This document shows, piece by piece, positions 1 to 64,000 of a stretch of 64,000 bases of DNA. The stretch's first letter is position 1; each line of letters starts with the position of its first letter. Source of the stretch: Sergeia podlipaevii (lineage: Eukaryota; Euglenozoa; Kinetoplastea; Trypanosomatida; Trypanosomatidae). The DNA is taken from assembly GCA_030849805.1 (NCBI GenBank), contig JASANZ010002218.1, positions 1 to 64,000 on the forward strand. Direction: 5' to 3'. The translations under genes and the position numbers were made by a program. The notes beneath the pieces were generated by a model. It saw only the letters and a list, made by a program, of their open reading frames with translations. It was not told where the DNA came from and searched no databases.

Positions 1-309
1 CACACATGCACATTATGAAACAATGTGAAGTTCTCCACAGTTTTCGTTTCTGGTGCAAGCCCACAGTATCGATATGCTGTTGCATGCCCCCTCTCCTTAT
101 TTTCTTTTGTTGTTCCCGTTATTTTTTTTTCCTTTTTTCTTTTTCTTTAGAACTAGTGTCAACCAGATACAACAATAGCAAAAAAGAAAATATAGAGATG
201 CAATGCACAAGACTGCCAGATAGAAGAGAAAAAAACAAGCATCAATCTGCTTAATCCCCCCCCCCTTTCCAGTGCCATGTCTACACCATATACGCCACAG
301 TGTCGCTCC

Positions 310-1878
310 TCACTTTAGCAGTTGCCCCTTATGAAGAGAGCACCCGCAAGGGTACCCAATGACACGCTGTCTTTCACAGATGAGAGACCCGCACAGCTCC
401 GCCCCACACACTGTGCATCGGAATAGCAATAAGTTTGCACAGGCCGCACACACACGCGGGCGACTCGTGTCAGACGGCGCTATGCGGATCAACTGTTCGG
501 ATGACCGCTTCGCCTGAATGAGCGCGCGCAGCTGCTCTTCGTAGGCCTTGAGCGCGGGCTTCGACCGCTCTGTCATATGAAGCGTGCAGCTGCCGCGAGC
601 TAGAAACTCAGTGCAGAAGTAGGCCTCAGAGCGGCATCCATAAACAACTTCAACGCGCAGTGTGTAGCCTGGACCTTTCCGCCTATCTGCATTCGCACTT
701 GCTTCCGCGGGCTGCTTCGACTTGATGTGTAGCATATGCTCTGCGAAGTTGAGCGATAAGGTGCGATAGAGAGAAATGCTGTCGAGAGTGGGGTGATTGA
801 GGTAACCAATAAGAACAAAGGGAATACAAAGCCAACGGTTCACCGCCTCAGCGGCGTCGAGTGTGGCAGTGCACTGAGGCAAAGAACGAACGGCGGGGTA
901 GTGATCGGGCACAAGCTCGTTGTCCACAAACAATTTGATGCCAATTAACATATCAAAGAAAGGATGCTTATAGATAGAGGTTTCATCTCGCAGCAGCGGA
1001 AGACCAACGGCAGCCTTCTTCGCAAGTTCGTTAGAAGCAGTGGCAGCCAGAGTGTCCCCTTCTGTTCCTTGGCACTTGGCTTGTGCCGCCAGCTGCTCTT
1101 GCCTCATCTTGATCTGAGGCGGGATCTCCACCGTGCCAGCCCTCACCTTCTCCAAGTGAGCAACACGGCCGCGCCAGAGGTGTTCGATAAAAAGTGCAGT
1201 GTTATGGAGACAGCCCATTCCGTACACAAGATCAGCGCCGACCTCAAAGGTGTCCTGTGTGTGCGGCACGCCGGGGATAGGAAGCTGATCTAGTTCCTGC
1301 TTGAGTGTAGGCACAACGCGATTGCTAAAGACGACGCGGCCCTTGTTTTCGTAGTAAAAATCCGCCATTTCTACATCTGTGCCCTCGTAAAAGGGGGCGG
1401 CATACCAGCTGTTAAGCGGAACTGAGGGCAGCGGCGGTATCCCAGACTTCGAGTCTACGCGCGTGCGAGAGTGTGCTGCTCTTTGTCCCAAGCGCCGCCC
1501 CCGTTGCTGCGGTTGCGCTGGTGGCTGCACCTGACGCTGTTGTGGATGTTGAAGTTTTTGCTGACCGACTTGCTGCTGTGGTGCATTCGGTGTCGCTGCC
1601 ATGCCTTGGCCGTTCGCTGAAGACGGTGGAGCTCCGACCGTGCTGGCAGGGAGTGCCTCTGGCACCTCGTGGCGTACTTGTTGCCTCTGTTGAGCGGGCG
1701 GCGGAGCGGACGCATCTCTATTGGCACTCGCGGGAACAGGCGCCGGTTGTCGTGGTTGTTGTGGCTGCGGCTGCTGATGTGCATTTGGGCTGCTACTCTG
1801 AGCTCCAGGAGCATTCGTCCCTTGTGGGTTTTGCTGTAGATTGTCCCCTTGACGTAAATCGCTGTGTTCGCAACCCAT
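310..1878 (-). CDS. Unknown protein with N-terminal acylation motif and Cys-rich C-terminus
   Basis: The 522-residue ORF begins MGCEHSDLR. Gly2 with Ser6 fits N-myristoylation and Cys3 fits palmitoylation, so dual-acylation anchoring at a membrane (often flagellar or plasma membrane in trypanosomatids) is a reasonable inference. Residues about 10-145 are Pro/Gln/Ala-rich and probably disordered. From about 150 the protein looks folded, with mixed hydrophobic and charged sequence (for example SWYAAPFYEGTDVEMADFYY). The last 45 residues hold a cluster of Cys pairs (CAAC, CTVC, CGAELC, PCGC) followed by a His, suggesting one or two zinc sites. I do not recognise the family. The ATG is the first in frame, and a weak pyrimidine tract with an AG lies at 1923-1956. 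Being a coding gene is secure from length and composition; any function is open. Confidence 0.85.
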   Translation of the reverse strand: MGCEHSDLRQGDNLQQNPQGTNAPGAQSSSPNAHQQPQPQQPRQPAPVPASANRDASAPPPAQQRQQVRHEVPEALPASTVGAPPSSANGQGMAATPNAPQQQVGQQKLQHPQQRQVQPPAQPQQRGRRLGQRAAHSRTRVDSKSGIPPLPSVPLNSWYAAPFYEGTDVEMADFYYENKGRVVFSNRVVPTLKQELDQLPIPGVPHTQDTFEVGADLVYGMGCLHNTALFIEHLWRGRVAHLEKVRAGTVEIPPQIKMRQEQLAAQAKCQGTEGDTLAATASNELAKKAAVGLPLLRDETSIYKHPFFDMLIGIKLFVDNELVPDHYPAVRSLPQCTATLDAAEAVNRWLCIPFVLIGYLNHPTLDSISLYRTLSLNFAEHMLHIKSKQPAEASANADRRKGPGYTLRVEVVYGCRSEAYFCTEFLARGSCTLHMTERSKPALKAYEEQLRALIQAKRSSEQLIRIAPSDTSRPRVCAACANLLLFRCTVCGAELCGSLICERQRVIGYPCGCSLHKGQLLK

Positions 1879-3048
1879 AGTTATAAAAAAAAAAAGATTT
1901 TTGTTGTTGTTGTTCGTTCTTTCTGTACAATAGACAAATATATTTCAAAGAAAATGGCGCAATGAGTGATCAAGTGCTTCTCAACAATAAAGGAAAAAAA
2001 AGTCCACCGCAAAACGTTTTAATAGAAGAAGGAAACGACAGAGAAGAAAATGAGTAGTGGATTCAATGGAAAGTCCACTCCTCCCTCTCACGCAACAAAG
2101 ATAAGTAAAAGAAATGTACTATAAATAGTTCGCTCAGCTCTCCAATGGGATTCTTCAGCTAATATGTAGGGAAACAAAAAGAAATGTATATACGCAGAAA
2201 TGAAAAGGAAATGTGATACTCCTCTATCTAATGCAGTGCAGCTGTTTCAATGAGCTATGTTGATTGAGATTTAAAAGAAGAAAAAGAAAAAGAAAAGAGG
2301 AGTAGGAAACAACAAATATACACATACTTCTAAAAAAAAAATTGCTAAATATACATACTGCAACCTCGTGCAGAGAGTCCAAGCAACAAGAAAGGCTCTG
2401 TCATGAGATGTGTCAAAAAATAAAAAAAGGAGATAATAGAAAGGCAGTTTTTTTTTTTTCGCAAGTACGTGTTTATTCAAAGTTTCCACAAGCTGTACTC
2501 TGGAGTACATAATTTCAAAACGTCGTATACATGAATTTATACAAGAAAAGCAAATACATTGAATAAGACAACAAGTAATCTCAATATACATATACACATA
2601 TATATATATAACGAAGTGTATACATTCAAGTTCTGACTTACTTGAGAGGTACTCTTTTTCCACTAATAGTAGCGACTCTCAACGCAGTAGATATATCGAT
2701 TTACAGAAAGAAAGGAAAAAAAAGGAAAGGGAAAAAAAGCGATGAATACCGGCCACATAAAACAAATAAATAAATATCCTGCACCCTTTCATACAATTCC
2801 AAACTTGTGCTGAGACACGCGTATGTACATATTGCTCTTTTCCTTCTTTATTTCGCTTTATACAAAACAACTGAACACGCACCTTCAAAAAGGGAAAAAA
2901 GTAACAAAAAGAAAAACCAGATAAAATAAATCCCGCTAGCTCTACGTGAGAAAAAAAAAAAATCGAGACTTTCCTTTACAGTCCGCATTTTTTTTCTCAT
3001 TGCTGCCACGCTGTGCGGCAAAGAAAAGAAAAAAAAAAAAAGAAGTAA

Positions 3049-6000
3049 TCACTCCTTGCTACGCCAATTTGGATGAAACGGCGCGTGCGGGGGAGCGGTG
3101 CGCATGAAGCCAGGCTGTGTTTCCAGATGCAAATCCTGTGAAACAATACGGAGTGGTCTCCGTGTCGCCCTGATCCGCTCCGCCTGCGCTTTCGTCCCGG
3201 TCACTTGAGGAGCACCTTCGACGCGGATGCCAATGTTGCGCGCCTCGTCCACGGTAAGAGCGTGCTTGCGGTATCCAAAGAGGAGATGCTGATTGAGACT
3301 TCTCTGTGCTTCATGGCGAACAAGACGCAATGGAAGCAGCTTCCGTCGCTTGGCAAGGCACATGGCATGACGTACAATGCGTTGAGGTGGGAGCTGGAAG
3401 TGATGAGAGCTACCACTGTCGTCAAAGATGTCCTTGTCGTTGTAGCAAGGGATCCATCCGTGCACGCGCTGCACGCGACGGTCGATAAGGTGGATCAGCT
3501 TCCGTAGGTTAATCACGCGGTGCCGTTCCACTTGCCAGCTCACCTCCATCACGCGCTCAAATGTACGTCGCATCGTCTCCTTCGCCTTTTCATTCTTCTC
3601 ACGCTCCTTCTTGACCCACAGAGCCTTCATCTGACTTATAATCGCCCGCAGCAGCAGCTTTATCTTCATCTGTTCATAAAGAATAGAGTGAATCTCCGTC
3701 TCTGCCTCCCCAGAAGTCGCAAGGCCGTTGTTGCGCGCCTCCTCGTCCACATCCACCTTAGTCAGCGCATACGCGTCCGCGGTGGGAGAGAGGCCGCCTA
3801 CAAATTTACGACCTAGCGCGTTAGCGAACCTGGCGCCGCCCTCGTCATCGCCAAAGTCGTCCTCTGCTCTGCCTGCGGCACTATTCCAGACACCATCCTC
3901 TCCCACCATGCTGCCGCGGTGCCCCCTGCGAGCAGCAAATTCGGACTTGTTGTCTAAGCTAAGAGTAATGCACTGTACAGGCAGCGGAACCAAGCTAGAA
4001 AGCCTCGACCGCCTGCGTATCGCGCTGGAAAACGGAGATGCCTCGCTGTTATACGTCATCTTTTCAGTGCTATCCTCAAGAAGCATCTGCGATACCATAA
4101 CTGCTTTCTGCTTACCAGCAGAAGTTACTCGGCTGGCGTTCTTTTCTTCAGAATAAGTTCCTCTTAGTGTGCCTGCATCGCTGCCGCCCTCACTATAAAG
4201 CATGCGCTCAGTAGCAGAAAAGGAAGAAGGACTACCGTCGCGGTGACGCCGGGGTAGTGCGGTGCAGCCTAGTGGCGATATCACATCTGACCCATCATTC
4301 ACTTCGTGCTGCTGAAGTGAAGGTGAGTACATGCTCTGTGCTTGCACAGCACCACCACTGGCACTGACTTGGGCCAACATATCAGCAGTGGAGCTCGCCG
4401 TTTTGCCAGAAGGCACCAGCAAATTTTTTGTATCCATTGGCTTAACCGGTACGAGCTTCGTGCCTCCGTGGGTATCACCGCTGGCACCACTGCCGAGAAC
4501 CCCACCTTTATTGACACCTCCTCTATTGCTACCGTCACTACTATTGTTGGCTCCTCCGCTGCCGTCGCCGCCGCTCTCCGCTGTCAGCAGCTGCTGTGAG
4601 GCAGCCACAATGAGATGCTCAATAACCGCGTCGTAGCGAAGAGGATCCAGCATGTACAGCTCACGTGCCTCCTCTTCAAGTTGTTGCAATTCTGAAGGAG
4701 CAGGACCACCCCCACCACCACCGGTAGCTCCGGCCCGCGCCGTACCAGCGGATAAGTTGCCTACATGTGCACCACCGGTGGCCCCACCTACGCTGAATTT
4801 GCCAATGTTTTTCATCAAAGACTTCACTTCAGAGACGTAAGTAGGTATTTGTGTCTTTGAGCTAGAAGGCGAACCGGCTGAGCCGCCCGCTCCTCCAGAA
4901 GGAAGAATCGCCTGCCTACTGGGTGCACCGCGACCTGGAGAGTTACCCATACCATTACCTGTAGTAGTGCTGCCAGGAATAGAAGTAGCTAAAGCAGCCA
5001 TGTGCTTCCGTCGTGCACCATCAGGGCCATCTACAAATTTCTTGGGGTGCGTTGCACCCTTCTTCGCGGCACCACCTTCTCCTTTAAGCCGATCAATGAC
5101 CGCCCCTGTTTCACCATCGTCCAGAACAAACACGTTAACAAGACCCGTAGTTTGAGAGCGATCGGTGATAACCCTCGCCAGCGGAGGCGGCGCGGTAATT
5201 ACAGCACTGTCAAGTCTCTCCTTGACATCATAGACGACGTCATCAACGTGGTTGCCATTCAACGTTGCCATCACTTCGTCCAGTTTCAGATTGGTAGGTG
5301 CCTCAAAGACTATCTTGTGCCCTAGTGCCTCCCGCTCAATGCGAGACGCCTCCTCCTTCTGTGCTGGTGACAACAGAGCTGCACCGTTGCCGCGGCCTCT
5401 ATTGATAGTCTTTTGCTTTTCTTTTTTTTCAAGCATCTTCTTCTTCTGAACCTCCTTCGCCTGCTTCTTGGCAGCGGCAGCCACAACAGCAGCCTCATGG
5501 CCGCTCAGAGCCGGTGTGGCCGCTCTGCCTTCCCGCGACAGCGCACTCACACGAGAAACATTCTCGAGTTCGCTGTACAGTAGACTGACTTCGCGGTTAG
5601 AGCCCCTATGGTTACCAGCGCTGCCAGCTGCACTTCTGATTGGAGAGTTAGTGGTGTTTTGATCCTGCGGCGACTTGGGCCTTTCCCCCGCAACACCAGT
5701 ACCAGCATCAGGCACACCAGCCGCAGCCGCGAGCGCGGCAGCCTCCTTCATGTCAAAACGAATGCCAGCCACGGTACCGTAGCCGCGAACATCTTCTGCG
5801 TTGACAAGCGGGCGAGAATTGGTTGAGGAGATGACGATCGTCGGAGACGCCGCCCACCCAGCTTCCAGCACAGTGTGTGTAGGAGCCTTTTTACGTCTCT
5901 GAAGAGTATGCTGAGGCGACCCAGGCCGCTGCTGCGTCGTGCTGGCGGAGTCCTCCCTCTCTGGACGCAACGCCGTTTCCACCAATCGCTCCGCCAGTTG

Positions 6001-9000
6001 CTGCAGAGATGCAGTAGCTGGCGAGGATTGATTCTCCTGCACCACCGCCACTGGTGCAGCAGCACCGCTTGTGGGTCTGCTACCGGCAGCACTGACTTCT
6101 CTAGATTGAACCAGGGCATCGTAGATAGAAGACTGGTGATCTTGTGTGGAGAGAGTACCCAGGTCAGTGCTTCCACTACGAACTGCAGAAGCCCATGCTT
6201 CGTGAGTAGCAATATGATTGACCACGTGAGCAGCAAGCTCGTCCATCGAGAACGTTGAAGGGTCCCCTGGACTAGAGGCATCACGGCCTGGCAGAGAGGA
6301 ACTCGCGACACGCAGCACCTCCGCTAGAGCCTCGTTCAGTTGTGGGCTGCTTGCATAATGAGAAGACGATTCTGCATTGCTAGCAGTCGTCTCTCGCTTT
6401 TCCTCTTCTTGCTCAACATCCACGGCGTTATCAATGGAAGGTAGCATGCCGGTCGCTGCAACGCCTACGCTACTACCCCCTCTCGCCATCTGAAGTGCGG
6501 AGAGCACCACGCAGTTCTTCTCCAGTGTCTCAGCCTCTGGATGCGCCGAATCAGACTTGCCCCACTCCTCTACAGGACGTGCATCAGAAGGAAATACATA
6601 TCCTTCAAGCAGGGGCGATGTGGGCTGCCGTGAGGTGTCAGAGCTAGAGGATGGCGCGCGCGGCGAGGTAAGTTGCTTTTCAGATTGTAGCAGAGGCAGG
6701 CGCTCGGAAAGTGGACGCACGATTGAAGTTGGGCGTGTTGAAGGTGGGCGTGCGTCGTGTGGTGGATGCGGTGACGACGTGATATCTTGTGCAAAGGATA
6801 CGGTTCTCTCTACGCGAGACGACACTGGAAGAGGAGAAGGCAAAGATGATATAGCGGTTCTCTTTGGCGATTGCTTCGGTGACGTAGCCGCTTCAGCTGG
6901 ATCCTTCCCCTTTCTAGCCGTCTTCGACCTCTTGACTGATTTTCCTGTGAGTGGTTTGGTGAGTGACTTCGAAGAGGATGTTGTTGTAAGCAAGGGAGTT
7001 GGTTCCCTGACTGGGCTGATACTTGACCTAGGGTACGTCTTGCTCACGTCGTCTGACACGATAGATGGCATGTCATTCGCATCGTTGTCGCGTTTTGGGG
7101 TAAGGGGTTCGAATAGATCAAATGCTGAAGAGGTCTCGCCACTAAAGACCAAACCGTTCTCAAACGCCGGAGGAACCACTCTCTTCTCAGCACCTCCCTT
7201 TCCTTTCTTGCCAGCTTTCGTCTTCTTCTTGCTCCCGTCCTTGTCCTTTGATGATGGTACCAAGGTAACGATTTCCTTTTCCTCGTCCGCTGCAACGGCT
7301 ATCTTGTAGGCAAGGCCAATAGATTTCACCCCCGCACCAAGTTCTAACGTTTGCAAGCCGTCCAGTTTGCTCCCGAGCAGCGTCACCGTGCCCACGCACG
7401 GGGTATCCGACAGATTCCGCACCTGCACCACAAAACGAGCAAATTTCACGGGATTCGACTCGCTCTCCTTCAGCATCCCCGCCCTCGCCTTCACCGCGTC
7501 ATGCTCGCTGAGCTTACCGACAACTGTATACTCCAGCCCACAGTTGAGGGACTCGCGCAGCAATACGCGTTGATCAAACTCGCTGAAATCAACGGTCTTG
7601 GATTCTGTATAGGAGGAGGTGGTACGAGTGTACTGCGATGATGCCGGGCGTGTAGCCGTCGAGGCGGTTGTTGACCGCTGAGGAGGAGGCGTCGCTCGTG
7701 GTGCGCTAGGTGTTCCTGAGCCTACTGTACTGGGGCGTGACGGGCTCGCAGACAAGTGGGCCGGCCGCGCTGAAACAGGAAAGGCCTGCCCGCCGATCAA
7801 ATCCAGCAGGTTGTCGTCCTCGTGCTGCTTTTCTTCAGAGATAGAGCGCACTCGATGTTGATGCAGTCGAGCCTCCATCTCCGCCACATACTCCGCCTCC
7901 GTTTTGTGCGTCGCCGCCGCCGAACCTGCTCGCTTTTTCTCAATAAACTTGGTGTAGTTATACTCCACGTAAAGCTTCTGCAAGTCATTGAGCAAGTCAA
8001 TACGCAGCTTTTGAATGTTAGACGGAACGTTTCTGCGTTGCCAGGTGCTTTCCGTCTCACTACCTTCTCTGTGACCGCGGCCGCCTTCCTCCCCGCAGGC
8101 CTGTCCTGAGTCCACAGTAGCACAGAAGCTAACATCGAGAGCTCGGTCCCACACAGGCACACTAGGTGTCTTGTGGTTCCTAGAGTTAGCGTACGAAGAG
8201 TGAGGGCGGTGGTCTTCAAGCCCAGGGGTGCGGCCGCCTCGACTCTTCCCATGAGACGTGTGCGTGGTCCAGGTGTGGTGAAGACCCGGATGGTGGTTAC
8301 GCCGAAAACTGCGGATGGTGCTGCGAAGGGTGTGGCGAAGAGTGCTGCCCATAGTCGTACTCGCTCCTTTCCTGTTGACCACATATAGCGGGCCGGTAGC
8401 AGCCTCAATATTATCTAAGCTGCCAAAGGACAGCCAGTACTCGTCCTCTTCGTCCTCTTCGTTCTCCTCTGCCTCGGCAGCGTCAATGACGTCCTCGTCG
8501 AGAGCGTCAAACATAAAGCCTAGTAAGTTGAGCTTCGCAACTTCTCCCTTGATATGCGGTGGAAGTGCCTCGCTGTGGCTCATGAGCGAAAAATGAGCTA
8601 CACTGGGTTCCAGTTCTGATGCACTCAGAGCCTCTCCCTTCTTCGCGCTAAGTCTCTTTATGAGGCCGTCCTCCACCACAGTGGCTCCCAATGGGTCAGA
8701 GGACACAGTGGGAAGCATCGTGGAAGTGAGAAAAAAGCGATCCGCCTCAGCAGCTGCATCACCAGCTTCACCCCGCTGATGAGTACCCTTCCATGGGGCT
8801 GGGGCTGTGTTCATGTTGGGCGGCTGTAGTTTATTCTCTTCGTCATCCTCCGCTTGGCCACCAACGGCGGCGGCGCCGGTGGCGGACATAAAGAGATCCA
8901 TGCTCTCTACCAACCAGCATATCTCACGGTAGTTCGAGTAGGTGCTGTTCAGCAGCTGATTGCGCATGACACGTGTCTTATCTTCTGCCTCATGATCCGC

Positions 9001-10221
9001 CACGTGTACTGCAACTTCGTCCAACTCGGCGCGCAACTTTTCTGAAAGCGCCTGCAGTGCTTTCAAGTTAAAGTCGTCCTGACGGGAGCCGTGAAAAAAA
9101 TCACTCGACAACTGTCGCATGGTCTGGCGCACCTCCCGTGGAATCAGTGGAGCCATGCTGGAGGGTTCTTCGCCGTTCTCAGTTGACTCCTGCTGCTGGA
9201 CCCGTTCTTTGGGTTGATTGGTCAAATGGTCTCGAAGAATGGCTCTCCTAGCTTCAGCTTGCTCTCTTTCTATGATGCCAAGAAGCTCCCCAATGCGGTG
9301 CTCAAGGTTGAACTTACGGCCAACAAAAGCAATCACCTTGGCTTTTTCTAGCTCAAATAGTTCACGGGCACGATCCTCATCGGTGCGAGCATGACGTGGC
9401 GCATCCATCAGCGCAGCTTTGACAATCGATTCAGCCATACTTACCTTGCGCCATACATCGCGCAGTCGACGAAGAGATGGATTGGCAATCATCTCAGCCT
9501 CTGTGTACTCCTTGTAGTTGCTGGTGCTCGGGTGTGCACCGTTGTCATACTGATAACGAAACTCATCTTGATCGTACTGGAACAACGGAATGTTTTCCAC
9601 AGGATTCGCCATGGTCTCTAATTCAATATCTACATAGCTGGTGTTCCGTTTTGCTGCCCCACGTGCTGTTGTCGTCGTTGAGGACCCATAGTTGGAAAGT
9701 GTGGGCATCACAGATACCACATGAGCACGCCCCGAACGAGCACTCAGGGAGGGAAGAGGAGGAGGAGGAGGAGCGGCGGCGGCGTTCACCTTTGATCTCA
9801 TTGAAGTAGCTAAAGAGGCGGGTGCTGCCGGTGGTTGTGATTTTGCAGCAGCAGCAACAGTTCCATTGTGTGTACTAGTGACACCGGCCTTGCGCTGCTT
9901 CCAGCGCTCTGTGGTGGCTTGTGCGGATGTCGTTGTCAGAGCCACAGAGTTCCCCACACTGCTGTGCTCGGAAGGTGCCGTGGTTACCTGGCCTAAATGA
10001 ATGCTGTTGGAAGTGGCAGCGAGGCCATCAGCGTCGTCCAATATGCCAGAACTCTTGACAAAGGAAGACCCCATACGCTTTAGTCGCCGTATAGAGGGAG
10101 AGGATAGTGAAGAGTCTGGAAGAGAATTGCGTGTGTCAACTTGAATGACAGAGACCAGCACCTCAGGCTTCATTGGCGCCAGCTTGACGCCGTTGTGCGC
10201 AGAAGTACTTGATACTGACAT
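3049..10221 (-). CDS. Very large conserved-looking protein of unknown function
   Basis: This is a single open frame of 2390 residues from the ATG at 10221; a slightly longer frame begins with a non-ATG codon at 10227. Three parts look folded. Residues about 205-320 contain a charged helical stretch (ARELFELEKAKVIAFVGRKF). Residues about 900-1010 form a beta-rich block (FARFVVQVRNLSDTPCVGTV) that could be an Ig-like or C2-like fold. The last 250 residues are helical and basic, with IKLLLRAIISQMKALWVKKE and a possible coiled coil. The rest is long disordered Ser/Pro/Ala/Gly sequence with Gly-rich and acidic runs. Such architecture is common in trypanosomatid cytoskeletal or flagellar scaffold proteins, but nothing seen here proves that. 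The upstream tract and AG at 10258-10295 support this start. No catalytic motif was found. Confidence 0.88.
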   Translation of the reverse strand: MSVSSTSAHNGVKLAPMKPEVLVSVIQVDTRNSLPDSSLSSPSIRRLKRMGSSFVKSSGILDDADGLAATSNSIHLGQVTTAPSEHSSVGNSVALTTTSAQATTERWKQRKAGVTSTHNGTVAAAAKSQPPAAPASLATSMRSKVNAAAAPPPPPLPSLSARSGRAHVVSVMPTLSNYGSSTTTTARGAAKRNTSYVDIELETMANPVENIPLFQYDQDEFRYQYDNGAHPSTSNYKEYTEAEMIANPSLRRLRDVWRKVSMAESIVKAALMDAPRHARTDEDRARELFELEKAKVIAFVGRKFNLEHRIGELLGIIEREQAEARRAILRDHLTNQPKERVQQQESTENGEEPSSMAPLIPREVRQTMRQLSSDFFHGSRQDDFNLKALQALSEKLRAELDEVAVHVADHEAEDKTRVMRNQLLNSTYSNYREICWLVESMDLFMSATGAAAVGGQAEDDEENKLQPPNMNTAPAPWKGTHQRGEAGDAAAEADRFFLTSTMLPTVSSDPLGATVVEDGLIKRLSAKKGEALSASELEPSVAHFSLMSHSEALPPHIKGEVAKLNLLGFMFDALDEDVIDAAEAEENEEDEEDEYWLSFGSLDNIEAATGPLYVVNRKGASTTMGSTLRHTLRSTIRSFRRNHHPGLHHTWTTHTSHGKSRGGRTPGLEDHRPHSSYANSRNHKTPSVPVWDRALDVSFCATVDSGQACGEEGGRGHREGSETESTWQRRNVPSNIQKLRIDLLNDLQKLYVEYNYTKFIEKKRAGSAAATHKTEAEYVAEMEARLHQHRVRSISEEKQHEDDNLLDLIGGQAFPVSARPAHLSASPSRPSTVGSGTPSAPRATPPPQRSTTASTATRPASSQYTRTTSSYTESKTVDFSEFDQRVLLRESLNCGLEYTVVGKLSEHDAVKARAGMLKESESNPVKFARFVVQVRNLSDTPCVGTVTLLGSKLDGLQTLELGAGVKSIGLAYKIAVAADEEKEIVTLVPSSKDKDGSKKKTKAGKKGKGGAEKRVVPPAFENGLVFSGETSSAFDLFEPLTPKRDNDANDMPSIVSDDVSKTYPRSSISPVREPTPLLTTTSSSKSLTKPLTGKSVKRSKTARKGKDPAEAATSPKQSPKRTAISSLPSPLPVSSRVERTVSFAQDITSSPHPPHDARPPSTRPTSIVRPLSERLPLLQSEKQLTSPRAPSSSSDTSRQPTSPLLEGYVFPSDARPVEEWGKSDSAHPEAETLEKNCVVLSALQMARGGSSVGVAATGMLPSIDNAVDVEQEEEKRETTASNAESSSHYASSPQLNEALAEVLRVASSSLPGRDASSPGDPSTFSMDELAAHVVNHIATHEAWASAVRSGSTDLGTLSTQDHQSSIYDALVQSREVSAAGSRPTSGAAAPVAVVQENQSSPATASLQQLAERLVETALRPEREDSASTTQQRPGSPQHTLQRRKKAPTHTVLEAGWAASPTIVISSTNSRPLVNAEDVRGYGTVAGIRFDMKEAAALAAAAGVPDAGTGVAGERPKSPQDQNTTNSPIRSAAGSAGNHRGSNREVSLLYSELENVSRVSALSREGRAATPALSGHEAAVVAAAAKKQAKEVQKKKMLEKKEKQKTINRGRGNGAALLSPAQKEEASRIEREALGHKIVFEAPTNLKLDEVMATLNGNHVDDVVYDVKERLDSAVITAPPPLARVITDRSQTTGLVNVFVLDDGETGAVIDRLKGEGGAAKKGATHPKKFVDGPDGARRKHMAALATSIPGSTTTGNGMGNSPGRGAPSRQAILPSGGAGGSAGSPSSSKTQIPTYVSEVKSLMKNIGKFSVGGATGGAHVGNLSAGTARAGATGGGGGGPAPSELQQLEEEARELYMLDPLRYDAVIEHLIVAASQQLLTAESGGDGSGGANNSSDGSNRGGVNKGGVLGSGASGDTHGGTKLVPVKPMDTKNLLVPSGKTASSTADMLAQVSASGGAVQAQSMYSPSLQQHEVNDGSDVISPLGCTALPRRHRDGSPSSFSATERMLYSEGGSDAGTLRGTYSEEKNASRVTSAGKQKAVMVSQMLLEDSTEKMTYNSEASPFSSAIRRRSRLSSLVPLPVQCITLSLDNKSEFAARRGHRGSMVGEDGVWNSAAGRAEDDFGDDEGGARFANALGRKFVGGLSPTADAYALTKVDVDEEARNNGLATSGEAETEIHSILYEQMKIKLLLRAIISQMKALWVKKEREKNEKAKETMRRTFERVMEVSWQVERHRVINLRKLIHLIDRRVQRVHGWIPCYNDKDIFDDSGSSHHFQLPPQRIVRHAMCLAKRRKLLPLRLVRHEAQRSLNQHLLFGYRKHALTVDEARNIGIRVEGAPQVTGTKAQAERIRATRRPLRIVSQDLHLETQPGFMRTAPPHAPFHPNWRSKE

Positions 10222-10758
10222 TTTCACCTTTCCACGTAACTAATATACAAAAAAAGGCTATAAACAGTAAAAACAAAAAAAAAAGAAAGAATACTAAGGA
10301 AATAAAAAAAAGAACTATTACTTCTAAAATAATAATAAAACGGGGCAGGTATTTGTATATGCACACTCACCAATGATGTGCGTAACTGTGAGTGCTCCTT
10401 TCTCGTGCATAATGAAAACAAAAATGTGCAAACGCAAAAAAAAAGGGGGGGAAATATATACAAAAAAACAGTATCAATAGTAGTGAAAGCCCTGAGCTCC
10501 ACGGGGAGTATCTAAAGCAACGTATGCAATCACTTGCTATGTATTTACAAAAAGAAAAATGTTTATGAAGTAACAACTGATACCTCAACACACACACACA
10601 CAAAAAAAAATCAGTATCATGTGGCATATTGTCATCACTACATTTTCATTCACACTGTAGGCGCTTTTTCCTTTTCTTTTTTTAAAATACTTTATCCCTT
10701 CTCTTTCGGCAGCTCTACAGCCAATCTCAACACAAACACGCGTATCAAGGGCACACCT
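10222..10758. other. Intergenic: 3' region of MDM12-like gene and 5' leader of the next gene
   Basis: AT-rich sequence with A-runs, a short CA repeat near 10590 and a splice acceptor near 10258. Short open frames here are Phe-rich translations of poly-T and do not look coding. Confidence 0.6.
10258..10295 (-). promoter_or_regulatory. Putative spliced-leader acceptor for the 2390-residue gene
   Basis: In sense this is a T-rich tract broken only by a few C, G and A bases, ending in TATAG with the AG at 10258-10259. It lies 36 bases before the ATG at 10221. It is the first AG after the tract, as expected for trans-splicing. Confidence 0.5.
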
Positions 10759-12348
10759 TCACGAAGCAGCAGCGGTCGTATGATCGCCACAGAGAACCAT
10801 AGGAATGCGCACAAAGTGCGGAGCCACTAACTTCTCCTGCAAAATAGCCTTGAGCTCGCGCGTAATAAACTGGCAAACAGCTCGCTCATCGACATACACG
10901 GAGTCATCTTCTTCGTCCGAATGGCTCACATCATAACGAGAAAGATAGTCCAGCGACGAGACATCGCCGTCTGCACCATCGCCCTTCTCGCCAAAAACCG
11001 CCGTTACATTCATGCGGTTGATAGGTGAACTGGATAGCTTCCCTGGTTCAAGCCACAGCCGGCATTCATTGTGAATAAGATTCACGCACACATAACAGTC
11101 AAGATCCATCTCCGAGACGTATAGCGTGATTGGGATGCGTACTGGAAGCGATATAGGACCGAGAGAAACCTCGTGCTGCACACACGCACTCAGAGCAAAG
11201 CGCATGGACCCGCCATATGTAACGTGCAGACGCAGGTACAAGCCGCCAGGACCCAAAAAAGAAGCCAATGTGTCCTCGCCACTATGGATAGCGGATTGCT
11301 GCTGCTCCACACTTGTACCAGGGCCAGCAGTACAAAACGTCGAGGTGTAAGATGGGCTGCAGCGGCTGCCGCCACTTCCCCATGCAGTACCGCCACCTCC
11401 TCCAAGGTTGTAGCTGCCACCGCCGCCAGATGTGTTGATCGCTGAAGAATTTGCGCAGAAGTTTGTGCCGGCGCCGATGCCGCCGGCGGAACTAATCGTA
11501 TCGCTACCGTTGTCAGCAACGGCCAGATTGCTAGACGGCGCAACAGACGTACTACATGGCACACAAGTGGAGTATGTCGACAATGCAATCGCAGAACTTG
11601 AGCCTCGGCAGCTAGTTGCTCCGCCAGCAGTGCTAGAGTTGAAGGAGTTGGTCTGGGCGTGGCCACGTGACATGCCTGTCGTCTGCTGACTTGTAGAATA
11701 TAGCGCGGACGTTGAAACATTCGGGGAGGCACCTGTGGCACTAAAAGACTGGAGCGGGGTGTCTGGCGCAAACTGCAGTGCATTATCGATGCTGATGATC
11801 TCCACATACGGTGGAGTGGTTCCCCACTCTATGTTAGAAATGCACAGATACTCAAGTGGGGGAAGACGAGGCTCTGCGGTCGTGTAAGAGCCCCCTGGCG
11901 TAGAGCCCGTCGGGCCGCCACTACCACCTCCGCCTGCAGCGCTGTTTTTTCTGGGACCAGTTTGCATCATACCGGTAGAGGCTAGAGTGCCAGATGAAAC
12001 ACCTGCGCCAAATGTTAGCGAAGTACTACCAATTTGTGTGGAGCCCGCTGCCATGGAACCTGTAGAGCTCACCCCAGCGCCAGGTCCGCCTGCATTCAAA
12101 CCGGAAGCCGGCAGTACCGGAGCGAGAGAAACGCCAGTCGTGTACACCGAACCGCTGCTATCTGAAGTGTCGTCAAGGCTGCTTGGATTGGAATTGACAA
12201 AGTCATTGCCACCGCTACCACCTCCTGGTGAAGGATCGCGCTTGTGAAACACCTCTTCAAGCTTTTCGCTAAGACGCGCATTGACAAAATGGCGAATCGC
12301 CTCCGCCGCGGTTTCATCAAGGCGACCCCAGTTGAAGCGGAATGACAT
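10759..12348 (-). CDS. MDM12: MDM12-like SMP-domain protein (ERMES tether/lipid-transfer subunit)
   Basis: MDM12 is the cytosolic subunit of the ER-mitochondria encounter structure and shuttles phospholipids through an SMP (TULIP) domain. From the ATG at 12348 the 529-residue product begins MSFRFNWGRLDETAAEAIRH, closely resembling the fungal MDM12 N-terminus (MSF-x-x-NW-x-x-L-x, then an amphipathic helix). Conserved SMP blocks follow. Around residue 162 is PPLEYLCISNIEWGTTPPYV, matching the MDM12 'G-x-TPP-x-(I/V)E' strand. Around 370-445 is LRLHVTYGGSMRFALSA followed by ISLPVRIPITLYVSEMDLD. Around 481-510 the terminal helix contains CQFITRELKAILQEKLVAP. Two Ser/Gly/Thr-rich inserts (about 38-158 and 195-365) split the domain, the second in a region that is also variable in fungi. 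The open frame extends upstream to 12546 and would add a hydrophobic segment, but homology favours 12348. MMM1, which has a transmembrane segment, is the alternative identity. Confidence 0.8.
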   Translation of the reverse strand: MSFRFNWGRLDETAAEAIRHFVNARLSEKLEEVFHKRDPSPGGGSGGNDFVNSNPSSLDDTSDSSGSVYTTGVSLAPVLPASGLNAGGPGAGVSSTGSMAAGSTQIGSTSLTFGAGVSSGTLASTGMMQTGPRKNSAAGGGGSGGPTGSTPGGSYTTAEPRLPPLEYLCISNIEWGTTPPYVEIISIDNALQFAPDTPLQSFSATGASPNVSTSALYSTSQQTTGMSRGHAQTNSFNSSTAGGATSCRGSSSAIALSTYSTCVPCSTSVAPSSNLAVADNGSDTISSAGGIGAGTNFCANSSAINTSGGGGSYNLGGGGGTAWGSGGSRCSPSYTSTFCTAGPGTSVEQQQSAIHSGEDTLASFLGPGGLYLRLHVTYGGSMRFALSACVQHEVSLGPISLPVRIPITLYVSEMDLDCYVCVNLIHNECRLWLEPGKLSSSPINRMNVTAVFGEKGDGADGDVSSLDYLSRYDVSHSDEEDDSVYVDERAVCQFITRELKAILQEKLVAPHFVRIPMVLCGDHTTAAAS

Positions 12349-12359
12349 TGAATGAATAA

Positions 12360-12382
12360 CTACTAGTAGTAGAACAAAACCG
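12360..12382 (-). promoter_or_regulatory. Possible spliced-leader acceptor for the MDM12-like gene
   Basis: Sense sequence has a moderate pyrimidine stretch (TTTTGTTCTACTACTAG) with AGs at 12363-12364 and 12360-12361, 11-15 bases before the ATG at 12348. If used, it excludes the upstream in-frame hydrophobic extension. Confidence 0.35.
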
Positions 12383-13038
12383 ATAATAATGATTAATACT
12401 GTAACAAAGCTCGCTATATTGTTTTTCTCCGTGTTTCCAATATATAGTGGTACAGAACGTATTGTGCTCTCCAGCATACCACAATAAAAGAAAAAAAAAA
12501 AGTTGATGAGTAAAAACAAAAAAGTTATCATATTATAGCTCCCCATTGATGTTGGGAAATAATTTTTTTCTCACCCTAGCCGTGTAACGTATATGCCCTT
12601 CGCATTCAGCGACAACTATATGTCATATGAAGAAAGGCACGCGTACCCTTCATCGTTTCTTCCTCTTTTCTCTATAAACATATAGGTTACTTTTTTGTGG
12701 TTGCTGTTGTTCAACCCTAAAATGCCACACCAATCAAAAACACACATAAGCGCACATGTGCATACATACTGGCACTTGCCGTGCGTCTCAGCCTATCTCA
12801 TCACAGCCAATCCCCTCAATGCATTATATGCGAGATATGTGGCAAATGCGTGAGAGAGAAACGCAAATATATATGTATGCGCATTGCTTCACAAAACAAA
12901 GTGTGTTTCATTTTATATATATATAACTCATTCACCTTCTCACTCTAAGCGTCATTTTTTTTTCTCCTTTCCATTCTCCTTCGCTCGGTTCACTTTCCAA
13001 AAATGGCCTAACTTCCGACAGTCACTAGAGTCTTGGCG

Positions 13039-13063
13039 ATAATAATAATAATAATAATAATAT
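13039..13063. repeat. (AAT)n microsatellite
   Basis: About eight AAT/ATA units just downstream of the RPN2 stop, in the presumed 3' UTR. Confidence 0.85.
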
Positions 13064-13111
13064 AAAAATAAATAGTATCCTGCCTCCTCACCTCTCTCCT
13101 TTGTAAATACA

Positions 13112-15952
13112 CTACGGGTATGAAAAGGGTTCAGGAATCGGAGCTTCGTCCGATGCGTCCAGCACTATGGCCTCAATCAGCGTAGCAACACCAGCCTCCG
13201 GCGTCATGTCGAGCAGCAGGCACACACCAGAGGCGTTGGGCTTCAGATGCACGTAACGCTTGTCAATAGTGTGGGTAATAACGGAGAGCTGCCGCGCCGT
13301 CACGCGGGCAGGATTATGCAGCTCCTCCAAGGTCGCCTCAGGCTCCTTCTCAGTCTTCTTGTTCGCGCCACCATCAGCCTCACTCTCTGCACCAGCAGCG
13401 GCAGCGGCAGCCTTGGATGCGTCATCGTCTGCTCCCCCAGTGCTATTGCGCTTGCGACGCTGGCGCAGCTCTTCCTCCTTGCGAGTCGTAGAGAGCACCA
13501 CAGCCTTGAGGCCAGCAGACTTGATCTCCTTCTTCTCCTGTTGAATCGACTTGGGCACCGCATAGTAGCTCGGGGCCACGTTAGAGGTGAACGAGTACAC
13601 CGGCATCTCAAGATCTTCGTTCAGCCCGATAAAGCAGGTAGGCTGCATGGCAAGAGAAATCATGAGCGTGTACGGGAACCAGTACCAGTGCTGCATGAAC
13701 ATAAACATGCCCACCACCGCCTTGTCCAAGCGATGGCGCTCACGGTGAAGAGCATAAGTGCAGTTGCGGCCGCCAGCATCCAGCAGTCCAGAGGCTAAAA
13801 TGCAGCCAAACTTAGTGCACACATCCTCTTTGCGGTCGCCTACCTTCGTCTCAAGCAGGTGACGGAACTCCTTCATCTTCGCGTTCTCGTGCTCGGTGAG
13901 CTGCACCATGACAATTGCGAGGGCGATGTATGCGCCTTGGCGGACAAAGTCCACCAAGTCATCCTTCATTTCCCAAAGCACATCAATGACATCAGAGCGG
14001 CCGGTGCCGGCGGCAGCCACGGCAAGGGCCATGGCAACACCATAGCGAATATGCGGGTTATAGCTGTCCACAAGGACGCGCACCAAGTCTAGGCACAGGG
14101 CGGGGTTCTTGAAGGTAAGAAAGCCGATCATCATCGCGGCGTTGCGGCGCACATCGTCAGATGTGTCCTTGACCGTGACGTTGAGCAACCGCTCAATCGC
14201 AACTGTGTTCTCCGTGCCCGCATACGCCATACCAAGCACGAAGCAGCCCCCCAGACGAATCCACGGGTCTGAGCTGTCCAGCAGCTCATTGGCAGTAGGA
14301 AGAGCCTCGTTCTCTCGACCGAGGTTGATGAGCGCCATCGCCATCACAGCACCGCGGATGATCTTCTCCTTCTGGTTGTCCTCCTTGGCCACGTTGAACA
14401 GGCTCTGCAGTGTCGCCTCGTTGCCGCTACCGAGCATAAGCATGCCAATACCCACAGCGGCGCCTTCTCCTCCCACAGCGTCACTCCCGGTAAGGCAGGT
14501 GGAGAGCGCATCGGTAATCTCCTCATCCCTCAGCCCCATGGCAGAAAGACCAAGACCCAGAGACGTACCATAAACCATCTGTGCATTTGCGGAGTACTTG
14601 AACAAATTGTCGCGCAGGTAGTCGATCACCTCACGGTCACGCGTGACGCCAAGCGGTGAGTGGATGAGCCCAAGCGCATAGAGTGCACCGGCTTCCTGGT
14701 AAGGTAGGGCGGACACGCTTCCCTTGGGTAGGTACGGCTCCATGATGTTCATCGCCTCGTTGGTGTGGCCACGATGAATAACACCAACCGAGGCCGTAGC
14801 AGTGAACTTAGACCAGTAGTTGGCCTTGCGCAGCCAGTTCATGTTGTCGCGCAGAAAACCATCAATGGTGGTGCCGCTGTACATGAGAGCATTGGCCAGC
14901 ACGGTGGCGTTGTGCACCACCGACTTGCGAGGGTCAATGCGCTTCTTGATGAGGTTGAGAATGTGGATATCCGCAGCGCAGCGAGAGTACAAGAACTTGA
15001 CGTGAAGGTTTGTCGTGACCTCACCGGAAAGCACAGAGAGCAGCTTGGAGTCCACGCCCGTCGCGACGGTGCCCTGCCCTTCCTCCTCCTCTGCAGGCTC
15101 CACCGCCTTGTTGGTGCGCTGAAGCTCAGCAACGAGCGAGGAGAGAAAGTCCTGGTTGCAGTACGTGAAGAGATCAAACGCGAGCTGGTATAAGGTTGTC
15201 TTGTTGCCAGCCTTGCTGAGGCCATTGATAAGGCTTGCTGTGGCGGGTACATCGCCCAGAAACAGCAGGCACTGCGCAAGGGCAAAGTAATCCACGGTGG
15301 AAAGAGCGTCCGTGTACAAGGTGGCAAGAAGTCGGAGAATCTGGCGGCGCACGGTGATGTCATCCAGCAGCACGTTAGCTGCGTTGAAGGTGAAGTTGAG
15401 GATATCCGCGGAGCGAGTCTTGGTGAGGCACTGCGTGAGCACCTTCTCAAGGAAGTCAAGGCGTCGGGCACGGATGGTGAAGCCTACCATCTCCTTTATT
15501 GCATCAATGCTGTCGTTCTGCAACAGCCACGACTTGGTAAGAGAGACGAACAAAGTCTCCAGGCGCGGGTCAAGCTCCGCGCGCTCAGCCTCAGGTGACT
15601 CCTGGTAGGTAACGTAAAGATCAATGCAGCGGCAAAGAATGGTGTCGGTGTAGAGGCCGCGAGATGCGCTGTCAAACGCCGAGCCCGCCGAGAGCGCGTA
15701 GTGGACAGACTCGTTGTACTCGCCAAGATGAAAGTACACCTGCGACGCCACTAGGGCAGCCAGCTTGCGGGTCTCCTCAGACACTGTGGAGGCCTCGCAT
15801 AAAGACTCAATGGTGGGCAGATCCTCGCCGATCTCGCACCAGAATGTGTCCATCAGATCCGCCACGCGCTTGAGCGCAAAGAGAATGATAGCGTTGTCAT
15901 CTTCGTGAAGGAGCGACAAGACGCCCTTGGCAGAAGATATCCCTCGGGCCAT
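13112..15952 (-). CDS. RPN2: 26S proteasome regulatory subunit RPN2 (PSMD1)
   Basis: RPN2 is the large scaffold subunit of the 19S base; it binds the Rpt ring and ubiquitin-processing factors. The 946-residue product is close to the usual length of about 950. The N-terminus (residues 1-60, with ISSAKGVLSLLHEDDNAIIL and a following FWCEIGEDLPTIESL) is typical of the family. Helical repeats run to about 400. Between about 410 and 720 lies a ladder of proteasome/cyclosome repeats, each with the Gly/Ala-rich core, for example AGALYALGLIHS, YGTSLGLGLSAMG, AAVGIGMLMLGSG, GGCFVLGMAYAG and YGVAMALAVAAAG. A Lys/Glu/Ala-rich charged insert (about 815-870) precedes the C-terminal domain, which ends in the usual Pro-rich tail (APIPEPFSYP). 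The start is the first ATG, and the acceptor lies at 16082-16112. The identification is secure. Confidence 0.97.
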   Translation of the reverse strand: MARGISSAKGVLSLLHEDDNAIILFALKRVADLMDTFWCEIGEDLPTIESLCEASTVSEETRKLAALVASQVYFHLGEYNESVHYALSAGSAFDSASRGLYTDTILCRCIDLYVTYQESPEAERAELDPRLETLFVSLTKSWLLQNDSIDAIKEMVGFTIRARRLDFLEKVLTQCLTKTRSADILNFTFNAANVLLDDITVRRQILRLLATLYTDALSTVDYFALAQCLLFLGDVPATASLINGLSKAGNKTTLYQLAFDLFTYCNQDFLSSLVAELQRTNKAVEPAEEEEGQGTVATGVDSKLLSVLSGEVTTNLHVKFLYSRCAADIHILNLIKKRIDPRKSVVHNATVLANALMYSGTTIDGFLRDNMNWLRKANYWSKFTATASVGVIHRGHTNEAMNIMEPYLPKGSVSALPYQEAGALYALGLIHSPLGVTRDREVIDYLRDNLFKYSANAQMVYGTSLGLGLSAMGLRDEEITDALSTCLTGSDAVGGEGAAVGIGMLMLGSGNEATLQSLFNVAKEDNQKEKIIRGAVMAMALINLGRENEALPTANELLDSSDPWIRLGGCFVLGMAYAGTENTVAIERLLNVTVKDTSDDVRRNAAMMIGFLTFKNPALCLDLVRVLVDSYNPHIRYGVAMALAVAAAGTGRSDVIDVLWEMKDDLVDFVRQGAYIALAIVMVQLTEHENAKMKEFRHLLETKVGDRKEDVCTKFGCILASGLLDAGGRNCTYALHRERHRLDKAVVGMFMFMQHWYWFPYTLMISLAMQPTCFIGLNEDLEMPVYSFTSNVAPSYYAVPKSIQQEKKEIKSAGLKAVVLSTTRKEEELRQRRKRNSTGGADDDASKAAAAAAGAESEADGGANKKTEKEPEATLEELHNPARVTARQLSVITHTIDKRYVHLKPNASGVCLLLDMTPEAGVATLIEAIVLDASDEAPIPEPFSYP

Positions 15953-16081
15953 ATCTCTCTCTCTCTTTTTCTCTTATTGTATGTAGTCGATACACGGATT
16001 CTTTTTCTCTCTCTCTGTGTGTGTATGTACTGTTGTCCCACAGAAGAAGTTCAAACCACTAAACAAGTATCGGCAGTGTTG

Positions 16082-16112
16082 CTAAGGTGCCAACAAGACA
16101 AAGAAAAAATAT
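16082..16112 (-). promoter_or_regulatory. Putative spliced-leader acceptor for RPN2
   Basis: Sense tract with TTTTTTCTTTGTCTTGTTGG then CACCTTAG; the AG is at 16082-16083, about 130 bases before the RPN2 ATG. Confidence 0.5.
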
Positions 16113-16279
16113 ATATAGGAACGCAAGAAGATTAGCCGCTGCAGACAAAGAGATAGTAGCGGTATCCTGTGAGGTGACGGTATTTGTATTTCTTCCCAGC
16201 CCTTCCTATATAACCACGTAAGTGATAAAGTGGTGCTCTGTGTATAAAAAAAAAAGGACAGCTAAAAAAAAAGGATAGC

Positions 16280-16300
16280 AATAATAATAATAATAATAAA
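16280..16300. repeat. (AAT)n microsatellite
   Basis: Six to seven AAT units between RPN2 and the NSUN5-like gene. A complementary-looking ATT run lies at about 16562-16580. Confidence 0.8.
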
Positions 16301-16988
16301 CACAGTAGATCAAAGAAACGAAGAAGACCTACTGTATTTGCAATGAAGTATGCTAGAAGAGAAAGAAAGGGGGGAAGATTGCAAAGAGAAAAATGCAAGT
16401 TAAGTAGTAGGCAATTTGCTTCGTAGAAAAAAAAAAACGCCTCAAGATAAAAACTTGGTATCACGACTCCGCTTATATGGAGTAAGGCCCCCGGTAGTCA
16501 TTGTCAGCACACACGCACACACACATACACAAGGGCTACTTTAGTTTCTGTCCTCGTTACTTTTATTATTATTATTATTATCTGCAAATGCGCAGAATCT
16601 CAACAATAAGCTTTCATGATACAACAAACATGAAATAGTAATGCGTGCTTCTCTCTCCCCTCCTCCACCTCCTCGTCGTCGTTTCCCACTTACTGGACAC
16701 ATACGTATGTGCGTATGTCTGCATGCGTTAGTGTGGACCACCTGACTGCATTGCTAAAAAAAAAAAAAGGAAAAAAAAAAGTTGAACACAACCACAACTG
16801 CAAATGTTTTCCATATGTTTTGTTGCATATTCTCGCCTTACCTTCTCTCTTAAGCGTTGTACTTACTTGTTCTTTAAGTTATGAACTTGTATGCCTTTTG
16901 CTTTCTAGTTTAAACCTCATGTGAGGCACATACACACAGAGAGAGCCTGTTTAACTTCCCTCCCCTCCTCCTCCTGCTCAACTTTTCG

Positions 16989-18668
16989 TTAAATCCTGCG
17001 GTCAAAGCGGGCAACGTAGAAACCATTGGTCGCATCAGCAGCTGGGTCACAGCGGATTGTGTAGTCAAGGAGTAGCGTGTCGCCCTTCCTCTTGATGCCA
17101 CGCGTCTTCCATTGGGTGGGCATAATGTTGCTGAGCACCCACCCACGTGCCTGCACACGCTCATCTTCCAAGACCTCGCGTACCACGCCCTCGTTCTCCT
17201 CCTCATGAACGGAGCACGTCGAGTACACAACCGTGCGGCAGTTATCAAAGGAAAGTAAAGAGTGAGCCAAGAGCTTCCGCTGCAGGCGCGCCAGCTTCTC
17301 CACGCGATCCTGATTACTAGAGAACTCGTTTCCTTGCGCCTCAGGGTTCACCGCGGTGGAATCGCCTGCCCCTGCTCCTTTGCTGCTGGCACCATTGCTC
17401 TGCCTATCTTCATCCCCCATGTCCTCCGCGTCAGCGTCGTCGTGCTCCTGTACCTCCGCCTTACGCCCAGCAGCAACAGCAGGCCCGCCGCCTTGGCGCT
17501 GATTACGATGATTAAGCAAGGCTACATCGACGCGGGTGACAACACCGCTTGCACTGCAGCTAGGATCTAAGAGAATACCCTCGGTGGCGCTACGATCATC
17601 TGAAGAGAGCTGAAAGAAGTCCATGTTCACCGTATTGACGTAGTCGCTGGCGCCAAGAGACTGCACTCGCTTCTGCAGCAGCTCCGCGCGGTGCTGGTCA
17701 CGCTCGGTTGCCATAATCTTTACGTTTGGTGCGCCAAGAGCGGCAAGCTGCGTGGTCTTGTTTCCTGGCGCAGCGCAGGCATCAATTATATACTCTAGCG
17801 GCTTTCTTTTCTGCCTCTTCTTGTTGGCCTTGGCCTTGCCCACCTCTGCGTCGCCACCCTCTTCATCAAAAGAAGTAACCACCTCGACAGCATCCAGCAG
17901 GACGCACGCGGGGAGGCACGAGGCCCTGTCTTGAAGAATAAGTTGACCGCTGCGAACAGCCGGGTGGGCATGAAGATCAGTGCCAGGAGGGAAAATCAGC
18001 AGCGATGGCACTATGGGGTCCTCAGTGAATGGAGGGAGCACACGTGGAGCATTCTTGCTACCACGTCGACGCTTCGTCACCTCAGAGCCGTCTACCGCAG
18101 CGCTGACGTGACCTCCGTGATGACCGCCCTCGTCGTCATCCTCCTCGCGCTGACGCTTCTTCGCTTCCGCAGAGCGACGCAGACGCTCAATCAACGTATC
18201 TTTATCAATCTTTAGCGTGTTCACGCGCGCATACCTGGGCACCTGGAAAGCAGCATCCTTCTCCCCGTGGCTGGCCCTCTCCCCATTATTATCCTCCCAC
18301 TTCTCCATCGTCGCGCGTGGAGCAATCACGTGGTGCTTGTTCACCTTCCAGTAAGCCTCACGCAGATAAGACGAAGACTGCACAACAGCGCGAGCGGTGG
18401 TATCGTTGTTGGTGTTGACGCCCTTGCCAATCACCACATCGTACGCCATGCACATCGCAAACTCCTTGTTGGCCTGTGGGTAGTACTTGAAGAACTCCGA
18501 CACCTCTAGCACATCTTCGAGGAGCTCGTAGTGACGCAAGGTCTCGCACACTACGGCGTAGGTCTGGCGCTTCTTCTGCATTTCCTTCCGAAGGCACAAA
18601 GCCTTGGCAGTTCCATTGCCTTCACGCACAATGCGTATTATATCCGCTGCTTGTCTGTACACGTCCAT
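16989..18668 (-). CDS. NSUN5/Rcm1-like rRNA (cytosine-5) methyltransferase
   Basis: NOP2/Sun family enzymes use S-adenosylmethionine and two cysteines to make 5-methylcytosine. NSUN5/Rcm1 modifies a cytosine in the large-subunit rRNA. The product is 559 residues. The N-terminal helical region (MDVYRQAADIIRIVREGNGT, then LCLRKEMQKKRQTYAVVCET) matches the NSUN5 N-terminus better than NOP2. The SAM motif DACAAPGNKTTQLAAL lies near residue 296. Motif IV, LLDPSCSASGV, with the product-release Cys, is near 366. Motif VI, VVYSTCSVHEEENEG, with the catalytic Cys, is near 482. An acidic insert of roughly 60 residues (Asp/Glu/Gly/Ser) separates motifs IV and VI, and another charged insert lies near 180-205. 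The first ATG is used. NSUN5 is the best fit; another NSUN paralogue is the alternative. Confidence 0.9.
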   Translation of the reverse strand: MDVYRQAADIIRIVREGNGTAKALCLRKEMQKKRQTYAVVCETLRHYELLEDVLEVSEFFKYYPQANKEFAMCMAYDVVIGKGVNTNNDTTARAVVQSSSYLREAYWKVNKHHVIAPRATMEKWEDNNGERASHGEKDAAFQVPRYARVNTLKIDKDTLIERLRRSAEAKKRQREEDDDEGGHHGGHVSAAVDGSEVTKRRRGSKNAPRVLPPFTEDPIVPSLLIFPPGTDLHAHPAVRSGQLILQDRASCLPACVLLDAVEVVTSFDEEGGDAEVGKAKANKKRQKRKPLEYIIDACAAPGNKTTQLAALGAPNVKIMATERDQHRAELLQKRVQSLGASDYVNTVNMDFFQLSSDDRSATEGILLDPSCSASGVVTRVDVALLNHRNQRQGGGPAVAAGRKAEVQEHDDADAEDMGDEDRQSNGASSKGAGAGDSTAVNPEAQGNEFSSNQDRVEKLARLQRKLLAHSLLSFDNCRTVVYSTCSVHEEENEGVVREVLEDERVQARGWVLSNIMPTQWKTRGIKRKGDTLLLDYTIRCDPAADATNGFYVARFDRRI

Positions 18669-19176
18669 CTTAGCTTTAAACCTGGTGTATGTCTGTCCCT
18701 CTCTCTCTCTCTCTTTTAGTATAGTAAGTTGCTTAGTGGTAGTGACGTTCTCTGTAATGGTTGCTACTAGTAGAAATGAATCAATGAGTCAAAAAAAAAA
18801 AAAAAAGATAGGAGAGAGAAACAATGATGAGTAAGAAATATTTGTAAAAGCGTTGCTACAGACACAAGATTGTGGAAAGCTACACACACAACTATGGAAG
18901 TCGTATTTAAAAAGGTGATAAAATGAAATTTAAAAAAAAATGTTTAATGATATGTACCATTTGCATCTATGTAGTAATTCTACTTTTCTATGACTGTACC
19001 TCCTTTCTTTTCATCAAGGAGCTAGCGCTGCCTATATGTGCCTCTTATGCTCTTTTTGATTTTCCCGCAAAATGGGGAGCTCTCTCTTTCTCTCTCTCTA
19101 CAACGATGCATATATATTTTTTTGTAAGTGCCGACCGCTTTGATGATGCTGGTCGTCAGCCACATGCATGCATCCT
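18669..19176. other. Intergenic: spermidine-synthase-like 3' region and NSUN5-like 5' leader
   Basis: CT runs at about 18695-18715 and 19080-19100, a 16-A run at 18791-18806 and AT-rich filler. No gene is seen. Confidence 0.6.
18767..18821 (-). promoter_or_regulatory. Putative spliced-leader acceptor for the NSUN5-like gene
   Basis: Sense TTTCTCTCTCCTATC followed by a run of 16 T, then the first AG in TTTCTACTAG at 18767-18768, about 98 bases before the ATG. Confidence 0.5.
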
Positions 19177-21318
19177 TTAGCTGTAGTGCTCCCACACACG
19201 GCAATCACATGCCACGCTATCTTCTCCACCTCTCTGGTGCTCAGCCTTTCGTGCCTTACGTTGCTGCAGCATTTCACTGCTTGAAGCATGCGGCCTTACA
19301 TGCCAGCTCCTCTTCAGCCACTCTCCATCTAGCTGAAAGCCTCCCCGTAGTACTTGTCCGCCATTTAAAAAATCTGCCATGCGACGCATATTACCAACGC
19401 AGAAGCGTGCTAGTCTTTCCTTCAGATAATCAGGAGCTGAGGTAGAGGTGGAGGAGGCTGAAATATTGTCGTCCAGTATGCATGCTACTATGCATTGGTC
19501 ACACCCCGCCACACGCAGCGCCTGCACAGTTGCAAACCCGTGCTTCATAAACTGCGACTCCATCGTATGGGCATCGGGTAGCACGTGTGCGTTGACCAGC
19601 AGACAGCCACCGGGCTGAAGCCGTGCCTTGCATAGCTCAATCAAGCCTGCTTCATGCATCATGCGCTCCCGATCAGGATCGTAGCAGTCTAGAAATATCA
19701 TACTGTAACGGTTGCCGCCGCTTCGTAAAGTCGGTCTTGCATCTCTGAGAAAGGCATAAGCATCGCCGAGTATAAAGCGATAAAGGGCACCACGTGGGTG
19801 TGCAGCGGTAGCCATAGATATGTTGAACCGTGACTTCTCAGAAGGAGTACTGTCCTCGGGGAAACAAGAGACAAGCGGGGGTATACAATCGTGCTCCACA
19901 CAGGCAGCCAGCACTGCTGGCTCCACCTCCACCACGTCTAGCGGAACATCTGTCGGTAAAATAGCGTCCAAGCACTGCCCCAGAACATTCCCGCCGAGAC
20001 CAAGCACCAGTACTGCATCAGAGCTCTTTGAGTGGGGTATGAGTTGCATAGTCTCCTCCTCCATGGCGGCATCAACAGAAGTGTGGCTCGTAGCTGTCGC
20101 TGTCGCGGCCCCTGTGGAGGGGCTCGAAACAGAAGAACACAGTGAAGATGCCTTAGATGATGTCATTTTCGACCCAAAAACAGCGTTTGCCGGTGCGGTG
20201 CCCGCACGCAGACGCCACAGCGCATGACAAAGAATGCCAAAGTGAATCATGTGCCTCGGGTAGCACTCGAGTGCGGTAGGAAATCCAGGCCGCAAGATAG
20301 ACTGTAGCGCAAATGTCGCGGGACGGCGACTCTGAGCAGCGTCCTTGGGAACAATGTGAAGACTGTGCAGTGTGAGCGTTAACATGCGGGTGTTGTCCGT
20401 GCGCCTGCTGGCAGCGCAAAGACGTTTAGCCACAGAAGGCACGCCACAATTTGTCTTGGCCGAAACTGCCATCTTCTCACTTCTAGAGGCAAAGAGATTG
20501 AGGTGGCTGCTACTGCTTGCACTGCGGGTAGCAACCCGGGAGGTGATGGCACGGACTCTGGCGCAAATGCCGAGTGCGCGCTGAAGTCGCAACTGAATTG
20601 ACTGCCGATGTTCTTCGCCCTCCGCACCTTCCTCGTCACCGTCGCAGTTCGCATAGAATCCACTGCCGGCCCCACCAGCCTCAACAATAGTTGAAGAAGG
20701 AGAGCTCTGAGCAGAAAGAGAAATATCCTTTGAAAAAGAGTCAGCGTTTGATTCCACCTGCACTGTCACCACAGACTCCGCCCACGCCACAACATACCCC
20801 TTCAAGACTGTGCACGGTCGGCAGGAGAGTACCCGAGTAGTGCATCCTGCACACTTGACCGTGTAAGGGATGTTGCTCTGCTCGGCACCAGTGGCAGTGC
20901 GGCTTGCATATGATGAATCCCCCGCACAACAACGACCTCTGGATGCACGCTGTGGACTGGGAAACTGAAGAGTGTTGTGACTCTGTGCATCACCTTGCTC
21001 AAGACCATCAAGAAGATCATCAAGAGTGGTACGCCTGCGCTTCTTACCGGTACTCAGCGCACCATAAGAGTGAGTGCTTTCGTCTGATGCCGCCGATTGG
21101 GAAAAAGCTGTGGGAGAGTCTGGGGAAGACAACGTAGCTGCCTTTGGATGATAAATAGGAACGCTACTTTGATCATTAATTTGACTGGTAGCACGAATCT
21201 GACGGTAAATATTCATGTCTGCAAAGTAGCTTGACACCTCCAATGCAATCCCATTCTCCATGACGGCTATCATCTCCTTGGGCACTGATGAAAGCCGTGA
21301 AGTACTTCTTCTCTTCAT
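19177..21318 (-). CDS. Spermidine-synthase-like class I methyltransferase, unknown substrate
   Basis: From the ATG at 21318 (MKRRSTSRLSSVPKEM) the product is 713 residues. The open frame continues to 21432, but the extra residues translate a CA repeat. The C-terminal half holds a Rossmann fold: VLVLGLGGNVLGQCLDA near residue 436, then LDVVEVEPAVLAACV (acidic residue of motif II). MIFLDCYDPDRERM lies near 539, followed by LCKARLQPGGCLLVNAH. This is the spermidine-synthase/METTL13-C arrangement, so SAM or decarboxylated-SAM binding is likely. True spermidine synthases are only about 300 residues, so this is probably a protein methyltransferase-like relative. Near residue 155, CAGC followed by CRPC suggests a small zinc site joined to a beta-rich segment, and the rest of the N-terminal half is Ser-rich. 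The acceptor is a CA/CT tract ending in GCAG at 21340. The substrate is unknown. Confidence 0.8.
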   Translation of the reverse strand: MKRRSTSRLSSVPKEMIAVMENGIALEVSSYFADMNIYRQIRATSQINDQSSVPIYHPKAATLSSPDSPTAFSQSAASDESTHSYGALSTGKKRRRTTLDDLLDGLEQGDAQSHNTLQFPSPQRASRGRCCAGDSSYASRTATGAEQSNIPYTVKCAGCTTRVLSCRPCTVLKGYVVAWAESVVTVQVESNADSFSKDISLSAQSSPSSTIVEAGGAGSGFYANCDGDEEGAEGEEHRQSIQLRLQRALGICARVRAITSRVATRSASSSSHLNLFASRSEKMAVSAKTNCGVPSVAKRLCAASRRTDNTRMLTLTLHSLHIVPKDAAQSRRPATFALQSILRPGFPTALECYPRHMIHFGILCHALWRLRAGTAPANAVFGSKMTSSKASSLCSSVSSPSTGAATATATSHTSVDAAMEEETMQLIPHSKSSDAVLVLGLGGNVLGQCLDAILPTDVPLDVVEVEPAVLAACVEHDCIPPLVSCFPEDSTPSEKSRFNISMATAAHPRGALYRFILGDAYAFLRDARPTLRSGGNRYSMIFLDCYDPDRERMMHEAGLIELCKARLQPGGCLLVNAHVLPDAHTMESQFMKHGFATVQALRVAGCDQCIVACILDDNISASSTSTSAPDYLKERLARFCVGNMRRMADFLNGGQVLRGGFQLDGEWLKRSWHVRPHASSSEMLQQRKARKAEHQRGGEDSVACDCRVWEHYS

Positions 21319-22295
21319 CGTTTGATTGCTGTATATCGACTGCAAGAGGTGTGTGTGTGTGTGTGTGTAAATGTACTTAGCCCGATAGATTGTAAAGCTG
21401 TTCCGCTTTTGTTCTCTCTCTATACAGCGCAAAGACCTTGGAGCTGCTGATTGATGCTCGCTGTGCTGGGCAAGAAATCAGAGAATAAAGGAATAAAGGA
21501 ATAAAGGAAGGAAGGAGAGAGTAAGAGTAGCACAAAACAAAAAGCATATGCTTTACTTTTTTTCTTCAAAAATAAAATGGGTGTCATATTGGGCCCTGCA
21601 ACAATTGCGACGTTTGACCTCATATAACAAAGTTTATCAGGAATTTGCGTTTTGATATTATTTAAAAAAAAAGCATGCATATTATATCTATATCGCGCAG
21701 ATCATTGTAAGTACACAACAACAACCTGAAGGTGCAAAAAAAAAAAATGGGGGATAAAACATGGATTACTGTAGCTAGAAGAGAATAAAAAAACTTATAG
21801 TTTCCTGTGTCAAATTTGTAGCGCATAAATTAAAAAAAAAAAAATGCAGCAAACAGCAAAAAAAAAAAAAAAAATGAAGATACATGTAAAGAAAAAGTAA
21901 TAGAGTCCATGCACTAGCCATCTGTGCATCATTTTATATATATTTATATTAATATTTATATAAAGATGAAGATCTCAAGACCCTCGCTTGCAAACTTAAA
22001 AAAAATAAAAAGATGTAGTGGAGGAAACTAATAGCAAAGTGAGATAAACTGAAAAGAAAAAAAAGCGCAAGCTATATCATCACAGCGCTCCTTCCTTTCT
22101 GCGTTCTGTGCATATATATTTTTCCTTTCCTTTCGTTGTAGTTGAAATGATTTCCTTTTCACTTTCACTTGAAAGCTTTGCGATCGTATCTATATCATTC
22201 ACTTTTCATACATTTGTATCGCTGTCGTAAACCTTTCCAGACATCTGCTATCTCCTTCCCCTTGTTTTTTTTCTTTTAAATATACTTTCTGTTAC
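21319..22295. other. Intergenic: FG-locus 3' region and spermidine-synthase-like 5' leader
   Basis: Very AT-rich, with A-runs of 12-17 near 21740, 21830 and 21860 and an all-A/T stretch near 21935-21962. No convincing open frame or RNA is seen. Confidence 0.55.
21349..21368. repeat. (GT)n microsatellite in the 5' leader
   Basis: Ten GT units on the plus strand. In sense it is a CA tract running into CCTCTTGCAG and may serve as the pyrimidine-containing part of the splice acceptor (AG at 21340-21341). Confidence 0.8.
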
Positions 22296-23813
22296 TTACT
22301 TTCCAAACACACTTGCAAAAGTGCTTCTGGTTAAGTAAGAAGGCGCAGTAGTAAATGCACTTGAAAATGGCCACACAGCCACCAGCACTCGTTGATGCAG
22401 CGCTTGCCCCAAAGCCGCCTGTAGCGTTACAGGATGTGCCGAATGCGAAAAGATGGTTAGGCTTCGTATTTCGCTCAGATTCGTTCCTTAGAGTGGTGGC
22501 TCCAGCAAATGTGCAAAAAAGCTGAGCTCGACACCATAAGCGGAGAGGTGGCGGTAGGCTTTGCACTTGATAGAGATCCGCCCCGTGATGCGCTGGATTC
22601 CGCAGATGGCAAAGAAGCCCTCAGGCTCGGCGCGAATATATTCTTCACATCACTGAACTTGGCAAATGGGGGAGTGGCGGTGAAACTTTTGTTCTTTATG
22701 GACGTGCTGCCAGGCATGTGCGGCGGCTGTGCGGACAGACTCTCATTGCTGCCACTTAAGGTGGGCTTTCTATCCGCCACCGCACACTTTCCAGGTACGA
22801 CTTCCGTCACTTTAGATACTTGCGGCTCAGGAGTGTTTGGCGTCTTAGTTGAAGAGGACAAAGCAGCTGGCTTTGGATCTGATGAGGCGTCAGTCGCTGT
22901 ATCTTGCTGCTGCGACGCAGGTAAGGCCGTTTTAGGAGAAGCAACCGCCATACTCTCATCCTCGGTGACAGCGCCTGTCTCCTTCAACAAATTTTCTGTT
23001 GGTTGTCTGTCTCCCTTCTTCTGTCTTGTTGCGCCATTCACGCCGTCTTCAGGAGTTGCCATAGAGCCTTCTTAAGATCAGCACAAGTGCCCACATCAGC
23101 ACTCTCCTCCCCCTGCTCATTGTTGTGGGTGGCATCTAAAGCGGCCGGTGCAGTCTTTTTTTTTGGCACTCAAAAGGTGTGACTTCTCGTCGGTCGCAAA
23201 GGTAGGAGTCGGCTTGGTGTCCTGAGTCATCTCTTTTTGCGGAGAAGTCAGCGGCGCTGCCTCTGCTACCGCTGTTGCCGGTTGGTCGAAGTAATTCGGC
23301 GCCACCTTCTTCGCTGTGTCAGTTTTCTTAGTGGTGGTGTTTAGTTGACTGAGTGTACTAGCACTAGCAGGCAGGGAGCGAGCCGCTTCGGAAAGCTCAG
23401 AAATCGCCCATGTAAGCGCCTTCGTGGCATCTGCGCTAGTATCAAAAGCAACGCCGCTTATTGGAGCCGCGCCAATGCCACCGAGTGATGCAGGTTTGAA
23501 TCCGCCGAAAGGAAATCCAAAGCCTGAAAGCAAGTTTTGGTAGATTGCTATCAAGTGGCTTTGTGTCGGGAGGTGCTACACGTCTTCGTCAACATCGACT
23601 CGCAGAGTGTCTTCACCTCTTTTATAGATGCCTCGCACTTGCTGAAGTGCGCTCCACTAGCGCAGCTTGAGACATTGTGCATGAAGCTATCCGCTCTGTA
23701 ATTTCCTCCATACGTGCAAGATCATCAGCCCTTGCATTCATCAACTCTGCCTGAAAGCTGGTCAGCTGATCGCGCATCGTTTGGATAGTAGGGATCACGT
23801 TTCCCTGTCTCAT
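22296..23813 (-). pseudogene. FG-nucleoporin-like gene broken by about six frame changes
   Basis: Read from an ATG at 23813, directly after a good pyrimidine tract and AG, a coiled-coil segment (MRQGNVIPTIQTMRDQLTSF onward) runs to about 23645. A second frame (KCEASIKEVKTLCESMLTKT) covers about 23645-23555. A third frame (about 23555-23155) starts the Phe-Gly part with SGFGFPFGGFKPASLGG. A short stretch in another frame follows to about 23060, then a Ser/Pro/Thr-rich block (to about 22515, including PPFAKFSDVKNIFAPSL). Another frame has FAFGTS and GGFGAS, and the last ends STFASVFGK plus TAA at 22296. Order coiled coil then FG repeats, about 500 residues in total, fits a small trypanosomatid FG nucleoporin. 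Some switches sit at homopolymers (A9 near 23155, T6 near 22516), others do not. This is either a decaying copy or locally poor sequence. Confidence 0.6.
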
Positions 23814-23845
23814 CTCCGCGAGAGAAAAAAAGAAGAAGAGAGTAC
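23814..23845 (-). promoter_or_regulatory. Putative spliced-leader acceptor for the FG-nucleoporin-like locus
   Basis: Sense CTCTTCTTCTTTTTTTCTCT then CGCGGAG, with the AG at 23814-23815 abutting the ATG. A good acceptor in front of a broken gene suggests recent decay or sequence error. Confidence 0.5.
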
Positions 23846-24765
23846 TATGCTCACATACTGTTTCGTGTTTCTTGTCAACTAAAAGGGAAAAAACGTAGAA
23901 TAATATTCTATGCCTGCACATGTATGTACAGCTCCCTCGTACATCTTAGATTTTTAAAAAATCTATTCTCCTTCCTCAGTGGATGAATAATTTAGTTGTT
24001 CTCCTAATCCGTTGTTCCGATGCTAATTTCTATATTATAAAGCAAAGCACTTCGCCCTTAAAAAAGGATGATGATAGCTCGTTTCTTTATTATTCTTTTC
24101 TTTTTTTCTTTACTACAATCTTATTAATATTCAATACTTTAAAAGAAGGATGGAGATGTAAGCAAAACCAACTCTGCCAAAAAGAAAAAAAAAGTCAGGT
24201 GGCTTTATTTAGTAAACGTTGTAGATGGCGCACCTTCTTGCTTGTGTGTTGTAATATGATTGTTTTCTTAAAGACTGCTCAGCAAAAAAAATAAAAAAAT
24301 CTTCAACTGCTTTTCATTTTCTTTCAAAGCAAATGGCTATACTACCGCTATGTCTTTTTTTCTATTTTCCTTCTGTGCTTGTGTAGAGAATGCGTATGTA
24401 TATGCGCCATAGTAGAGAAGAAAGGAAAGAGCACAATGGCAGAAAAAAAAAATGATAAGAAAAGAGAGAGAGAGAAAAGTACAGTCAACAAGCGTAATAG
24501 TGTGTCCCATTCATAGCAGTGTTGGACATAAAAAAACACAAAAAAAAACCAATTCTTAAATTTCAAATAAAGAAAAAGAAAGTTGAATCGCCTTCTTTTT
24601 TTAGTATTTTATACAAAGCAATGGTAACCAAAAGCGCAAGGTACATACTGTGTCCTACAAAAGCAATTGCAATGTGCGTAGTACGCGTCCCCTCTCCTTT
24701 CCCAACAGAGAGTGTACACTGTTTACCCTCTTTTTTTTTGTAAATAAAAGAAATTAAAAAAGTGA
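23814..24765. other. Intergenic: VPS15 3' region and FG-locus 5' leader
   Basis: AT-rich, with multiple A and T runs near 24180-24195, 24285-24300, 24445-24452 and 24540-24600. Only low-complexity open frames occur. Confidence 0.55.
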
Positions 24766-27700
24766 TTACACTGCCGGTGTAGTTTCATTGAACCACATGG
24801 TGAGTACGCCATCACGTGAAGCGGATAGCAAGTGCCCTATGCCAGCAGCGTTCTCCACCACAGAGAGCGCTAGAATAGAGTCTTTGTGGTGCCTAGGTAT
24901 CGTTGCAACCGACGGCGGCTCGCCAAACTTAATGGTAGACTTCAGCGGTTGCTCCCGTATGAGTGATGGAAAGGCTTCACGACCAAATGCATTGCTCGAG
25001 GAGACTGAAGAAAAAGTAGATAAAATAGCGTGGGTTGCGGTTGTGAAAGTATAAGGCGATGACAAAAATGGGCGACAGCACAACGTATGCGAGTCCTTGG
25101 GATCACGAAGAGACCACAATCGTATGAAGCCATCTTCACCAGCAGTAAAAATAGATCCAAAGGCCGGTTGCGTGAGCATGGCACGAATCCCACGCGGTGC
25201 CTTGCGTTGTTCAGTAGTGGAGCTAAGCGAGCACAATGTAGGAGCTGTGGAAGCAGCGTCTCCGTAAAATGGCTCCAAAGCAAGTGAAGCATGGCCGCTA
25301 GCCAGATGAAGTCTGTAAACATTGCCGTTTTCTGTGCCGAGAAGTAGAGCGGGGCCGCTGCTGTTGCGCTCATGCGCAGAGCGGGATGATGGTGCACCGA
25401 CACTGCTACTACTGAAAAGAGGATCAATGCACGCTGTCAAAATAGAACGTGAGAGCGTCTGCGTGTATGCAGGCACGTGGTTGCGAGCACTCCGATAGTG
25501 CGCATCAAGAGAATAGCGCCGCACACAAAGACCAAAGCGCAGGTCATAAAGAGCGACAGCGCCGCCATATGTTGCAGCTGTGAAGGCATAGGCGGCACTT
25601 GTAAAGGCGCTATTGCTGCCGGCGAGTTGGCTCTGGGAAAGATAAAGTGGCGTGAGACAGCTTGGTGCCCCATCGAGTGGATCCAGAGTGGCGGTCCAGG
25701 ATGGTCGCCGGCCGGGCTCGCGAATGTCCATTGCATGCACGTGCCCTGTCGCTGTGGAGATGAGCACAAAGCCCTCCTGCTGCACGGCGAGATCAGTGAT
25801 CGCACCGTCGCCATCGCTGTCGTTTTGATTGGAGACATAAAAGCAGTTGAGCCTTTGAACAAATGTGTTGCTTGTGGCATCCAATAGACTCACAGTGTTG
25901 TCTGTACCACCAAGTGCCAGAAGACGACCGTCCCCACTGCCCCCGCCCGCGCCGCCACCACGTACAGGTTTCGCAAAGAGATAGGCGTGCTCGAGTGCCC
26001 CAGCAGGCACTCTTGCCATCACGCGCAGCTCAGAGCCGATCAAGCGCCACCACAACGCCTCCCCCATTGCCCCTGCGGTGAGAAAAGTTCCGTCTCGGGT
26101 GGTCTGCGTGCATGCGTTGATCGCACCCATGTGGGCCGCGTATGAATGCAGTGGGACGGCAATCGGGCGAAGTGGACGTTGCTGGCTCGAAGTAGAAGAG
26201 CAGTAGACACCCGGAGTAAAGATCTCCTCAAGGCCACTTGCAGGTGATAGCGACGCCGGTGACTCCATAGAGCGTTGCTGGAGTGCCACATCTTTTGAAT
26301 CGCTATGCTGCCATAACTGCGGAGCGAGGCGTCGCTTGCAGCAGCGGATTGCCTCACGAGGTGTAGGTGTGTAGGTCAGGTTCCAAGTATTGCCCTTACT
26401 TGTGCTGGCATCGACCGTTGCTACGTCCTCCTGCTCCCTCAAATCGTCTCCGTTCCTCTCCCGCTCACCAGGGCTTTGCGTCCCACTCTTCACTCGTACA
26501 GAAGTCGCAGCCTGCCATGACGGAGAGGACGATGGTCCAGCATCCGTCCCACTTGTGCTACGGCATAGCGAGGCGTCATACATCTCAAGCAAGTTCATAT
26601 CAATTGAGCATGCGGCTTTGCTGTCCCTCACACGTATAGAATTCGATATGGGCACTACGTAGGAGCCGCCTTGCCCTAGGCAACCGCCAATTAGCATCGT
26701 CTTGTCGGGCGCAATCGTGCGCTTTGTTGAAAACTGGGGCCCTGTGGCCGCCACGGCAAGCTCCGCACGCAGCACAGACAAGCATGCCCCAAGTCTCTCC
26801 AGCGGTGCACTGCTGGTCAACATTGGTGCCACAGCGCATTCTAAGTACGTTAGCACCTCGCTGCCGCGGTATGTCTGCGCTGCCGCCTCCACAACCCCGC
26901 ATGCGGCCTGTGACACCCACATGCTGGAGCTCAGCACGTGTGGCAGCGCCTGGTGAACAAGCGTCATGGTGTCCCACACTCCCAGCTTGCGAGAGCGTAC
27001 AATGAGAGTGATGCCGTCAAGCGTCGTCTTGAGGCAAGTGATGTCCTCTGCTTGCCTGAGGCCTTCCTCCACGAACAGCCTGAGTGTATGAAGTTGCGGT
27101 CGTTGCAGCAGTAAGTGAGCGGCAATAGCGCTAGGATACAGTTCTCGCTGGACCTGTGCCGCGGAAGCAATTGCGGTAGTAAGAAGAGGAATCAGATCAT
27201 CTCGGCTGCGTGCCTCGCCTAAAAAGATTGCAACCTGCAGTGTCTGCCGCATCACAGCAGTGACAACGGGGACAGCAGGGTGTTTATAGAGAAGCTGAAG
27301 GATATCCCATCCGGTGTTGAGCAGTTCGTTCAGCTGCAAGCCGTAGGACGGTAACTGAATGCTCTCTCCACATGTGCCTTGACCACCACCTACTGTAGTA
27401 GTAGTAGTGGTGGTGCTAGTCCCGCTAGCTGTGTGGTAGTGCGAGGTATGATTCCTCGCCATCGCGAGACACTGGCGCTGCTCCAGGTGATAGCGTGCGT
27501 GTCTAAGTAGAAGAGGCAGGCAAGACCCAAGCTCCACAAGCACACCAATCTCCTCTGTGCTAGCAAGACGGCAAGTTTCTGCGATGCACGGAAGAATCAA
27601 GTCGTCAAAGAGAGTGACTCGTCTCCACATCGCATCCATAGGATCCCCAATCCCTCCACCAGCTGGCACTTCCGCTTCTCTATCCGCCATTTCTTCATTC

Positions 27701-29970
27701 AGGTGACTCTTAGTGCCCGTCATACAGCGCAAGTCTTCTGATGCTGCGGTCGCGATTGCACACACAATACGAAGCGCCACCACACGAGTCCCACAGGGGT
27801 ACTCCGCCACACTATTCAAAAGCACGAGTGCATGTGGAATAATAAAATCGAGCTGTGTAGCCAACGAAATGTTGGGGAGGCACCACCGCTGTAAGCAGAC
27901 GACACCACGGTACGTGGCGTCGTCAGTAGTAGCTGCACGAAGAGAATGAAAGAGAACAGGAAGTACGAATCGGATAAGCTGCTGACGGGCCTGCATCTTC
28001 TTCGTCGTCGTCTTCGCCGTCTCGGCCGCGCGGTCCGCCTCCTTTACACGACTCTTCTCGCTATCCTGTGAGGTGGTTCCAGGCACAGAAACACTAGTCC
28101 TCTCCGGGTTAAGCGTACAGTCGGGATCCCATGTGACGCCCCCTGTCGCGCTACCCTCATGATCTTGGCCTTCGTGCATCACGGTAAGCCGGTCGCACTC
28201 GGCCAGCACATTCCCCAGTTGAGAAGCGAGCAACTGTAGCTGCACATCAGGGGGGTTTGCTAGCACTTCAGGTAGTACAGAGTCGTGCATCAACGCGAAA
28301 TATCTTGGAAATACGAGTGGAGTGTGCGTCTCAAGCACTCTGCGTGCGGATGGCCGCTCCTGAGGCATGGCGCACAGCATTGAAAGCAGCATGTGGAGCA
28401 CACCCTCGGAAAGGCCACCACCGCGCTCGCTTAGGCGCGGGCGTACAAGGGCTTCCCTGGCCTCCATAGAGGAAAGTGACCGTAGCTGCAAGACTTCAGA
28501 GAGTTTAAAAAGAGGCTCATCTGTGAGAATATACGCCATTACGCATGCCGTGGAGAAGATATCCATCGAGGGGGTGTGTCCATTAAGGTTGATATTGGTG
28601 ATATTAATATGCGCCCTCGAGCCTGCAGGAAAGTCTGACGGTTGCACTGGCAGCGGCGCATCGGTAAACTTCTCCGGAGCCAGACAGCAGCAGCGGGTCT
28701 CGTCTGTGTCGTAGTAATAGTCAAAGAGAGCGGGGTTGTTAGCAGGGACACGTGTGGGTTTGAAGGGAGCAAGATCAGTGAGATAAAGCCACCCAGTGCT
28801 CTGCAGCAACACATTGTTTGCCTTGATGTCGCCGTGAACGATGCCGTACGTATCGTGGAGCTGCGCAACCGCGTGGAGAAGCTGAAAGCAAAGAAAAAGT
28901 CTCTCTTCCCAGCTTACGCTCGGCCGCATCATAAGCCGCTCAGGGAGGGAAGAGGCAATGAAGGGTCTCTGAAGCATACAGAAGCGCTCCTGTGCCACCA
29001 TAGAGCGATAAAATAGAATGTGACGAGGATAGTGCATGCGTGGCAGCGTCGCATCAACCACCAAAATCTGCTCTTCCATGCTAGCAAGAAGCGACTGCAC
29101 ACGATTAATGAACCACTGCTGCCCACGGTCATCGGCAGTGCGCACAAACACCTTTGTGACGGTGTCCCGCTTGCACTGCGTAGGCGGCGGTGACGCTGGT
29201 GAAGGAGGCAACATCTGTGTAGAGCTTGAAGCCGCAGCTGTGGCCGCTGCGTTGCCCTCTGCTCTTAAAGCCGTCTCTGCCATCTGCTTCACCGCAGCAG
29301 CCCATGGCGACTGAGGGTGTGCGAGAGAATGTGCAGCACCGCCATTTGAACCTGAGAGGTTGGCATACGGGGATGAAGCTGCTCCTCCACTGCCTGCAAG
29401 CCCGTTGCTGCCCAATGGTGTATCCGATGCCGCAACGGTAGCTGCAGTGCCGGCTCTCCTCGTGCCTGGAAAGGCAGCCCATAAACCTCCGCCCCCCGCG
29501 CCACCACCGTCACCCACACCGCCGACCGCGGTGCCGTCTGTATAATTGCCCATCCTATCCCTCCGTAGCATCAGTTGCGTATAGTTGGCATGGCGACTGG
29601 CTGGTGCACCGGTGAGCTGAAGCGTCGCTGCTGTCGTCACGGCCATTGTGGAAGCTGCCGCGGCCGCTGTGCTATCTGTTGTACCCCTAGAGGAAAAGAA
29701 AGCACCTATGCCGCTGCTGCTGCTTGTCATCGACATCGCTCTTGCGCGACGTTGAAGCGCACGCCTGCGGTGCTGTTGCTCACGTGGAACTTCTGGTTTC
29801 GTGTCTCGCACGATATCACCAAGAGAGGCGGCGCTCGTGGAGACTGTATCATAGCAGCGCACGGTAGTAAAGTAGTTCCGCCCTTCACCGCCCAAGGGAG
29901 CAATAAGCTCCAACGACGGTGAAACATCAAAGAGATTGACGGAGACCGATGCTGCCAGCTGATTGCCCAT
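24766..29970 (-). CDS. VPS15: VPS15 (PIK3R4) regulatory pseudokinase/kinase of the class III PI3-kinase complex
   Basis: VPS15 is the myristoylated scaffold that anchors and activates VPS34 for autophagy and endosomal sorting. The 1734-residue product starts MGNQLAASVS, the classical VPS15 N-myristoylation site. The kinase domain shows VTKVFVR (beta-3 Lys), IVHGDIKANNVLLQ near residue 377 (catalytic loop) and YLTDLAPFKPTRVP near 396, where VPS15 has DLA/DFA-PFKP in place of DFG. The Cys-rich CCCLAPEKF motif follows. Residues about 650-1150 are helical and fit the HEAT-repeat region (VLFHSLRAAT, LVELGSCLPLLLRH). The last 430 residues form WD repeats, for example GEDGFIRLWSLRDP and SASRDGVLTMW. 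The protein is longer than the human one (about 1360) because of a low-complexity insert of about 190 residues between kinase strands 2 and 3 and Ser-rich linkers. The identification is very secure. Confidence 0.95.
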   Translation of the reverse strand: MGNQLAASVSVNLFDVSPSLELIAPLGGEGRNYFTTVRCYDTVSTSAASLGDIVRDTKPEVPREQQHRRRALQRRARAMSMTSSSSGIGAFFSSRGTTDSTAAAAASTMAVTTAATLQLTGAPASRHANYTQLMLRRDRMGNYTDGTAVGGVGDGGGAGGGGLWAAFPGTRRAGTAATVAASDTPLGSNGLAGSGGAASSPYANLSGSNGGAAHSLAHPQSPWAAAVKQMAETALRAEGNAAATAAASSSTQMLPPSPASPPPTQCKRDTVTKVFVRTADDRGQQWFINRVQSLLASMEEQILVVDATLPRMHYPRHILFYRSMVAQERFCMLQRPFIASSLPERLMMRPSVSWEERLFLCFQLLHAVAQLHDTYGIVHGDIKANNVLLQSTGWLYLTDLAPFKPTRVPANNPALFDYYYDTDETRCCCLAPEKFTDAPLPVQPSDFPAGSRAHINITNINLNGHTPSMDIFSTACVMAYILTDEPLFKLSEVLQLRSLSSMEAREALVRPRLSERGGGLSEGVLHMLLSMLCAMPQERPSARRVLETHTPLVFPRYFALMHDSVLPEVLANPPDVQLQLLASQLGNVLAECDRLTVMHEGQDHEGSATGGVTWDPDCTLNPERTSVSVPGTTSQDSEKSRVKEADRAAETAKTTTKKMQARQQLIRFVLPVLFHSLRAATTDDATYRGVVCLQRWCLPNISLATQLDFIIPHALVLLNSVAEYPCGTRVVALRIVCAIATAASEDLRCMTGTKSHLNEEMADREAEVPAGGGIGDPMDAMWRRVTLFDDLILPCIAETCRLASTEEIGVLVELGSCLPLLLRHARYHLEQRQCLAMARNHTSHYHTASGTSTTTTTTTVGGGQGTCGESIQLPSYGLQLNELLNTGWDILQLLYKHPAVPVVTAVMRQTLQVAIFLGEARSRDDLIPLLTTAIASAAQVQRELYPSAIAAHLLLQRPQLHTLRLFVEEGLRQAEDITCLKTTLDGITLIVRSRKLGVWDTMTLVHQALPHVLSSSMWVSQAACGVVEAAAQTYRGSEVLTYLECAVAPMLTSSAPLERLGACLSVLRAELAVAATGPQFSTKRTIAPDKTMLIGGCLGQGGSYVVPISNSIRVRDSKAACSIDMNLLEMYDASLCRSTSGTDAGPSSSPSWQAATSVRVKSGTQSPGERERNGDDLREQEDVATVDASTSKGNTWNLTYTPTPREAIRCCKRRLAPQLWQHSDSKDVALQQRSMESPASLSPASGLEEIFTPGVYCSSTSSQQRPLRPIAVPLHSYAAHMGAINACTQTTRDGTFLTAGAMGEALWWRLIGSELRVMARVPAGALEHAYLFAKPVRGGGAGGGSGDGRLLALGGTDNTVSLLDATSNTFVQRLNCFYVSNQNDSDGDGAITDLAVQQEGFVLISTATGHVHAMDIREPGRRPSWTATLDPLDGAPSCLTPLYLSQSQLAGSNSAFTSAAYAFTAATYGGAVALYDLRFGLCVRRYSLDAHYRSARNHVPAYTQTLSRSILTACIDPLFSSSSVGAPSSRSAHERNSSGPALLLGTENGNVYRLHLASGHASLALEPFYGDAASTAPTLCSLSSTTEQRKAPRGIRAMLTQPAFGSIFTAGEDGFIRLWSLRDPKDSHTLCCRPFLSSPYTFTTATHAILSTFSSVSSSNAFGREAFPSLIREQPLKSTIKFGEPPSVATIPRHHKDSILALSVVENAAGIGHLLSASRDGVLTMWFNETTPAV

Positions 29971-30067
29971 TTAACTAAGTGTTCCCCTTTTTTTGCTGTT
30001 ATGTATTTCCCTATTTCCTGTATATATGGATTGATGTGCTGTTCTGTATTGACTTTATCAGTATATC

Positions 30068-30106
30068 CTACATAATAGTAATAATAATAAAGGGAAAAAA
30101 AATACA
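30068..30106 (-). promoter_or_regulatory. Putative spliced-leader acceptor for VPS15
   Basis: Sense ATTTTTTTTCCCTTTATT followed by ATT repeats, ending in TATGTAG with the AG at 30068-30069, about 98 bases before the ATG. Confidence 0.5.
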
Positions 30107-30630
30107 TAAAAAGCAGTGCTCATTAACTCTTAAAAGGTGAAAAAAAAAAAACATACATACATATTATCAAAGTTTTCAGGGTTATCCATTTTTTCCTTCG
30201 AGCGATCAACTCAGCAAAGAAATAAACTATTTTTATTAAAATCGCGCCTCATTCTGTATTGTTTTGCTGTGGTTTAGCACCGTCATAAAAAAAAAAAAAA
30301 GAGAAGATGAAAAATGAAGAGCAAAAAAAAAACTCCTCATCCTGGCATCTATAGCGACTGGAGAAGACACTTATGTCACAAAAGTTAAACTCTTTTCACG
30401 ATTATTTCCATCTACTCTGTCTCTCTCTCAACTACAATTTTTTGTCTTTCACAAACAGCAAGTTGGATATAAAACTGCGAAACAAACATACGCCATCGAT
30501 ACAATCATTTCTATATCTACAAATCAAAATAAAGCAGCGGTGCTATCAATAACAGTTGACCTGTTTCAGCAACAAGGCTCAGTTACACACACGCGTGTCT
30601 GTGAAGAGACTAAAACGTATACAAATATGT

Positions 30631-30651
30631 ATACATACATACATACATACA
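30631..30651. repeat. (ATAC)n microsatellite
   Basis: Five tetranucleotide units in the ArfGAP-VPS15 spacer. Confidence 0.8.
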
Positions 30652-30719
30652 AGCACCCATCTCCAACTCTCCTAAACCACACGCTAAAAGAAAGTGCTCC
30701 TTTTCCTTCTTCCTACCCT

Positions 30720-30755
30720 CCCCCCCCCCCCCCACACTTTTTTTTTTTTTGCGAC
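30720..30755. repeat. Poly-C tract followed by poly-T tract
   Basis: About 14 consecutive C, ACAC, then about 12 T on the plus strand. The minus (transcribed-sense) strand is therefore A-run then G-run. Confidence 0.8.
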
Positions 30756-30986
30756 TATCTGACGCAACTTCCAGCTTGCCTTTGTCTTTCCTCGTATATT
30801 CCTGTTTTTTCTCCTCCCTCGGCACAATCCTGACTGGCACCCACATGTTTCTGTTCCATTCTCCTCTACTCAAAAATAGTATATATAAAATTCAAAGAAA
30901 GACATCATTTTCCCTCCTTTCAATAAATTCTATCCCATTCTACTCATACAGTCAAAGCAATATGCGTATGTAGTAGTGCATGAGTG

Positions 30987-31012
30987 CGTGTGTGTGTGTG
31001 TGTGTGTGTGTG
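30987..31012. repeat. (GT)n microsatellite
   Basis: About 13 GT units, presumed 3' UTR or spacer of the ArfGAP gene. Confidence 0.85.
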
Positions 31013-31185
31013 AATTTCTCAAAGGTCCCTTTTATTTTTATTATTTGGGTAGTTTCCTTCCGACAGGGTACGATGTGTGGTGTTTCACTAAGTAGATGCC
31101 AAGACAACAATAAAATACAAAAAAAAAAAAAGAGAGAGGTTGAAGTAGAAATAGATCGCAAATCACCTCACTCTCCTCTTAGCAT

Positions 31186-32346
31186 CTACTTCTCAGGAAA
31201 ATAGTAAGGCCTCACTACGTGCGGCTGCCAGGCTGCATTAGGAGGAAGACTAGTACTCGCGCTAGCACCCGCAACGGGTGCAGAAGAAAACAAAGACAAA
31301 ATTTCCGCTCGCGCGCCGGTTGTGCGCGTCACGGGACTTGATGCAAAGAGGTCCTCCGTATTGCTTCGCGTGACACTTGATGAGTTCCACGCGCTAGTGG
31401 AGTCAGCGCGGCCGAGTTGACCCATTGTACCCGCTGGTGGGCCAGTGCTCGAGTAGTTGGCGATGCTGCGAGAAAACATCGATTGTTGTTGTTGTTGTTG
31501 TAGCCGCTGCTGCTGCTGCTGCTGCTGCTGTGTCTGAACCGGCAGAGGCATCGCACCCCAAGCAGGGTAGCTAGTATTCGGAGAGTAGGCGTTTGTCATG
31601 CTCACCGACATCCCCATGCCCCACACTGGTGTCGGACCATTCGGTGACGCCCTAAAGCCCGGTGGGGAGGCGGAAGAAAAGAGCTCCGCCACGGCAAGCC
31701 GCGAAGCTCCACCGTCTTGCTGACGCTGCTGCTGCACAGGAGCAGAGGCCTCTACAGGACCTCCCCATAGCTCCTCCATCACCGGAGCTGGCGCGTGATG
31801 TTTAGGTGGCGCAGAAGGCTCCGCGCGCGTGGGGCGAGTGAGGGTCACCGGCGCATTTCCTAATGCCCCATTCGTTGTGGTGGCGCATTGCAGGGAAGGA
31901 TCTGCCTCAAGCGGGGTGGCCATAAACTGCAAATATAGTGCATCAAAGTTGGGATTATAATACATCTTCCTCTCATATTTATTACGCAGGAGCCGCTCCA
32001 CGTCAGAGGCACTCATGCCATTGCGTGCCTTGGCACCATCCGGCATATTATATTCATAAAGCACACGCCCACGCTCGTTGCCAACGTGCTCGATGAGATT
32101 CATCATCGATTCTTCCCAGGAGTCCATATTAGTTGATTTCACCTTGGAGATGTGCACACCCATAGAGCGGTGGATACCAGCACAGCGCAAGCAGAAAAAC
32201 ACGCCCAAGTTCGTGCTTGCCCAGCGAGGCTGTCGTGTGCCACAGTCAAAGCACGTGCGGTTCTCGGGTCGGTGCAACAATGCGTGAAAGCGCGCCATCT
32301 GCGCCTGCGAAACCTTGCCCCCGGTTGGGGTAGATTCGGAGCGCAT
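31186..32346 (-). CDS. ArfGAP-domain protein (SMAP-like)
   Basis: ArfGAPs stimulate GTP hydrolysis on Arf GTPases in vesicle traffic. From the ATG at 32346 (MRSESTPTGGKVSQAQMARF) the product is 386 residues. Residues about 25-130 form the ArfGAP domain. The zinc finger is C-x2-C-x16-C-x2-C (CFDCG, then CLRCAGIHRSMG, where the Arg after GIH is the catalytic finger). It continues with VHISKVKSTNMDSWEE and the family-typical WEE/NK-YERKMYYNPNFD. The C-terminal two-thirds is Pro/Ser/Gln-rich with two Gln runs near residues 275-300, probably disordered. An open frame upstream to 32547 is hydrophobic leader translation and is excluded by the splice acceptor at 32393. SMAP/AGFG type is the best guess; the exact subfamily is unclear. 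Confidence 0.93.
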   Translation of the reverse strand: MRSESTPTGGKVSQAQMARFHALLHRPENRTCFDCGTRQPRWASTNLGVFFCLRCAGIHRSMGVHISKVKSTNMDSWEESMMNLIEHVGNERGRVLYEYNMPDGAKARNGMSASDVERLLRNKYERKMYYNPNFDALYLQFMATPLEADPSLQCATTTNGALGNAPVTLTRPTRAEPSAPPKHHAPAPVMEELWGGPVEASAPVQQQRQQDGGASRLAVAELFSSASPPGFRASPNGPTPVWGMGMSVSMTNAYSPNTSYPAWGAMPLPVQTQQQQQQQQRLQQQQQQSMFSRSIANYSSTGPPAGTMGQLGRADSTSAWNSSSVTRSNTEDLFASSPVTRTTGARAEILSLFSSAPVAGASASTSLPPNAAWQPHVVRPYYFPEK

Positions 32347-33221
32347 CACCTTGTTACAGCCAAGGCTAATTGATTCCCAGTGAGTATATGTGCTTGTGTA
32401 CAGCAGCAAATGTGAAGGGAAAGAAGTAAAGCAAAAAGGTAAAGGTATCCTGCTTGTTTGGTGTATCTGGGAAGATAAATGCGTGACAAGATACACGTGA
32501 GAAGTAAAAAAAATAGAGATAGAGCGAATGCAAAAAGACAGCTGCAAGGGAAGAGCACGTACTGCTATCTTATTCTTTACGATAACACGAGCAACGGTGA
32601 CGCTTTAATATAAAAGCAAGAAAAAAATATAGTAAGTAAAAAAAGTATAGTAAGTAAAAAATATATATAGAGAAAGAGAAAAAAAGGAATGCCGGCCTTC
32701 TACTTTCCTAAAGAAACAAAAAGAAATATGCCTGCAAGGAAAAAAAAAGAGCCTATATATACAATCAGAAACTAGAGAAAGAAAGATCTAAACGTGCAAC
32801 CCGATGTTTTCGTGTGCTTCTGCCTAATTTACGCAGCAAATCAAAGAAGTAGACAGAGGCCGAATGAGAAACTTTCCGCGTCAGCACAATGTTCTACTAT
32901 CCTATCTATCTATATATATGTATATATATGTATATATATAAAGAGAGAGAGAGAGAAAAAAAAGGAAAGAAGAAAAACATCAAAAAAAAAAAAAGCAAAG
33001 AAAAAATGGATGAAACACTCATATTCAGCAAATATGAGAAAATACAAAGCAAAAAAGAAAAGCAGTTTGATGCAAACGAACATGAAGAAAATTAAGTTGT
33101 GATTCACCTGTACACCATGATAACGATTTTTCGTTCTCGCTTTTTTTGTTGTTGTTCTTGTTTCCTTCCTTAAAGTCGTATAGTACTTTTCTCCAAGCCC
33201 ACTGAACCACGTTCACATTAT
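32347..33221. other. Intergenic: TOP3B 3' region and ArfGAP 5' leader
   Basis: AT-rich with A-runs, a repeated motif around AGTAAGTAAAAAA at 32625-32660 and a TATATATG repeat at about 32912-32940. No gene is seen. Confidence 0.55.
32393..32445 (-). promoter_or_regulatory. Putative spliced-leader acceptor for the ArfGAP gene
   Basis: Sense ACCTTTACCTTTTTGCTTTA then CTTCTTTCCCTTCAC, ending in ACACAAG with the AG at 32393-32394, 46 bases before the ATG at 32346. Confidence 0.5.
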
Positions 33222-35792
33222 TCACCAGTAATCATCATCGCTATCACGACGGCCACGCCCACGACCGCGACCACGACCACGGCCTCTCCCACGCCCTCTT
33301 CCGCCTCTTCCACCAGCAGCTCCGCCACGGCGGAAGTTTCCGATGCGCCCGCGCACTTCCTCGCAGAGCGCACTAAGCCCTGGATCGCAGAAGACACACG
33401 CTACAATGCGATCCTTCCGGTTCGGTAGAGGGCTCTTACCTTCTGGGAACATAAGATCAAGGCAATTGGCGCCACAATCAGCGCACTCCTCCGTGCTTGC
33501 ATAGACGCGCTGAGCGGTAGGCGGCAGCATAATCATCATGTTGCACGCATTGCAGCAGATCTTCCATTTACCCGCAGTGCGAGGCACAAAGGCCATGCAT
33601 CCCTTGCAAGAGGGGTCCACGCAGTCACATACGTAGTTGGTAGCGAGGGAGTGCTCGCAGGTTGGGTGGCGGCACTCATCACATGCCTGGTGTTGATGGC
33701 CACGTGCCCCGCCCTTGTTGACAATGTCTTCAAACGGCGGGTTGTTGTAACAGTTGGGGCACACTGGGAAGGACTTGCCGCCGTCAATATGGCAGATGAC
33801 GAGCTCAAAGTTATCAATAGGACACTTGAAGCTAGAGTATTGCTTGATCGTGCCGCCTTGGGGAAGGGCGAATGTAATCTCACAGTAAGGACAATAGAGG
33901 CGCTGTGGACGAGTGTCAAGATGCTTCAAGTAGCGCATGCAGTTGCCACACCGTGTTATGGGCTTGCCCGTGGCGGAGATGGCAGAGAAGGAGGCTCCCA
34001 TGAGAGCGTCGTAGACATCAATGTGCTCCTTGAAGAATTTAAACTTTGATAGAAAGAGATCCAGCGAGTACTGCAGGACATCCTCCAGCTGCGCATGACC
34101 TTCGGCAATGTGGGTAACATACTCCTCCACACGGCCACGAACAAGCGGGAGAACGAGCTCAGGGTCAATGTTCTTGATGCCATGAACGAGTACAATGCCG
34201 AGCTTAGTGGGCTTCATCACACGCCCGGCCAACACAGAGCAGTACCCTCGCTCAACAATGTTGTTGACGTGCGTGGATATAGACGCATCAGTGCCAATAC
34301 CGTTCTTCTCCATAAGTCCGATGAGGTCGGCCTCAGTGAGGTAGCCAGGCGCCTGCGTCTGTCCTGCCTGCAGCCGCACGTCAGAAAGCTGAAAATCGTC
34401 GCCGGTCTTGACTCCCATGGGGACCTTGTCATCCTCGACACGCAGATGAGGCATCATCACCGTGAAGCCTGGATCCTCCACTACCTTCCCGACCACGCTG
34501 AAGATCTCTTCACTGAGCTCAAGCGTGATTTTCGTGCGGGTCAAGCGACAGTCTGGAGAGAGAGTAGCGATAAAGTGCCTTGCAATGTACTCATACACGC
34601 GCCATTCATCACCAGATAGGTCACTGGGCCCTGCACAGCGCATGGGAGTGATGGGTGGGTGATCTCCAGCATCCTTGCCAGATTTTGGACGCGTATGGCC
34701 TGTTTTCATCAACTCTGCCACATAGGAGCCCCACATAGGATGTCTCTCCTGCTGGGCAAGTGCGCCAGCAAGATTAAAGGAAGGCGGGTACGCGGTAGAC
34801 TCAGTACGGGGATAGGAGATATACCCACGAATGTAGAGATTCTCGGCGATAGACATGGTGTAGTGAGGGCCAATGCCAAGAGCTCGACTGGCCACCTTCA
34901 TCAGCTCCACCGTGTTGAGAGCGATGGGGCGAGCGCGAGTGTCGTTGCCAATGGACACATTCACTACCTTGGCCACCTTACCGCCCTTGGTTACCTTCTG
35001 ATGCATAAATCGAGCGAGGGTTTCGTCAAAGACGCGACCACGTTCCCACTCAAACTGGATCAACACCCCACCGCGGTTAGCAACGGGAACGAGACGCCAA
35101 AAGTTTTCAGGCTTAAAGTTGAGAATCTCGTCATGGCGCTGTACACAGAAGCCAAGCGTGGGTGTCTGGCAAGGACCATAGCTCACCACACTCGCGTCCA
35201 AATCGCCGTACTTGCCTTGAAAGTACTTGGTCTGGAAGCGTGTGAAGGCCACGCCAACCTTGAGGTCTAGCTCCTGCCTGCACGTGACAGCGTCACTGAT
35301 GTTCTTATTCGGCTTGCCAAGGTTCATGTACGCATGGCTAATCTCCTCACGTGTAATAGCTGAAAAGTGAGCTCGAAAGATGTTGTTGTGATGATAGATG
35401 GACTTGCGCACCAGCTGCATGACCTCGAAGCAGATGTTCTCCCCTTCGCGATCGCAATCAAGCCAGAGTACCAGCGTGTCGCACCCCTGTGCCTCGTGCT
35501 CTAAGTGGTGGGACACTTTTCCGGAGGTATCCTTCCACATGATGGGGGCAGAAAAGAGATCCTCCTCCGCAGTCTTGTCCCAGTTCTGGTACTGTGGAGT
35601 GAAATCACAAGAAAGCACGTGTCCAGTGGTGCTCGTCACCTTAATGTAAGCGGGACATCCCATAAACATGCCGTTGTATTCATACACGGGAAGCGCACGC
35701 TGCCGCTTCTGAGCTTGACCGTTAGAGAGATGATAGGCAATGCTCTCCGCCAGCGATGGCTTCTCAGCCACCATAAGAAGTGTGCGGCCCAT
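33222..35792 (-). CDS. TOP3B: DNA/RNA topoisomerase III beta
   Basis: This is a type IA topoisomerase: it nicks one strand through a Tyr and passes another. From the ATG at 35792 (MGRTLLMVAEKPSLAESIAY) it has 856 residues. The TOPRIM domain includes the AEKPS Glu and LWLDCDREGENICFE (D-x-D-x-E). The order EYNGMFMGCPAYIKVTSTTG and the VLWLDCDREGENICFE form match TOP3-beta rather than TOP3-alpha. The active-site Tyr is in RGYISYPRTESTAYP near residue 327. From about 610 come several Cys pairs (CGNCMRY, CPYCE, CPNC, CDEC, CKGC, CNAC, CADCGANC) that form zinc ribbons. The tail is a GRG repeat of about 25 residues ending DSDDDYW, like the RGG box that lets TOP3B act on mRNA. Known animal TOP3B works with TDRD3; no such gene is seen nearby. 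The acceptor is at 35893. Confidence 0.95.
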   Translation of the reverse strand: MGRTLLMVAEKPSLAESIAYHLSNGQAQKRQRALPVYEYNGMFMGCPAYIKVTSTTGHVLSCDFTPQYQNWDKTAEEDLFSAPIMWKDTSGKVSHHLEHEAQGCDTLVLWLDCDREGENICFEVMQLVRKSIYHHNNIFRAHFSAITREEISHAYMNLGKPNKNISDAVTCRQELDLKVGVAFTRFQTKYFQGKYGDLDASVVSYGPCQTPTLGFCVQRHDEILNFKPENFWRLVPVANRGGVLIQFEWERGRVFDETLARFMHQKVTKGGKVAKVVNVSIGNDTRARPIALNTVELMKVASRALGIGPHYTMSIAENLYIRGYISYPRTESTAYPPSFNLAGALAQQERHPMWGSYVAELMKTGHTRPKSGKDAGDHPPITPMRCAGPSDLSGDEWRVYEYIARHFIATLSPDCRLTRTKITLELSEEIFSVVGKVVEDPGFTVMMPHLRVEDDKVPMGVKTGDDFQLSDVRLQAGQTQAPGYLTEADLIGLMEKNGIGTDASISTHVNNIVERGYCSVLAGRVMKPTKLGIVLVHGIKNIDPELVLPLVRGRVEEYVTHIAEGHAQLEDVLQYSLDLFLSKFKFFKEHIDVYDALMGASFSAISATGKPITRCGNCMRYLKHLDTRPQRLYCPYCEITFALPQGGTIKQYSSFKCPIDNFELVICHIDGGKSFPVCPNCYNNPPFEDIVNKGGARGHQHQACDECRHPTCEHSLATNYVCDCVDPSCKGCMAFVPRTAGKWKICCNACNMMIMLPPTAQRVYASTEECADCGANCLDLMFPEGKSPLPNRKDRIVACVFCDPGLSALCEEVRGRIGNFRRGGAAGGRGGRGRGRGRGRGRGRGRGRRDSDDDYW

Positions 35793-36492
35793 CAAAAATG
35801 ATAAGTTAAGGGAATTATGTAGATAAGATACTAAGTATTTGTGCGTTCTCTTTTTGATTGTTGTTTTGATGACAATAGATACTCTTCAACTCCTATAGAA
35901 AAGAAAAGAAAAAGAAAAGATCAGTCGCAGCTTGCTTTGAGAGAGTCTCCTCCTCCTTTTCGTACTCGAAGAAGATGTTTAAAAGATAAATGTAAGAGAT
36001 ATTATTATTTTCCAAAAGAGGGGAAAGAATTGACATTTTAAATGCATGTATACCTCCTCCTTAAGTAAATAATGTACGTGAAAATCAAACGCATATAGGT
36101 AGAAAAGAAGGTGGCTTGTATTTTAAAATGGAATATATTTTTTTCTTTTTCTGTAATGCAACTGTAGGCGCAACAAGAAAAAAAGAGGCAATCAAACTGG
36201 TTAAGTGACATTGTCAAAATAAGAAAATATCCAGCAGCCGGTTTAAGAAAAATAATAATAATAATAATGGGGTTGAAAAGTAGGAAGAGAGGATCCTTCA
36301 ATCCAGCCTCACCTCTACTCCTTCGCAGTTGCCTAGACACGACTGTGACTCTGTGTAAAAACTTTTTCTTTCTGTGATGATAAATGAGAGGAGAAAAAAT
36401 GTACCGTAATACCTCTCATGAGGAAAGAGAGCGGGTAGGGGGAGGGTCTTCTGCCCTCAGAAATGGCTGGTTGTGGGTATGAAGTAAACAAT
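35793..36492. other. Intergenic: PCH2 3' region and TOP3B 5' leader
   Basis: AT-rich, with an AAT repeat at about 36250-36268 and the TOP3B splice acceptor. No gene is seen. Confidence 0.6.
35893..35920 (-). promoter_or_regulatory. Putative spliced-leader acceptor for TOP3B
   Basis: Sense CTTTTCTTTTTCTTTTCTTT then TCTATAG, with the AG at 35893-35894, about 100 bases before the ATG. This is one of the clearest tracts in the window. Confidence 0.6.
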
Positions 36493-37986
36493 TTACGAGA
36501 TATCCAAAGTCACTCTCTGCATCTCCATCTGCATGTTCTCAATGCTGCGACGAAGGTACTGTAAATACTTGCTCATCCGCATCACAACCAATGAGGGACA
36601 CCCTTGACGCACACCATCACATCCCACCTGCTGCTGCTGAGTAGAAGATAAGAATGAAGAAGCGGTCTGCAGGAGAAGCGCGGTTTGCTCCGCCGCCACG
36701 TAGGAGCTAAAGGCCAAAAACGGCAATCGCTTCAGCATACGACCGTTAAAGCCTTCGCAAAGGTGCGCCAATTCGTCTAGCTCCTCGTGAAACAGCTTCT
36801 CAATATCAGCGGAAGCAGCAGCAGCACACAATGCAAATGATGCGCCGTCAGCGTGCTGTTCTCGTCCTTCCTCCCCCATCTCCTCGCTCACGCCGCCGCT
36901 ACTGCTGCTGCCTTGGCCCGTATCACCTAACGATAGCAGCCCGCACTTCTGTAGTTCATACATGCTGGCAAGCAGCACTGCCCTGCGCGACCTCAACCCG
37001 GGAGGCCCAATCTTAATCTTCTTGTCTGCGCGATCCAAAAATGCCACATCGATAGCTCCGGTAAGGTTGCTAGTGACCAACACGAGCACATTGCGAAGCC
37101 TCTGCAAGCGGTCAAGCTGTGTTAGAAGTGCGTTCACGACTCGAATGGAATCCGAGGGTTCGTTTCCCTTCATCGCGGACTGTCGCGCCGCTGCCAGGCT
37201 CTCCACCTCATCCACAAGCACACACACAAGACAAGAGTCGTCCCTGGCGATGCGGCGGATGTGCTCAAACAACAGCATCACTTGCTTTCCACTCTCACTA
37301 AACCATCGGCTAAATAGGCTGTGGGCGTTAATCTCCACCAGTTTCGTAGAGGGAAAAGACTTGGACATGTGAATCGCAAGCTTTTGCGAAAGTGCCTTGC
37401 AGAGAGATGTCTTGCCCGTCCCTGGAATACCATGAAAAAGCAGCAGGCGGTTGAACGCAATACGGCTCGTATCAACGCCTGACATCGAAAAGTAAAGTGC
37501 CGTGTTCATGTACTGCAGCAAATCATTCTTCAGCGCAGTAGAGTCCTCTTCTGTTTCGCCATAGTACAACGAGTCCCACAACCCCTCAAGAGACACGTGT
37601 GGCAGTGAGAGGATAGTGCATGCTGGGAGAGCTTCGTCAGTGTCCGCTGCATATCCCTTGTGATGAACTGCGCTATTACCATTATTCTCATCCTCCTCGT
37701 CCTCACCCCTATCGCTATGTAGATAAAACAAAAAGGGTACGTACGTCGCTGTGGCTGCTACTGTGCTGATATCACCAAGCGTGCCGCTCATGTCCACCAC
37801 CCGAATAGATCGCGCCAACTCTGAGAGAACACCAGAAAAAGGAATAAGGTCCCCAGAGTGTATAGGATGGCAGTGAGTGCAGTGTGACCGTACGTACGAT
37901 GTGATGATGCATGATAGCTCTGGCCAGTCTCGCCGCGGTGCCGTGCAGGCCACTTCGACAGTGATCACAGGATTGCCTCCGTTCAT
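36493..37986 (-). CDS. PCH2: PCH2/TRIP13-like AAA+ ATPase
   Basis: PCH2/TRIP13 remodels HORMA-domain proteins (Hop1, Mad2) in meiotic axis and spindle-checkpoint control. The 497-residue product has an N-terminal region of about 170 residues with VEVACTAPRRDWPELSCIIT. The AAA+ core follows: Walker A FHGIPGTGKTSLCKALSQKL near residue 176, VEINAHSLFSRWFSESGKQV (a PCH2 signature), Walker B VCVLVDEVESLAAARQSAM, then EPSDSIRVVNALLTQLDRLQ and sensor VTSNLTGAIDVAFLDRADKK. All match TRIP13 closely. The Walker A has Ile where GPPGTGKT is usual. A Ser/Gly/Glu-rich insert lies near residues 350-385 before the small AAA subdomain. The first ATG is used; the acceptor is at 38050. The identification is secure; whether the role is meiotic or mitotic here is unknown. 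Confidence 0.94.
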   Translation of the reverse strand: MNGGNPVITVEVACTAPRRDWPELSCIITSYVRSHCTHCHPIHSGDLIPFSGVLSELARSIRVVDMSGTLGDISTVAATATYVPFLFYLHSDRGEDEEDENNGNSAVHHKGYAADTDEALPACTILSLPHVSLEGLWDSLYYGETEEDSTALKNDLLQYMNTALYFSMSGVDTSRIAFNRLLLFHGIPGTGKTSLCKALSQKLAIHMSKSFPSTKLVEINAHSLFSRWFSESGKQVMLLFEHIRRIARDDSCLVCVLVDEVESLAAARQSAMKGNEPSDSIRVVNALLTQLDRLQRLRNVLVLVTSNLTGAIDVAFLDRADKKIKIGPPGLRSRRAVLLASMYELQKCGLLSLGDTGQGSSSSGGVSEEMGEEGREQHADGASFALCAAAASADIEKLFHEELDELAHLCEGFNGRMLKRLPFLAFSSYVAAEQTALLLQTASSFLSSTQQQQVGCDGVRQGCPSLVVMRMSKYLQYLRRSIENMQMEMQRVTLDIS

Positions 37987-38612
37987 AGAGAGTTTGAAAA
38001 ATAAAGTATATATTTTTTAAAGTTATGTATGTATATGCTTGTTGTATAGCTTGTAAAAAGAAAAAAAAAAGAGTAAGAAAGATACCCAAGCTCCTTGAAT
38101 TGATAACGCGCAACGCCAATTCGTGACGAGATACTTTGAGAATAGTCTTTCCTTCTTTCTGACAAAAATAGCGTATAAAATCATAATTAAAAAGTATATA
38201 TGGAAAACGGAGAGGAGAAAACAGGCGTTGGATATATAAAATAGAAGAAAGCACTAAAACAAAAACATTTTTTTTTTAGAGATATATGTACTCAAACACG
38301 TAGAAGCCCAAGTAAAAAAAAAAAAAAAGACAATGACGTGATGCAAGAAGCAAACATGTCTCTTCGCCTTAATATGTATATTATTGCATTTTTATTAACT
38401 TTGTAATGACTATAAAAAAAATGGTATGTGAGTGAATGTGTGAAAGTCTGAGTATATGTATGCTTGCACAGAAGGACATTAATTCGCCCATGTTTCCTTC
38501 TCTCCATTTTGAAAAGTGCGTGTGTGTGTGTAGAGGAAACGTGCAGATTAATGCCTTTCCTTCCTTCCTCTTCCTCTTCCTCTTCCCCCCCCCCCCTCTC
38601 TCCATCACCTCT
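37987..38612. other. Intergenic: large-gene 3' region and PCH2 5' leader
   Basis: Contains A-runs near 38060, 38270 and 38315, a GT run near 38519-38531 and a run of about 12 C at 38585-38597 just downstream of the large gene. No gene is seen. Confidence 0.55.
38050..38083 (-). promoter_or_regulatory. Putative spliced-leader acceptor for PCH2
   Basis: Sense TTACTCTTTTTTTTTTCTTT then TTACAAG, with the AG at 38050-38051, 64 bases before the ATG. Confidence 0.55.
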
Positions 38613-41600
38613 CTAGATGCGCGTCCATCCCCATTTTGCGTACGTTTCCTCAAGTCCATTCCCATCCTCTGATGAACATGCGTCAGCGGCATTCAGTCCT
38701 CCTCTTTCCTCGTCTTCGCCGATTATATTAAAGCACAGACGATGGTGTCCCGCAGTGCGCACCGCATAGTTGAAACTAAGCTGCAGCTCTCGTTCCCATC
38801 GTTGCGGTGCACTAGCAGAATCATGCACAACGTGACTTGCCGCGCGCTCTGCACCAGTCGTGGTGTGATGTCGCGCAGCCCATATCTCTACAACGCGCTT
38901 GACGGTCACCCAGAACGCTTCACTCTCAACAAAGATAGCAGCAAGACTTTCGATAAAGAAGCACTGGCTTGCCACCACTTCCTCTGCTATTCTAGCATCC
39001 TGCAGACCTCCTTCACTAACCATCTGGTCATCCTGCTGACGATGAAGCACATCAAGCACGCCATCACGCAAGACTTCGGCAAGATCGCGTCGTTGCTCCA
39101 CAGAGCACCCACAAGCCTCCAGCACTACAGCCCACTGCTGTAGAGAAAGCTCACGAAGGCCTTCTCCCTCAGCCTCTGGCACTGCCGCACTCTCCCCGCA
39201 ATCTCCAAAAGCAACGCTGGCATTCACCGGCATCATAAGCAAACACGCCAGTAGCCGAGAAAAAATGGTCGTATCTACGCAGTCAAGCCGCGACCCACAT
39301 TGCACTGCGGAGACCAGCACCGACGTGGGAACCGTCTCCGCCTCCACGTCAACCAGCCGCTTGGAAAGCGTGCTCCACAGGTGTCGCAGCGCCGGTGAAG
39401 CGAATCGAACACTCGGCAGCGCTGGGTAGTTAGTAAAGATCGTAGAAGTCTGCCGAAGCGCTTCCTGCTCGCCGCCATAGGTGCTGCTGGCACCTGGCTG
39501 CAATGGTGAAGCCCGCTGCCGTCGCGGGACGGAGCCAGAGGAGGGCCCGCCACTAAGGCCTCGCAGAATATACTCTCTCTCCTGTACGCGCTCCATGTTC
39601 TGGTGAACGGTGGCATCATTTCCGTGCTGAAGTGCAGGGCCAATACGGCTTAGAGTATTAAAAATACGCGTCATCTCCTCCAACGATAGAACATCGCGCG
39701 CATAGCAGAGCTGATGAGCAAGGGTGATTCCTGTAGGCCCTGCAGCAGCCGCTGGAAAACATGCCAGAGCGGCAAGGAGAAGACTCAGATTGCGTGGGCC
39801 ACCTCTGCGGTCATTGGAGTGATAGGCCAGACACTCTGACATGGGAAAGGAATAAAGATATGCTGGCGGAGCTCCAAGCCGGGGAAGTGTGCTGATCGCG
39901 GTGATGGATGCTACTGCACTTCGCAACGACATGGATGAGCGGGTAGCGTTCTGGCGCAGGTCAGCCTCTACATAGGAGCGCAGACGCGAGAGTGCATACA
40001 CTGTCCACTGAGACAGTGACTCGTTCATCGCTGAAAAAGAGTCTGTGTAGCCCTCTGCCGCCATCGATCCATCGTGAGAGCAAAAAGATGGCAAAGAGAA
40101 AGAGGTGACAGCGAGAAGTAGAGAGTCAGTAGGGGGCCTGGAGTAAACCGCAGCCCTCGCTGCTTTCGACGCTATAGCACCACTAGAGGGCGACGATGTC
40201 TTGTCGCTCATTGTACGTGGAGGCGCGGAAGCGGCCAGAAGGTGTTGCGCGTTCATGTCTCTCCACTCCGCGGGGACGGTGGTCATGACACCCACAAGCC
40301 ACAGCAGTAGTTGATCGCAAGAGCCGAGGTGACGGTAGCAGGCTGCCTCCGCAGTGGCATACAGCAGCGCAGCGTACACAGACCGCAGAGGAAGAAGCGT
40401 CAAGCGCGAAGAGGAACAATCTAAACCGTCACTGCCTCCTATCCCTTTGCTCTTGTCTGTGTCATGCCTCTTGCACTCAGCAGTAGTAGCGTCTGCCTCT
40501 GGTGTCTGCTCTGCTGAGGCTGGAGTGTTCTCACGCATAAAAGCCTCGAGCTGCAGTGGGCTCTGCCTCGCCCTGTCCAGACCATTGGGGCTCTTGTCGT
40601 TGGAGTAAGCAAGAGAGGCATACATAGCAAGGCACATTGTTCGCGCCAGACACCGTGCCTGTTCAAGAGCGCGGTTCCCCCCAGACGCACTTTGAGACTC
40701 TGCCACAATGATTCCTTCAGAAGGAGAGAACGGCGACGTCGTATGCGTGTCATGGAGAGCTTGTTTCTTCTGCTGCTTACCCTGCAATGCACAGATATTA
40801 TTACGTGTTACGAATAGCTCAGCGTATGTGAGAGACGTGAGAAGCCGCCGAAGGGTAAGTGAGAGAATGGCAACGTCACGTGCACTCTGCATCGCACCAC
40901 TATCACCATCACCGCCGCTGCCTCCTCCTCCTCCTCCCTCCGGTGCAGTAGTCAGAACGTCCACGTCTGACGCATCTGCGCCAAAGCTGGATCTCTTCCA
41001 GACACGGCTTTTCCAGCCGCCATCATCGGGAATAAAAAAAGAAAAGTGTTTGTAAAGGAGAAGCCCGGTAACCATTCGAGTATGCGCGCTATGCTGCGCG
41101 GCTGCCTCAAAGTCACTCAGCCAATCCACCTTACATGACCGTTGCTGCTCACTATGGCTCTGTAGTGGATCGTGCTCCAGCGGCTTTATATGCTTCTCCG
41201 CTGCCACAGCCACGTCGGGCAGAGATATAATATCCAAAAAAAGAGCATTCATGAGTGCATGCGCACTCAGTTCCGACAAGTGCGCGCGTGCTTCATCAAC
41301 CAGCACCTGCTTCATCGTCCGAACGCTCTCCCGCATCACCGCCGCATTGTCTGATGGCGACGATGACGGTGCTGCGCTATCCGCTATTGCTTCACTTTGG
41401 TTATTCGCAACTACGTGCTCCATCATTGAGAAAAATGGCTTTGTGCCACTTTGCAAAGTCAGCATGCCTTGTCGGGCATGTACACGGCACAATATGCTAA
41501 AGATAATAGACAACTCCTCGCATGTGAATACGCAACGCGTCAGCTGCTGTGACGATTTTGTTAAATTTTCCTTCTTCAATAACGTTTCCTCCGCTGCTTC

Positions 41601-44600
41601 CATGTCGTGTGTCGAAGTTCCCCGCTGCTGCAATCGCCGATCCATCAAGTCCCACAGCTGTCTATACACGTTGTATATAAGCAAGTCAACGGGTCCCACA
41701 CCGGCATCGTCATCTAGCACTTTTGCATACCATTCTCTGAGAAGTGGATCACTCACACTTGCGCTAATGCTAGCATGATTTTGCTGTGCGCAACACCGCC
41801 GCGTTATCGAGATACTCAGCTCTGTATACAGTTCATGCGGCAGCAGCTCAGCCAGGATGGAGGTGTGACGCTGTATGGATTGGTCAAATGTAGGAGCGCC
41901 TCCAATCCTCTGAAAAGTTTCCTCGACTCTGGTAGTATTCGTGTTGCCGCTCTTTTCTGCTTCTTTCTTCTGCAATCCAGCGGTAGCACCAGGCCATGAG
42001 CGCAGCAGTGCCTCCGCGTGTGTGTATGGTGTATCTGTGGCAGTCCACGCTGTCATCAGCACAAAAATACACTCACGAAGGTACTGCTGCACTGAGGAGA
42101 AAAACGCGCTGTCGTGAAGGGTTGAGCTCACGCCCTCGCTTGCCTCCACTGCCAAGGTGACTGAGTCCGATTGAATCACAAAGGCGGCGAGGTGTGCCAG
42201 CTGCAGCAACTGCCCTGTGACAGCACTTTGTTCCTCCATGCTTTCACTATTTGACTGACCATCTTGAGCTGCAGAAGAAAGAAGCGTTGGTGGTGACTGT
42301 TGTTGTTGTTGCTGTTGCCTCTGAAGCCTCTCACGCAACCGTACAAGATCCAGTAATATGTGCTGCTGCACCACATGACGAAGCGACGCTGAGTGTGCCA
42401 GAAGCGTCATGATGGGCTCCAGCGCTTCCCACGCCGCTAGAGGGGGCACTGGTAATGATCTGTCCCTCGTATCATTTTCTAAAGCTGCTGTGTCGCTAAT
42501 GATGAGATGAGTACAAGGCACCGCGACTGCCCTTACCCACGCTTCCCACAGTAGCCGGGCGCGCTTTGTTCCTGATGCTGGCCACAACGCCGCGAGCTCG
42601 CTAGTACCCATCGCATTGAATATACTGCGAGTTAACGCATACGGCTCCGTGAACTGTCGCTGGAGGTCCTTCTCTAAAGAAGACTTCGTAGCAACGCTCT
42701 CCCGCAGCTTCTCCACCGCATCACTCGCTATTGGTGCCTCAGCCTTTGTGGGTGGCATGAGTAGCAGCCATTTATGTTGGCGCAGCAAGCGTGCATAGAA
42801 CCTCTCAGAAATAAAGTGGTCAATGTCGACAACATACACGCATAAAGTACATAGTGTGCGCAGCTCCGCAGTCCGTTGGCCTTTGCCCACACAGTGCTGC
42901 CTCTGGTGGTAGTGGCGGTGATGATGCACCGTCTCCCCGTTGCGCGTGCGGAGTGCGTAGAAAAAGCCGTACAGCAGCTCATATGCCATGCGCTGCTTGT
43001 GCTGCGTGCTCTGTAGAACATTTATGAGCTCTTTTAACTGCTGTGTCGTAAACGTGCTTGATGTAGCCATATTGCCCGCTATGCCAGCATTCACAATGCT
43101 GACGTACTTGCTCACTGGCTTTGCCACTGTACCAGCCGCAGTACTGCTAGAAGGCTCGGTCTCCGTGGTAATACCAAGAGCACGCTGCACTATAGCTGAC
43201 CGTACATCCTGCACGGTAGGCCAGCATAAAGTGCGAAGAAACTGTACATGATCAAGCATTCTTGACGACGCCAAAGACCCTTGGGCAAGTGCCACGCCGC
43301 TGCCGCTTTTGCCGTCTGTAGGAAGACTGTCGGTAAGCTCGGCGTATGTAGCCCAGCACGCCAGTGGTGTGGTCAAATCGCGGGCGAAGAAGGCAGATTG
43401 CGCCATAAGCCGGAACCAGCTACCTCGGTAAGGGGGTAGCATCAATGTCCAGTGTTGAAGGAGATAGCGGATGAGAAGCCCACTAAAGATATCCAGCACG
43501 TGCACACGATACAATAGCTGGCATTCTGCGCTTCCTTTTGTAGCCACTTCATCGGGTGACGGTAGTGAGAACGCATTGTCGGTGATGAGACCATCCACCT
43601 TGGGCACAAGATGCAAGAATGCATGAGCATGCTTGATGAGCGAGCGGGTGTGTCCCAAGCGCGTTGTCGCAATCGCAGCCAGTGAAGTCCCTTTATTTTG
43701 CTCTGAGCTATATGTGTTGAGAAGTCCCTGTGCCTCTGCCGACACTGCCGCCACATGGTCTGCAAGGGTTCTTTCATCCTCTGTGACACTCTGGCTCCTT
43801 CCTCCTTGACACTGCTGTCTAATATGCAGTGTGTCCTTGTGCCACTTAAAGTACATCACAGTTTGCAACAGTGCAAGCACCTCCGCCAGCTCATCGCCAG
43901 ATGTTGGGGCAAAGACTGTACCGTCGCCAATAAACCCAAAAAGCTGACGCAACAGTAGATCAGGAAACGCGCTCACTGAGGTGCTGATGCCGCTGTTGCT
44001 AGAGGTGTCACATGCCTGAGCCCATGCCTCAGCAACGCTCATAACTGAGTCAGACTGAGCGGTGGCACCACCTTCCTCCACCACTTCTATACAGCTGGCA
44101 CCGCCACCCATGGCGCTCACTAACACATCCCTTGGAATGTCTGGGAGTGAAATAGGTGTGTTTAAGTAGTCTAGCGCCTCCACGGGAAGAATGAGTGTGA
44201 ATGCACTTCGCTTAGTAGATGAAGTTGACGCTGTCACCGGCTCTAAGGCATCGTTCGACTGGTCACCCGTCAAAGCTAGATCGCATTCAATCGAAAGCTG
44301 TGCTTTGCGACGATCATTGTTATCTTCATTCGCTGCCACCGCCGCGCACGCCACGCGCTCCACCACGCCGGCGTCTTTCAGTGCGTCTAGGCACACTTGA
44401 CAGAAGGTACGGTATACCTGGCTGCTGCTCTGTAAAGTAATAAAGTTCTTCTTAAAGGTAGCATGCGACTGTAGCAACTTGCGCAGTCGCGCCGTATCCT
44501 CACTGCTTGAGTGCAGCATGCCAGCTGCTCCTTGCCTCTGGTGGTGGTGGCGGTGCTGAGGTAATCGCTGAGATGAAAAGTTTCTACGATTGCTCTTATT

Positions 44601-45146
44601 CAGTTGTTGTCTTCTGTTACTGTTGTCATGGCGGCCATTGCTTTTGCTTTGACCACTATTCTTGCTCTCACCGTCACGGCTATTGTTGCTCTCGTATCTA
44701 TCTGATGGATCGCTTCTCTGGCTACTCATATCGTTACGGCGTTCAGACTGCCTCTGCTGGTGCAGCTGTTGGTTCTGATGCCTAGTGATATTGCTATTGT
44801 TATCAAAGGTCCTCGCTGAAGGCCTCTGAGAGGAGCTCTTAGCTCTACAAGATACTGATAAAGCATTTGCCAATGCACAGCTTTTCCAACTCACCCTGCT
44901 AGTGTCATCAAAGTATCTCCCGCCAGAGCATACGGTAGGCACCTGAAGCCACAATGCACGTCGCATTCCTGTACACGCATGTAGGAAACCGCGTAGGCAG
45001 CTACTATTGTGAGTCCCGCCTATCGACAGGTGGTGGCTCCATGGCAATGTAGTACTAGAAGTAGAAAGACTGGCCGTGCTCACACTCTCAGCAGCTCCCG
45101 CAAGACCAAGAGCTGCTCTAGAAGAAGACGTGGTTCCGTGCCTCAT
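38613..45146 (-). CDS. Very large protein of unknown function, possible mitochondrial import signal
   Basis: From the ATG at 45146 (MRHGTTSSSRAALGLAGAAE) the product has 2177 residues in one frame; the few residues upstream begin with a non-ATG codon. The first 130 residues are Ser/Ala/Arg-rich, low in acids, and could be a mitochondrial presequence. A basic Asn/Gln/Arg/Ser-rich stretch (about 120-215) follows. Beyond that the protein is largely helical, with repeated Leu-rich blocks (for example TFCQVCLDALKDAGVV and DIFSGLLIRYLLQHWTLMLP) mixed with low-complexity linkers, including a Gln run near residue 960. This resembles an alpha-solenoid (PPR/HEAT-like) organelle RNA-processing protein in general feel, but I could not pick out a defined repeat or a RAP domain. 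The function is unknown; that the gene is real is clear. Confidence 0.87.
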   Translation of the reverse strand: MRHGTTSSSRAALGLAGAAESVSTASLSTSSTTLPWSHHLSIGGTHNSSCLRGFLHACTGMRRALWLQVPTVCSGGRYFDDTSRVSWKSCALANALSVSCRAKSSSQRPSARTFDNNSNITRHQNQQLHQQRQSERRNDMSSQRSDPSDRYESNNSRDGESKNSGQSKSNGRHDNSNRRQQLNKSNRRNFSSQRLPQHRHHHQRQGAAGMLHSSSEDTARLRKLLQSHATFKKNFITLQSSSQVYRTFCQVCLDALKDAGVVERVACAAVAANEDNNDRRKAQLSIECDLALTGDQSNDALEPVTASTSSTKRSAFTLILPVEALDYLNTPISLPDIPRDVLVSAMGGGASCIEVVEEGGATAQSDSVMSVAEAWAQACDTSSNSGISTSVSAFPDLLLRQLFGFIGDGTVFAPTSGDELAEVLALLQTVMYFKWHKDTLHIRQQCQGGRSQSVTEDERTLADHVAAVSAEAQGLLNTYSSEQNKGTSLAAIATTRLGHTRSLIKHAHAFLHLVPKVDGLITDNAFSLPSPDEVATKGSAECQLLYRVHVLDIFSGLLIRYLLQHWTLMLPPYRGSWFRLMAQSAFFARDLTTPLACWATYAELTDSLPTDGKSGSGVALAQGSLASSRMLDHVQFLRTLCWPTVQDVRSAIVQRALGITTETEPSSSTAAGTVAKPVSKYVSIVNAGIAGNMATSSTFTTQQLKELINVLQSTQHKQRMAYELLYGFFYALRTRNGETVHHHRHYHQRQHCVGKGQRTAELRTLCTLCVYVVDIDHFISERFYARLLRQHKWLLLMPPTKAEAPIASDAVEKLRESVATKSSLEKDLQRQFTEPYALTRSIFNAMGTSELAALWPASGTKRARLLWEAWVRAVAVPCTHLIISDTAALENDTRDRSLPVPPLAAWEALEPIMTLLAHSASLRHVVQQHILLDLVRLRERLQRQQQQQQQSPPTLLSSAAQDGQSNSESMEEQSAVTGQLLQLAHLAAFVIQSDSVTLAVEASEGVSSTLHDSAFFSSVQQYLRECIFVLMTAWTATDTPYTHAEALLRSWPGATAGLQKKEAEKSGNTNTTRVEETFQRIGGAPTFDQSIQRHTSILAELLPHELYTELSISITRRCCAQQNHASISASVSDPLLREWYAKVLDDDAGVGPVDLLIYNVYRQLWDLMDRRLQQRGTSTHDMEAAEETLLKKENLTKSSQQLTRCVFTCEELSIIFSILCRVHARQGMLTLQSGTKPFFSMMEHVVANNQSEAIADSAAPSSSPSDNAAVMRESVRTMKQVLVDEARAHLSELSAHALMNALFLDIISLPDVAVAAEKHIKPLEHDPLQSHSEQQRSCKVDWLSDFEAAAQHSAHTRMVTGLLLYKHFSFFIPDDGGWKSRVWKRSSFGADASDVDVLTTAPEGGGGGGSGGDGDSGAMQSARDVAILSLTLRRLLTSLTYAELFVTRNNICALQGKQQKKQALHDTHTTSPFSPSEGIIVAESQSASGGNRALEQARCLARTMCLAMYASLAYSNDKSPNGLDRARQSPLQLEAFMRENTPASAEQTPEADATTAECKRHDTDKSKGIGGSDGLDCSSSRLTLLPLRSVYAALLYATAEAACYRHLGSCDQLLLWLVGVMTTVPAEWRDMNAQHLLAASAPPRTMSDKTSSPSSGAIASKAARAAVYSRPPTDSLLLAVTSFSLPSFCSHDGSMAAEGYTDSFSAMNESLSQWTVYALSRLRSYVEADLRQNATRSSMSLRSAVASITAISTLPRLGAPPAYLYSFPMSECLAYHSNDRRGGPRNLSLLLAALACFPAAAAGPTGITLAHQLCYARDVLSLEEMTRIFNTLSRIGPALQHGNDATVHQNMERVQEREYILRGLSGGPSSGSVPRRQRASPLQPGASSTYGGEQEALRQTSTIFTNYPALPSVRFASPALRHLWSTLSKRLVDVEAETVPTSVLVSAVQCGSRLDCVDTTIFSRLLACLLMMPVNASVAFGDCGESAAVPEAEGEGLRELSLQQWAVVLEACGCSVEQRRDLAEVLRDGVLDVLHRQQDDQMVSEGGLQDARIAEEVVASQCFFIESLAAIFVESEAFWVTVKRVVEIWAARHHTTTGAERAASHVVHDSASAPQRWERELQLSFNYAVRTAGHHRLCFNIIGEDEERGGLNAADACSSEDGNGLEETYAKWGWTRI

Positions 45147-46188
45147 ATAGGGGACGATGGCCACTGTTGAGAGACTACAAAACAATAGCTAGCAAAAAAT
45201 GTATTTTTTTTTAATGATAATGATGATATGTTTGCTAGCTGCGACAGCTATAATACTTTTATGCAAGCACTTTCCTGACCTCAAATCACAAAGGAAAAAT
45301 AGAAACCACCGCGTTACCTTTAAAAAAAGACAATACCTTTATAGGGTATCTTCATATATAGGGCAACAATAAAAATGAAAGGGCAAGATGAAGAAAAAAA
45401 AAGAAGAATGCGTCTCCATTCAAGTCAAGGAAAGAGTTAAAAAAAGAACAAATACGAAAAGGCGAAAACGTTGGATATATATCTTGTTCTACAAAAAAAA
45501 GAGGCAATACATAACTATTTTTGTAATAATCAGTTTCTCTTCATTCTGTCTTTAAAATCATAATATTGTTCAGATAGGTATCTTTTTTCTGTGTGATGCC
45601 ATACACATGTGTGGCTTTTTTTTTTCCTCTCTTGTTCCTCTGCACCTGCGCTCATATTCCCCAATACCATCGATGTCACCGGAAAGTGAGCCAAAATAAA
45701 AATGAAAGAGAGGGAGAGAAAGGCACAAAGTAATTTCCTTCTGCATTCCCATTCATACTCTGTGCCATCATTCGCACTAGTTTTCTTTTCCAAGGCATTC
45801 TTTTTTTTTTGTTTTTGTTTTTCTAAAGCGAAAACATTTTTTTTTAATAAAAGGGAAGAAAAAAAAATGTCAGCAACACACAGAACCTATCACCACAGCA
45901 ACGTAAAGGGCAGTACAGATCCACTTTCTCGTGCAAACATATATATATTTATGCTCACTCGCACCCAAAACACTTGGGTCGCTAATGCAAACACCAAACA
46001 CACTCTCCCCTCATACATTCGCTGAGAGTATACTACGACTTCTCTATTGATGAATTTCCACCCACTGTGTGATATTCATTTTTCTCTGTGTGCAATGATA
46101 TAATACTTTGGGAGTGTCTCAGCCTACCTTCTTGTGTTGGTGTCTCGTTATTGTAGCTATTGCTGTCCCTGCTCTTTATTCAGCGTTG
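45147..46188. other. Intergenic: small-gene 3' region and large-gene 5' leader
   Basis: AT-rich with A and T runs. Short open frames are low complexity. No gene is seen. Confidence 0.55.
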
Positions 46189-46689
46189 CTACTTTGGTGC
46201 TTCCGCAGAACTAGGGCCGTCCTTGCCCTTCTCCCAGAACTTTGCAAAGTAGGCCCAAGAGTTAAGCAACAGCGCGACCGCCTTCCCCTCCGCCGCGTTG
46301 ATCTGCTCGTCTGTTAAAGAATTAAGCGCCGTCCACGCTTCCTGCTCCACCTGCTTCTTACTGGCTGGCCCTGCCCCAGTGCCAGTCTGATGCATGCGCT
46401 TCATTTTGTTCACACGCATCGCCACATCTAGCGCGCTTTCCGAGGAGGCAGCACCACCATCCGCTGCAGCTGCGGGACCTGAAGAGGAGGTCGAGGAGGA
46501 GCCCGAAGAAGGATGAGACTGGGAGGCATCCAGTAATATGCGTGAGTAGCTGCTCAAGAACCTTGATTTGGTGTTCACAGCAGTAATGGGTACACAGTGA
46601 GAAATAATGGCTGCAGTTTGAGGAAGCACGACGCGCATCATAGATTGGCGTGAGGCCACACACGCACCACAGGTCAGGCGAGCAAGCAT
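46189..46689 (-). CDS. Small protein with mitochondrial-type N-terminus, unknown
   Basis: From the ATG at 46689 (MLARLTCGACVASRQSMMRV) the product has 166 residues. The first 45 residues contain several Arg and Ser and no acidic residue, typical of a matrix-targeting presequence. A Ser/Gly/Pro/Ala linker (about 55-85) leads to a helical C-terminus with WTALNSLTDEQINAAEGKAV, then ALLLNSWAYFAKFWEKGKDG. That hydrophobic-aromatic helix could be a single membrane-spanning or membrane-edge helix of a respiratory-chain or ATP-synthase accessory subunit; this is a guess from shape only. The open frame upstream to 46821 is leader, since a strong acceptor AG sits at 46702, only 13 bases before this ATG. 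Confidence 0.75.
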   Translation of the reverse strand: MLARLTCGACVASRQSMMRVVLPQTAAIISHCVPITAVNTKSRFLSSYSRILLDASQSHPSSGSSSTSSSGPAAAADGGAASSESALDVAMRVNKMKRMHQTGTGAGPASKKQVEQEAWTALNSLTDEQINAAEGKAVALLLNSWAYFAKFWEKGKDGPSSAEAPK

Positions 46690-46701
46690 ATTTGGTAAAT
46701 T

Positions 46702-46747
46702 CTTAGAAAGGAAAAGAAAGAAAAGCAGCAACAGTAAAAAGAAAAAA
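46702..46747 (-). promoter_or_regulatory. Putative spliced-leader acceptor for the small mitochondrial-type gene
   Basis: Sense CATTTTTTCTTTTTACTGTT, a short GCTGC, then CTTTTCTTTCTTTTCCTTTC and TAAG, with the AG at 46702-46703. It fixes the start at 46689. Confidence 0.6.
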
Positions 46748-47719
46748 TGAGGCGTGCTTGTGTGTGTGTGTGTGGGTGTGAGGGTGTGCGTGCGTAGATG
46801 CAAAAATAGATACAGACACACACTCTAAAATATGAGTTTTGAATTCTTTGTGTCAGGATGAGATGCGCCTAGATTTCACTAGCAAATACTACGTCGCACG
46901 TTTAAGTGTGTACGTTCTCCTTTTTTCTTTCCTTTATTTTCTTTATTTTGTACGTATATTTTTCCCTACTTAAAAGATGTAAAAAAAGGAAAATGAGAAA
47001 TACAAAAACAATTGAATACAGAATTTGAAAGAAATTCCATCTTTTTTTTTTTGTTCTTGAAAGTATTGGCTACAGTGGCATCTGTAGGAGCACACATGTT
47101 TTTTTTTTCCTTCCTGGGTGAGATCCTTAGGAAACAATAGAACCAAAAGACAGTGAGTCAAAGAAGACTAATCGTTACTATGTCTTCGTTGCTCATCTGA
47201 AGAGAAACAAGTAATATAGGTTCTTAAAAAAAAAAAGAAACTTTCCTCAGCTCATCAACTATGTTTACCAAAATGATAGCAAATTTACTCACGCCAGTGC
47301 TCTGTGCGCACGCGCACATTCTCTTTTCCAAAAAAATTAATCCGCCTATAGGGTTTTCCTTTTCTCTTCCCTCTCGTCCTATGCAATGACACACTTGTTC
47401 TATCCACACATGTATGTATGTTCGTCTGTGTGTGTGTTCTCTCAATTGACAGAGCTTACCTTGGAGAATCTTACCGCTTCTTTCTTTGCCAAACCTCGTA
47501 AAAAAATATATGCTGTTCCTGTATTTTGTTTTTTCGCTGTTGTTGTTGCTTCATAATAGCACTATCTGGCCCTCCTTGCTAGTCTCATCATCATCCTCTT
47601 TTTTTGCATTTTTTTCTTTTCTCATCTCCTATATGTATCTATGTAAGTCGACGCGCCGGCCTTCGCGCACTCATTCATCGTCAGTCCAGATGCTCCCCCC
47701 CCCCACCTACGCTTCATTG

Positions 47720-47917
47720 TAGGTCGAACAGAGCAAGAAAAAGAGGACTAGTGGCAAGGCGCGCACGCGCACGTATGTATGTTCCGCGCATTATAGTGTT
47801 GAGCCCTACCTTGAGGGAAAACACACACACACAAGGAAAGGATTGGTCCAAGCATAAAACACTCAGTGCATACGCAATAGCTGTGTTAAGGTCTTTACAC
47901 GCAAGTAGAACCCCCCC
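47720..47917 (+). repeat. First copy of a 194-198-base direct duplication beside the gap
   Basis: Begins TAGGTCGAACAGAGC and runs to a C7 tract at the N-run. It matches 47934-48127 base for base as far as I can align, except one extra AC unit in the dinucleotide repeat and two extra C at the end. Confidence 0.95.
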
Positions 47918-47933
47918 NNNNNNNNNNNNNNNN
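47918..47933. other. Assembly gap (16 N)
   Basis: The only N-run in the window, placed exactly between the two copies of the duplication. This is what unmerged overlapping contig ends look like. Confidence 0.98.
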
Positions 47934-48127
47934 TAGGTCGAACAGAGCAAGAAAAAGAGGACTAGTGGCAAGGCGCGCACGCGCACGTATGTATGTTCCG
48001 CGCATTATAGTGTTGAGCCCTACCTTGAGGGAAAACACACACACAAGGAAAGGATTGGTCCAAGCATAAAACACTCAGTGCATACGCAATAGCTGTGTTA
48101 AGGTCTTTACACGCAAGTAGAACCCCC
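47934..48127 (+). repeat. Second copy of the duplication beside the gap
   Basis: Second copy, starting immediately after the N-run and ending in C5 followed by unique sequence (GCGCATTTAAATA). Confidence 0.95.
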
Positions 48128-48303
48128 GCGCATTTAAATATAAACTCAGAAAAGAAAAGGTAGTGGCCGATAGTTCGTCAAAGTGCGTAGCAATACCAGC
48201 TCATCAATATATGCAATACAATGTATGCGGATAAAAATAGATAGCGGTAGCGCACAAGCAAAACAGAAAAAAGGAAAAAAAAAAAAGTAGCACTTCAGTC
48301 CCA

Positions 48304-49707
48304 CTACGCATAGGCTTCGATGCATGATATAAGATCGTCACACTCGGTGCGCAGGTTCAGTGCCAGTTTGCGCCGTGCCTCCTCTGTGGCACCAGCAATA
48401 GGCATGAACTCAGTGAGACGCACAACCGACAGTCGAAGTCGATCGCGCTCACCGGCGGTAGGATTCGGGTTGGTCTCCTGACTCACGCGCAGACGCATCA
48501 GCACGGGACGGTTAAGGCGACCTTGAGCGAGCTTACCAATGTACATGGGATCCTGCTCGGAGCGCAGTTTGAGCTCAGACGCAGGCATGCCAAAGAACTC
48601 CACGCCAGCTTCATTGAAGAGAGTCAGCCACACCTGAGACACGTTATCGGTCACTTCAATGGAAACGAGGTAGCGCTGGTTGGGTGTCACTATGGCATCG
48701 CACTTCTCACAGCGGAAGCGGTCACCCTGAGCCCCTTCAGGAGTCACCTTCTTGTTGCACGTCGGGCACGCGTCGTACCACTGCGCATCCTGCTTCATGT
48801 AGACGGGAACACAGCGCACATCCACATAATCTGGCTTGGCGCCGCGGCCAAGGCCCTCGCTGGTAATTTCGTCAAAGTACTTGCGGCCCTTGTTAGACTC
48901 GCTGGTGCCAGTGCCGGCACCCACGCCGGCACCAATAGAAGAGAGCGATGCCACGTTGTTACCGCCGGTGGAGATGTACCAGTTTGAGAGCTTCTTCACA
49001 TCCGCGATTTCCAGGGGATTTGCGTCGATCTTGGTCTGGAAGGTAGAGGAGACGGTGACGCCGTCAAACTGGCCAACCTTCACCTGGCGAAGCGCCACAA
49101 CGGTGCCGGGCTCGTAGGTCCATGCTTTGGCTTCATCATTCCAGAACGTGACCTCTACCGCAGCGGTGGTGTCTCCGACCTTGATGTTGCGCTTGATAAG
49201 CTCGCGACCGGTAGACTTCTGCGTGATGGAGGTAATATTGTCCACGCTAAGAACAACAGCGAGAATATCAACAAGCGAGCCGACCTCGCGGTTCTTCAAA
49301 AGCTCCACAGGGACAAAGTTGTAGCGCTGCATAGGGAGCGCCGACGCGGCGGCTGCATCTCGCGCGAGCACGATTTCCGAACCGCGGTCAAAAGTCAGCT
49401 CGTAGTCGTTGTTCACGTTGCTGAAGCGACGGTTGGCGTTCTTCACCTGACCACCACTAAAGTAGTATACCTGTCCATTAACAAGGAGCGGCTCGAACAT
49501 GTCAACCGCCTCGTTGAACACGGTGGCACGAATAGCAGAGGACTCGTCAATGAGGGTGAAGGAAAAGAGCTTGCCCTGAGAAGTAGGCTTGTTCCACGTG
49601 CGCACATCTGTTTTGTCCGTCACACGAGCTCTGATCCACCACTTGCCGCCAAGAAATGGCGTGAGGGAGTCGATGGGTTGAATCTGATGGTTGCCTGGCT
49701 GCTGCAT
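48304..49707 (-). CDS. RPA1: Replication protein A large subunit (RPA1), short form
   Basis: RPA1 is the main single-stranded-DNA-binding subunit of the RPA trimer. From the ATG at 49707 (MQQPGNHQIQPIDSLTPFLG) it has 467 residues, about 51 kDa, against about 616 in humans. The N-terminal 70N protein-interaction domain is absent, as known for trypanosomatid RPA1. OB-fold A starts at once (KWWIRARVTDKTDVRTW, LFSFTLIDESSAIRATVF). OB-fold B follows (VGSLVDILAVVLSVDNITSI). OB-fold C carries the zinc site (YDACPTCNKKV, then FRCEKCDAIV) and ends in the trimerisation helix. The sequence is well conserved throughout. The open frame upstream to 49905 is Phe-rich leader; a tract with its AG at 49748 precedes the start. 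Confidence 0.95.
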   Translation of the reverse strand: MQQPGNHQIQPIDSLTPFLGGKWWIRARVTDKTDVRTWNKPTSQGKLFSFTLIDESSAIRATVFNEAVDMFEPLLVNGQVYYFSGGQVKNANRRFSNVNNDYELTFDRGSEIVLARDAAAASALPMQRYNFVPVELLKNREVGSLVDILAVVLSVDNITSITQKSTGRELIKRNIKVGDTTAAVEVTFWNDEAKAWTYEPGTVVALRQVKVGQFDGVTVSSTFQTKIDANPLEIADVKKLSNWYISTGGNNVASLSSIGAGVGAGTGTSESNKGRKYFDEITSEGLGRGAKPDYVDVRCVPVYMKQDAQWYDACPTCNKKVTPEGAQGDRFRCEKCDAIVTPNQRYLVSIEVTDNVSQVWLTLFNEAGVEFFGMPASELKLRSEQDPMYIGKLAQGRLNRPVLMRLRVSQETNPNPTAGERDRLRLSVVRLTEFMPIAGATEEARRKLALNLRTECDDLISCIEAYA

Positions 49708-50531
49708 AGTTGATATGAAAATATCAAAAAAAAAAAAAAAGCTCTGTCTAGTTTGTTTGATGAGTAATGGGAGATATATGAATGCAAAAAAAAGAAAACA
49801 CACACGAAGAAGACCGAGAAAAATAAGAACAAAATGCGTGTGCGATAGGTTCTTAAGCCAAAATCTATAGGGGGGGATATATATGTATGCAGTCAGCTTT
49901 AACAACGAAAAGAACAGCAGTCCCTGTATGCGTGTGTATCTAACGATTTATTATACTGTGTTGGTTCTCAACAAAAAAAAAAGGAGGTGGAGTGCACAGC
50001 AATGGGTATGAATGTTGATTAATAAGGAAAATGTCAAAAGAAAAAGAGAATTCAAGGATAGTACTCAGAGAGAGAGAGAGAGAGAAAAGCTGCGCTTACG
50101 GCAATGTGCATCCAGTAGCCTAAAATGCGTATACTGCAGCTCGACCTCGTTAAACTTTCTTGATTTTGTCGTTGAACTAAAAAAGCAGTCATGAAAAAAA
50201 GCTAATAAAACCCGGCAAAGATGACGTTCTCCTCTAGTGGTAAGTATATACTTACTTATTTGCCTTTAATTTCTTCTAAAAGAAAAAACATGTGAAAAAA
50301 TAAAATGATGAACCAATAGTTTCTAAAGCAAACTTAGCAGACTCCTTCATAAGAACAGTTTCCTTTTTGTCCTTCTCTTCAATGCATATCACCAAGACCA
50401 ACTCTAGAAACAAACAAGATAAAAAAAAGTTAGAAGAGAAGAGAAGAACATCGCAAGAAGAGACACTATAAACCCCTACTAACCTTCCATGTCCTCGTTA
50501 CCGTCCATTTGATGAACCGTGGTTGCTTTCA
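49708..50531. other. Intergenic: RAD5-like 3' region and RPA1 5' leader
   Basis: AT-rich, with A15 near 49727-49741, GA repeats near 50070-50086 and the RPA1 acceptor near 49748. No gene is seen. Confidence 0.6.
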
Positions 50532-53500
50532 TCATTCACTACTGTCACTGTCACTGTCGCTGTTGCTGCTGATACTACTAGTACTAGAGCTCTCCTCATC
50601 ACTGCTGCTTGATTCATTAACAAAGAGAGCCAGCAGGTCTTCCGTGCGTAGCCGCCGTGCCACAGCCCCCTCCTGTGCGTTGCAGCAGTACCCGCTGAGA
50701 AGGCGTTTCTGCTGGCACAGGGCCTCAATTTTTTCCTCCACTGTTGAATGAGCAATGAGCTTCATAACACGCACAGGGCGTGTTTGGCCAATGCGATGAA
50801 TGCGGTTCAAGGCCTGCTCTTCAGTGCCTGGATTCCACGTCGGCTCCATAAGGAAGCAATGGTTGGCGCAGGTGAGATTAATACCCACTCCACAGGAGGT
50901 GATCGTCGCCAGCAACACACGTGGGCCCGCGCGAGGTGATGACGATGATGCAGACAATGTGGCGGGTACTAAAGCGGTGGAAGTTGACTGGCCGGTGATA
51001 GTGCGTGTACCTGCAGGGTTGGTCGCGCCACTAGAGGTAGAAGAAGTGGCTAGACCCCCTTGCACCACCTCCCCACGGAACTGCTGGAGGACCTTCTGCT
51101 TCTGTCGTAACGAGAGACTGCCAGTGTACATGCTCGAGGACACATTCGCCTTGTTAAGGCAGTACTGAACATAGTTAAGATACGTAACGAAAGAGCTGAA
51201 GACGACAATTTTCTCATCGAGTGGAATACGCAAAATGTTCTCCAGCAGTACCATCGTTTTGGAACTCAAGCTCGCTGGCCAGCTCTCAAAGTTGCTCACG
51301 TCTACTCCGTCCACCGACTGCAGTGGCGATGGCTTCTGGCCAGGCTGTGCCGCTGCCGCTGCTGCTGCCGTCCCTACAGGGGAATCTGCGAGGATCTCCG
51401 GAGGGATGCGGAGCGCATCCGCAGGCCTCGTTGCTCGCTTGCACATTGGGCACTCTCGCTTCATCTGAAATGCATGGTTGATGCACCCCTCGCAGTATGT
51501 GTGTCCGCAAGGCAGAATAACAGGCACATTCAGCGTGTCCATGCAAATGGTACATTCCCGATTGCCAATCTCCTGCTCCTTGAGCTCTTTAATCAGCTCC
51601 TGCACAAACTCGGCCTGCTTGTTTGCCTTCATGCGACGCAGCAGCACACGATCAATAAAGGTTTCAATGGCCTTCGCGACCTCGCTCTTCCGCTTCGCCT
51701 CCGTCTCCGCGGAAGCGGAAGAGGCAGCTGCAGCTAAACTGCCACTAGTAGCAGCACTAGAGGGAGGAGCCTGGAAGCGGCGGAGGGCGGCGACGACGAT
51801 GTAGGGGTGCAGGCAGGTTTGTCGACACCGCATCAGCATCTCAAATGCAGTACCAAATGTGCGTAGCTGTCCTAGATGTCGCTGAGCGGTGTCTAGCTTG
51901 CGAGTCGCGGCCTCGTGAATCTCCAGATAAAATGCTGCCTCCTCGCGAGAGAGGGGCACCTTCGTCAGGACCACCTCCTTTGGGGGTAGGTCCAAGATCG
52001 GTCGGCCATTGACAATTGAGTCGGGGGTTCTGCGGAGCAACAGAGAAGAAAACAGCAGGCGTAGTGCAGTGGTAGGACGGGGATGGTTGCTGTCCATGTT
52101 AAAGTACCGCACAATCTCACTGTTCCACCAGTCTAACGCACTAAAGTGAGGCACCTGCAGGAACTTCAATAGTGGATATAGATCGTTGACGCTGTTCTGC
52201 GTGGGGGTTGCGGTTACAGCCCACTTGTACTTGGCGGTAAGTTGCAGACACGCACGAGACTGCTGGGTGCGCACATTTCGAATGTAGTGCGCCTCGTCCA
52301 GAATGACGCGCTTCCACCGAATCATGTACATCTTCCCTGGCTCAGCGGAGGTCACCGCGGGCTCAAAACGCAACGTTTGGTAACTGCACAGAACATAGTC
52401 GTAATTCTGCGCTACCTGGAACATGTTGAGACGCCGGCGGCGAGCCCCGTAGTACAGAAGAACCCGCGGCGCTGGCGTTACACATGAGTGAATCTCCTCC
52501 GCCCATTGCGATAGCAGCGACGTTGGACACACAATCAGCGTCGCCGGCGATGCTACTTGACTCCCCGTTACACGATCATACCGTGGTCCCCGAGTGGCCT
52601 CACATAAGGCGATAAGAGTGCGGGTCTTGCCCAAGCCCATGTAGTCGGCAAATACACCACCCCGCACAGACTGAACATCACGAGATGAAATGGCCGCGTA
52701 CGGCATAGAGCCAACGCCGTCGTTGGTGCTCGCAGCAGTAGGCGAGCTCTCCTCATCCGTCTCATCCACATCCATAGCAGCGGCTGGGTTGTGCAGTGAA
52801 GAGAAGGAAGGGGTGGGAGAGGGTTGCCCATTGTCGCCACCGCTGCCACTGCGCGGACAAGTGTTGTGGCGCTGCTGGAGTTCGCGCGAGTGGCCCTCAC
52901 GCATGTGTAGCCAGTGCAAAGCCTGCAGCTGAAAGGGGCGGAGGTGGCCGCGCTCCGACATCGATGCGGGCACTGGTGCCTCGGGCAGCTTATCAAACGG
53001 TACCGACTCGAGGGTTTGGAGAAAGCGAACAAGTTCTCTGTTATCAAGAGCGTCGTACGACCCGTTTTGCTGTTGCTCGTCCATGCCATCCTCAATGTCA
53101 GAAACCTCCTCGTCTTCGGTACCGTCTTCTTCGTCATTGTCGTCAGAGGAGGACGAGAAGGAGTCATCATCCCTGTGCCGTGCACTCTCCCCGTGTGATG
53201 CCCCAGCTGGCGTCACTTCTGGCGCGGTCACAGCAGCATCAACCTCACGATTACTTGGAATTACCGGTGCTCCAGCTGTTGTGGATACTAGCAACGGCAA
53301 CGCTCTCGCGCACATTTCACATATGCGTGAGCCTGGAGAGTTAAAAAAGGTGCATGTGGGGCATCCAACTTGGGCTCCAGCAAGACCTGCTCTGACAGAT
53401 GGTATCGGCGTATCGCACGCAGCGCACACACGCGAGCTGGGACTGTTAATGAGTGTGCATCGCGTGCAAGTCCATGAGCTACCGATAGCGTCTGACCCAC

Positions 53501-54020
53501 CTGCTCTCAATGTCACTCCAGCGGTAGCTCCACCACCTGCGCCGTTGCTGCTCCTGTTGCTACAAGAGCCGCTCGCCCCACCTCCTTGTGCTTGCGGTTG
53601 TGGCACCGTCGTGGAGGGTGCTCCTTGGCTTGCTTGTGGCAACGATGCACTAAGAGCGGAGAACCCATTCATATTGCCGCTACTGGTGTTGGTGCTAAGA
53701 GGAGGATGAGACCTACTATCCCCGTCCACCCGCCTGCGTGAGCGTTTGTGCTCGTGACCCTCTTGAGCAGTACCAGCAGCAGCAGCAGCTCCAGTGGTGC
53801 CCTCACTGGCACCATCTGTCGCGCCGGAGCCCTCCTCTCTCTGACGTCCGCGCCTCCCTGCCCTATTGCAACTGCTCGTGCCATTGATTTCTCTATTTTG
53901 CGCATAAGGTGCTGCAGTGCCAGAGAAGTCTGCGTGCTGCGCGGCTCGTGCGATGCCCAGCTCAATGGTGGGGGAGGCAAACTGATCTAAACTGGCAAGG
54001 AACTCATCCACATCGTCCAT
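50532..54020 (-). CDS. RAD5/RAD16-type SNF2 ATPase with RING finger and tandem RanBP2-type zinc fingers
   Basis: Proteins of this class combine DNA translocation with ubiquitin-ligase activity in DNA damage tolerance (RAD5/HLTF) or nucleotide excision repair (RAD16). The 1162-residue product has two RanBP2/NZF fingers, WTCTRCTLINSPSSRVCAAC near residue 182 and CPTCTFFNSPGSRICEMC near 219. The SNF2 ATPase follows, with Walker A FADYMGLGKTRTLIALC near 457 and DEAHYIRN near 574. A C3HC4 RING (CTICMDTLNVPVILPCGHTY, then CPMCKRA) sits between the two helicase lobes at about 818-865, the RAD5/RAD16 arrangement. Lobe 2 has LNRIHRIGQTRPVRVMKL near 1070. The N-terminal 150 residues and 260-330 are disordered, the latter acidic. 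I see no HIRAN domain. The C-terminus is a Ser/Asp/Glu-rich tail. The acceptor lies 7 bases before the ATG. Confidence 0.92.
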   Translation of the reverse strand: MDDVDEFLASLDQFASPTIELGIARAAQHADFSGTAAPYAQNREINGTSSCNRAGRRGRQREEGSGATDGASEGTTGAAAAAGTAQEGHEHKRSRRRVDGDSRSHPPLSTNTSSGNMNGFSALSASLPQASQGAPSTTVPQPQAQGGGASGSCSNRSSNGAGGGATAGVTLRAGGSDAIGSSWTCTRCTLINSPSSRVCAACDTPIPSVRAGLAGAQVGCPTCTFFNSPGSRICEMCARALPLLVSTTAGAPVIPSNREVDAAVTAPEVTPAGASHGESARHRDDDSFSSSSDDNDEEDGTEDEEVSDIEDGMDEQQQNGSYDALDNRELVRFLQTLESVPFDKLPEAPVPASMSERGHLRPFQLQALHWLHMREGHSRELQQRHNTCPRSGSGGDNGQPSPTPSFSSLHNPAAAMDVDETDEESSPTAASTNDGVGSMPYAAISSRDVQSVRGGVFADYMGLGKTRTLIALCEATRGPRYDRVTGSQVASPATLIVCPTSLLSQWAEEIHSCVTPAPRVLLYYGARRRRLNMFQVAQNYDYVLCSYQTLRFEPAVTSAEPGKMYMIRWKRVILDEAHYIRNVRTQQSRACLQLTAKYKWAVTATPTQNSVNDLYPLLKFLQVPHFSALDWWNSEIVRYFNMDSNHPRPTTALRLLFSSLLLRRTPDSIVNGRPILDLPPKEVVLTKVPLSREEAAFYLEIHEAATRKLDTAQRHLGQLRTFGTAFEMLMRCRQTCLHPYIVVAALRRFQAPPSSAATSGSLAAAASSASAETEAKRKSEVAKAIETFIDRVLLRRMKANKQAEFVQELIKELKEQEIGNRECTICMDTLNVPVILPCGHTYCEGCINHAFQMKRECPMCKRATRPADALRIPPEILADSPVGTAAAAAAAQPGQKPSPLQSVDGVDVSNFESWPASLSSKTMVLLENILRIPLDEKIVVFSSFVTYLNYVQYCLNKANVSSSMYTGSLSLRQKQKVLQQFRGEVVQGGLATSSTSSGATNPAGTRTITGQSTSTALVPATLSASSSSPRAGPRVLLATITSCGVGINLTCANHCFLMEPTWNPGTEEQALNRIHRIGQTRPVRVMKLIAHSTVEEKIEALCQQKRLLSGYCCNAQEGAVARRLRTEDLLALFVNESSSSDEESSSTSSISSNSDSDSDSSE

Positions 54021-54848
54021 TTGTTGCTATTTTGAGCAAAAAGAGAGAAAAAAAATAAATCTATTTACGTTTTTAGGTACTTTTTTTTTTGTTTTTTGGT
54101 TTTTGTTGTGTTGTTGTTGTTTAATTTTTTCGCTGTTGACTGAGCCAAGCGCTCAGTGTTGTTGTTGTGGCCGTATTTTCCAACACACCTCTTTGAAGAT
54201 TCTTAGGACTTTTTCATTTTAGAACAAAAAGGGGAGTACAACAAAAATAGAAGATGATGAGAAATGATGATATAGCAGTAATTAGGCCAACAGAAACATT
54301 TTCGGGCAACAGCTAAGCAAGCAGACAAAAAAAAAAAAAACGAACGAAACTCTCGTAGCAACTAGGTACAAAAGTATTTTCTTAAGTATACGTTCATGTT
54401 GCCAGCACTTATGTAGATATCTTAAATTTCCATTATATATGTATATAGTTTGATTGTTAATATAGACGCATGTATATATAAGTTATAATCATACTTAAGC
54501 AAAGCTCGTTATATGATATATATAGCGATGGCAAAAAGTACTGTTACCAGTTGAACTACAAAGAGAAGTAAAAAAAAAAAAAAAAAGAATCCCCGTGGGA
54601 AAAAGTAAGACGGCTCCTTCATTCACACGTATGAAAGAAAACATATATGTATGCGGAGAGTTTTATATGTCACTTTTTTTTTTTGCTTTGTGTGTGTGTG
54701 TGCATTCTTTTCTTCCACCTTTTCCTTCGAAGCGCATTCATATTTCCTTCTCTTTGCCAGCATATCAAATATGCTCTTTCGCTTTCCCATACAGGAAAGG
54801 AGAGAAACATAAACAGTGTGTTTCGCTCACAAGCGCGTATATATACAT
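54021..54848. other. Intergenic: MTNB 3' region and RAD5-like 5' leader
   Basis: AT-rich, with GTT repeats near 54105-54120, A17 near 54570-54586 and TATA-like stretches near 54430-54525. No gene is seen. Confidence 0.55.
54027..54059 (-). promoter_or_regulatory. Putative spliced-leader acceptor for the RAD5-like gene
   Basis: Sense TTTATTTTTTTTCTCTCTTT then TTGCTCAAAATAG, with the AG at 54027-54028, leaving a leader of only 6 bases before the ATG. Confidence 0.55.
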
Positions 54849-55529
54849 TTACTTCTGGTCCGCAACGACCCAAGGAAGACCAAGTTGCTTCATCTTAATA
54901 GCAAGCTCCATAAGGTAGTCTAGGCACTCCACCATGCCCTTTGCCTTCTGCCAGGTATCTCCCCACACGTACATGCCGTGACGGCGCACAAGCACCGCAT
55001 TGGACTCGGGGTACTTCTTCATGCAGGCGGCCATGGAGGCAGTCAGGTCACGCTCAAAGTCAGTGTTGTCAATAATTGGTACAACGAGGGTGTCACGGAA
55101 CCCAAGAGCCTGCTTTGTCTCTGCATTGGCAATCCCTTTTATCATCTCGATGTGAGAAATGCGGAACTCATCGCCGCACAGCATGCTGACGAGCACAACA
55201 TTTTGTGAGTGTGTGTGGAGGCAAGCGCCAGCACCTCGCATAGTAAATGCGTTGAAAAAGAGAGGAGTGCACTCCGAAATTTTAAGTTTCTTCTCCGTTG
55301 TGCGAGGCTCCTCCACTACGCACTGATTTGCGTCCAGAATAAAGATCTCATCAGAGCGAATGCGCTCCTTCTGCACACCGCTAGGGGCGATGTAGTACTT
55401 GTCGCCCATTTTAATGGAGATACCTCCACCGGTGCCGGTGGCCCAGCCGAGATTGTAAAAGTTGCGGCATAGCTCCGGGATGAGATTAAAAGGGTGTTCA
55501 GGGTGAGACTCAGGAACAACTACTGACAT
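54849..55529 (-). CDS. MTNB: Methylthioribulose-1-phosphate dehydratase (MtnB/APIP)
   Basis: This class II aldolase-fold enzyme dehydrates 5-methylthioribulose-1-phosphate in the methionine salvage pathway that recycles polyamine-derived methylthioadenosine. From the ATG at 55529 ([20 protein letters not shown]) it has 226 residues, the usual length. Family motifs are present: [33 protein letters not shown], the zinc pair in [16 protein letters not shown], and the third zinc His in [15 protein letters not shown]. The Glu/Met segment [12 protein letters not shown] is typical of APIP. The frame continues upstream to 55772, but an acceptor at 55636 and homology select 55529. No other salvage gene lies in the window. 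Confidence 0.94.
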
Positions 55530-55635
55530 GGTAAGGCTATAGATTATGCAGTAATCTTTGTGTTCTTCTTCCTTATTTGATAGTATTGTTACTTTCTTTT
55601 CAATTGTGTCCTGAACAACCTCTAACACTGTCCTT

Positions 55636-55676
55636 CTAAGAGTTGAAAGAAAAAAAATAGTTAAAGAGAAAAAAGA
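55636..55676 (-). promoter_or_regulatory. Putative spliced-leader acceptor for MTNB
   Basis: Sense TTTTTTCTCTTTAACTATTT then TTTTTCTTTCAACTCTTAG, with the AG at 55636-55637, about 106 bases before the ATG at 55529. Confidence 0.6.
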
Positions 55677-55985
55677 TGTGTTTCTATTCTTATTTAAAGA
55701 AGTACCATCAAGTAAAGATATCAAAAAATTATCGCTGACTAGCGTAGAGCCACACCACTTCACTCCATACATTAGAAAAGTAATACCAAGAAGAATGTAT
55801 TGTCACGCGCTAAACAAACAAAAAGCAACGCAACATTTATTTTCTTCCTTTTCTTTTCTACATTTTCAGTAGGACAATAATAACAATAATAAAGAGGTTT
55901 CCTCCAATAGTGTGTGATGGCAATAAAATAAAATAAATATAAAAAGTGGAAAAGGAAAAAAAAAAAAGAAAGGGGGAACACACAC

Positions 55986-56007
55986 ATATATATATATATA
56001 TATATAT
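55986..56007. repeat. (AT)n microsatellite
   Basis: About eleven AT units in the kinesin-MTNB spacer. Confidence 0.85.
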
Positions 56008-56210
56008 CAATTCTACGCGGTGATCTATCTAGTACAAAAGAAATATATAAGAATTATAAAACATACCTCTAGCCCTGTAATGAAGAGAAAGGGGGGAAGC
56101 GAAAAATCCACGTGCCCTCATGACTGTCTGGCAGTAGCACTTCCCCCTCCCCCTCATGCTGCCCTGGAGCACCTCTCCATGAGACCAGCTGTGCCTATAT
56201 ATATGTTTAT

Positions 56211-58502
56211 CTAGTAATTAGAAATACGCTTGACTGAAGTACCAACAACCGTCTCACTCACTCGCGTAGCAAAGCGAAGTGAGTTAAGGGTTTCACGCAA
56301 GTGCTCTCGCCTATCCGAAACTGTCACGATCATCAACAGCTTTCCACCCTTGGCGCCAAGGTGGTTCTGTAGAAGATAGGTAAGCTTGCTGTTTCGCCAT
56401 GGTACAACACTACCACTTCGCATAGCGTGAATGCATTTGCCTAGGTCAAGTAAACTGCGATTAATATTGATAGCTTCCTTGAGTTGCTGGCCTTGCACGC
56501 CCGACTCGTTGACACGCTCACTTCCAGCGAGGTCGACAAGGCACAGAATCCCTTCGCTTCGCTGTCGGATTGTATCGTTGGCGCCATCAATGCGTAGGGT
56601 AAAAACGCAATGGGAGCGGGAGGAGCGATCGTTGAGCTGTGTGCGCGCCGTGCGCCGGTTGCGGATCGCTTGCTGATAAATTGACCGGAACTCATCCATA
56701 TTCCTTATCTGTCGCTCGCGCACATTTGTGATGGTCGTCTTATCTGCGGTGTGCTTGATAGTGTGATAGCTGGAGTTTCCGGCGGCCGCACCACCTGGTG
56801 CCTCATAGACAGCAGGGCTCTGCATCAAGTCTCTGATGACGTCGTTGTAGATCTCCACAAACGAGCACGTCAGATGGTACTTCCAGCCTTCGTTGGCAAG
56901 CTCCTCTTGCCGGTTGAAAATCGTTCGCATCGCGCGCGGTGTGACGCCGTACATGGCCTCGTTCTTCAAGCTTCCCTCCATCGTGTATGTCTTGCCACTG
57001 CCAGTCTGGCCATACGCAAAAACACACACCCGATACCCATCCACCGCGTTGTTCACCAGCGGTTCCATCTCGTTGTACGTCTCCTCCTGCGTCACGGTAG
57101 CATCAAACACTCTATCATACGTAAAGCACTCGGTGGAGCCGTAGGTGCCAGTGGACGTGGCGTTGGATCGTGTCTGGTGCACACAGAGAGAACGTCCTGC
57201 GTAGACCTCCTCAGCGCCTTGCTTTTGTTGTTGTTCACGTGAAGCCGCCGCCGCGTCGCTAGTATTCTGAGTGGGATAAGAAAAAATATCCTCCTCAAAG
57301 GAACATCCGCTGGTGCTCTCCGTCGTGCTCATTGCATCATCAACGTCTCCACTCTCAGCCTGAGGTCCACGTCGTCGCATTTTAGAGCCTTTACCAACCA
57401 CCCCACCAACACGTGCGCTACTCATAGTGAGCGAGGGCCTACGGGTGTGAGAAGAAGCCACAGACCTCGTTGATCCCTCTCGTTGCTCCCGGCTGGGAGA
57501 TGGGCACAGCGCAATCGCCTCCTGTAGCGTCCTAGACGGCTCTGGCTCCGCGGCTACCTCAGCGGCTACGCAAGACGGAACGCCTTCTGATGCTGGTGGT
57601 GGTGACTGCGAAGCTGGTCGGCCCTTGACCCGGCAGTACACACGAATGGACCCTTTAAGCTCCTCACACGTCGAGTACAGCTCTCGTCGCACCACTTCTG
57701 TCGACATGGCCGCCACCTCGGCTTCGCGCTTCTGCTGCGTGAGCTTCTCCATCGCCATCACCATCTCCCTCACTTCCCCAGAGAGACCGTACGCTGAGTC
57801 CCTCATCCTTTCTTCTTCAGTAAGCATTTCGTTCAGCGCCACCTGCTGCTGCAGCGACGCCTCTTGTGCGTTTTTGACCGCCTCGTGCAGCTGCTCAGCA
57901 CTCTCCGTCTCCAGCACAATCCGCTCCTGTGTATGCTCTGCCTTGATGCGCAGCTCCACCGCGTGCCGCTTCAGCTGCTCTGTCTTCTCCATAGCGCGGG
58001 ACTCGGCGGCTCTGCAGGCGTTCTCGCGCTGCTCCAGTCCTCTGAGATCTGCCTCATGCGCGACAGCACAGCTGCGCATTTCGGTCTGTATTGCAGTCAT
58101 GTTTGCCTCATGCTCGCACATCATGAGCTCAATCGCGTCCAAGACGAGTTCCCTGTCGGCATCCACCTTGGCGTGCGCAGAGGTGAGAGCGGCTACTTCC
58201 ATGGCTAGTTGCTCTTGCTTCACCTGCCATAGCCGCTCCTCCTTGGTAAGCGGCGGTGGCTCCTGCGGGTCTGGTGTCGGATGGGATTCTACGTCCATAG
58301 TTCCCTTAGCGACAGGCTCCTTGGTCTCCTGAGAGACATCACCTCGTTCTCTGTGTACTGTAGCCGTACGCGAGGAGGTCTTAGAGACGGCGGCGCCGTT
58401 GGCGACACTAGAAGGTACTGGCCGCATGGGTCGCCTTACCGTCATGCCCGACCGTGAAGTGGCATCATCTACCACCTCTCTTTCTCTCTTTCTATTCTGC
58501 AT
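56211..58502 (-). CDS. Kinesin-14 (C-terminal motor)
   Basis: Kinesin-14 motors move towards microtubule minus ends and act in spindle and cytoskeletal organisation. The 763-residue product has a Pro/Arg-containing N-terminal tail, then a coiled coil from about 95 to 275 (many Glu/Lys/Ala heptads). The motor is at the C-terminus. The neck-motor junction is CEELKGSIRVYCRVKGRP near residue 281, the kinesin-14 signature. The P-loop FAYGQTGSGKTYTMEGS is near 494. Switch I is LNDRSSRSHCVFTL, switch II LCLVDLAGSERV near 657, then NINRSLLDLGKCI and VPWRNSKLTYLLQ. About 165 residues rich in Ser/Pro/Ala/Glu separate the first motor strand from CFTYDRVFDATVTQEETYNE, where other kinesins have about 40 or fewer. 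The first ATG is used; the acceptor is at 58556. Confidence 0.95.
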   Translation of the reverse strand: MQNRKREREVVDDATSRSGMTVRRPMRPVPSSVANGAAVSKTSSRTATVHRERGDVSQETKEPVAKGTMDVESHPTPDPQEPPPLTKEERLWQVKQEQLAMEVAALTSAHAKVDADRELVLDAIELMMCEHEANMTAIQTEMRSCAVAHEADLRGLEQRENACRAAESRAMEKTEQLKRHAVELRIKAEHTQERIVLETESAEQLHEAVKNAQEASLQQQVALNEMLTEEERMRDSAYGLSGEVREMVMAMEKLTQQKREAEVAAMSTEVVRRELYSTCEELKGSIRVYCRVKGRPASQSPPPASEGVPSCVAAEVAAEPEPSRTLQEAIALCPSPSREQREGSTRSVASSHTRRPSLTMSSARVGGVVGKGSKMRRRGPQAESGDVDDAMSTTESTSGCSFEEDIFSYPTQNTSDAAAASREQQQKQGAEEVYAGRSLCVHQTRSNATSTGTYGSTECFTYDRVFDATVTQEETYNEMEPLVNNAVDGYRVCVFAYGQTGSGKTYTMEGSLKNEAMYGVTPRAMRTIFNRQEELANEGWKYHLTCSFVEIYNDVIRDLMQSPAVYEAPGGAAAGNSSYHTIKHTADKTTITNVRERQIRNMDEFRSIYQQAIRNRRTARTQLNDRSSRSHCVFTLRIDGANDTIRQRSEGILCLVDLAGSERVNESGVQGQQLKEAININRSLLDLGKCIHAMRSGSVVPWRNSKLTYLLQNHLGAKGGKLLMIVTVSDRREHLRETLNSLRFATRVSETVVGTSVKRISNY

Positions 58503-58555
58503 CTAAATATCAAAATAGTATGAGTGCGATATCACAAAAGAAAAGAAGCTATCCT

Positions 58556-58594
58556 CTAAAAACACAAAGTGTAAAGGCAGAAGAAAAAAAAGTA
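58556..58594 (-). promoter_or_regulatory. Putative spliced-leader acceptor for the kinesin-14 gene
   Basis: Sense CTTTTTTTTCTTCTGCCTTT then ACACTTTGTGTTTTTAG, with the AG at 58556-58557, about 53 bases before the ATG. Another AG directly precedes the ATG. Confidence 0.5.
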
Positions 58595-58631
58595 CTCCTT
58601 CGTGGAACCAATCTAATAAAGTATTAAAATA

Positions 58632-58652
58632 TGTGTGTGTGTGTGTGTGTGT
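58632..58652. repeat. (GT)n microsatellite
   Basis: About ten GT units upstream of the kinesin splice acceptor. Confidence 0.85.
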
Positions 58653-59182
58653 ATGTCTATTGTAAAGGCAAGCTTTTCTTCTGTCTACAGAGAAGCTTCT
58701 GGGTTGTAAGATAATAGAAGAAAAAAAATAGAGAAAAGCAATGAAAAGCAGCAAAGGTCAAGTTATGTTAAGAGGAAAAGAATCTGCGAATGTGCCGCCT
58801 CCTCTGTGAAACACATGTTACATATATATGTAGAGAAGCTACATGCTTTTTTTTAAAAAAAAAATGCTCTCTATAACTATCAAATGGTACTGCTAATATC
58901 GCTGTCGTATTGCAATTATTGATATATATATTTACATAAACATCAAGCATAATGTACGTATGTGTTCTCTAGGCCTATCATACATGAATGAATAAAGCAT
59001 ATATACAGAGCCCCCCTCCTCTTGCTGTCCCTCCACATGCTCCTAGAAGCAGTCAGCAAAAAAAAAAAACTTCCCCGACATGTGTACGTAGGCTTTCTCT
59101 CTCTCACAAATAAAACAAGGCAGCTCTTCTTTACCTCCTCCTTAGGAGTGGGACTCTTGTCTTCAGGGGGGGTCTACTCACC

Positions 59183-60055
59183 TCAGATACGCTTAAAGAC
59201 AATGCTCTGGGTGTACCAGAAGTGATCACAGTTGGAGCTAGGTCTGAATACCTCCTCGGAAGCCTTCTTAATCATCGACTTGGGATCCACGCGAGGATCA
59301 TAACCGCGGTACGGGTCCTCCCAGTACTCCATCGCAGTGGGCTTGTCCTCCACATAGCCAGCAGGTCGCCACGGTGTCTCCATCCTAAAATGACGCATGG
59401 GTGTCTCCTGCCTCTTCTCTCTAAAAGGCGCTGTCATAATATAGCACTTGGACACACCAGTACCAAGGCTCTCATCAAAGGTAAAGCCACGTCGACCGCC
59501 CGGCTTGAAAGGCTCCGCGGGCATCTTCTTGCTCCACGCCTCGCGCTCAAGACGGGCATTGATGCGTGGCTGATCGTAAATCGTTGCGATGTACTCCGTA
59601 CCGAGAGAGGAGATACCCAGGTTGGCATAGCCGTAGCCAGTGCCCTTCTTCGCTGGTGACGTGTAGATGCCGCGAGGTCCGGGCTCACGCTTGTGGGTGT
59701 ACTCGCTGTGTTTCTGCGGGTGGCTCGGCGCATGCTCATAGGGAATCTTCTGGAAGCATCCAAAGTATGAGCCCAAGCCCTCACCTTTCTTAGTTGGGTT
59801 GGAGTAGAGAAATCCATTCGAGGTAAGATTGCTCTTAGTCGCCTCCTTCTGCTCCCGCCTGCGAACCGCCTCAGAATCGCCACCACGCTCACCGTTCCAC
59901 ATGTAGTGGAATTCATTCTCAAAGAGAGCATCTGGTGCGTGGCCAGTCTTGGGGCGTGAGACAAGAAATGTTCCCCCCTTCGCGCGCTCGTCAATCGCAC
60001 GCTGGTTGTACGAGCGATCGCCCGTGCATAGATAGGAAGGGATGGAGAAGACCAT
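59183..60055 (-). CDS. CFAP96: CFAP96-like (C4orf47) cilium/flagellum-associated protein
   Basis: CFAP96 (C4orf47, UPF0602) is a conserved protein of motile cilia and centrosomes. The 290-residue product resembles it in order of motifs: an N-terminal YLCTGDRSYNQR, a middle GLGSYFGCFQKIPYEHA, and the hallmark GIYTSPAKKGTGYGYANLGI, equivalent to the family's NPGKKGTGYGYAN. C-terminal FKPGGRRGFTFDES and ...DPYRGYDPRVDP blocks follow. It is rich in Tyr, Pro and Gly with few hydrophobic core segments, as in microtubule inner proteins. A flagellar axoneme or basal-body location is inferred from the family, not seen in the sequence. The first ATG is used; a short T tract ends in GAAG at 60121. Confidence 0.85.
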   Translation of the reverse strand: MVFSIPSYLCTGDRSYNQRAIDERAKGGTFLVSRPKTGHAPDALFENEFHYMWNGERGGDSEAVRRREQKEATKSNLTSNGFLYSNPTKKGEGLGSYFGCFQKIPYEHAPSHPQKHSEYTHKREPGPRGIYTSPAKKGTGYGYANLGISSLGTEYIATIYDQPRINARLEREAWSKKMPAEPFKPGGRRGFTFDESLGTGVSKCYIMTAPFREKRQETPMRHFRMETPWRPAGYVEDKPTAMEYWEDPYRGYDPRVDPKSMIKKASEEVFRPSSNCDHFWYTQSIVFKRI

Positions 60056-60680
60056 GGCGTGGCGCTTTATTTTCTATTTTCTTTTCTTCTTTGTAATAGT
60101 AGTAGTAGTAATGCAATTTGCTTCAAAAAAGAAATATATATATCTAAAAGCCTAGTACAATTCTAACAACAGCAGCTGCTCACAATATATAATAAAGCAA
60201 TGAGTGAGAGAGCTGCACGAATGCGCACTTTCCCTATCTTTCTTTTTTTCTAGATGCTAGCAACTTACAATAATGGCAATAGAAAAAGCACACTACAAAG
60301 AGAAAACACAAAAAGGGAAGATTGTTGAAAGTGCGTTTCCAAGTTGCCATATACACCCTCAAAGAGAGAGAAAAAAAAAAAGTTGTTTCATACATAACAA
60401 ATATCCTAATTGTTACCTGGGCCTACTCCATACCTTTAACTATAATATTGTCTACACATGGTGTATCTCTTTTGGCTTTTTGCTTTCATTTATATATTTA
60501 TTTATTCTCGTCATTTTGGTGTCATTTTATATATAAGAGCATAACTTTCTTTCACTCCACTATTTCTAAAGAGTAGGATTTCTTTTAAAGTATTTTCAAG
60601 TATATGCCAAAGATAAAGAAGGATAAGTGCACAGCTTTATCATCATACTGATCATCGCAGATCTGTGAGAGTGTACAAAA

Positions 60681-60710
60681 GACAAAAAAGAACAAAAAAG
60701 AACAAAAAAG
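60681..60710. repeat. Three tandem AACAAAAAAG decamers
   Basis: Near-perfect ten-base unit three times (the first unit starts GAC). In sense it reads as CTTTTTTGTT, pyrimidine-rich. Confidence 0.85.
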
Positions 60711-61407
60711 AAAGGCTGTGCATATAAGATGAAAAACAAAGAACCATATGCCTCTTCAAAGAAAAAAAAGTGCTTCATGCTGACATTTATGTCACTTTAT
60801 ATATGTATATATATTTCGCCGTCGCTTATCCATTTAAGGTCGTCGCTTTCCTTCCTCTTCATCTCTCTCTCTCTCTCGTGCGCACACTGAAGATAGTTTT
60901 GGTCTCAAAACAAAAAGAAGACAAATGCGTGTGTGTGTGTTTCAATGAGCTCTTTATTGTTGCCGTAGTTTGTTACATCCTCACAATTGGGGGGGGGGGG
61001 CAACACTGCGCCATCATGCGTGACTGCTGACAATACTGCAAGTCAAATATCTATATCAATAGATCAAGATGGTGAGATCTTGTTGCTCACGGGACAAAGT
61101 GTGTGGCTCTCTCTTTTCTATAAATGTAAGAAGAAAAAAAAAAATGCACAGCACCTCATAACAAAAATTGAAAGAGTGAGCATTACAAAAGCATCTCAGC
61201 GCCTACATAAAACAGCAATGGGGGAAAAAAAAAGTCGTAAATTTCGGGGAAAAAAGGGTCGACTTCACTTCGCAATGCTAACAAAATACAATCAACTGTG
61301 TCTACGCCAGAATAGCCATATATCATCGTTTTGTGAAACAGCACGCATGCAAGTCAAACACACGAAAAAAAAAAATAGATCAAATACAATCACAAGAAAA
61401 AAAATGA

Positions 61408-61425
61408 AATATATATATATATATA
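61408..61425. repeat. (AT)n microsatellite
   Basis: About nine AT units in the long spacer. Confidence 0.8.
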
Positions 61426-61564
61426 ATAAATCACGTTTTTGCAGAGCATCAAACGTAAAGGCTGTCAAGCACCTAATTCAGAAAGAGAGGAGAACAACAA
61501 AACATATTTTAAAGCAAACATATAAATTTCTGGTAGCGGGTTCCTCTCTTTCTCATATTCAAGA

Positions 61565-61583
61565 TGTGTGTGTGTGTGTGTGT
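61565..61583. repeat. (GT)n microsatellite
   Basis: About nine GT units in the long spacer. Confidence 0.8.
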
Positions 61584-62272
61584 GGTAATAGGATGCACTC
61601 AACTCAATAAAAATGATTTTTTAAAAAAGAACAGTAAACAAAATGTACTACCGCAGCTACTGAAAAGAAAGACGTAGCCGAGTGTGTGGTGACAGTCTCT
61701 TGCCTCCCCTCCTCGCCCATCCCCCTGTTGTGTGCACTATAATTTCACCATCTTCTATTTTCCCCCTCTCTTGCATCCCCTCCCCCCTTTTTTTTTGACG
61801 ACATCAAAAATCCAAAAGCTATTTTTTGGAGGAGAAAAAAAAAAAAAGAAAGAAGACAAATCATTCACCGCTCGAGTGGCTCCTATAACTCTATTCTTTT
61901 GTTGGCTGTGAATAGTACTCTTTCTTTCTCATTCTCTCTCTCACTCACTCACGTCATTCCCATACATTTGTATACATATATATATATACGCATCTCTTGC
62001 ATAAGGACAAAAAATATAGCATACAAAAAAAAAACTGCATACAAATTGTAAAAGGGGATTATTATTATTTTTTTTTTAAAAAAAAAAGAGATCAACTTAA
62101 CACAACGTAGAAAAGGGAAAAAAAAAAATGCACCTCTAGACCATCAAAAATACAAAGTGACAGAAATAAATATCAACAGATATAGAATTCACATTTGTGT
62201 ACACACACGCATGCATTTTCAAATATACATATATAAAGGTAGCAAAGCGTCACACCTGGTTAATGGACTTGG

Positions 62273-64000
62273 CTACTTCATATGAATAATATGCACTCCG
62301 ATAAGGCCAATCATCGAGGTGTAATAGGGACCTATCATCTCATCCTGGAGCAGCTCCAGCAGCTCGCCAGGGCTGTGCCTGTCCACAGTGAACATCTGTT
62401 TCTCTCTCCTCACGCCAATATTATGTGGTACCTCCCCTGCTGCCGCCTCTTCCTTGGCGGAACGAAGACTACCATCTGAAAGCACAACATCCGGTCGCAG
62501 CACGTATGTCATTCGTGGGGTGTCAGCTTCAAACAGCTCCTCATCCCGCAGGAGCTGTGGAATATACGAAAACAGAGGCACGGTATCCCCATAACAGTTC
62601 TCTCTTGACACCTTCGCCACGAGATCCTTCGTGAACATCTGTGTGAGTGTGTAGGACTCTACTTGGGCAAACCGCCTAATTTCATCAAAGAACACCTTCA
62701 TCGTGCTGTCCTGTCTGTGTGTCTGCACTACAATACACATCCGCTTGCGGCTGCTGCCGGTGCCGCTAGTCGTTGCCCCGCCCCTTTTGCCATCATCACT
62801 TCCACAACTGCTGCTGTTGCAGCTGCCTCCACCATTGCCGCCGCCTCCCTCTCCACCGTTGCGGTTGCGGTTTGCTGCCCCAGAGGCAGACACGGGGCTG
62901 CCCGCGCTCGTACTATCGTCCTCTCGCGTGCTAGACGAGCGCACTGGTAGAGCATCTTTCATATGCGGTATGCTGAGCGCAATCCTGATAGTGGACACCA
63001 AGGATGGTATGACACTCACATCATAAATACAATCGGCGGCAAGAATGACATCGCTCGCCAGCTCCATCAACAGGCCCGCATTCGCTTCCTCGTCACTCCA
63101 GTCCAGAAGGGCTGGGAGATGATACGGAGGTTGCTTCTCCCCTTCCAGCCCACGCTTGGCGGCAACAAAATCAGAAACCATGGTGACGCGGTTACGCTTA
63201 AAGTTATACCGGATGTTGTCAATGATGTCCTCCTTGTAGTCTGTCGCGGCAAACGTGGAGACGCAACGCTTGTAAAATGGGGTGCGATGCAGTAAAACGG
63301 GAGTGAGGCCGACGCCAGCGCCAAGCTCAAGAATACTGATCCGCTCTCTCTCCGGAATCTCGAGCCCGTTCATCAGCACCTCTTCCGACAAGTTCGGAAA
63401 CAGCCTGGGAGCAATAAGACTAGAGAGCCCCATCATCTCCTGGCTGAGCAGCTGCACAGTAACAAACGCAGCCGGCCACAACGCAAGTCCCACGTTAGAA
63501 AACTGATTGCTGGACACCCTCACGGGGCAGAAGTGTGCTAACGCGCGAGCTCTCTCCGCACACCGCCTCTCGCGCACTGCGCGCTCCTCTGGACTCCAGT
63601 CCGCTTCGTTATCGTCGTCGCGGTGCGCACCGGAATCTGGTAGTGGGTCTGCATGAGGGTTGTAAAAGGTTTTGAAGCACATGCTATGATCCTTATCCGC
63701 TTCCTGGATAGACATACCGATAAAGGCCTCCATGAGCTCAAGCTGAATAGGATCAGAGTTGCTTGTGTCTTCCTCGAGCACCTTGTCAGTAATCTGCGGT
63801 TGTTCAATCAGCGTGATGTATTGCTTCAAGAGGGATCGCAGCGTGGCATATCGGGGCGGGTACTTACGACAGGCCGGGTGCCTCAGAAAGAGTTTGGCCG
63901 CTGTCCTCTGGGCTGTAGTGCCATACCAGCTGATGCCGCGTGCGGCGCAGTCGGCCTGAAAGGCAGAAAAGATGAGATCAACAGGGGCAGACTGCAGATA
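62273..64000 (-). CDS. FAM86/EEF2KMT-like lysine methyltransferase (5' end outside window)
   Basis: FAM86A/EEF2KMT (yeast Efm3) methylates a lysine of elongation factor 2. The frame is open from the stop at 62273 to the window edge, so the gene is truncated on its N-terminal side; at least 575 residues are visible. Near the edge, LFLRHPACRKYPPRYATLRS matches the FAM86 N-terminal 'HP-x-C-x-K-x-PP-x-x-x-YA' block. The Rossmann fold follows: NVGLALWPAAFVTVQLL, then ISILELGAGVGLTPVLL (motif I), TFAATDYKEDIIDNIRYNFK, and DVILAADCIYDVSVIPSLVS (DxxY-like motif). A Ser/Gly/Asn-rich insert of about 55 residues precedes KRMCIVVQTHRQDSTMKVFF. No ATG start is visible inside the window that would not cut the domain. 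METTL22-type is the alternative. Confidence 0.8.
   Translation of the reverse strand, partial: YLQSAPVDLIFSAFQADCAARGISWYGTTAQRTAAKLFLRHPACRKYPPRYATLRSLLKQYITLIEQPQITDKVLEEDTSNSDPIQLELMEAFIGMSIQEADKDHSMCFKTFYNPHADPLPDSGAHRDDDNEADWSPEERAVRERRCAERARALAHFCPVRVSSNQFSNVGLALWPAAFVTVQLLSQEMMGLSSLIAPRLFPNLSEEVLMNGLEIPERERISILELGAGVGLTPVLLHRTPFYKRCVSTFAATDYKEDIIDNIRYNFKRNRVTMVSDFVAAKRGLEGEKQPPYHLPALLDWSDEEANAGLLMELASDVILAADCIYDVSVIPSLVSTIRIALSIPHMKDALPVRSSSTREDDSTSAGSPVSASGAANRNRNGGEGGGGNGGGSCNSSSCGSDDGKRGGATTSGTGSSRKRMCIVVQTHRQDSTMKVFFDEIRRFAQVESYTLTQMFTKDLVAKVSRENCYGDTVPLFSYIPQLLRDEELFEADTPRMTYVLRPDVVLSDGSLRSAKEEAAAGEVPHNIGVRREKQMFTVDRHSPGELLELLQDEMIGPYYTSMIGLIGVHIIHMK

What the first reader, a model, noticed from the sequence alone, without database searches (positions are those of the whole stretch)
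10759..12348. MDM12-like ERMES component in a trypanosomatid
The protein begins like fungal MDM12 (MSFRFNWGRLDE) and carries the SMP blocks with the TPP-x-(V/I)E strand, LPVRIPI strand and terminal helix in the right order. ERMES tethers the ER to mitochondria and moves lipids. I am not aware of a characterised ERMES complex in trypanosomatids, whose single mitochondrion and kinetoplast would make such a contact site interesting. Which partners (MMM1, MDM34, MDM10) exist here is unknown.
Basis: partly seen in the sequence, partly recalled or inferred. Interest (0 to 1): 0.8.

Follow-up and report, generated by a model that had tools for sequence, protein, structure and literature searches.

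The report
Trypanosomatid Mdm12-like lipid-transfer protein
A trypanosomatid gene encodes a protein that matches the yeast lipid-transfer protein Mdm12 better than the other relatives compared, and it likely helps move lipids between the endoplasmic reticulum and the cell's one mitochondrion, which matters because published papers disagree on whether these parasites have such machinery.

Summary
An intact 529-aa ORF lies at 10759-12348 (-) in a trypanosomatid genome; one copy was found. Its fold blocks are split by two G/S/T/A-rich inserts. No Pfam or NCBIfam model hits it. Of 24 relatives returned, all 17 named ones are trypanosomatids. Profile comparison gives Mdm12 98% (score 92; 0 of 200 decoys), Mdm34 92% (49), Mmm1 5%, E-Syt 1%. 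For a compact relative's model, Foldseek's first 19 PDB rows are all Mdm12, 17 at E<0.001. Against: no well-formed barrel (best TM 0.32) and an unresolved tree. The same genome holds a candidate Mdm34 (C352) and an E-Syt. No Mmm1 or Mdm10 was found, but the control failed, so absence is not shown. Mdm12 and Mmm2 orthologues were already proposed for T. brucei in a 2013 paper that I could not read, so this is a new member of a known kind. Its ERMES role is inferred. A 2023 paper says L. donovani lacks SMP proteins, which relatives found here make doubtful.

The parts
10759..12348 (-). CDS of the Mdm12-like protein, 529 aa plus stop
   Evidence: uninterrupted translation; profile and fold ranking match to Mdm12
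12241..12348 (-). residues 1-36: conserved start and first helix
   Evidence: alignment; helix 7-36 in the model
11869..12240 (-). residues 37-160: low-complexity insert 1 (63% G/S/T/A), short in Trypanosoma relatives
11758..11868 (-). residues 161-197: first two strands, WGTTPPYVEI
   Evidence: strands 165-175 and 181-188; W, G, both P and E invariant in 15 rows
11287..11757 (-). residues 198-354: low-complexity insert 2 (62% G/S/T/A), in the loop where yeast Mdm12 has the stretch missing from crystal construct 5gyk
10783..11286 (-). residues 355-522: six strands, acidic loop, terminal helix and last strand
   Evidence: elements; end-to-end profile alignment with Mdm12
12349..12546 (-). in-frame open upstream stretch from an ATG, with a hydrophobic segment; taken as untranslated

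Best explanation
The gene encodes a trypanosomatid protein whose best profile match among the SMP families compared is Mdm12, and it likely works as Mdm12 does, as a soluble predicted lipid-transfer module that would bridge the endoplasmic reticulum side and the mitochondrial outer-membrane side of a contact site. Shown here: conservation within trypanosomatids, one copy found in the genome, predicted order of helices and strands, profile and fold-ranking similarity to Mdm12, and no strongly hydrophobic segment downstream of the conserved start. Inferred: a hydrophobic groove holding phospholipid acyl chains; docking onto a mitochondrial Mdm34-like partner (candidate at C352 of the same genome); and an ER-side partner that is either a diverged, undetected Mmm1 or another ER protein. 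The two long inserts lie between predicted elements and are probably disordered spacers.
For: Profile comparison: Mdm12 score 92.4 and probability 98.1 over 196 columns, Mdm34 48.6, Mmm1 24.7, E-Syt 20.0; 0 of 200 decoys for Mdm12. Matched pairs (filamentous fungus plus yeast): Mdm12 86.0, Mdm34 48.6, Mmm1 26.9. The window protein alone, in its core columns: Mdm12 61.4, Mdm34 42.3, Mmm1 31.7, E-Syt 19.6. With only the PDB-derived yeast and K. lactis Mdm12: 51.9, probability 92.8. Foldseek: rows 1-19 are Mdm12 for the T. conorhini relative, 17 with E at or below 0.001, Mmm1 at 0.93; rows 1-18 for the window's own weak model, best E 0.006. Maximum hydropathy over 19 residues is 1.23 in the protein. 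A separate, better Mdm34 candidate exists in the genome.
Confidence: 0.68

Rival explanations
1. It descends from Mdm12 but no longer serves an ER-mitochondrion bridge; the Mdm12-like and Mdm34-like proteins would act at another contact, such as acidocalcisome-mitochondrion or the kinetoplast attachment zone, or as a free lipid carrier.
For: No Mmm1 or Mdm10 detected. A 2019 review says T. brucei ERMES homologues neither form a complex nor take part in ER-mitochondrion contacts (PMC6871780 Table 1 footnote). Acidocalcisome-mitochondrion contacts are described in T. brucei without known tethers (PMC6027259).
Against: The searches for Mmm1 and Mdm10 were too insensitive to show loss. A family kept from Leishmania to Trypanosoma together with an Mdm34-like candidate suggests a conserved pair.
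Confidence: 0.2
2. It is an Mdm34-type protein, or a third SMP lineage, rather than an Mdm12 orthologue.
For: Mdm34 is the second-best profile match (91.7%, 0 of 200 decoys); a filamentous Mdm34 alone scores 50.4, level with K. lactis Mdm12; the tree does not reject the grouping (p-AU 0.18).
Against: Matched pairs favour Mdm12, 86.0 to 48.6, in all three sub-profiles and in the window sequence alone; a better Mdm34 candidate is in the genome; the protein ends shortly after the SMP region, as Mdm12 does.
Confidence: 0.07
3. Translation begins upstream and gives the SMP module a membrane anchor, so that it would play the ER-anchored Mmm1 role.
For: The frame is open for 74 codons upstream, the longest of the 19 genes taken, with a segment of hydropathy 3.28, second of 135 open intergenic stretches of at least 40 codons.
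Against: Upstream G+C is 30% against 55% in the CDS; 21 of 24 family rows start at the conserved Met; Mmm1 is a poor profile match.
Confidence: 0.03
4. It is not an SMP protein; the similarity is a coincidence of strand-rich composition.
For: No Pfam or NCBIfam hit; weak models.
Against: 0 of 200 decoys; the first 19 fold rows are Mdm12; UniRef names 9 of the 24 relatives SMP-LTD domain-containing.
Confidence: 0.02

Closest known systems
Mdm12 of fungal ERMES (yeast 5gyd, K. lactis 5h5a)
   Same: begins and ends with the SMP region; same predicted order of elements; end-to-end profile alignment of about 195 columns at 22-25% identity; a long insert in the same loop as the stretch missing from yeast construct 5gyk
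   Different: about twice as long through two low-complexity inserts (Trypanosoma members are compact); acidic loop before the last helix; no PF10296 hit; partners and location unknown
Mdm34/Mmm2 of ERMES
   Same: similar start and PP-x-(I/L/V)-E strand; second-best profile match
   Different: lower score in matched tests; a separate Mdm34 candidate is in the same genome (L006)
Mmm1 of ERMES
   Same: SMP family; shared residues in the last strand and helix
   Different: no N-terminal membrane segment downstream of the conserved start; profile score near the decoys, 1 of 200 as high
Trypanosome extended synaptotagmin (TbE-Syt; counterpart at C474 of this genome)
   Same: another SMP protein of trypanosomatids
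   Different: E-Syt has a membrane hairpin and two C2 domains (PMC8093936); the window protein has neither, and its profile score with E-Syt is in the decoy range, 8 of 200 as high
Mmm2 and Mdm12 orthologues proposed in T. brucei (Wideman 2013, as cited in PMC6027259)
   Same: probably the same gene family; a T. equiperdum member (P0022) was found
   Different: the 2013 paper is not held and was not seen, so the gene identity could not be checked

Membership tests
Mdm12 (SMP subunit of ERMES) | SMP-type sequence profile and order of helices and strands | tested here: met
   98.1% and 0 of 200 decoys; order of elements; first 19 fold rows are Mdm12
Mdm12 (SMP subunit of ERMES) | closed TULIP barrel with a lipid groove | tested here: inconclusive
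Mdm12 (SMP subunit of ERMES) | closer in profile to Mdm12 than to Mmm1, Mdm34 or E-Syt | tested here: met
   92.4 against 24.7, 48.6 and 20.0; matched pairs 86.0, 48.6 and 26.9 for Mdm12, Mdm34, Mmm1; part of the sequences recalled
Mdm12 (SMP subunit of ERMES) | groups with Mdm12 in a tree | tested here: inconclusive
   not recovered and not rejected, p-AU 0.176
Mdm12 (SMP subunit of ERMES) | soluble: no membrane segment | tested here: met
   highest 19-residue hydropathy 1.23 from the conserved start
Mdm12 (SMP subunit of ERMES) | binds phospholipids; binds Mmm1 and Mdm34; sits at ER-mitochondrion contacts | not testable with these tools
   needs experiments
ERMES complex | an Mdm34/Mmm2 subunit in the same genome | tested here: inconclusive
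   candidate at C352:35568-36626, search E 0.0028; profile score 39.2, 0 of 150 decoys, 76.8%; single sequence, recalled Mdm34 references, tree support 79/82 on a long branch
ERMES complex | Mmm1 in the same genome | tested here: inconclusive
   no credible match, but fungal Mdm12 did not find the window gene either
ERMES complex | Mdm10 in the same genome | tested here: inconclusive
   PF12519 and PF01459 found nothing, and nothing rang in the control genomes
Mmm1 | N-terminal membrane anchor | tested here: not met
   absent downstream of the conserved start; an upstream in-frame hydrophobic stretch exists but is taken as untranslated
Extended synaptotagmin | membrane hairpin plus C2 domains | tested here: not met
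   no C2 hit, no membrane segment; an E-Syt is elsewhere in the genome

The most novel reading that the evidence does not exclude
Trypanosomatids keep a half-ERMES: the bridging subunits Mdm12 and Mdm34 without Mmm1 or Mdm10, the reverse of the pair that suffices in yeast given an artificial tether. Another ER protein (for instance the two-C2 E-Syt) and a trypanosomatid outer-membrane barrel supply the two ends, so that lipid supply to the single mitochondrion runs through a rewired SMP bridge.
Probability: 0.25. Interest if true: 0.78.

Novelty: new member of a known kind. Interest (0 to 1): 0.5.

Why it matters
The papers seen here disagree on ER-mitochondrion tethering in trypanosomatids. 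One cites a 2013 proposal of Mmm2 and Mdm12 in T. brucei (PMC6027259). A 2019 review says the T. brucei homologues form no complex (PMC6871780). A 2021 paper says no such complex has been identified (PMC8630539). A 2023 paper says L. donovani lacks SMP-domain proteins (PMC10341546). The family described here occurs in six named Leishmania sequences (none of them L. donovani) and in Porcisia, Phytomonas and Trypanosoma, with a candidate Mdm34 partner in the same genome. That gives concrete genes for testing how a cell with one mitochondrion gets its lipids. In yeast, Mmm1 and Mdm10 are the two subunits that an artificial tether cannot replace (PMC13151913), so Mdm12 and Mdm34 without either, if it survives a sensitive search, would be a puzzle worth solving.

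Tried and rejected

Literature: passages only, found by search terms, in 15 papers: PMC6027259, PMC6871780, PMC10341546, PMC12699882, PMC8093936, PMC5377515, PMC10648710, PMC8630539, PMC13108849, PMC4864229, PMC7018664, PMC13151913, PMC12440218, PMC7050145 and PMC9684732. Wideman 2013, Schnarwiler 2014 and Niemann 2013 are not held and nothing of them was seen. PMC10469627 and PMC8272145, which hold the words ERMES, Leishmania and Mdm34, were seen as listings only.

Full report
What is there. The minus-strand ORF 10759-12348 encodes 529 aa beginning MSFRFNWGRLDE. The window looks like a one-directional gene array: the 19 non-overlapping ORFs that I took as genes from the ORF list all lie on the minus strand (my choice, not a curated annotation), with a 26S proteasome RPN2 and an NSUN5-type methyltransferase next upstream. 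The assembly has 23.4 Mb in 576 contigs, and a search with a relative found the gene once; the only other match had E 0.78 in a low-complexity protein. Two G/S/T/A-rich inserts (residues 37-160 and 198-354) separate three blocks of ordinary composition.

Relatives. Three searches returned 24 different relatives. Of these, 17 carry an organism name, all trypanosomatid (six Leishmania, one Porcisia, two Phytomonas, eight Trypanosoma), and 7 are unnamed assembly proteins. Only about 8,000 candidates were scored per search, so other groups are not excluded. UniRef of the 24 SMP-LTD domain-containing, so the domain is already in database names. The named Trypanosoma members are compact (332-353 aa, apart from a 153-aa fragment) because the inserts are short. 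21 of the 24 rows of alignment A3 (the window protein included, P0011 left out) begin M-x-x-x-F-(N/D)-W; the other three look like fragments.

Profile tests. No Pfam or NCBIfam family matches, although yeast Mdm12 matches PF10296. I made a core profile of 22 rows and 219 columns and compared it by hhalign with small profiles of the SMP families. Mdm12 (three sequences) scored 92.4 with probability 98.1 over 196 columns; Mdm34 (two) 48.6 and 91.7; Mmm1 (two) 24.7 and 5.1; E-Syt (two) 20.0 and 1.2. Column-shuffled decoys reached the observed score in 0 of 200 (Mdm12), 0 of 200 (Mdm34), 1 of 200 (Mmm1) and 8 of 200 (E-Syt). As a yardstick, Mdm12 against Mdm34 scored 71.6 and Mdm12 against Mmm1 50.5, so the trypanosomatid family scores higher with Mdm12 than those relatives do with each other. 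With matched pairs (filamentous fungus plus yeast) the scores were Mdm12 86.0, Mdm34 48.6 and Mmm1 26.9. Single sequences are less even: yeast Mdm12 32.1, K. lactis Mdm12 49.9, filamentous Mdm12 70.1, filamentous Mdm34 50.4, yeast Mdm34 18.6, filamentous Mmm1 29.8. The window protein alone, in its core columns, gave Mdm12 61.4, Mdm34 42.3, Mmm1 31.7 and E-Syt 19.6. The filamentous-fungus sequences and yeast Mdm34 were recalled, which limits the weight of the Mdm12/Mdm34 contrast; the result with PDB-derived Mdm12 only was 51.9 and 92.8%.

Tree. A 20-row tree is unresolved and does not reject grouping with Mdm12 (p-AU 0.176), fungal Mdm34 (0.182) or Mmm1 (0.207).

Partners. A recalled filamentous-fungus Mdm34 query hits one place in the own genome, C352:36225-36521, E 0.0028. 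The 353-aa ORF there begins MLQWDWPHVW and has TPPQLTL. Its end resembles the Mdm34 end (4 of 2000 shuffles as good). It has no Pfam hit, no PDB sequence match, and one copy was found. Its core scores 39.2 with Mdm34 (76.8%, 0 of 150 decoys), 29.2 with Mdm12 (0 of 150), 19.3 with Mmm1 (3 of 150) and 14.7 with E-Syt (44 of 150); with the filamentous Mdm34 alone it scores 29.3, level with Mdm12, and the alignment covers only its first half. In the tree it sits with fungal Mdm34 at 79/82 on a long branch. I take it as a likely Mdm34/Mmm2. Its relatives in other species could not be sought (cap reached). A two-C2 E-Syt lies at C474, the counterpart of TbE-Syt (PMC8093936). No Mmm1, Mdm10, porin or Miro was found, but fungal Mdm12 did not find the window gene either, so nothing follows about absence. 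[quoted passage not shown]

How it likely works. In ERMES, Mdm12 is the cytosolic SMP subunit that bridges ER-anchored Mmm1 and mitochondrial Mmm2/Mdm34, and the SMP domains form a hydrophobic passage for phospholipids (background of PMC10648710). By homology the window protein likely does the same bridging and lipid carrying, with the C352 protein on the mitochondrial side. The ER side is open: a diverged Mmm1 or another ER protein. The second insert lies where yeast Mdm12 has the stretch missing from crystal construct 5gyk, which fits a disordered spacer. None of these functional steps was tested.

Known or new. A 2018 paper states that orthologues of Mmm2 and Mdm12 were proposed in T. brucei, citing Wideman 2013. 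A 2019 review lists T. brucei homologues that form no complex, and its flattened table seems to cite the same 2013 paper for Leishmania. A 2021 paper says that no related complex has been identified, a 2023 paper that L. donovani lacks SMP-domain proteins, and a 2025 paper that none of the four subunits was retrieved in Diplonema. Ten literature searches listed no paper whose title or opening abstract reports a study of this protein; most subscription papers are not held, and two listed papers stayed unread. The gene is therefore a new member of a known kind, with the doubt lying in its partners and place.

Odd feature. Upstream of the start the frame stays open for 74 codons, the longest of the 19 genes taken, and holds a segment of hydropathy 3.28, second of 135 open intergenic stretches of at least 40 codons. 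Its base composition and the relatives' starts argue that it is untranslated, but transcript mapping is needed.

Noticed in passing
12349-12570 (-): In-frame open stretch of 74 codons upstream of the start, with a strongly hydrophobic segment next to the conserved Met; probably untranslated, but the longest such extension among the 19 genes taken.
   Followed up: partly
L006:841-1902 (-), own genome C352:35568-36626: 353-aa ORF that looks like an Mdm34/Mmm2 subunit.
   Followed up: partly
L001:547-2421 (-), own genome C474: 624-aa extended synaptotagmin with SMP and two C2 domains; the C-terminal C2 matches 7a1r at 2.4e-28.
   Followed up: yes
literature: Papers contradict each other on SMP/ERMES proteins in trypanosomatids: proposed in T. 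brucei (PMC6027259), declared absent from L. donovani (PMC10341546), while an SMP-bearing E-Syt is characterised in T. brucei (PMC8093936).
   Followed up: partly
24766-29970 (-): 1734-aa ORF with a protein-kinase domain near the start and WD40-like matches near the end; the layout recalls VPS15 (from memory, not tested).
   Followed up: no
3049-10227 (-): 2392-aa low-complexity ORF downstream of the Mdm12-like gene, opening with GTG in the mechanical list; not scanned against any library.
   Followed up: no
33222-63829 (-): Other genes by Pfam: topoisomerase 3-beta, TRIP13-like AAA ATPase, replication protein A large subunit, SNF2 helicase with RING finger, class II aldolase-like protein, kinesin, lysine methyltransferase.
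   Followed up: no
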